Of a stretch of 25,034 bases of DNA, positions 1 through 25,034 are shown piece by piece. The notes below the pieces were generated by a model. The model was not told the origin of the DNA, did no database searches, and worked only from the letters and a program-made list of their open reading frames with translations. Numbering within the stretch: position 1 is the first letter of the stretch; the number at the start of each line of letters is the position of its first letter. The stretch is from IMG/VR virus record IMGVR_UViG_3300050015_000192, positions 1-25,034 of that record; one strand, given 5' to 3'. The translations under genes and the position numbers were made by a program. This DNA comes from a virus.

Positions 1-53
1 GCCATCACAGAGGGCGCGGCAAGAAGCGTCAGTACCTTTCGATTAGGGATATT

Positions 54-236
54 ATGGAACAAGAAAATGGCGACTTGATTGTGGACGGCATCGTTATCCC
101 TGCCGAGAAACGTCAGAAGTGCGAGGTTTACAGTCGCGTGGTTGGCTACCTGAGGCCCGTCAAGCAATGGAACAAGGGCAAGAAGGCAGAGTGGGCCGAC
201 AGGGTGGACTTCGCGGTATCCAAGGGTGCGTCATGA
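54..236 (+). CDS. Stand-alone glycyl-radical (NrdD C-terminal-like) domain protein
   Basis: Sixty residues. From about residue 23 to 50 it matches the C-terminal tail of class III (anaerobic) ribonucleotide reductase NrdD: CEVYSR, then RVVGY (residues 28-32), then PVKQWNKGKKAEW and DR. In the NrdD family the Gly of the R-V-x-G-Y motif (here Gly31) carries the catalytic radical. The catalytic barrel and the CxxC zinc site that normally precede this tail are absent. The start ATG has an AGGGA ribosome site about 5 bases upstream. The frame stays open to the window edge, but without a normal start codon and without cysteines, so a longer 5'-truncated protein cannot be excluded. Its stop overlaps the next start (ATGA), and it sits two genes before dUTPase, which fits deoxynucleotide metabolism. 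It could be a detached or repair-type radical domain, as YfiD/GrcA is for pyruvate formate-lyase; this role is inference. Confidence 0.7.
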   Translation: MEQENGDLIVDGIVIPAEKRQKCEVYSRVVGYLRPVKQWNKGKKAEWADRVDFAVSKGAS

Positions 237-619
237 GGTTCGTTATCGTTGAATCTCCCTATGCTGGAGACATTGAGGCAAATGAAGAATACGCCAGAAA
301 ATGTTTGCATGATTGTCTGATGCGTGGTGAGGCTCCGTTTGCCTCTCACCTACTCTATACGCAGCCCTGCGTACTTGATGACTTGAAACTCGATGAGCGC
401 AATCGTGGCATTGAGGCGGGTTTGGAAATCGCCAAACGCGCAGATGCCACGGTAGTCTATCTTGACCACGGAATATCCAAGGGAATGGAAAGTGGAATGG
501 GCGCGGCCCTCAAAGCTCACCGCGTCATGGAATACCGCTGGTTCAATGGGCGGGCCGAAGCCGTGATGGTTTTTAGTTCAGCGGTGGCAGCTAAGGCTGC
601 AAAGGAGATGGTGGTATGA
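233..619 (+). CDS. DUF7768-type nucleoside 2-deoxyribosyltransferase-like protein
   Basis: The 128-aa protein starts at the ATG that overlaps the previous stop (ATGA); the longer in-frame reading from 119 runs through the glycyl-radical gene and is not credible. Recognisable blocks are ESPYAGDI near the N-terminus, SHLLYTQ around residue 38, then an ERxxGIxAGL segment and VVYLDHGISKGM around residue 80. This pattern is typical of the phage DUF7768 family, which resembles nucleoside 2-deoxyribosyltransferases. The family is common in phages and of unproven reaction. The C-terminal 25 residues (Ala-rich) lack a recognised motif. Its place between a ribonucleotide-reductase-like domain and dUTPase supports a nucleotide-related role. 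Its stop overlaps the dUTPase start (ATGA), implying translational coupling. Confidence 0.8.
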   Translation: MRFVIVESPYAGDIEANEEYARKCLHDCLMRGEAPFASHLLYTQPCVLDDLKLDERNRGIEAGLEIAKRADATVVYLDHGISKGMESGMGAALKAHRVMEYRWFNGRAEAVMVFSSAVAAKAAKEMVV

Positions 620-1059
620 AGGAAGAAGTTGTCGGAGTAGGGATAGTCCTGGACGATGGGGCCGTCATGCCGAAGAAAGCGACAGAGGGCGCATCGGGTT
701 ACGACCTGTATGCGGCGGAGGCTTCCTACATCGAAGTCGAAGGGACCACGGTTGTTCGCACCGGAGTACACCTTTCCATTCCACAAGGGTACGAGGGCCA
801 GGTTCGTTCGCGTTCAGGCCTGGTCGTCAAGCATGGTGTTCATGTCCTGAACGCACCTGGAACCATCGACAGTGATTACCGTGGTGAGATTGGCGTCATC
901 TTGCACAATGCCGGAAACTCAGGGTATAGCGTTCATCTCGGAGACCGCATTGCTCAGCTGGTCATCGCTCCTGTCAGCGTGGTCGAGTTCGGGAGTCTCA
1001 CCGGTCTGGATGAGACGGCTCGAGGAGAGGGAGGCTACGGCTCCACTGGCACAAGATAG
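616..1059 (+). CDS. dut: dUTPase (deoxyuridine 5'-triphosphate nucleotidohydrolase)
   Basis: The 147-aa protein has the normal length of a trimeric dUTPase subunit and all five conserved motifs in order: ASGYDLYA (26-33), RSRSGL (64-69), GTIDSDYRGEIGV (82-94), GDRIAQLVI (109-117) and the P-loop-like RGEGGYGSTG (136-145). The family hydrolyses dUTP to dUMP and pyrophosphate, keeping uracil out of DNA and supplying dUMP for dTMP synthesis. The catalytic Asp that activates water lies in motif 3. The gene begins within the stop of the DUF7768 gene (ATGA) and is the last gene before a strong terminator, so it ends this small nucleotide-metabolism operon. Nothing in the sequence looks damaged. Confidence 0.97.
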   Translation: MKEEVVGVGIVLDDGAVMPKKATEGASGYDLYAAEASYIEVEGTTVVRTGVHLSIPQGYEGQVRSRSGLVVKHGVHVLNAPGTIDSDYRGEIGVILHNAGNSGYSVHLGDRIAQLVIAPVSVVEFGSLTGLDETARGEGGYGSTGTR

Positions 1060-1088
1060 GTTGAAGTAGTAACAACATAGTTCGGGCT

Positions 1089-1114
1089 GCCCCGCAGAGA
1101 TGCGGGGCTTTTTT
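1089..1114 (+). terminator. Rho-independent terminator after dut
   Basis: A perfect 8-bp GC-rich stem, GCCCCGCA (1089-1096) and TGCGGGGC (1101-1108), encloses a GAGA tetraloop and is followed directly by six T residues (1109-1114). It lies 30 bases after the dUTPase stop and upstream of promoter 1, so it separates the nucleotide-metabolism operon from the next transcription unit. Confidence 0.95.
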
Positions 1115-1159
1115 CATCTTGGAATATGTAGAAAAGGTGTAGAAATCGTATGAAAACAC

Positions 1160-1187
1160 TTGCAAAAGAAGAATATCGTGGTATAAT
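1160..1187 (+). promoter_or_regulatory. Promoter 1 (TTGCAA-N16-TATAAT)
   Basis: A -35 hexamer TTGCAA (1160-1165) and a perfect -10 hexamer TATAAT (1182-1187) are 16 bases apart. It lies in an AT-rich gap right after the dut terminator and upstream of the gene at 1248. The blocks GAAAACACTTGCAA (1152-1165) and ATCGTGGTATA (1175-1185) recur identically, with the same 9-base gap, at promoter 2. The predicted start of transcription is near 1194. Confidence 0.85.
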
Positions 1188-1194
1188 TCTTATA

Positions 1195-1222
1195 GAAGTA
1201 AAAGAAAAAAGAGTTTTACTTC
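1195..1222 (+). repeat. Leader inverted repeat just downstream of promoter 1
   Basis: GAAGTAAAA (1195-1203) and TTTTACTTC (1214-1222) are perfect 9-base inverted arms around a purine-rich 10-base spacer. It begins at the expected transcription start, so it could be a 5'-end mRNA hairpin (stability or translation control) or a DNA operator for a repressor. It is followed by TCTAG rather than a T-run and is not a good terminator. Promoters 2 and 3 have no comparable element. Confidence 0.5.
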
Positions 1223-1247
1223 CAATTTCTAGTAATAGGGGGAACGG

Positions 1248-1502
1248 GTGAAGAGGAGAGGAAGGCCGAGCGTGGCAACGAGACTTTTAACGGACGCTGA
1301 GTACTGGGAGAAGTGGGCCGCGAGCATGTCGGCTAAAGGGCCAACGTGTGCGGCGGTTGCCTATGGTATGTTGAGCGTCCTGAAGGGAAGTTGTGAGCTG
1401 TCTGACGAGACGTTGAGGAATCAGTTGCAAGAGAGCGTCGCACCCTTGATTGCTCATGAGGACGAGACGTATGGGGTCGCGGCCAACGCGGAGAGGAGTT
1501 AG
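1248..1502 (+). CDS. Hypothetical protein (GTG start)
   Basis: This 84-aa protein begins at GTG, preceded by an AGGGGG ribosome site about 6 bases upstream. It is the first gene behind promoter 1, with a leader of roughly 54 bases carrying an inverted repeat. The N-terminus is basic (KRRGRPS) and could contact nucleic acid, followed by a segment rich in Ala and Trp (residues 14-45) and an acidic C-terminus. I recognise no family. Being the leading gene of a run of small genes is typical of early phage proteins that act on the host; that role is only a guess. Confidence 0.7.
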   Translation: MKRRGRPSVATRLLTDAEYWEKWAASMSAKGPTCAAVAYGMLSVLKGSCELSDETLRNQLQESVAPLIAHEDETYGVAANAERS

Positions 1503-1505
1503 ACG

Positions 1506-1928
1506 ATGGGAGCATTTGGTCTGTTTACGAAGCTTGAAGTGGGGATGAAGCTGCATGAGGCAGAGGTAGAGGCTGCTCGGCAGAAGAAGAACGCTTACGA
1601 CGATGGCCTGGCACAAGGCCGGTTGGAAGGCAAGGCGGAGCAGGAAGCCAAGGACCGCGACAAAATCAGTGGGTACAAAGCAGCCGTTACGCGGTATGCC
1701 AATCTTGCCAAAAAGGTCAAGAAGATGGAGAAGATAGTGGCAGACCATCATTTCATCTTTAGCGACGACGAGGAACCTCATACACCGGCGATGTGCAAAA
1801 GCACCTTTCAGCCGGTTGTCTCTGAGGATGAGATGGTCGTGGTTCACATTGCAAAGCCGTACCTCCAGGATGCGCCATTCGTGGAATTGAGTCATGAGAC
1901 GGCAGCCGCGAACAATCTTACTTCCTAA
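1506..1928 (+). CDS. Hypothetical coiled-coil protein
   Basis: A 140-aa protein, three bases after the preceding stop, with a GGAG ribosome site within the end of that gene. Residues 12-80 are strongly charged and Ala/Lys/Glu-rich with a heptad-like pattern, predicting a long helical coiled coil. The C-terminal 60 residues are acidic with hydrophobic stretches such as EDEMVVVHIAKPYL. No enzymatic motif or known family is recognised. It is probably co-transcribed from promoter 1. Confidence 0.75.
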   Translation: MGAFGLFTKLEVGMKLHEAEVEAARQKKNAYDDGLAQGRLEGKAEQEAKDRDKISGYKAAVTRYANLAKKVKKMEKIVADHHFIFSDDEEPHTPAMCKSTFQPVVSEDEMVVVHIAKPYLQDAPFVELSHETAAANNLTS

Positions 1929-2046
1929 GACGGGTCACGGTTGCGTCAGGAGGCTCGTGGCATGGATTATCGAGAGACAGCCGCGTGAGAGAGACATCAA
2001 GGTCCAAACTCCTGAACGCATCATCGGGTCAAGGAACAAATGGTAA
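1894..2046 (+). CDS. Possible small basic protein, 50 aa
   Basis: A short open frame fills the only gap (1929-2039) in this gene run. It starts at ATG 1894 inside the previous gene, in another frame, and ends with TGG-TAA overlapping the ATGG start of the AP2-domain gene, so it overlaps that gene by seven bases. The product is very basic (MRRQPRTILLPKTG at the start and many Arg). An AGGAGG at 1952-1957 precedes an internal GTG (codon 22) by only 3 bases, so a 29-aa form is an alternative. Weak ribosome site for the ATG. No family recognised. Supported only by position, overlap and filling of the gap. Confidence 0.35.
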   Translation: MRRQPRTILLPKTGHGCVRRLVAWIIERQPRERDIKVQTPERIIGSRNKW

Positions 2047-2612
2047 AGGGGAATCGCCGGCAGGTGGTAAACGAGGATGGGGACATTGAGTTTGTCGAAG
2101 TCGTGACCATTGGCTGGAATCCACTCTGGAACCTGTCGGGGTTTCGGATTATCAGGACCGGAATGGACTTTGTCGAGATACAGCAGGAGTCGGGAAAGGC
2201 CGACCTGGGGCAGGTAAAGTTGGGCCTCAAAGAGATATGGGGTTTGACAAAAGGCTCCAACTGTCCCTTCCTGCACATCTCCGCCGTTGTGCGGATGTTC
2301 GACCATGAAACGTGTGACTTGGAGATTGGTTATGGCCACGGCGAAGAAGTCCGCGAGCGGCGCATGTTCAGTTTCGCAGATGAGAAAGCCAGGGAGACTG
2401 GTTCGGTTAGTGTGGCGGGCTGGTCAAAACATTCCACCAAGTACGCTGGAGTGTATCAGTATGGTGACAAATACCGTGTCTGGCTCACCGTTGACCATCG
2501 CAGTCGTTACTTCGGGACCTACGGTGACATTGAAGAGGCCGCGCGTCGCGCGGATGGTGTGATGAAAGAAGCTGGACGGCCCATTGGCTGTCTGAACTTT
2601 CAGTTGAACTAG
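2040..2612 (+). CDS. AP2-domain protein (putative DNA-binding)
   Basis: The protein is 190 aa with an AAGGA ribosome site five to six bases before ATG. Residues about 132-187 resemble the AP2/ERF-type DNA-binding domain found in many phage proteins: KYAGVYQYGDKYRVW, then RYFGTYGDIEEAARRAD, ending in CLNF. In phages this domain usually accompanies an HNH homing endonuclease; no HNH motif is present here. Residues 1-120 are a separate region rich in beta-type hydrophobics with a cysteine near 75 and resemble nothing I know. It may be a sequence-specific DNA-binding regulator or a remnant of a homing endonuclease whose catalytic part has been replaced. The domain call is fairly firm, the role open. 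Confidence 0.75.
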   Translation: MVKGNRRQVVNEDGDIEFVEVVTIGWNPLWNLSGFRIIRTGMDFVEIQQESGKADLGQVKLGLKEIWGLTKGSNCPFLHISAVVRMFDHETCDLEIGYGHGEEVRERRMFSFADEKARETGSVSVAGWSKHSTKYAGVYQYGDKYRVWLTVDHRSRYFGTYGDIEEAARRADGVMKEAGRPIGCLNFQLN

Positions 2613-2620
2613 GGGGAATC

Positions 2621-3223
2621 ATGGAGAAAGAGAGTCTGGCCGCATTTCAGAAACGTGGAGGAAAACTTGGACGGATTGTTTGCAACAGAGGAAAGCGTGG
2701 AAGTGAAGCAGTTGATACTCCAGATGAAGGAGCTGTTGGAAAAGTATCCAGGGACCTGGGGGAAGTCTCGAAACGCATGTACCGTGGACTTCAGGCACCT
2801 TCAGAAGCGACTCGAAGTGTTGGACCCGAAGAATCGGATGGTCAAGGTGGACCCGCACTGACGGTTAAGCCGTTCGAGATTCAGTACAGACTCAGGAGCG
2901 TATGGGATGAGGAAGGGCGTGGGAGTACGTATCTTCTTACTATGGATGAGTTCGACTTCTTCAGCTCCATCTGTATCCAGCGCGAGCTGAGTCAGGAGAA
3001 GTACGGGGACCCGAAGAAGGGGCCTCAGGCGATTGAAGCGATGACGGCGGTTGACCCCTATTTCATCTACGGCATCATCCTCAAATACCTGCTCCGCATC
3101 AAGAATCGTGGCGCGGAGAGGTTCGATACGGAGGACTTGGCCAAGGTTGGGCGGTATACGCTACTGCTGAGGAATCAGTTGAGTAAGGCGTTAGAGTTGC
3201 TGGCTAAGCCAGCGGGGAGGTAG
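2621..3223 (+). CDS. Hypothetical protein; N-terminal part overlaps another frame
   Basis: The 200-aa frame starts at ATG with a strong AGGGGG ribosome site. The C-terminal half, from about residue 80, looks like a genuine globular helical protein: YLLTMDEFDFF, a YGDPKKGPQA segment, then a helical stretch ending DTEDLAKVGRYTLLLRNQL. This end faintly recalls phage MazG/DUF1599-like proteins, but I would not assign it. The N-terminal 80 residues are odd (Gly/Arg/Ser-rich, low in hydrophobics), and over 2655-2861 the codon pattern favours another frame, listed separately. Either two genes overlap, or the true product needs a frameshift, or the sequence contains indels here. The stop at 3223 is secure; the start is not. 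Confidence 0.65.
   Translation: MEKESLAAFQKRGGKLGRIVCNRGKRGSEAVDTPDEGAVGKVSRDLGEVSKRMYRGLQAPSEATRSVGPEESDGQGGPALTVKPFEIQYRLRSVWDEEGRGSTYLLTMDEFDFFSSICIQRELSQEKYGDPKKGPQAIEAMTAVDPYFIYGIILKYLLRIKNRGAERFDTEDLAKVGRYTLLLRNQLSKALELLAKPAGR
2655..2861 (+). CDS. Small hypothetical helical protein in alternate frame
   Basis: This frame encodes 68 aa from GTG 2655, or 64 aa from TTG 2667, which has a GGAGG site (2656-2660) at good spacing. The product looks protein-like: an amphipathic helix around VKQLILQMKELLEKY and then a C-terminal FRHLQKRLEVLDPKNRM segment. Codons end mostly in G or C, like the surrounding genes, whereas the other frame over the same bases does not. The stop lies within the 2621-3223 frame. 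It may be a separate gene, or the authentic middle of one protein interrupted by indels. No family recognised. Confidence 0.5.
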   Translation: MEENLDGLFATEESVEVKQLILQMKELLEKYPGTWGKSRNACTVDFRHLQKRLEVLDPKNRMVKVDPH

Positions 3224-3226
3224 GGT

Positions 3227-3415
3227 ATGGAGTTTGTAGCCTGGCTGTTCTTTGGGTTCATCAACCTGATTCTCTGTTTCGTAGTTGCCGGCTTGTGGGA
3301 GCGCAAGGGTCACAGCTACGGCGGTGGCTGGTGGCTGACGTTCTTCTTTGGGTGCATCATCGGGTTCATCGTCGGGATGTGCCTGGATGACATAAGCAAG
3401 AAGGCGAGTACATGA
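3227..3415 (+). CDS. Small two-helix membrane protein
   Basis: The 62-aa protein has two hydrophobic segments, residues about 3-23 (a LFFGFINLILCFVVAGL stretch) and about 34-53 (WWLTFFFGCIIGFIVGM), joined by a short charged ERKGHSYGGG loop. It follows the previous gene by 3 bases with an AGGTAGGG ribosome site. The ERKGxSxGxGW loop followed by a second helix is a layout seen in small bacterial and phage inner-membrane proteins of unknown function. A holin is conceivable by size, but no endolysin is near, so I do not assign one. Its stop overlaps the next ATG. Confidence 0.75.
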   Translation: MEFVAWLFFGFINLILCFVVAGLWERKGHSYGGGWWLTFFFGCIIGFIVGMCLDDISKKAST

Positions 3416-3714
3416 CAGAGTTGGAGCGGGCGCACGTCATCAACGCCGACGCTCTTGCCCATGCTGCTGCCTCAGCTGGCGGAGAGTTTGGGAAAAAGTG
3501 CGTTGGCGAGGAAGGATACCTGCTTGGTGAGATGCTGAGCCTCTACCTCCATCCACTCATCAATTCGGTTTACGGTGCCGGCCACAACAATGAGGATGCG
3601 CTTAATGCCGCCGTTCTGGTTCTGAAGGGCGCGGACATCGAGATTCCCGACCACATCACGCGGGACATCAAGGCGTTTCACGATACCTACTGTCAGAAGA
3701 AGGTGAAGGCATGA
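3412..3714 (+). CDS. Hypothetical protein
   Basis: A 100-aa protein, starting at an ATGA overlap with the membrane-protein gene and ending in another ATGA overlap with the next gene. It is mostly helical in appearance: an Ala-rich N-terminus (residues 10-25), a central LLGEMLSLYLHPLINSVYG helix and a second Ala/Leu helix around residue 64, with a basic tail. No signature motif or family recognised. The tight overlaps show it belongs to the same operon as its neighbours. Confidence 0.75.
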   Translation: MTELERAHVINADALAHAAASAGGEFGKKCVGEEGYLLGEMLSLYLHPLINSVYGAGHNNEDALNAAVLVLKGADIEIPDHITRDIKAFHDTYCQKKVKA

Positions 3715-3893
3715 GAGAGGAAAAGCTGGTGGCTACGTTGACGATTCACGGCGCACCCGACTTCACGGAGAAAGGGAAGTCGGAAGTTATCGAGTGGTTG
3801 CACAAGCAGTGTGACCGGCTCTATAACCAGAACGACCAGCTGAGCAGACGGTTCACCGCTAAGTATCTGGTCGCCATCAAGAAGAAGGTATAG
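3711..3893 (+). CDS. Hypothetical small protein
   Basis: A 60-aa basic protein coupled to its upstream neighbour by an ATGA overlap. The order is a short beta-like stretch (KLVATLTIHG, residues 5-14), a helix (SEVIEWLHKQCDRLYNQ) and a basic C-terminus ending in IKKKV. No known family is recognised. Its sense frame is intact and of similar codon use to the neighbours, so I treat it as real. Confidence 0.7.
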   Translation: MREEKLVATLTIHGAPDFTEKGKSEVIEWLHKQCDRLYNQNDQLSRRFTAKYLVAIKKKV

Positions 3894-3895
3894 CA

Positions 3896-4165
3896 ATGGA
3901 GAGGGGGACAGGCGGTGTCATGGTTGATGGCTTTGTGCCACTAATCCAGCCCGAGAGGAACGACTACATGAGGATGCTCTATGGCTTGCGCGATGACAAG
4001 ACCTGTGGCTCATGCTTCCATCTCACTCTCAATAAGTGCGGTGGGTTTGAGCTGGCAAACGACAGCCTGGCCTGTGGAAAATGGACAGAGATTCCGAAAC
4101 CAAGGACCGATGCAAACGGAGAAATCGACTGGGCTTCGATGACGGAGGGAAAATGCAAGGACTGA
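3896..4165 (+). CDS. Cys4 putative zinc-binding protein
   Basis: An 89-aa protein with four cysteines arranged CxxC-x7-C-x11-C (Cys37, Cys40, Cys48, Cys60) in the segment from TCGSC to ACGKW. This spacing suggests a small zinc-binding knuckle, although an iron-sulfur site cannot be excluded. The flanks are acidic and probably disordered. A second ATG at codon 9 (3920) is a possible alternative start. The gene overlaps the VRR-NUC gene by 13 bases, so the two are likely co-translated. Function unknown. Confidence 0.75.
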   Translation: MERGTGGVMVDGFVPLIQPERNDYMRMLYGLRDDKTCGSCFHLTLNKCGGFELANDSLACGKWTEIPKPRTDANGEIDWASMTEGKCKD

Positions 4166-4509
4166 AAATCTCAGAACACCAGATTCAGAACACGATACTC
4201 GAGCTGCTGAAGTGGAGGCAGTTGTTTTACTGGCGGAACAATACGGGGGCGGTGGCCAGAAGTTACACGAACAAGGCTGGCCAGACCTCTCATTCCTTTG
4301 TGCGTTTCGGGCAGAAAGGACTCCCTGACATTCTTGTGGTGATGCCCACTGGCAAGTTGCTTGGGATTGAGGTTAAGTCCGCGACCGGCAAGCCGTCACC
4401 GGACCAGCTGGCGTGTCAGCAGGTGTTCAGAGAGACGAACGCCGAGTATCTGATTGTGCGTTCTTCGGAGGAAGTCAATGATTATCTCAATCATCAACTC
4501 GATGCTTAG
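4153..4509 (+). CDS. VRR-NUC domain nuclease
   Basis: The chosen start (ATG 4153) has a GGAGGGA ribosome site and gives 118 aa; the in-frame ATG at 4081 would add 24 residues overlapping the Cys4 gene and lacks a site. VRR-NUC features are present: SEHQIQNTILELL at the N-terminus, WRNNTGA (27-33), GLPDI (56-60, Asp59), the catalytic core GIEVKS (Glu73, Lys75) and a Gln-rich helix (85-90). The family belongs to the PD-(D/E)xK superfamily and includes Fan1-type structure-specific nucleases; phages encode compact single-domain versions like this. It probably acts on branched DNA during replication, recombination or packaging. It overlaps the HNH gene that follows by 32 bases. Confidence 0.9.
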   Translation: MQGLKISEHQIQNTILELLKWRQLFYWRNNTGAVARSYTNKAGQTSHSFVRFGQKGLPDILVVMPTGKLLGIEVKSATGKPSPDQLACQQVFRETNAEYLIVRSSEEVNDYLNHQLDA

Positions 4510-4894
4510 CGAGTTCCGGAAGCAACACCTCATCCCCCATGTCTCGAAGCAGAGGACGCGGCTGGACAATTTCAATGCCTGGGCGATACCCCTGCTCGAG
4601 AGTGGTGAGGTATCGGACGTCCTGAGTCAGGGTCCGGCCTGTGACATTCATCACATCCTGGGCCGGTATGTTGCGCCGGCTCTGGTCGATGACCCGCGCA
4701 ATACCGCCTCCCTGAATCGTGCGAATCATCGGTTGGTGACAGATGGCATCCTGGTCCTCTTTACAGATGGCGAGCGTTGGTACTGCCTGGACAAGAGGAA
4801 CCAGTCTGTTCGGGATATTACCTGGACGGTGTTGGAATATCAACGGACAGCTTTGCGTTTTGCAGAGAAATACGCGAAATATAGAACAAATTGA
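4478..4894 (+). CDS. HNH-type endonuclease
   Basis: The start ATG 4478 has a strong GGAGGAA site 4 bases away; the earlier in-frame ATG (4454) has none. The 138-aa protein has an HNH-like core: CDIHHI (His58-His59), then DPRNTASLNRANHRL (Asn80 and His84). The usual paired CxxC zinc sites are missing, so this is the minimal beta-beta-alpha metal form. Residues 10-50 form a helical N-terminal region and the C-terminus is helical (VLEYQRTALRFAEKYAKY). It follows and overlaps the VRR-NUC gene, and the pair could act as a Holliday-junction or nicking set in DNA processing, which is inference. Promoter 2 begins about 10 bases after its stop. Confidence 0.85.
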   Translation: MIISIINSMLSEFRKQHLIPHVSKQRTRLDNFNAWAIPLLESGEVSDVLSQGPACDIHHILGRYVAPALVDDPRNTASLNRANHRLVTDGILVLFTDGERWYCLDKRNQSVRDITWTVLEYQRTALRFAEKYAKYRTN

Positions 4895-4904
4895 ACGAAA
4901 ACAC

Positions 4905-4932
4905 TTGCAATTCTACAAAATCGTGGTATATT
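4905..4932 (+). promoter_or_regulatory. Promoter 2 (TTGCAA-N16-TATATT)
   Basis: TTGCAA (4905-4910) and TATATT (4927-4932) are separated by 16 bases. The preceding and spacer bases repeat promoter 1: GAAAACACTTGCAA (4897-4910) and ATCGTGGTATA (4920-4930). It lies just after the HNH stop and drives the gene at 4953 with a leader of only about 14 bases, including an AGGGGG ribosome site. Confidence 0.85.
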
Positions 4933-4952
4933 GATTATATGAATAGGGGGAA

Positions 4953-5372
4953 ATGATGAGAATATTCACATCGAGATGGAGTGAGAAAAGTCTGAAGGAC
5001 AGGCCGGATTTGCTCAAGGTCGGTGTCAGCCTGGGCGAACCGAAGTGGCCATTGCCTTACAAGCATGTGTCTTGTCGGCTCCTCAATCCTCTCCCTATCG
5101 CGCTGAAATTGCCGGATGGAGAAGCGCGGATGTCATTTCTTGAGAAGATGCAGCGGGTTGGCGTCAGCAGGGTCAAGGAAGAGTTCAAGAAGATTGAAGA
5201 GGCCAGCGGTGGCATGGACATCGTGCTGCTTTGTTGGGAGAACGTCTGGAAAGGGGAAGGTTGTCACCGCCGCTGGTTCGCAGAGTGGTGGGAGAAAGAG
5301 ACCGGTGAGATTATTGAGGAGCTGCCAGAAGTGGCGACCGCGCCCATTCCTGTGGTAGAGAGTTTGTTCTGA
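4953..5372 (+). CDS. DUF488-like protein
   Basis: The 139-aa protein starts at the first of two adjacent ATGs (4953/4956), behind AGGGGG. The signature is in the C-terminal third: VLLCWEN (residues 91-97, Cys94), then GCHRRWFAEWW (103-113) and TGEIIEEL. DUF488 proteins carry this Cys...CHR pair; biochemical function is undefined, and proposals include nucleic-acid or nucleotide chemistry. The N-terminal part (TSRWSEKSLKD, then LGEPKWPLPY) also fits the family. It is the first gene of the unit transcribed from promoter 2, directly before the antirestriction-like gene (TGATG overlap), so it may belong to the same DNA-modification or host-takeover step; that link is inferred. Confidence 0.75.
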   Translation: MMRIFTSRWSEKSLKDRPDLLKVGVSLGEPKWPLPYKHVSCRLLNPLPIALKLPDGEARMSFLEKMQRVGVSRVKEEFKKIEEASGGMDIVLLCWENVWKGEGCHRRWFAEWWEKETGEIIEELPEVATAPIPVVESLF

Positions 5373-6778
5373 TGTTCGGACAGGACTCAAAACTGCCGGC
5401 CAATCTGCATCCAATGATAGTGGAGTCCTGCCTTTTGTGGGACTCCACTGACGTGTATGTCGGCTCGAGCGGCAAGTTCGCTATGGAGCGGCTGCTGTCA
5501 CCTTTGAGTCGGTTTAAGATTCACAGTCAGGACCAGACGTTGTTCGGGTCCATGTATGGTTCGTATTGCTGGGGGGAGCCGATTCATCTCAGGCTTAAGG
5601 AGAAGTACGCCGAGGCACTGGCCTGGGCCACTCCTTATCTTGATGAGTCTCCAGAGTCTGCCTTGGTTGCCCTGGTCATTCTGGAAAGCATGGCCATAAA
5701 CTTTTTCAAGCGGGACAGCAATGCTTATTATCGAACGATGGCGGCAGAGTACGAGCGGCAGTTTCCGACCGTTCATGCGAAGGCCCTGGCCAAGTTCCAG
5801 TCGACGCCCGTGGTCAAGCTGGTAGAGTTTTCTGGAACGGATGTTGAGAGCTTCTACACCTCCATCCCTGAGGACGCTGCGGTCATCTTCGCACCGGTCC
5901 CGAACCTGAGAGGGTTTGTTCATGACAAGGCCAAGGCGGATGAATTGTTCGACTGGCAAGGTCCTTTCGGTGAGCCGAGGAAAGATGTCGAGCTGCGAGA
6001 CCTGGCCATGTCGATTGTGGCCACACATCGGAAGTGGATGTTGGTTGGTCAAGAGATGCCGGAGCTTCAAGAACATCTGACGGGGTTCGTCAAAGGGTCG
6101 AACATGACGGCCCCCTCATTTATCTACAGCTCCAGCAAGACAACGCGCATAGTCGCGCCCTCTCAGAGCATTGAGCCTTGCAAGTACCCACGGCTGGAAG
6201 AGACGGAGGAATTGGGGACGAAGTTGACCATCCGCAGAATCACATCGGGAGAGTTCCATGAGCTGCGGTCCTTGTATATCGCCAGAACCATCTCACCAGG
6301 TCAGGAGTCTAGGGCGTTTGGCGTATTCGTGGACGAGAAGCTGATTGGACTGTTCGCCTTCAATGATGGCGGCGGTTCGGGCCATCAGACGGAAGGATGG
6401 ATAGACGGTCCGCAGATATACATGCTGTCGGATATGCCGGTGGCTCCGGTGAAGTACAAGAACCTGGCCAAGCTCATCGTCATGGCAGCCGTCAGCAAGG
6501 AAGCGAGGGAGATTGCAGAGACGATGATGAAGCGGCGGTGCCGGTCCCTTATCACTACTGCTTTCACCAGCAGAGAAGTGTCGATGAAGTATCGCGGAGT
6601 CCTGGACCTTCTGAAGAAAGAAGAGGATTCGGACTATGGCGTGAAGCCGGAAGCGAAAAAGTACAAACTCGAGTACGGCGCGCTCATCGGAGTTCACTCA
6701 CTTGACGAGCAGCTTGTCGAATGGAAAAAGCGGTTCAGCCAACTTCGGCAGGTATCTGAGAACGCGGAAACGGAGTAG
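5372..6778 (+). CDS. Putative antirestriction / Mom-like DNA-modification protein
   Basis: A 468-aa two-part protein. The N-terminal half has VYVGSSGKFAMERLL (28-42) followed by HSQDQTLFG (51-59) and, near 171, VIFAPVPN with DWQGP (194-198). These positions match, with degenerate residues, a phage family annotated as putative antirestriction adenine methyltransferase, whose SAM-like motif is usually VGCSGNFxxER followed by HSND and an FPP motif. The C-terminal half (about 283-440) looks like a GNAT fold of the Mom type: KLTIRRIT, FGVFVDEKLIGLFAFND, then long helices and a KYKLEYG strand near the end. Mom acyl-modifies adenines to block restriction. Together with the ParB-like gene next door, a DNA-modification or antirestriction role is likely, but substrate and chemistry are not shown by sequence. 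Start overlaps the previous stop (TGATG). Confidence 0.65.
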   Translation: MFGQDSKLPANLHPMIVESCLLWDSTDVYVGSSGKFAMERLLSPLSRFKIHSQDQTLFGSMYGSYCWGEPIHLRLKEKYAEALAWATPYLDESPESALVALVILESMAINFFKRDSNAYYRTMAAEYERQFPTVHAKALAKFQSTPVVKLVEFSGTDVESFYTSIPEDAAVIFAPVPNLRGFVHDKAKADELFDWQGPFGEPRKDVELRDLAMSIVATHRKWMLVGQEMPELQEHLTGFVKGSNMTAPSFIYSSSKTTRIVAPSQSIEPCKYPRLEETEELGTKLTIRRITSGEFHELRSLYIARTISPGQESRAFGVFVDEKLIGLFAFNDGGGSGHQTEGWIDGPQIYMLSDMPVAPVKYKNLAKLIVMAAVSKEAREIAETMMKRRCRSLITTAFTSREVSMKYRGVLDLLKKEEDSDYGVKPEAKKYKLEYGALIGVHSLDEQLVEWKKRFSQLRQVSENAETE

Positions 6779-6783
6779 TGAAA

Positions 6784-7671
6784 ATGGAGACACGGATTCA
6801 GCAATTCGTACCAAAAGACTTGAAGCTTCTGAGCCTCAATGCGAGGTATTTGCCGAAAGAGCAATATGGTCGGCTGGTCGAGAACGTCAAGAGGGACGGG
6901 AAACTCACCTCAGTTCCTTTTGCCTGTCGAAATGACGATGGTTCGTACCTAGTCCTTTCTGGCAACCATCGAGTGATGGCCGCGATAGACGCCGGCTTGG
7001 AAAGTATCGAGGTGATGACTACCGATGACCCGCTTTCAGAAACGCAGCGCGTGGCCATCCAGCTCAGCCACAACAGCATCGCCGGCCAGGATGACCCCGC
7101 CGTCCTCACTCAGCTGTTTGAGAAGCTGGAGGATGTCGATTGGCGGCTCTATTCAGGACTGGATGACAAGACGCTGGACCTGCTCATGAAGGTCGAGCCG
7201 ATAGCTCCCATTGATGCTCCGCTGGAGTATAAGAGCGTCAACCTCATTTTCCTCCCATCCTCACTTGATGAGGCTAAGAAGTCCCTGGACGAAGCAAAGT
7301 CCATGAGCAAGACGGATGAGACGTGGCTGGCTCTTGGCACGGAATATCAGAGGTGGCTGACAAATATAGATGACGCAGCCGGCAGCGCGGGGGTTTCCAA
7401 CCTGGCCATTGCCCTTCAGGTCATCTTCGACGTTTTCGAGCACCATAAGGCTGACCTGGGAGAGCTGTGGGACAACGATGGGGCTGACCCTCATGCCTGG
7501 GTTCCTCTGGTTGGTATGACGGGCAGGACATCCATACCGGTCATTGAGGGCCGGACGCTGAAGAAAGCGATAGAGAGAATTGTTGGTCAAGAAAAAGTCA
7601 ACGTCAAGAAACCGTGGGAGGCTCTGGCTTACATGGCAGACTTCTACTTGCAACATGAAAAGGAGAAATAA
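6784..7671 (+). CDS. ParB/Srx-fold N-terminal domain protein
   Basis: About 295 aa. ATG 6784 has GGAG 8 bases upstream; the alternative GTG 6778 lies only 2 bases from that site. Residues about 8-110 form a ParB N-terminal-like domain: LSLNARYLPKEQYGRLVENV, then YLVLSGNHRVMAAIDAG (the conserved G-x-R/H box) and VAIQLSHNSIAGQDD. The helix-turn-helix and partner sites of chromosomal ParB are absent; residues 150-295 are a helical region of unknown nature. Phage ParB-like proteins of this kind often sit next to terminase and antirestriction-methylase genes and may act as nucleases or CTPase switches. It is flanked by exactly those neighbours here. Its stop overlaps the small terminase start (TAATG). 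Confidence 0.85.
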   Translation: METRIQQFVPKDLKLLSLNARYLPKEQYGRLVENVKRDGKLTSVPFACRNDDGSYLVLSGNHRVMAAIDAGLESIEVMTTDDPLSETQRVAIQLSHNSIAGQDDPAVLTQLFEKLEDVDWRLYSGLDDKTLDLLMKVEPIAPIDAPLEYKSVNLIFLPSSLDEAKKSLDEAKSMSKTDETWLALGTEYQRWLTNIDDAAGSAGVSNLAIALQVIFDVFEHHKADLGELWDNDGADPHAWVPLVGMTGRTSIPVIEGRTLKKAIERIVGQEKVNVKKPWEALAYMADFYLQHEKEK

Positions 7672-8252
7672 TGGGAAGGATTATGTCACCAGCTGAAGAA
7701 GTCGCTGAACAGGTAACTCGGGCCGCCGTTCCACTTTGGGAACGTCAGGCAGGGGAAACCAGCAAGCAGTTCGAGGCCTTTGTGGTCTATCGAGACATGG
7801 AGGACCGGACCTTGCATAAGACCGCAGCAGCTTTAGGGAAGAGTATGACTCCCATAGCTCATTGGGCGGTGAAAAGAAACTGGCGGTTCAGAGCGCGGGC
7901 CTGGGAGGACCACCTTCAAGAACTGAAGCTGGCCAGTATGGAGCAGGAAGTCAAGGATATGGTCAAACGTCATGCCGTTATCGCCTTGGGTATGACGAAC
8001 AAGGTAGCGGCGCGGCTCTCTACTTTTGATTCCACGGCACTCTCCGCTTCAGATATGGCCAAGTGGCTTGAAACGGCGGTCAAGGTCGAGCGTTTGAGCC
8101 GTGGCCAGCCAACTGACAACATCTCATCTCACCATGAGGGAGAAGTCACGATAAGCTCGCCTCTGATTGACCGTCTGGCCAATGACGAGGAGTTCAGGAA
8201 GTTCTGCCTTGCCGATTCTGTCGAAACAGACAATCCGACAAGCAGCGATTAA
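7671..8252 (+). CDS. terS: Terminase small subunit (putative)
   Basis: A 193-aa protein directly before the large terminase gene, starting at TAATG with an AAGGAG site. Residues about 44-70 (RTLHKTAAALGKSMTPIAHWAVKRNW region) look like a helix-turn-helix of the type in small terminase subunits: a KTAxALG helix followed by a recognition helix ending in Trp. It is followed by long charged helices (RARAWEDHLQELKL, KDMVKRHAVIALGMTNKVAARL) suited to an oligomerisation core and an acidic C-terminal tail. The small subunit recognises phage DNA and feeds it to the large-subunit motor. The family is poorly conserved, so the call rests on HTH, helical architecture and position. The large subunit gene overlaps its 3' end in another frame. 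Confidence 0.8.
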   Translation: MGRIMSPAEEVAEQVTRAAVPLWERQAGETSKQFEAFVVYRDMEDRTLHKTAAALGKSMTPIAHWAVKRNWRFRARAWEDHLQELKLASMEQEVKDMVKRHAVIALGMTNKVAARLSTFDSTALSASDMAKWLETAVKVERLSRGQPTDNISSHHEGEVTISSPLIDRLANDEEFRKFCLADSVETDNPTSSD

Positions 8253-9633
8253 TCTTGCTCGCCGCGACTTCGCGGTCTACAACTGCTATGTCGATAAGAA
8301 GTGGAGGAGGCCCGCCCATATTCGGTTGATGGAGCGGACCCTTCAGGATGTCGAGGCTGGCAAGATTCGGCGGCTCATCATCGAACTGCCGCCGCGTCAT
8401 GGAAAGAGCAAGACGGCTTCGCAGCACTTTCCGGCCTGGTATCTCGAGAAGCATCCTGATGACCGCGTGGTTCTCTGCTCGTATACGGAGTCCCTGGCAG
8501 CTTTCTTCTCGGGAAAGGTCAGGGGGCTTGTCGATAACTTCCCTGAGTTCGGGCTGAGGCTGTCGCAGTCCTCATCCGCGAAAAACCAATGGGACATCGA
8601 AGGGCATGAGGGCGGCATGATAGCAGCGGGCATCGGCGGTCCTATCACTGGATGGGGTGGCAACCTGATTATTGTGGATGACCCTATCAAGAACAACGCA
8701 GAGGCCAACAGTCCGACCTTCAGGGAGAACATCTGGAACTGGTACACCGATACCCTCTACACCAGACTCGAGCCAGACTCGCGCCTGGTTATCATCATGA
8801 CGCGATGGCATGAGGATGACCTGGTGGGAAGGGTGCTCACTCAGGAGAAGGATGAGAACGATGAGGAGTGGACGGTCCTTCGACTGCCGGCCATCTGCGA
8901 AGATGAAGATGACCTGCTCGGGAGGAAGATAGGCGAAGCCCTCTGGTCAGAGCGGTATCCCATCAAGAAACTGCTCAGCCTTAAGACGAAACTCCGTAAC
9001 AGTTTCAATGCCCTGTATCAGCAGCGTCCTGGAGACAAGGCAGGGACGTTCTTTAACAGCGTCAAGCTCAAGTACGCCGTGGACATGGGAAACGCCTGGC
9101 AGACGGAAAAGGGCGTGTTCCTGAAGAGTGAGTGCTTCACGGTGCAGATGGTAGACCTTGCCGTTTCGTTGAAGGCCAATGCGGATTATTTCGTCATTGG
9201 CACGGCACAGTTGCTTCCGAACCATGACCTCATTCTGGTCGATGTTTTCAGGGACCACATCTCAGCTCCCGAACAACTGAGAATCTTGCAGTCGAAGTTT
9301 TGGGAATACGGTGCCGGAATCATTGGTATTGAGTCTGTTGCCTATCAGCTGGCTATGGTGCAGCTGGCGGTGGCCAAAGGCCTTCCAGCGGTCGCGGTTC
9401 ACTGCCCTACGGACAAGCAACTCAGAGCTGTTACGATAGCGGCACGGATGGAGTCAGGGTCGGTTTACTTTGTACGAGGGGCCGCCTGGATTCCGGTTGT
9501 CAAGGGCGAGCTGGTGGGTTTTCCGTTTGCGGCGAATGACGATACGGTCGATGTCCTGTCGATGCTCGGTATATGGGCGGCAAGCAAGGAAGCGGAACCG
9601 AATTACACGGCCACTGTGGGCCATCACAACTAG
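8209..9633 (+). CDS. terL: Terminase large subunit (packaging ATPase/nuclease)
   Basis: The two-domain DNA-packaging motor. In TTG-8209 numbering: Walker A PPRHGKSKT at about 61-69, Walker B LIIVDDP at about 153-159, coupling motif MTRWHEDDL near 197, all in the ATPase half. The RNase H-fold nuclease half has Asp in MVDLAVSLKAN, IGIESVAYQ and a late DDTVDVLSML acidic motif. About 474 aa is normal. The N-terminus is uncertain: ATG 8167, ATG 8182 and TTG 8209 are all in frame. TTG has an AGGA upstream at workable spacing and gives the shortest overlap (44 bases) with the small subunit; the residues between 8167 and 8209 look like shadow translation of terS. It translocates DNA into the prohead through the portal and cuts concatemers. 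Confidence 0.95.
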   Translation: MPILSKQTIRQAAINLARRDFAVYNCYVDKKWRRPAHIRLMERTLQDVEAGKIRRLIIELPPRHGKSKTASQHFPAWYLEKHPDDRVVLCSYTESLAAFFSGKVRGLVDNFPEFGLRLSQSSSAKNQWDIEGHEGGMIAAGIGGPITGWGGNLIIVDDPIKNNAEANSPTFRENIWNWYTDTLYTRLEPDSRLVIIMTRWHEDDLVGRVLTQEKDENDEEWTVLRLPAICEDEDDLLGRKIGEALWSERYPIKKLLSLKTKLRNSFNALYQQRPGDKAGTFFNSVKLKYAVDMGNAWQTEKGVFLKSECFTVQMVDLAVSLKANADYFVIGTAQLLPNHDLILVDVFRDHISAPEQLRILQSKFWEYGAGIIGIESVAYQLAMVQLAVAKGLPAVAVHCPTDKQLRAVTIAARMESGSVYFVRGAAWIPVVKGELVGFPFAANDDTVDVLSMLGIWAASKEAEPNYTATVGHHN

Positions 9634-9641
9634 GAGGAAAC

Positions 9642-11105
9642 ATGCAAATTGAAAAGTTTACAGCAACAGTCTCGGATGCAGAAAAGGAGTTGATTCAGTC
9701 GATTGTCGATGTGGACGGTGAGGAGCACAAGAAGAAGCTGCTCATCGACTGGGATTACTATTCCGGCGCACCGTACCGCAGGTTCATCGACAGCGGGTAT
9801 GAGTTCAGGGGGTTCGGTCCTGCTTCCGTTGTGTCTAAGCTCAAAACCTTATACACCAAGGTTCACAGGGCGGTCGAGAACTCGGTCCATTTCACCATGA
9901 GGAATTATATTGGCTTCAGTGTGGGAGATGAGGCCCTGGAGAAGAAGATAACGGATGTGTTGGATGCCAACCGGTTTCAGAGTGCCAAGTATAAGTTCGG
10001 GCGGTATGCGGCAGCCGGTGGAACGGCCTTTATCAAAGTGGCTAGGTCGCCGCAGACCGGCAACATCCGAATCGTCTTGCCCCCACCTGAGTATGTGGAC
10101 ATCCTCAGTAATTGGGACGATGTGGATGAGGTTCTTGGGTATAGGGAGAAGTACGGCGATACCATGCACGTCATCACCGCTGACACCATCTCATTGTTCG
10201 AGCGACAGGTTGAGGATGGCTCCTGGCGACAGGTTGGACCGTCCGCGGTCAATGAGACGCACCACCTTCCTATCGTGGTCAAGCAGCTGGACCTGGGCGG
10301 GCAGTACGGTGAAAATACTTTCTATCACGTCAAGGACGTGTTGGACAACGTAAACGCCGTCTCGAGCCTGGTATTCAGTATTATCAAGGATTGGGCTGAC
10401 CCGCTGTTCTTTGCGAAGGGCATGAACCTGGGGAACCTGGACCGCGAAACGCAGAATACGGTCAGCACGGCCAACAAGGACGCCGACCTGAAGATGGTCG
10501 GTTGGGATGGCTCGTTTGCTGATACGCTGAAGTTCATCGAGGATATTGCAGGGACCATCGAAGAGGACATGCCGGAGCTGTCAGTGCCGAAACTCATGAA
10601 CAACGACTGGTCAGGAGATGCTATGGAGAGGGCCATGACAGAGTTGACCAGCAAGATAGATGAAACGCGGGGCAACATGGAACAGGGCTTTTCTGAGATG
10701 GTCATTCAGGTGGCTCAGCTTCTTGGTGTAGAGGGACTGGTTGTTGATGACGTGACGGTCCAGTGGGACCCCATCATCGCACCGGACAAGATGGAGGAGA
10801 AAAAGCTGGTTCTGCTGGAGCAGAAGCAAGGGCTTATCGGTCAGAAGTTTGCCTTGAAGCAGCTCGGTTTCTCTGACCAGGAAATCGTCGATGTTACGAC
10901 CGAAACGGACGAGGTAAAACAACAGGAACTTGATGTCATGGAACAGGCGAGAAAGGCAGAGGAAAAAAGGCTGAACGCGCAGGGTGGAACCGTTCCTCAG
11001 CTTGATGAAAATGGTGCAGAAGTTGGAGCAAAAACAGCCAAGAAATTGCCGCCGCCTGAGTCAGGAAAGGTCGTCATTCCTGGCACAGTGAAAAAGGCCT
11101 GGTAG
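9642..11105 (+). CDS. Portal protein
   Basis: ATG 9642 has a TAGGAGGAAAC site straight after the terminase stop; the in-frame ATG at 9573 lies within terL and is rejected. The 487-aa protein shows the SPP1 gp6/HK97-like portal pattern: LIDWDYYSGAPYRRF early (the 'YY.G' block), SKLKTLYTKVHRAVENSV, FGRYAAAGGTAFIKV, LPPPEYVDI, and the long helical stem/crown with a KKLVLLEQKQGLI-type segment. The last 50 residues are charged, Gln/Lys/Pro-rich and probably disordered. Twelve copies form the ring through which DNA is packaged and ejected, binding terminase, and later head-tail connectors. It is followed after 10 bases by the MuF gene, the usual SPP1-type arrangement. Confidence 0.93.
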   Translation: MQIEKFTATVSDAEKELIQSIVDVDGEEHKKKLLIDWDYYSGAPYRRFIDSGYEFRGFGPASVVSKLKTLYTKVHRAVENSVHFTMRNYIGFSVGDEALEKKITDVLDANRFQSAKYKFGRYAAAGGTAFIKVARSPQTGNIRIVLPPPEYVDILSNWDDVDEVLGYREKYGDTMHVITADTISLFERQVEDGSWRQVGPSAVNETHHLPIVVKQLDLGGQYGENTFYHVKDVLDNVNAVSSLVFSIIKDWADPLFFAKGMNLGNLDRETQNTVSTANKDADLKMVGWDGSFADTLKFIEDIAGTIEEDMPELSVPKLMNNDWSGDAMERAMTELTSKIDETRGNMEQGFSEMVIQVAQLLGVEGLVVDDVTVQWDPIIAPDKMEEKKLVLLEQKQGLIGQKFALKQLGFSDQEIVDVTTETDEVKQQELDVMEQARKAEEKRLNAQGGTVPQLDENGAEVGAKTAKKLPPPESGKVVIPGTVKKAW

Positions 11106-11115
11106 ACCTGGGAGC

Positions 11116-14103
11116 ATGAATCCTCAGGAGAGAACTCAGTGGTTGATGGCTATTCAGGCCCAAACCGCTGCTCAGGTTACTAAGGACATAGGCGCAAAGG
11201 ACTGGAACGCTATTTGTAATCTTCAGTTGGCGTACCACGATTCGATGAAGGACATCTCATCATACCTCATGAAGATTGCACAGGACGGGAAGTACAATGA
11301 ACGGCTCATTACCAGTGCAATTCAGAGGTCCAATGTTTTCGCTGGCCTGGACAAGATAACGAGGAATCAGTACAGGAATGTCACGGCCAACGTCACGCAG
11401 TCGATGAAGCAGATTTGTGGCCAGGGCTGGAATGGCCTGAACGAGACACTGGACGCCGCCGTTGCTGGAGGGAAGGTGGCAGTTTCCCTTGGCAAGATAC
11501 CCACCACAGCGGTGAACGCGATTCTGAGCTTCCCTTATAAGGGCGAGATGTTCAGTGAGCGGTTGGGAGAAGTTTCCTCTCAGCAAGCACTTGGAATCCA
11601 GCGCTCTCTGGTCAACTCTATCATCGAGGGAGAGAGTATCGACACCGCGGCCAACCGCATCATTCAGAAGGTCATGCCGATGTCTCAGAATCGTGCGGTT
11701 ATCATTGCCCGTACTGAGATGGCTCGAGCCGATTCAATGGCAAGAGAGGCCTGGATTAAGGTGAATGGTAAGTACCTCAAGGGCCGGCAGTATTGGGCCG
11801 CTCCCGATGAACTGACCTGTAGAACTTGCGCAGGGTATGATGGCAGGGAATGGCCAATAGAGGCTACCGACTTTCCACTCACTCCTGTCCATCCATGCTG
11901 CCGGTGCCAGTGGTTCTTCGTGTTCAAGACTCCTGAGGAGATTGCCGCCACAATGGGGCAGAAGTACCAAGCGTGGAAAGGCGATAGTAGTGCCGTTAGC
12001 ACTGCCTTGAACAAGGCTCAGACCTCCTGGACAAACTGGTTCCGCTCGCAGCCCGCAGAATTGAGAGACAATCTTCTGGCCAAGGGCTTTGTTGTCCCTG
12101 GGATGCAGGAAGCAATACCGGTCCATGCTACGGAAGAGTGGCGCGCTACGTTGACGGATACGGAAGGGAAAATCAGGGACAACCTCAGCCTTGACATCAA
12201 GGATGAGTACATGAAAACGTATACCGACTTCATGGACGACAAGACAGAGAAGTCTCACGAGATGTGGCGGAAGATGGAGGACAAGTATAAGTTGTCCCGT
12301 GAGGAAATCTTACAGAAGGTAGAGGACGCGCGGCAGCATATCCTCACATCTCCATCCACTACTTCATTGTACCGCGACCTTGGAGGAGTCTACACGCCAG
12401 AGCGCGAAGCCCTGCATCAGCAGATTCTCGATGAGTTCTTTTCCAACAGGGGCAAGCTGGTCATCGATTCGGATGAGTTCAAGACGATGCTCGTCAGGGC
12501 GGATAGGGCAGAGCTTTCGTTGAACGCTTCGGTCTATCACTCGGAGTCTGCCGACATCCTGAATCAAGCGGTTCAGCGCGCGATTAAGGAAGGACGAGAC
12601 ATCGTAATTGATGGAACGATGTCGGGAACGCAGCGGTATTCGGAGATGCTGGCTGAGTTTGTGAAGAAGGGCTGGAATACAGAGATGGCGTTCGTGGACA
12701 CCCCGATGGATGAGAGCATGGGAAATGCCCTGTCTCGGTTCCTTAGTGGTGGACGATTCGTTGACCCGCTTTTGACGGCTTCGGAAGATGGCCTGAACCT
12801 GGCCACCTATGAGGCCATGAAGAATGGCGTTGAGAAAACAACAATGTGGAGTGGCGGCTTCTGGAAACAGGCCGTGTTCGACGGCTCGAACGATGGCAGC
12901 TTTGTGGTCAACATGAACAGTAAGCCAACGGTCCTATTTACTGGTGGCTTCCCTGGGGCCGGCAAGTCCTCAGCTCTGGAAAGTGCCATGAAGGACATCC
13001 GCGACCTGAACCATCAAGACCTTGTTGGTTCATTCGTGAAGTTGATTCAGGAGAAGCCGGAAGGACCACAAATCTTCAAGTGGCTGGCGGACCCCGAACA
13101 ACAGGCCGCTTCTATGGCTAAGTGGAACAATAAGGATAGGGCAATTCTCGAGGCTGCGGCACAGAAATATGGTGGCATCATCAACATGAAAGATGCTGAC
13201 ACCGCTGCTAATTTCATCAGCCGTTTCTCACCAATATTCGACGATGCAACTCCAGATGATTGGGGCTGGCTGCGCGAGCAGTACATGGACCGGTTTGGAA
13301 CGACCAAGGACGCGAGGCTGCTAAAGGATTGTATGCAAGCGTGGAGTGTAGATTCGGGAAGCTCTGGTGGAAATCTCATGCAGGCGTTGGTCAATAGGGC
13401 GCAAGGGCTGGACGTTGAGACCAACATTCGATTTGGTGGCGACGCGAAGGGAATCAGTTCTTGGCTCGGTGCCTATGCTCAGAACGATACCGGTTTTGTG
13501 GACAATAAGAGCATGGTGAAGTGGATGGAAGAGAAGATTGGCGGAGTCAGTCCAGAGGATTCTTTCAAGGCATGGACCGCGTTTAATCAGCAAGCGGAGA
13601 GAGTAGTCACTGGTGGGAAAGTGAAAACGCTATATCGAGGAGTCAATGGCAATGCTGCCATAAGGGAACTCCTGGGTGGCGAGAATCCTATAGGAGCAGC
13701 GGGCAATATCTGGAACACCGCATCGCACTTTGTTGGGGGTAGCTCTCCTGGTACAGTTTCGGAAAAGCTGGCACAGTTCTTGGCTAAGAATCCTTTTGAT
13801 GCGAGCGAGATGGCCGATGCCAGAAACCTCCTTACTGAACCTCTTAGTATACCGTTTGGACCTCTTCAGTCATGGAGTATGGATTCCCATACGGCGCGGG
13901 GTTTTGGCACTAAGGTGATTGCCAGCAAGGTCACCTGGGCTGATTCTTTCGCTTTCGACATCTCTGACCCCGCCCTCACTGGAGAGTATGAGTGGTTGCT
14001 TCTTAAGCCCCTCGACTACAAGCCGGAGTTTACGTTCACACAGTTCGCAAATTGGGCTAAGGAAAATGGTTTCATGGCTAAGTTTCAGCAAGGGGGCTTC
14101 TAG
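11116..14103 (+). CDS. MuF minor head protein fused to zeta-like kinase and ADP-ribosyltransferase
   Basis: A 995-aa multidomain protein after the portal gene (GGGAGC site, ATG 11116). Residues 1-275: SPP1 gp7/MuF-type minor head protein, with RTEMARADS (199-207) and a Cys/His knuckle at CRTC (235-238) and HPCCRC (259-264). Residues 427-600: most of a zeta-toxin-like kinase, RxxLHQQILDEF, VIDSDEF (449-455), YHSES (474-478), DGT (499-501), R541 and R547, and a FDGSNDG strand. The expected P-loop is missing before VIDSDEF and instead follows at GFPGAGKSS (611-619). Residues about 836-966: an ART domain with LYRG (Arg841), SWS (919-921) and EYE (957-959), the R-S-ExE signature of Vip2/T4 Alt-type enzymes. 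MuF toxins are loaded into heads; I infer an injected effector modifying host targets. Head-to-toxin linkers are helical. Confidence 0.9.
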   Translation: MNPQERTQWLMAIQAQTAAQVTKDIGAKDWNAICNLQLAYHDSMKDISSYLMKIAQDGKYNERLITSAIQRSNVFAGLDKITRNQYRNVTANVTQSMKQICGQGWNGLNETLDAAVAGGKVAVSLGKIPTTAVNAILSFPYKGEMFSERLGEVSSQQALGIQRSLVNSIIEGESIDTAANRIIQKVMPMSQNRAVIIARTEMARADSMAREAWIKVNGKYLKGRQYWAAPDELTCRTCAGYDGREWPIEATDFPLTPVHPCCRCQWFFVFKTPEEIAATMGQKYQAWKGDSSAVSTALNKAQTSWTNWFRSQPAELRDNLLAKGFVVPGMQEAIPVHATEEWRATLTDTEGKIRDNLSLDIKDEYMKTYTDFMDDKTEKSHEMWRKMEDKYKLSREEILQKVEDARQHILTSPSTTSLYRDLGGVYTPEREALHQQILDEFFSNRGKLVIDSDEFKTMLVRADRAELSLNASVYHSESADILNQAVQRAIKEGRDIVIDGTMSGTQRYSEMLAEFVKKGWNTEMAFVDTPMDESMGNALSRFLSGGRFVDPLLTASEDGLNLATYEAMKNGVEKTTMWSGGFWKQAVFDGSNDGSFVVNMNSKPTVLFTGGFPGAGKSSALESAMKDIRDLNHQDLVGSFVKLIQEKPEGPQIFKWLADPEQQAASMAKWNNKDRAILEAAAQKYGGIINMKDADTAANFISRFSPIFDDATPDDWGWLREQYMDRFGTTKDARLLKDCMQAWSVDSGSSGGNLMQALVNRAQGLDVETNIRFGGDAKGISSWLGAYAQNDTGFVDNKSMVKWMEEKIGGVSPEDSFKAWTAFNQQAERVVTGGKVKTLYRGVNGNAAIRELLGGENPIGAAGNIWNTASHFVGGSSPGTVSEKLAQFLAKNPFDASEMADARNLLTEPLSIPFGPLQSWSMDSHTARGFGTKVIASKVTWADSFAFDISDPALTGEYEWLLLKPLDYKPEFTFTQFANWAKENGFMAKFQQGGF

Positions 14104-14105
14104 AG

Positions 14106-14420
14106 ATGAGAGAACTAACGAGGGATGAATTGCTCATGCTCGACGACAATGGCGCACAGACTCTTCGTTGGGTAGATGAGACGATGACCGTGGAAGAGCG
14201 GAAGAAGTGGAACCGGATGAGCCGTGTGGAGAGAGATGTCATGGCCGTGGAACACTATGAGAAATTGAGAGAAAAGCAGGATGAGGAATCAAAACGGTTG
14301 GCTTTGACCAAAGTTCCGAAGAAGAAGTGGATGGCTCCGGATACTTTGACAGCCAGAATAGAGGGAAGCACGAATGACGTTGATGCAATCCTGGCAGCGT
14401 TTCGTGAGATGGCCTCCTAA
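14106..14420 (+). CDS. Hypothetical protein downstream of the MuF-toxin gene
   Basis: A 104-aa highly charged, probably helical protein. ATG 14106 lies 2 bases after the toxin stop, with a short AGAG-type ribosome site. Residues 28-65 are rich in Arg, Lys and Glu (an ERKKWNRMSRVERDV-type helix), and the C-terminal part has a conserved-looking DVDAILAAFREMAS helix. No family recognised. A gene in this position of a toxin operon could be an immunity protein, a packaging partner or simply a head accessory; nothing in the sequence decides between them. It overlaps the following metallopeptidase-like gene (TAATG). Confidence 0.75.
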   Translation: MRELTRDELLMLDDNGAQTLRWVDETMTVEERKKWNRMSRVERDVMAVEHYEKLREKQDEESKRLALTKVPKKKWMAPDTLTARIEGSTNDVDAILAAFREMAS

Positions 14421-14749
14421 TGGTCGGCATAACAGTAGAGCGTATCTCGAAGAAGAGGATGCACGAGGAGTGGGTGAAGGTCGGGGGCAATCCTGCCCTT
14501 ACACCCGAAGGTCTGACGCTGACGCCGAAATCGACACAAAACAATCCCATCCGAGGTTCGGGCAAAATCGAGATATTCATTCAAGAAAAGATGAATCAAG
14601 CTCTTGCCCGAGAGACTATCTTCCATGAGTTGATACACGCTGGACAGTTCTTGTGTGGATGTGAAATCGACGAGCATATGTCTGTCGAATGGGCGAAGGT
14701 CCTCATATCATGGCTCAAGGAGCGCAAGAAGGACAAGAAATCGGATTGA
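14420..14749 (+). CDS. Putative small HExxH metallopeptidase
   Basis: The 109-aa protein begins in the stop of the preceding gene (TAATG). Residues 62-75 contain HELIH (69-73), the HExxH zinc-binding motif of gluzincins/metzincins, in a helix preceded by LARETIFHE; Glu90 is a candidate third ligand, 16 residues after the motif. The layout (short beta N-terminus, HELIHA, then a helical tail) resembles phage SprT/ImmA-type metallopeptidases rather than a large protease, but the family cannot be fixed. Expected action would be zinc-dependent proteolysis, for example of prohead, toxin or host protein. Located between the MuF toxin and promoter 3, so last gene of this transcription unit. The motif could also be a fortuitous match. 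Confidence 0.65.
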   Translation: MVGITVERISKKRMHEEWVKVGGNPALTPEGLTLTPKSTQNNPIRGSGKIEIFIQEKMNQALARETIFHELIHAGQFLCGCEIDEHMSVEWAKVLISWLKERKKDKKSD

Positions 14750-14789
14750 TGAATCTCCCAATTTCACCTATCACTCCTTTTGCATTGAC

Positions 14790-14817
14790 TTGCAATGGTA
14801 AATTGTGATGTTATACT
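14790..14817 (+). promoter_or_regulatory. Promoter 3 (TTGCAA-N16-TATACT), ahead of the structural genes
   Basis: TTGCAA (14790-14795) and TATACT (14812-14817) are 16 bases apart, the same hexamer and spacing as promoters 1 and 2. ACTTGCAA is shared and the spacer ends TGTGATGT against ATCGTGG in the others. A TTGACT overlaps at 14785-14790, but 21 bases from the -10. It lies in the 115-base gap between 14749 and the scaffold gene; the predicted transcript starts near 14824, about 40 bases before ATG 14865, with an AAAGGAG ribosome site. No terminator is seen before it. Confidence 0.75.
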
Positions 14818-14864
14818 GGTTTCACAGTAAGTTGTGTGGGAAAAAGGCAGAAAAAGGAGCATAA

Positions 14865-15503
14865 ATGGCAACCAAGCAAAAAGAAGGAACGGACCCGACA
14901 GTAGTTGTTACTCCTGTCGTCGTCTCCCAGGTTGTACCTGGACAAGAGGCTACTCCGGTTGTACCGGAAGCAGCTATCGTTGCTGACCCCGCCGCACCTG
15001 AAGAGGAAGAAGTTATCACCGTATCCAAGGCAGAGTACGAAAAGCTGAAGCTCCGGCCTGAGATTACCCAGGAAGAGCTGGCAGACATCCGAAAGAACGC
15101 TGCCGCTGGTGATGAGTACAAGGCGGACATGCTCAAGTTCAAGAGTCAGCTGCATGAACTCAAAGGAAAAGCCGACAAGACCGAAGCAGACCAAACGAAA
15201 ATAACAGAGTTAGAAGGGATGTTGTCAGAGCGGAGTCTAAAGCTCTACAAGCTGGAGAACCTTCCAGATGCTCTCAGGCCGTTCGAGTCATTCATCACCG
15301 GCAAGACAGAAGATGAAATGAAAAGTGCAATCACGAGTTTCAAGGAAAAGTTGGAAAGCATCACGGACAAGACAGTCGAAAAGACGAAGTTCGCAGTGAA
15401 AGTGACAGCAACGCATAACCCGTCTAAGGACCTTCCGGCGACGGAACCGAAAACCGCTGAAGAAAAGATAGAAGAGGGCTTAGCTGCCCGCCAAGGTCAT
15501 TGA
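14865..15503 (+). CDS. Capsid scaffold protein (putative)
   Basis: A 212-aa protein between a promoter and the major capsid gene, the standard scaffold position. The first 50 residues are Val/Pro/Ala-rich, acidic and likely disordered (PEEEEVITVSK at the boundary). Residues about 60-170 are coiled-coil helices rich in Lys and Glu (KFKSQLHELKGK, then ITELEGMLSERSLKLYKL). The C-terminal 40 residues are basic-acidic and flexible, fitting the tail of scaffolds that binds capsid protein. Scaffolds direct assembly of the prohead and are then lost. No protease domain is evident, so this looks like a plain scaffold, unless the maturation protease lies elsewhere. Confidence 0.8.
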   Translation: MATKQKEGTDPTVVVTPVVVSQVVPGQEATPVVPEAAIVADPAAPEEEEVITVSKAEYEKLKLRPEITQEELADIRKNAAAGDEYKADMLKFKSQLHELKGKADKTEADQTKITELEGMLSERSLKLYKLENLPDALRPFESFITGKTEDEMKSAITSFKEKLESITDKTVEKTKFAVKVTATHNPSKDLPATEPKTAEEKIEEGLAARQGH

Positions 15504-15532
15504 CCTTGTTGAAAATCTAGGAGGAAAAGACT

Positions 15533-16798
15533 ATGGCTACTCTACTTGACCTTTCCAAGACTCTATACCAGACCCCTCTCGAGGCCGGTGTAGTTGAAAC
15601 CATCTTCTTCAATGACCAGAGCTTTGACCGCCTGGCAGTTGAGGGAGTGGATGACGTTTCTCGCAGCTACAACCGCGAGCTGACTACCGGAGACGCTGAG
15701 TTCATCGGGCTGGCTGCAACTGCCATCCAGAAGAACAGCGCAACCGTGGTCAAGGCTATCAGCTACCTCCAGACCATCGCCGGTGACTTCGATGTCGCGG
15801 GTATCGCAAACCGCGCCTTCGGTTCCAATCCCAAGACGAAGGCTCAGCAGATTGCTGAGAAGGCCAAGTCCATCTCTCGGAAGTTCCGCAATGCGCTGTT
15901 CAATGGCCGTGCCAGGAGACAGTTCTGCAAGCTCGCGGATACCGACATTTGGGTTCCGACCGGTCTGAGCGTCATCATCGAAGCCGCCAAGCTTGCCCTG
16001 ACGGTCATCGACATCGATGGTGGCACGTTCACCAATCCTTTCAGTGATACCGTCATCACCGCGCCGAACGCTGGCGGAAGCGGCGTGTTCACTTACACCC
16101 TCACAGGAACGCTGCTCGCATGGGCCGCTCCTGGTGACACAGCTGGAGCCGGTGTTAGCATCGGTGCCGGTGTTGGCAGATACACTCTCATCTCAGCGAA
16201 CGACGTGTCTCAGGTGGTTGTGGACATCACGACCTTCTCGACCCCCACGAACGCTGTGACCAAAACCATCCTGGTCAGTCCTCAGAACCTTGAGTTTGAT
16301 GGTGCAATCGCGCTCTGCTCGGCCTCTCAGAAGATTTCGATGGGGGCCAACGGCGCGGCCATCAGCTTCGACAAGATTGACGAGCTGATTGACATGGTGA
16401 AGGGCGGAAAGCCCGACATGCTGGTCATGGCCCCTCGTACCATCAGGGCATATCGCACCCTGCTCCGTGCCTCAGGCATCAACATGGAGAAGGTTATGCT
16501 CAAGAACTTCACCGGCCAGGAAGTCCTGGCCTATGATGCGATTCCGATTTTCGCCAACGAGTTCCTGCCGAACAACATGAAGGAAGGGACAAGCATCGCG
16601 TCCTGCCCTATCGTGGCGGCCAGAATCGGCGGCAACGGCTTTGTGGCTACCCACCTCAATTCGGCGGGCGGTGTCAGAGTCGAAGAGATTGGACCTTCGC
16701 TCTCCCAGGATTCCTATACCACTCGGGTCCTGTGGGATTGCGGCGCAGAGCTTCGGAACACTGGCGCTCTGGCCATGCTGACCGGCGTGACGAACTAA
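15533..16798 (+). CDS. Major capsid protein (HK97 fold)
   Basis: A 421-aa protein with a strong TAGGAGGAAAAG site. Length, position after the scaffold and composition (helix-rich N-terminus, FNDQSFDRL, NPKTKAQQIAEKAKS, then a long PDMLVMAPRTIRAYRTLL spine-type segment and LPNNM/EVLAYDAIPIF elements) fit an HK97-fold capsid subunit. From about 160 to 255 there is a Gly/Thr/Val-rich beta region (GGTFTNPF to KTILVSPQN) that looks like an inserted I-domain-like beta module rather than the core fold. The first ~50 residues could serve as a short N-arm. Forms the icosahedral shell together with the portal and MuF protein. Confidence 0.9.
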   Translation: MATLLDLSKTLYQTPLEAGVVETIFFNDQSFDRLAVEGVDDVSRSYNRELTTGDAEFIGLAATAIQKNSATVVKAISYLQTIAGDFDVAGIANRAFGSNPKTKAQQIAEKAKSISRKFRNALFNGRARRQFCKLADTDIWVPTGLSVIIEAAKLALTVIDIDGGTFTNPFSDTVITAPNAGGSGVFTYTLTGTLLAWAAPGDTAGAGVSIGAGVGRYTLISANDVSQVVVDITTFSTPTNAVTKTILVSPQNLEFDGAIALCSASQKISMGANGAAISFDKIDELIDMVKGGKPDMLVMAPRTIRAYRTLLRASGINMEKVMLKNFTGQEVLAYDAIPIFANEFLPNNMKEGTSIASCPIVAARIGGNGFVATHLNSAGGVRVEEIGPSLSQDSYTTRVLWDCGAELRNTGALAMLTGVTN

Positions 16799-16833
16799 GC
16801 TACACCTCTCAGCCAACAGTAAGCGAAAACTGG

Positions 16834-16862
16834 GGGCTTGCATCTGTCAAGGGTGCAAGCCC
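16834..16862 (+). terminator. Stem-loop after the major capsid gene
   Basis: GGGCTTGCA (16834-16842) and TGCAAGCCC (16854-16862) form a perfect 9-bp stem with an 11-base loop, in the 83-base gap after the capsid stop. It is followed by TCTCTAG, not by a T-run, so it is more likely a partial terminator, attenuator or RNase-protecting hairpin that raises capsid mRNA over downstream messages. A GGAGGA ribosome site for the next gene lies just beyond it. Confidence 0.6.
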
Positions 16863-16881
16863 TCTCTAGTCAGGAGGAACA

Positions 16882-17202
16882 ATGGAAAACGAAAACCTTG
16901 TCAGACTGCGGTACAGTTCGGAGCATTTCACTTCCAGCCTCAGGGCCAAGCAGTTTGTTGATTCCGTTTCAGAACCCATGACGATGCGTGAGGCAAAAGT
17001 TCTCATGGCTGCCGGTGGATGCACCCTTATCGAAGAGGCTGAAGCACCTGTGGTCGAGGAAGTGAAAGTTCTTACCGTTCCCGCTCCTGTCTCAGAGGTC
17101 ACAGAGCCGGTCATTGTCAAGGCTCCTGTCTATATCAAGCAGAAGCACGGCCAGGGCTATGAGCATAAGGGAAACCGTAACACTGGAGAGAAAACATCAT
17201 GA
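16882..17202 (+). CDS. Hypothetical structural-region protein
   Basis: A 106-aa protein with a clear CAGGAGGAAC site. Residues 1-45 contain a small alpha/beta segment (NLVRLRYSSEHF, then TMREAKVLMAAGGCTLIE) reminiscent of the small N-terminal domains seen after capsid genes. Residues 50-90 are a low-complexity Val/Pro/Glu stretch (for example EAPVVEEVKVLTVPAPV) and the tail is basic, rich in Lys/His/Gly. No family recognised. Its place between capsid and connector genes suggests a capsid accessory or neck protein. Its stop overlaps the next ATG. Confidence 0.75.
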   Translation: MENENLVRLRYSSEHFTSSLRAKQFVDSVSEPMTMREAKVLMAAGGCTLIEEAEAPVVEEVKVLTVPAPVSEVTEPVIVKAPVYIKQKHGQGYEHKGNRNTGEKTS

Positions 17203-17699
17203 CCGTAGCAGACTTCATCAGGACGTTGATAGGTGATTCGGACAAGCAGGTGTTTAAGGACGACATCGCTCTGCTCGCACTATCTCCGGTCAAGCACCTG
17301 ACGGAGACTGTCACCTCACTGGATGGAAAGACGTTTGACCTTAGTCATCGGTTTATTGTGGAAGGCTCAGTTATCACAGACATCTACTCGGCTCTGGATG
17401 GCGGGAGCAATCCTCTTCTGTTCACCGTAGACATCGAGACAGGGTGCGTCACCTTTCCTCAGTTCATCGGTCCCAGGGTCACGTTTGCCTATAAGTTCCA
17501 GGATGTGTATGAGTGTGCTGGTCTGGCACTCATGCAGGAAGCGACATCCCATGCTTTGCTCGACTTTGCCTGGAACCTGCAAGGGAAGTCTGTCGATAAG
17601 GGTCCGATGCGTGAGCGTATCATGCTTCAGGCTCAGGCGTATCTGGCTCAGGCGGTTCCCGTCTTTGGCCATGCCGGAAGGTGTTGGGGCCTGAACTGA
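17199..17699 (+). CDS. Head-tail connector (gp6/gp15-like adaptor)
   Basis: A 166-aa protein beginning in an ATGA overlap. The N-terminal helix TVADFIRTLIGDSDKQ and the C-terminal helical bundle (YECAGLALMQEATSHALLDFA, then RERIMLQAQAYLAQA) flank a beta region around VTFPQFIGPRVTF. This helix-beta-helix layout and its position as first connector after the capsid gene fit the HK97 gp6/SPP1 gp15 adaptor that docks beneath the portal. Family sequence conservation is low, so the assignment is by position and shape. It ends in a TGATG overlap with the next gene. Confidence 0.7.
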   Translation: MTVADFIRTLIGDSDKQVFKDDIALLALSPVKHLTETVTSLDGKTFDLSHRFIVEGSVITDIYSALDGGSNPLLFTVDIETGCVTFPQFIGPRVTFAYKFQDVYECAGLALMQEATSHALLDFAWNLQGKSVDKGPMRERIMLQAQAYLAQAVPVFGHAGRCWGLN

Positions 17700-18079
17700 T
17701 GTTGAACCTTACGGACTGTCAGCAGATAGCAGACGGGTTCACGGCCATCCTGGGAGACACGGGAGTGACAGCAACTCTGCATACTCGGGCCAGCTCTTCG
17801 GTAGACGCGGCGTTTGGCACTCCGATTGTGACATTCACAGACACCTCCATCCTTATCTCCAAGTCGGCTATCGGAGTCAGGGAAGTTCTCACCTCTCAAG
17901 GCCTGTTCAGGATGGGAGACATCGACTGCTTTTCCGGTCCAGGGGTCACGGTCAACATCTTGGACGAGCTGACGATTGGGAGCGACCGCTACAAGATTGT
18001 GTGGGCATCTCCGACCGCTCTGGCCGGTTCAACGGTTTTGGTTACTGAGTTCAAGGCTGCTCTGTACGCGAAGGCATAG
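17699..18079 (+). CDS. Head closure / stopper-like protein
   Basis: The product is 126 aa from ATG 17699, which overlaps the previous stop (TGATG); an in-frame TTG at 17681 would add six residues. It is beta-rich: VTATLHTRAS, PIVTFTDTSIL, a RMGDIDCFSGPGVTV turn and LTIGSDRYKIVWA, consistent with the small beta-barrel stopper that closes the head after packaging. Gene order adaptor - stopper - completion - terminator is the standard siphovirus/myovirus neck order. No catalytic motif is seen. The neighbouring starts are close, so this is one translation-coupled neck operon. Confidence 0.7.
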   Translation: MLNLTDCQQIADGFTAILGDTGVTATLHTRASSSVDAAFGTPIVTFTDTSILISKSAIGVREVLTSQGLFRMGDIDCFSGPGVTVNILDELTIGSDRYKIVWASPTALAGSTVLVTEFKAALYAKA

Positions 18080-18081
18080 CG

Positions 18082-18456
18082 ATGAGCGCAGAGAACATGG
18101 ACATAGCGGCGTTTGCCAAGGGAGTCACCTCTGACAGCTGGCTGAATGAAGTCTGTGGCCTAGGTAAACCTCATATCCAGGAATGCTTGAAGGTTGCCGG
18201 CATGTATCTTGAGAACGAGATGCGGAAGCGCGTCCCTTTCAAGACCGGCCACCTGGAGGGTTCGATTCATTCGGACTACTCAAACTTAGAAAAACTTGAA
18301 GTTTCGTGCGGAACGAATGTCGAGTATGCGGCCAGGCAGGAGATAGACGAGACCTATACCCATCCTATCAAGGGCCAGGCGCACTACGCAGAGACAAGCC
18401 TGGATGACGCCGCAGACCTCCTCGGCAAACTGCTGGTTGGCACGGCGGGAGCATGA
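18082..18456 (+). CDS. Tail completion / neck protein (HK97 gp10-like)
   Basis: A 124-aa protein, starting 2 bases after the previous stop. It carries RVPFKTGHLEGSI (residues 50-62), close to the VPVKTGxLRxSI motif of the HK97 gp10/SPP1 gp17-like neck family, and a later SCGTNVEYAARQEI that matches the family's V-x-Y-A-x-x-x-E segment. The motif pair, size and position support the call. These proteins join the head connector and the tail end. Its stop overlaps the next ATG (ATGA). Confidence 0.85.
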   Translation: MSAENMDIAAFAKGVTSDSWLNEVCGLGKPHIQECLKVAGMYLENEMRKRVPFKTGHLEGSIHSDYSNLEKLEVSCGTNVEYAARQEIDETYTHPIKGQAHYAETSLDDAADLLGKLLVGTAGA

Positions 18457-18899
18457 GCATGGACTTGGTTAATTGCGTTCGTAGGTCGGTGGCTCAGTTC
18501 TTGAAGTCCACTTGCCTGTTCTCGAGGGCTTGGGTGTACGCTCCAGACTTTGAGCCGGAGACAGCCACGTTGCCCTTTGCCCTGGTTAGCATCGTGAGTA
18601 AGGCGGATGAGCTGTTTGCTATGCCCGATGCTCAGAGGCTCGAGCAGATGAAGGTTCAGGTTACGGTGTACGCGGACACGGATGACCACCGTTCGGCTAT
18701 GCTTCGGACCGTGGAGTTGGCAGTACGGAACAACAAATTGCCGGTCTATGACGGCGCGACCCTCATTGATACCGTCTCGGAGTGGAAAGTCTACAGCCAG
18801 ACGGAGTTGACCGGCAACGGTGTAGAGATTTGGCGAAAGTACGTTGGCAGCATCAGCATTATCATCACGATGCTTGATGACTTGAACGCTATCCGATAG
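18453..18899 (+). CDS. Tail terminator protein (putative)
   Basis: A 148-aa protein directly after the gp10-like gene, overlapping it by ATGA. It has an alpha/beta pattern expected for the tail terminator family: N-terminal helix CVRRSVAQFLKS, strands such as PFALVSIVSKADE, MKVQVTVYADTDDH, a helix AMLRTVELAVRNN and a last strand block RKYVGSISIIITM. The terminator caps the tail tube and joins it to the neck. Its position immediately before the tube genes supports this. No signature motif exists for the family, so the call is by order and shape. Confidence 0.75.
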   Translation: MSMDLVNCVRRSVAQFLKSTCLFSRAWVYAPDFEPETATLPFALVSIVSKADELFAMPDAQRLEQMKVQVTVYADTDDHRSAMLRTVELAVRNNKLPVYDGATLIDTVSEWKVYSQTELTGNGVEIWRKYVGSISIIITMLDDLNAIR

Positions 18900-18908
18900 G
18901 AGGAAGAG

Positions 18909-19274
18909 ATGTATTTCAATGGAAAAGATGGAAAAGTTGTTTTTGGTGCAGATGCCACGGCCAAGGTCAAGGATTGGAGTCTGAACATCGATGTTGACCT
19001 CTCGGCAGCTGAAGTCATGGGCGACATCTGGAAGAGCAATACGGTTGGTCTTAAGTCTGCCAGTGGTTCGGTCGCGTTCCTGCGTGATTCCGCCATGACG
19101 ATTGACGAGCTGGCCTTGCTCGGAACCGCTGTGTCGATGAAGCTGTATACGGACGCGACGCACTACTTCACCGGAGACTTCATCATCAAGGCTGTTGCTC
19201 CGAAGGTGACTAATGGAGCTACGGAAGAGAGCAGCATCACCATCCAGAGTAACGGCGCACTGACGAAGGTGTAA
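18909..19274 (+). CDS. Tail tube protein, short paralogue
   Basis: A 121-aa protein with a strong GGAGGAAGAG site. The core block KDWSLNIDVDLSAAEVMGD (about 21-39) followed by WKSNTVGLKSASGSVAF is matched in the next gene (KEWSVNLDTEIADCSVLGE, then WKSGTIGQKSWSGSMSG), and N-terminal NGKDGKVVFG matches NGKSGAIYAQ there. This is the pattern of lambda gpV/TP901-1-type tail tube proteins: beta sandwich with W-x-x-N/D and S-x-x motifs. Tubes stack as hexameric rings around the tape measure. Whether this or the longer paralogue is the main tube protein is not decidable from sequence. Confidence 0.75.
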   Translation: MYFNGKDGKVVFGADATAKVKDWSLNIDVDLSAAEVMGDIWKSNTVGLKSASGSVAFLRDSAMTIDELALLGTAVSMKLYTDATHYFTGDFIIKAVAPKVTNGATEESSITIQSNGALTKV

Positions 19275-19275
19275 C

Positions 19276-19866
19276 GTGGCCAGAATCAACGGAAAGTCCG
19301 GTGCAATCTACGCTCAGTCGGCCAGGACTCAGGTGACGGTTGCCGCAGCACTCACTGTCAAATCTGGTTTGGTCTTTGAGCTGAAGGTGGCCACGGTCAA
19401 GAAGGCTTTTTGGGACCCGACATCACCTCCCACCATTGTGGGCGGCGCAGTTGCTTCCATCGACTATATCAACGGTGAGGTCACGTTTGTGGCCACGCCG
19501 ACCACGCCCACGGTCAACGGCATCTGGTACTCGGATGTCATTCAGTGTGGCACGTTCAAGGAGTGGAGCGTCAATCTGGATACAGAGATTGCCGACTGCT
19601 CCGTCCTGGGTGAAGCCTGGAAGTCGGGAACCATCGGGCAGAAGTCCTGGAGTGGTAGCATGTCCGGTTACTACCTGAACTCTACTTGGTTCGATGCGGC
19701 GATTGCGGGACTGCCGGTGTACCTCAAACTCTTTGAGGACTACGCCAACACGGTCGGCGTTGTCGGGGCAGCGTTTGTGAAGTGGGGCGTCAAGGTTGCC
19801 CTGAACGCGACAGTCGAAGAGACAGTTGGCTTCACCGGAGTCGGTGAGCTGGACAAGGCCCTGTAA
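19276..19866 (+). CDS. Tail tube protein, long paralogue (GTG start)
   Basis: This 196-aa protein starts at GTG 19276 with a GAAGG site, one base after the previous stop. It is a paralogue of the short tail-tube gene: residues 94-131 match its residues 21-58, and the N-terminal INGKSGAIYA and the C-terminal region align. It carries about 70 extra residues in the N-terminal half (roughly 25-92: VFELKVATVKKAFW, INGEVTFVATPT), apparently an inserted beta module. Tandem duplication and divergence is the simple explanation. It may supply a second type of ring (tail tube plus a distal or ornament-bearing subunit), but that is inference. Stop TAA overlaps the next ATG. Confidence 0.8.
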   Translation: MARINGKSGAIYAQSARTQVTVAAALTVKSGLVFELKVATVKKAFWDPTSPPTIVGGAVASIDYINGEVTFVATPTTPTVNGIWYSDVIQCGTFKEWSVNLDTEIADCSVLGEAWKSGTIGQKSWSGSMSGYYLNSTWFDAAIAGLPVYLKLFEDYANTVGVVGAAFVKWGVKVALNATVEETVGFTGVGELDKAL

Positions 19867-20264
19867 TGGGTGAGCATAAGGACAAGGTTGTCGTGATGCC
19901 AGAAGAGAAGAAGTATCTGACGGCTGATGACATCCTGAACGCTCAGGACATTGCGTACAACGACCTTTTCATTCCTGCCTGGAACGGCAGCGTCAGAGTC
20001 AAGTCCCTGACCGTGGATGAGAAGGATGAAGCGATGAAGATGGCCATGATGGGCGACAGGGTGGACAGTAAATTGTTCAGGATTGCCCTTGTTGTGGTTG
20101 GCTGTGTCGAACCGAAGTTCACGGCCAAGCAAGCACTGGAGCTAGGCAAGAAGAACGGTGCTGTCGTGTACCAGATAGCAGAAGAAGTTTCCACAATGTC
20201 AGCCATGTCACAGGAGATGTTCAACGAACTAAAAAAAAAGTTGAGCAGCCTGACGAACGTCTGA
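19866..20264 (+). CDS. Tail assembly chaperone (gpG-like, zero frame)
   Basis: A 132-aa protein located just upstream of the tape measure, the classical place of the lambda gpG/gpGT pair. It has a Lys/Glu-rich N-terminus (EEKKYLTADDILNAQD), a central strand/helix domain (VRVKSLTVDEKDEAMKMAMM) and a helix QEMFNELKKKL at the end. The last codons before the stop include CTA AAA AAA AAG, the slippery sequence used to make the longer GT product. Chaperones of this kind bind the tape measure during tail assembly and are not in the finished tail. Confidence 0.85.
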   Translation: MGEHKDKVVVMPEEKKYLTADDILNAQDIAYNDLFIPAWNGSVRVKSLTVDEKDEAMKMAMMGDRVDSKLFRIALVVVGCVEPKFTAKQALELGKKNGAVVYQIAEEVSTMSAMSQEMFNELKKKLSSLTNV

Positions 20265-20386
20265 AAATGATGGTGGCTGTCCGACTACACCTGAGTCTCA
20301 GGGAGGTCGGGCAGCTGCCAATGCTCGAGTTCATGAAATGGGTAGCGTACTTCCAATCAGAAAAGGAGGACGTTCAAGATGGCTGA
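19866..20386 (+). CDS. Tail assembly chaperone GT product by -1 frameshift
   Basis: A -1 frameshift at the A-rich run lets the ribosome continue past the zero-frame stop (20262-20264). After AAG (20238-20240) reading resumes with GTT at 20240 and proceeds for 48 codons (MMVAVRLHLSLREVG, then EFMKWVAYF) to a TGA at 20384-20386, which overlaps the tape measure ATG (20379). The total is about 173 aa. The T part has the hydrophobic, Trp-Ala-Tyr-Phe-ending pattern of other T domains. The frame lacks its own start with ribosome site until internal ATGs, so it would be untranslated without the shift. Confidence 0.8.
20231..20240 (+). promoter_or_regulatory. Programmed -1 frameshift slippery site
   Basis: Nine A residues then G. 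In the zero frame the heptamer A-AAA-AAG (20234-20240) is identical in form to the E. coli dnaX slippery site. AGGAG at 20212-20216 lies about 17 bases upstream, a possible weak stimulator. A possible stem CAGCC (20246-20250) with GGCTG (20275-20279) starts about 6 bases downstream, a distance usual for stimulators, but it is only 5 bp. Confidence 0.8.
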
Positions 20387-23300
20387 TTCAGTCGAAAAAA
20401 TAGTCAATACTACTCTGAACGTCAACACAGCTGGAGGAGTCAACTCGGTCAATGCCCTGATGGGTGCCTTCAATTCGCTTGGTGGTGGCGTCACTGGCGT
20501 CATAAGCTCCCTGATGAAGTTTGCCCCTCAGATTGCCATTATTGGTGGAGCGGTCGCAGTTATTGGTGGTATTGCGATGGCCCTGAACCAAGCGAAGAAC
20601 GCAGCGGCGGACTTCCAGAAGGATATGGCCAACGTCAACACCCTGCTGGCTGGTTCTATTGTTGGTATCAAACAGCTGAGTGATGAAGTTCTAGTCATGA
20701 GCGGGAACATTCCTCTGGCCACGAAAGACTTGGCCAATGGTCTGTACCAGGTCGTTTCTGCGGGCATCCCTGCGGCGGAAGCTATGGACATCCTGGCCAC
20801 AGGAGCAAAGGCGGCGGTCGGAGGAGTTACAGACTCGGCCACCTCTCTGAAGGTTCTCATTGGCGTTATCAATGCCTATGGATATTCAACGTCTGACGCG
20901 AACATGGTGTCAGATAAGCTGTTCGAGGCGGTCAAGCTTGGTATCTTCAACTACCAGGAGCTTGCCACTACTTTGGGTACTGTCATTCCTCAGGCAGTTT
21001 CCTTGAAGGTCCCGCTTGATACGCTGTTGGCCGGCATGGTAGGACTGACTCGAGGCGGATACGATGCTGCTCAGGCCTCGACTGCTCTGCGTGGCGTCCT
21101 GAACCAACTCCTTTCACCTTCAGACGCTCTGGCGGCCACAGTCAAGAAACTTGGTTATGAGAACGCGGAGTCGATGGTCAAGACTTTGGGCTTGAAAGGT
21201 ATGCTTGACAAGCTCGCGGACTCTACTGGTGGCAGTGCCTCGGAGATGGCCAAACTGTTCCCTGAAGTCCGTGGCATGGGCGCGGTAATGTCTCTGACCG
21301 GCAATCAAGCTGGTAGTTTTGCAGAGGCTATTGATAGCATCACAAACTCTACTGGTGCGGCAGATGAGGCGTTCAAGGCGCAGATGAGTACCTTGCGCGA
21401 GAATGAACAGCTCATGAAGAACAACTTTAAGAAGGTCCTCATCGAGCTTGGTGAGAAAACACTACCGTTTGCGACTAGAGCGGTCATAGGCCTGACCGGT
21501 GCTCTCGGAGACCTTGCCCTTGCATGGATGAACCCAGGCCCAGGAACACCTCTTGGCGGTGCACAAGAAAAGTTAGCTGCCATCGAAAAGCAGATAGAGC
21601 AGATACAGAGCCACAACACTGGGACGAATATACAGTTACAAGAGCAGTTGGGGCCATTGATTAAGGCCAGAGACCTCTATCGACAGTTCCTCAAGGGGTC
21701 AATCACTGAGGAGGAGATGACCGTAGGTATCACATACACCGCCAACTCCGGCTCGGCAGACGTAGTTACTGGAGCGGGACCTCCTGGTGGAATGGCGGAG
21801 GCACAGAGAGCGGCAGCAGCTACAGCAGAGGCAAAGGCAGCCGCTAAAAAGAGGCTGGACGCGCAGATTGCTGCGGATAAGGAGTATGGGGCCTCTGTCG
21901 GTCAGACCTATGTGGACCTGGAGAAATTGACCACCTCAGCCTATACGCAGGACGTTAAGGACTTGAACACCCTGTACGCGAAACGTATGGGTATCATCAA
22001 GGCCTCGAGTTCGTCTGAGACGGCCCAGGCCAAGGACATCGTTGCCCTCAATAAGTGGAAGTCTGCTCAGCTCTCTGCCATTAAGGAAGCCCAACCTGCT
22101 GCGAAAAAAACCGATGCACAAACGGCAGTGGAACAGGCGCAAAAGGCAGTGGACCCGGCGCGGGAGTCAGCGGAGAAGGACATCAATAACTCCCTACTTG
22201 AACTGAAGCGGAACTACTACAAGGCCACGCATACTTTGGTCGAGGGTGAGATGTACGACATCAACCTTCAAGCCAAGGACTACCTCGCAGCCGGTCTCAA
22301 AAAGAATGAAGTGGACAAGTGGGTAGCAACGTCGAAGGCGGAGATTGACCGTCAGGCGGCGGCGACTACTCTTGAAACGGCCAAAGCTGCGAATGAAGCA
22401 GCGTTTCAGGCGACTGTTGCTGCGAATCAGGCCCTGGTGGACAATAAGAGAACGGCCACGGACCAAATCTCTCAGGTCATCGTCGATGGGTATCAGCTTC
22501 AGTACAATGCAGCGGTCAAGGCTGAGAACGACGCTACCACTCTCAAACAGAAAGGGTTGACCGATTCCATTACAGCGATGCAGAAGTACACGACGGATGC
22601 CACGGCTCAGGTAGATTCTCTGCTTAAGATTCAGCTGAATGCGTTGAACGCCAAAATCACGGCGGAGCAGAAGTACACCACGGAGGCGACGGAGCAGGTA
22701 GATTCTCTACTCAGGGTTCAGCTGGCCAGCATCGACACGGCTAAGAACGCTCAGTTGGACGCTCTTCAGGCTCAGGCAGATGCACAAACTGGAAGCATCG
22801 ATGCACAAATCAAAGCTCTTCAGGATGCCGACCAAGCGGAGTCTCGAGCGGAAACGATGGCCGGCCTTCAGACTACTTTGTCCAATGCTAAGACTCCTCA
22901 GGCCATTGCAGCAGCTCAGGCGGCGATTCAGAAAGAGAAAAACAAGGAAGAGTATGACGACAAGTTGGCGTCTCTTCAGGCTCAGCGTACCGCCGTGGTC
23001 GCTACTGCGGCAGCAGAGCGGAAGCAGATTACGGACACCGCTACTGTGGCGTCAGCGGCCGCACAGAGTACAGCCGATGCTAAGAAGGCCGCTCTTGCAT
23101 CCGAATTGGCTTCAGTGACAGCCACACTCCAAAGCGAGTTGACCGCCGCACAGAACGCAGCTGACATTAAGAAAGCTGCTCTTGCATCGGACCTGGCCGA
23201 TATTGTTACCAAACTCCAAAATGAACTGACTGCTGAGCAGACGGCGAACGCCATCAAGCTCACGGACCTGGACACCTATTACAGCGAGAAGATGCTGAAG

Positions 23301-23855
23301 CGTAATGCCGACGCTGCGGCCGAGGTCATGGTAGCACAGAACACCTGGGCGACCATTCAGACTATGATGCAGACGACACAGGCAGCCTGGGCGGGCAATC
23401 CCGCCGTTGCCAACAGCGCGTTCAGCAACATCTCTACGCTGACCGGCACCACCATTCCGGCAGTCACCGGCGCGTCAGTGAATGTTCAAGCCAATGGTAA
23501 GGCTCCGTCAGGTCTCAGTGTTGGGACAACAGTCAAAACTGGCGGCGGAGACTACATCATTACGAAGGTAAACTACGATGGTAGTTACGCTAGTGTTCCC
23601 GCTACCGGAGGGGGAACGAAGCACTATGGCAACGGTGGCACGGCCTGGTATCCGCAGTTCGCTCTCATTGGAGAGAACGGACCTGAAGATATTGTGCCGC
23701 ATGACTCCAAGCCAACCGCATCACAGCAGAGCAACGCGGTCCTCACCTCACAACTCAATACCGTGGTCAAATTGCTCTACAGACTCGCAGACGGGGTTCC
23801 AGATATATCGTCCAACATCCAGAAGCTCGGGCGTGGACTAGGAGCGCAGATATGA
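20379..23855 (+). CDS. Tape measure protein
   Basis: At 1158 aa this is the second-longest kind of gene expected in such a genome, after a GT-type frameshift, with an AAGGAGG ribosome site. N-terminal: Gly/Ala-rich hydrophobic segment about 52-69 (IAIIGGAVAVIGGIAMAL), then TP901-type PhageMin_Tail features such as ADFQKDMANVNTLLAG and VVSAGIPAAEAMD. Middle: coiled coil with Ala/Lys/Glu-rich helices, including two pairs of 29-residue repeats (about 735-792 and 899-956). C-terminal: GGTKHYGNGGTAWYP and FALIGENGPEDIVPHD, a common tape measure end. Length about 1158 x 0.15 nm predicts a tail near 170 nm, by the known rule that tape measure length sets tail length. Confidence 0.95.
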   Translation: MADSVEKIVNTTLNVNTAGGVNSVNALMGAFNSLGGGVTGVISSLMKFAPQIAIIGGAVAVIGGIAMALNQAKNAAADFQKDMANVNTLLAGSIVGIKQLSDEVLVMSGNIPLATKDLANGLYQVVSAGIPAAEAMDILATGAKAAVGGVTDSATSLKVLIGVINAYGYSTSDANMVSDKLFEAVKLGIFNYQELATTLGTVIPQAVSLKVPLDTLLAGMVGLTRGGYDAAQASTALRGVLNQLLSPSDALAATVKKLGYENAESMVKTLGLKGMLDKLADSTGGSASEMAKLFPEVRGMGAVMSLTGNQAGSFAEAIDSITNSTGAADEAFKAQMSTLRENEQLMKNNFKKVLIELGEKTLPFATRAVIGLTGALGDLALAWMNPGPGTPLGGAQEKLAAIEKQIEQIQSHNTGTNIQLQEQLGPLIKARDLYRQFLKGSITEEEMTVGITYTANSGSADVVTGAGPPGGMAEAQRAAAATAEAKAAAKKRLDAQIAADKEYGASVGQTYVDLEKLTTSAYTQDVKDLNTLYAKRMGIIKASSSSETAQAKDIVALNKWKSAQLSAIKEAQPAAKKTDAQTAVEQAQKAVDPARESAEKDINNSLLELKRNYYKATHTLVEGEMYDINLQAKDYLAAGLKKNEVDKWVATSKAEIDRQAAATTLETAKAANEAAFQATVAANQALVDNKRTATDQISQVIVDGYQLQYNAAVKAENDATTLKQKGLTDSITAMQKYTTDATAQVDSLLKIQLNALNAKITAEQKYTTEATEQVDSLLRVQLASIDTAKNAQLDALQAQADAQTGSIDAQIKALQDADQAESRAETMAGLQTTLSNAKTPQAIAAAQAAIQKEKNKEEYDDKLASLQAQRTAVVATAAAERKQITDTATVASAAAQSTADAKKAALASELASVTATLQSELTAAQNAADIKKAALASDLADIVTKLQNELTAEQTANAIKLTDLDTYYSEKMLKRNADAAAEVMVAQNTWATIQTMMQTTQAAWAGNPAVANSAFSNISTLTGTTIPAVTGASVNVQANGKAPSGLSVGTTVKTGGGDYIITKVNYDGSYASVPATGGGTKHYGNGGTAWYPQFALIGENGPEDIVPHDSKPTASQQSNAVLTSQLNTVVKLLYRLADGVPDISSNIQKLGRGLGAQI
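22581..22754 (+). repeat. 29-codon tandem repeat pair in tape measure gene
   Basis: Two adjacent 87-base units, 22581-22667 and 22668-22754. The translated units share QKYTT-D/E-AT-A/E-QVDSLL-K/R-x-QL and are nearly identical in DNA for the first 41 bases. They lie in frame in the coiled-coil part of the tape measure protein, so each copy adds 29 residues. Confidence 0.85.
23073..23246 (+). repeat. Second 29-codon repeat pair in tape measure gene
   Basis: Two adjacent 87-base units, 23073-23159 and 23160-23246, coding AD-A/I-KKAALAS-E/D-LA then TLQ/KLQ-x-ELTA. Same period as the pair at 22581 although the sequence differs. It suggests the middle of the tape measure grew by duplication of one 29-residue coiled-coil module. 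Confidence 0.8.
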
Positions 23856-25034
23856 GTATGAAAGTAGTGGCAGACTCCATCACCTATGATGTCCCGATTC
23901 GTCCCTGGCAGTTGCGGGACATGGCAACGCAGGAAGAGAGTCAGGCCTTGCTCGACAACATCAACAGTGCCGCCAGTACGATTCCTGACCCTCAGGGGTT
24001 GACGCTTTCACTGATGGCCACAGACTTGCATCGGTTCAACTGGCGGCATGTCTCCAGCATCTCGCTGGACAGCGGCATCTCATGGCGCAAGGCTGGATTC
24101 GTGGATAAGACCATCATACCGGACTGGCTTGGAATCCATTACGACTTCGCTTTGGACTTCCTGGTCAGTGCGAACGCTGAGCAAGCACCTGTCCGGTATC
24201 CGGCATCCGGTTATATGTGGGGGAATCAGAGCCTTTCCGGACTGTCCCAGGCAGGGAATGTTCCTGCCTTTCCAGAATTGCACTACCTGGCTCCGCTCTT
24301 TTACTGCCCTCTTAGCAACACGCTGGTGGACTTTGCGGGCCAGGCCCTTACGTTTACACGTCTAGTGGCGAAAACTCACAACAGCGTGGTCTACGCCATC
24401 AATGCGCCCATCTTTGACGCTGGCCTTTACTTGGCATCTGACACTGCGCAGGACATGGCACTGTGGACACCGCACACGACCCTAGTCAAGACTGTGGCCA
24501 TGCAAATCAAGATGACGCGCGCAAGTGGCGCAGGTTCAGCTCTCACCATCTGGTCATCGGTAAATAACACGCTCGCATTCAACACTTCCACGAACGTCTT
24601 GACATGGACAGACGGGACCACGACGGTCAGCATCACCTTCCCGACCTCAGCATGGCTGGCTGGCACAGTGTTGGACATCGTGGTCATTCGGGACGCCGGC
24701 AATGCCGTCACCCTGGCAGTCCATCCGGCTGCTGGTTCATGGGTCGTCGGGACTGGAACGCTGGCACTCCTGACGTGGCCACAGTTGACCCTCGGGAATC
24801 TTGAGGGCAGTATTGCGAACCTCGTGGAATATCCATACGTCCTGGCCAGTGCAGAGTATCAGGCGCTTACCTTTTCCTCATTGTCGCTGCTCTTCAACAC
24901 TTTGTATATTGGCAATAGGTACGCAGGAGAGATAATCAAGGGTTCTAACAAGCGACTCCTCAATGCCAGTGGAGCTGACATCTCAGCACTCCTTGGCGGT
25001 GTGGACATTCCCATCAGTTCAACATCCGTGACCA
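23852..25034 (+). CDS. Distal tail / baseplate protein, 3'-truncated by the window
   Basis: An open frame starts at ATG 23852 (overlap ATGA with the tape measure stop), with GGAG upstream, and runs without a stop to the window end (394 codons visible). Residues 1-180 (SMKVVADSITYDVPIRPWQLRD, then DLHRFNWRHVSSISLDSG) have a mixed beta pattern with no assigned family. Residues about 200-345 resemble a LamG/ConA-like jelly-roll: KTVAMQIKM, SALTIWSSV, TWTDGTTTVSI, WLAGTVLDIVVI and the typical end GSIANLVEYPYVLASAEYQAL. Such modules bind carbohydrate, and in this position, right after the tape measure, the protein would be a distal tail or receptor-binding component. The C-terminal function is unknown because the gene is incomplete. 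Confidence 0.75.
   Translation, partial: MSMKVVADSITYDVPIRPWQLRDMATQEESQALLDNINSAASTIPDPQGLTLSLMATDLHRFNWRHVSSISLDSGISWRKAGFVDKTIIPDWLGIHYDFALDFLVSANAEQAPVRYPASGYMWGNQSLSGLSQAGNVPAFPELHYLAPLFYCPLSNTLVDFAGQALTFTRLVAKTHNSVVYAINAPIFDAGLYLASDTAQDMALWTPHTTLVKTVAMQIKMTRASGAGSALTIWSSVNNTLAFNTSTNVLTWTDGTTTVSITFPTSAWLAGTVLDIVVIRDAGNAVTLAVHPAAGSWVVGTGTLALLTWPQLTLGNLEGSIANLVEYPYVLASAEYQALTFSSLSLLFNTLYIGNRYAGEIIKGSNKRLLNASGADISALLGGVDIPISSTSVT

Follow-up and report, generated by a model that had tools for sequence, protein, structure and literature searches.

The window, meaning the whole 25,034-base stretch of DNA that was analyzed, is a virus record and possibly a fragment. It harbors a triad of genes in the 5' to 3' order DUF488-like gene, 468-aa enzyme gene, and ParB-like gene, followed by the terminase small-subunit gene. 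The features of the locus are as follows.

4905..4932, plus strand: promoter-like site, TTGCAA-16-TATATT with TG before the second hexamer, identified by consensus match alone
4956..5372, plus strand: DUF488-like gene, 138 to 139 aa, with start ATG at 4953 or 4956 and stop TGA at 5370-5372
5372..6778, plus strand: 468-aa Dam-like plus GNAT-like enzyme (domain matches, AlphaFold model, VIA-align)
5393..6193, plus strand: Dam-like half of the enzyme (DAM-like-phage1, residues 8 to 274), degenerate, off-consensus at 11 of 24 conserved columns
5888..5905, plus strand: FAPVPN (residues 173 to 178) at the methylase motif IV position, where most relatives have [FY]PP[FT]
6218..6733, plus strand: GNAT-like half of the enzyme (GNAT-phage-like, residues 283 to 454), conserved, off-consensus at 4 of 30 columns
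6778..7671, plus strand: ParB-like gene with an SGNHR box, 297 aa from GTG 6778 or 295 aa from ATG 6784
7671..8252, plus strand: terminase small subunit (context; phrog_6299, 1.1e-19), overlapping the ParB-like stop

As the initial annotation proposed, the three genes are coupled and end at terminase. The DUF488-like and 468-aa reading frames share a TGATG overlap at 5372, the stop TAG of the latter (6776-6778) touches the ParB-like GTG at 6778, and the ParB-like gene joins the phrog_6299 small-subunit gene through a TAATG overlap at 7671, with the terminase large subunit next in the window. The ParB-like gene more likely starts at ATG 6784, which is in the same frame and preceded at 8 nt by GGAG, than at GTG 6778. 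The promoter-like site matches 9 of 12 consensus positions and lies inside a 58-nt AT-rich gap; the scanned stretch holds seven such sites, versus 2.2 ± 1.5 in shuffles. The promoter proposed for the triad is a candidate by its match to the consensus. Upstream of the triad lie a VRR-NUC gene (4081-4509) and a reading frame (4481-4894) with an HNH-like pattern seen by eye (DIHHILGR...NTASLNRANHRL) and no significant family match. Elsewhere in the window, a nucleoside 2-deoxyribosyltransferase-like gene (119-1059; DUF7768, phrog_355) overlaps a dUTPase gene, and a single reading frame at 11116-14103 encodes a 995-aa head protein in which a domain like the Zeta toxin kinase (Pfam 8.2e-17) accompanies a Mu F-like one.

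The 468-aa enzyme does join a methylase-like N-terminal half to a GNAT-like C-terminal half, as was suspected from its sequence. Residues 8 to 274 match DAM-like-phage1 (5.8e-40, 137.7 bits) and residues 283 to 454 match GNAT-phage-like (4.1e-45, 154 bits), each against a Pfam cut-off of 27. An AlphaFold model built with 62 sequences has a mean pLDDT of 90.8 and a pTM of 0.84, and its fold, which the initial annotation allowed might prove unrelated to either enzyme class, did not prove so: a Dam-type half is followed by a GNAT half. In VIA-align, residues 1 to 256 superpose on E. coli Dam (Z 12.1, rmsd 4.6, 194 aligned), and the first half also aligns with T4 Dam (Z 11.7) and DpnM (Z 11.0); the top structure, just above E. 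coli Dam, is an entry titled Mcbe1 (Z 12.4). The fold shared with these three Dam proteins spans residues 1 to 257 at Z 11 to 12, and the acidic positions D54 and D157, conserved in the enzyme family, are a further likeness to Dam; unlike Dam, the enzyme lacks the D/N/S-PP-Y motif and carries a C-terminal GNAT, and identity is only 8 to 14%. A sequence search against solved structures returned coiled-coil matches alone (E ≥ 0.09), and PADLOC and NCBIfam gave no useful match.

The GNAT half (residues 282 to 441) superposes on phage Mu Mom (PDB 8bv8; Z 11.2, rmsd 3.6, 150 aligned), at about 10% identity and to a protein that has no Dam-like half, and SbzI (Z 11.2) and 1y9k (Z 11.0) tie with Mom. 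A profile of nine Mom-family proteins scored 40.4 against the GNAT half (probability 78.8), in an alignment reliable over 80 columns only; with the columns shuffled 40 times the score never exceeded 16.6, and the Dam half gave 12.9. This score shows kinship of GNAT domains, which alone could explain it, and does not make the enzyme a Mom; the profile alignment did not bring out the conserved sequence motifs of Mom. At the position that we match to Mom S124, 64 of 126 relatives have serine and 53 have alanine, the window included among the latter. The earlier label "Mom-like" holds for the GNAT fold, for which other GNATs score equally. The product of the Mom family is carbamoylmethyl-adenine. 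In Microbacterium phage Antuna, a Mom-like acetyltransferase gene without a Dam-like half overlaps a ParB-like gene (positions 3469-4621 of locus L243).

Foldseek placed Naa60 protein acetyltransferases at the top for the GNAT half, with Mom lower (E = 8.6e-4). The closest GNAT structures by this search are thus protein N-acetyltransferases, and an extract of PMC7824862 describes phage GNATs acting on host RNA polymerase, so that the GNAT might instead acetylate a host protein, such as RNA polymerase or a nuclease, with the Dam-like half serving only to dock it on DNA. We consider this distinctly unlikely, as the Dam fold and a nearly obligatory ParB partner point to a DNA substrate.

That partnership emerges from the relatives. 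Scanning viral contigs with the 468-aa sequence alone gave seven pattern matches and no relatives, whereas an alignment query did find them. The enzyme occurs in 13 annotated phage records (8 Mycobacterium, 5 Gordonia) at 31 to 34% identity, several of them annotated as DNA methyltransferase, and a more distant homologue is found in Faecalibacterium phage FP_Brigit. The system is common across phages; by record titles, the hosts of carriers include Actinomycetota, Bacillota, Chloroflexota, Planctomycetota, and Bacteroidota. The best 80 of 124 viral relatives found with the enzyme alignment, together with 76 genome loci, made up 156 loci, and the best 80 of 182 relatives found with the ParB alignment contributed 76 new loci (set B); both sets contain some duplicate contigs. 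Among the listed loci found by the enzyme alone, 155 of 156 have a ParB homologue (the exception is L075), and in 145 of these 155 the ParB domain starts between -150 and +400 nt from the enzyme stop. Conversely, the enzyme is present in 73 of the 76 listed loci found by ParB alone. Because the pairing recurs in nearly every listed locus found by the enzyme alone, it goes beyond chance. DUF488 is also a partner: among 56 nonredundant loci with at least 5.5 kb upstream, it lies somewhere in the stretch in 43 and out of reach in 13, and in 34 it lies no more than 3 kb upstream in the same orientation. Both associations uphold the earlier suggestion that ParB and DUF488 are partners of the enzyme.

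A count of recurrent neighbors among 71 loci, with clusters in more than 16 loci taken as clear families, gave ParB in 71, DUF488 in 40, terminase large subunit in 35, and terminase small subunit in 35. One smaller cluster (at most 16 loci) is a second DUF488-like group, and a large antisense cluster, seen in 67 loci, was not counted, since it overlaps the triad genes themselves. A second ParB homologue lies upstream of the triad in one locus (L061, 4218-5066). FP_Brigit, Gordonia phages Sting and Clawz, and Mycobacterium phage Argie all have homologues of the three proteins, 20 to 41% identical to those of the window; in the Gordonia and Mycobacterium phages, unlike in the window, the DUF488 gene is placed several genes upstream. 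In FP_Brigit, a gene annotated as S-adenosylmethionine synthetase lies upstream of the triad (L002, 4494-5672).

The position of the triad raises the alternative that it acts on DNA ends or on the packaging site, preparing or marking them for terminase, with the DUF488-like protein as end processor and the ParB-like protein as loader. Among 109 nonredundant loci with at least 4 kb downstream, the terminase large subunit lies within 4 kb downstream in 58 and the small subunit in 37; the overlapping stop and start codons where the window's ParB-like and small terminase genes meet and the same order in FP_Brigit, where the terminase genes directly follow the triad, fit this alternative as well. 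Burroughs and Aravind reportedly predicted in 2023 that DUF488-clade enzymes process DNA ends in modification systems, and we infer that the same work is the source of the Pfam names. However, the triad is not beside terminase in Argie, nor in Sting or Clawz within the stretches read, and a role in packaging leaves the GNAT unexplained; we therefore regard it as unlikely.

The ParB-like protein falls below the Pfam cut-off for ParB (12.8 versus 26.3 bits) and matches phrog_7405 at 2.8e-65. The G-x-H-R type box of ParB and sulfiredoxin is present as SGNHR, and in 43 aligned sequences S61, G62, and H64 are invariant and R65 is conserved in at least 90%. According to extracts of two papers, NTP binding is a property of ParB folds, and some of them are nucleases (PMC12704722, PMC5512222). 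A link between ParB and DUF488 exists elsewhere, since an archaeal ParB fold fused to DUF488-HTH binds CTP, as an extract of the first of these papers describes (PMC12704722). The DUF488 label is weak for the window protein itself, which scores 14.0 bits against a DUF488 cut-off of 22.2, has no Pfam match at E ≤ 0.01, and lies below the Pfam cut-off for DUF488-N3a. In an alignment of this protein and 59 relatives, 41 of the 60 sequences match DUF488-N3a, and C93, C103, H104, and R105 (numbered from 4956) are invariant, the window included. Its model is confident (pLDDT 94.6); when it was compared with solved structures for a rhodanese-phosphatase fold, Foldseek gave no match at E ≤ 0.001, and the best VIA-align matches were CbiL (Z 6.4), rhodanese-like 3g5j (5.3), and PTPs (about 5).

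Dam-type N6-adenine methylases carry motif IV in the form (D/N/S)PP(Y/F/W), and the D/N/S residue of this motif hydrogen-bonds the target amino group in amino-methylases. In 126 relatives retained after reduction at 90% identity, window included, the motif reads [FY]PP[FTAI] in 103, with F or Y where methylases have the catalytic D/N/S; [NS]PPT and APPT occur in three each, and 17 have no PP (one of these, L066, is a truncated protein). The residue that bonds the target amino group is thus missing in nearly the whole family. Among named phages, the sequence is NPPTY in FP_Brigit and FPPF in Sting, Clawz, and Argie, against FAPVPN in the window. Motif I is mostly GCSGNF, all 122 rows with a residue at position 54 keep D54, 122 of the 125 with one at position 157 keep D157, and SAM-pocket positions appear to persist in the family, the assignment to methylase motifs I to III being our reading of pattern and fold.

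Five relatives (L220, L112, L099, L079, and L147) have inserts with intein signatures just past FPP[FT]. They match NF038136 (6e-15 to 7e-9) and TIGR01445 (5e-6 to 0.017, above cut-off in L079 alone), and two of the five have a sub-threshold LAGLIDADG match in Pfam; L113, by eye near-identical to L112, has no insert. Because inteins favor conserved active-site sequence, their location suggests that the motif IV loop matters in most members.

An ordinary N6-adenine methylase with a bystander GNAT would account for the Dam fold (Z about 12), the annotation of relatives as DNA methyltransferases, and the retention of D54 and D157. Against this, [NS]PP occurs in only 3 of 126 relatives and F or Y in 103, the window lacks even the PP, and the GNAT half is the better conserved where the halves diverge. 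We reject this explanation on motif IV as very improbable. The initial description of a degenerate methylase motif was right in that FAPVPN replaces motif IV; however, loss of the canonical motif is nearly family-wide, and the window is an extreme case.

VGSSGKF (residues 30 to 36) and FAPVPN sit where relatives carry motifs I and IV, respectively. To compare the halves, we counted deviations at columns conserved in at least 80% of 122 proteins (four gappy ones were dropped), 24 columns in the Dam half and 30 in the GNAT half. The median protein deviates at two positions in each half, whereas the window deviates at 11 and 4, L049 at 14 and 1, and L121 at 13 and 2, respectively; only L049 and L121 exceed the window in the Dam half. 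In a tree of the GNAT half whose bootstrap is not quite settled, the window pairs with L173 (96/84) and L049 with L022 (100/86), while L121 has no clear placement. As L173 and L022 both have an intact PPF, at least two of the motif losses were probably independent. Having lost motif IV and other methylase signatures, the window enzyme is predicted to be a methylase-dead variant. Alternatively, the loss could be a sign of decay throughout the window copy, but its conserved GNAT half argues against this.

The best viral-library match of the 468-aa enzyme is a 695-aa "amidoligase enzyme," aligned over the whole length (E = 2.3e-24). In L049, an extra 423-aa gene with Acetyltransf_7 and Amidoligase_2 (2.1e-41) domains lies between DUF488 and the enzyme (4709-5980). 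In 14 further loci, some of them near-duplicates, a single reading frame combines an amidoligase, DAM-like-phage2, and GNAT (checked with Pfam in five), and the three with named records are Bacteroidales. DUF488 lies ahead of all 14 fused reading frames and ParB after 13, the remaining locus (L256) ending at the contig edge; by eye, the fused forms lack the GxSG and PP motifs. A broader amidoligase model, which had extended into the Dam-like part, for that reason gave weak matches (E = 1e-5 to 0.006) to some enzyme reading frames. An amidoligase-only model (E ≤ 0.05) found, in the loci examined, the 14 fused loci and L049 (same contig as L300) and nothing else, and none in L121 or the window; as it was built from the same group, other types or genes beyond the flanks could escape it. 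In the loci examined, amidoligases therefore occur only with degenerate methylase halves, as one separate gene and in 14 fused loci.

A bolder reading is a hypermodification pathway with swappable first steps and the same Mom-type GNAT for finishing. The Dam-like domain, with an aromatic residue for D/N/S, would add a nonmethyl or otherwise unusual group to the base in most relatives, the amidoligase would take over the first step in others, and members of the window type would have dropped it, leaving the GNAT to work by itself on a scaffold of Dam shape. We think this elaboration quite unlikely as it stands.

The triad is a relative of a catalogued phage DAM-like/GNAT/ParB/DUF488 system (PF22555, PF22559, PF22751), because Pfam lists both enzyme halves and an "active DUF488-N3" family. 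Both Pfam enzyme domains are found in one protein of the window, with the ParB-like gene directly downstream. The catalogued families DAM-like-phage1/2 and GNAT-phage-like (PF22555, PF22556, PF22559) and DUF488-N3a (PF22751) have the same domain order and DUF488- and ParB-like neighbors, so this kind of fusion, with these partners, was already on record. The window copy differs in that it has lost motif IV and other methylase signatures, shows no detectable amidoligase, and has a DUF488-like protein below cut-off. We found no study of these Pfam families in the open-licence literature. New here are the ParB pairing count, the motif IV census, the inteins at motif IV, the losses in the Dam half, and the amidoligase distribution.

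An unusual DNA base modification is the likeliest predicted use of the triad. We favor DNA modification because one confident model joins the fold of a DNA enzyme, Dam, to a GNAT fold, and Mom is a DNA-modifying GNAT. The recurrent ParB, DUF488, and terminase neighbors, the conservation of the GNAT half where the Dam half degenerates, the profile score against Mom, and the gene pair of Antuna also speak for it; the Foldseek ranking of Naa60, the ties with Mom in VIA-align, the alanine matched to Mom S124, and the 13 loci with DUF488 out of reach speak against it. More specifically, we give about an even chance to phage DNA being acylated in a Mom-like way at the time of packaging, with the three-gene system at the head of the packaging genes as the modifier. 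The GNAT half would be the indispensable catalyst and would act like phage Mu Mom, transferring an acyl group, probably from an acyl-CoA donor, to an amino group, most likely on a DNA base, while the Dam-like half would grip the DNA and present the base. In most relatives the Dam-like half, which keeps SAM-binding signatures, probably performs an altered, noncanonical SAM-dependent step of its own; in the window copy, without its active-site motif, it may act as a scaffold that mainly holds the DNA. The ParB-like protein, whose SGNHR box is of the NTP/nuclease type, may use it to load onto DNA due for modification or to mark that DNA, or may instead act on DNA left unmodified. The DUF488-like protein, with its invariant Cys and Cys-His-Arg, may make a nucleotide or sugar-phosphate group ready or process it. 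All this would serve to shield packaged DNA from host restriction.

Overall, the GNAT is constant, the methylase site is altered or lost, and, in the loci examined, an amidoligase is present only where that site is lost, a pattern that tells us which half to assay. It predicts a new DNA modification, for which the cultured phages of Mycobacterium and Gordonia offer an immediate place to look.
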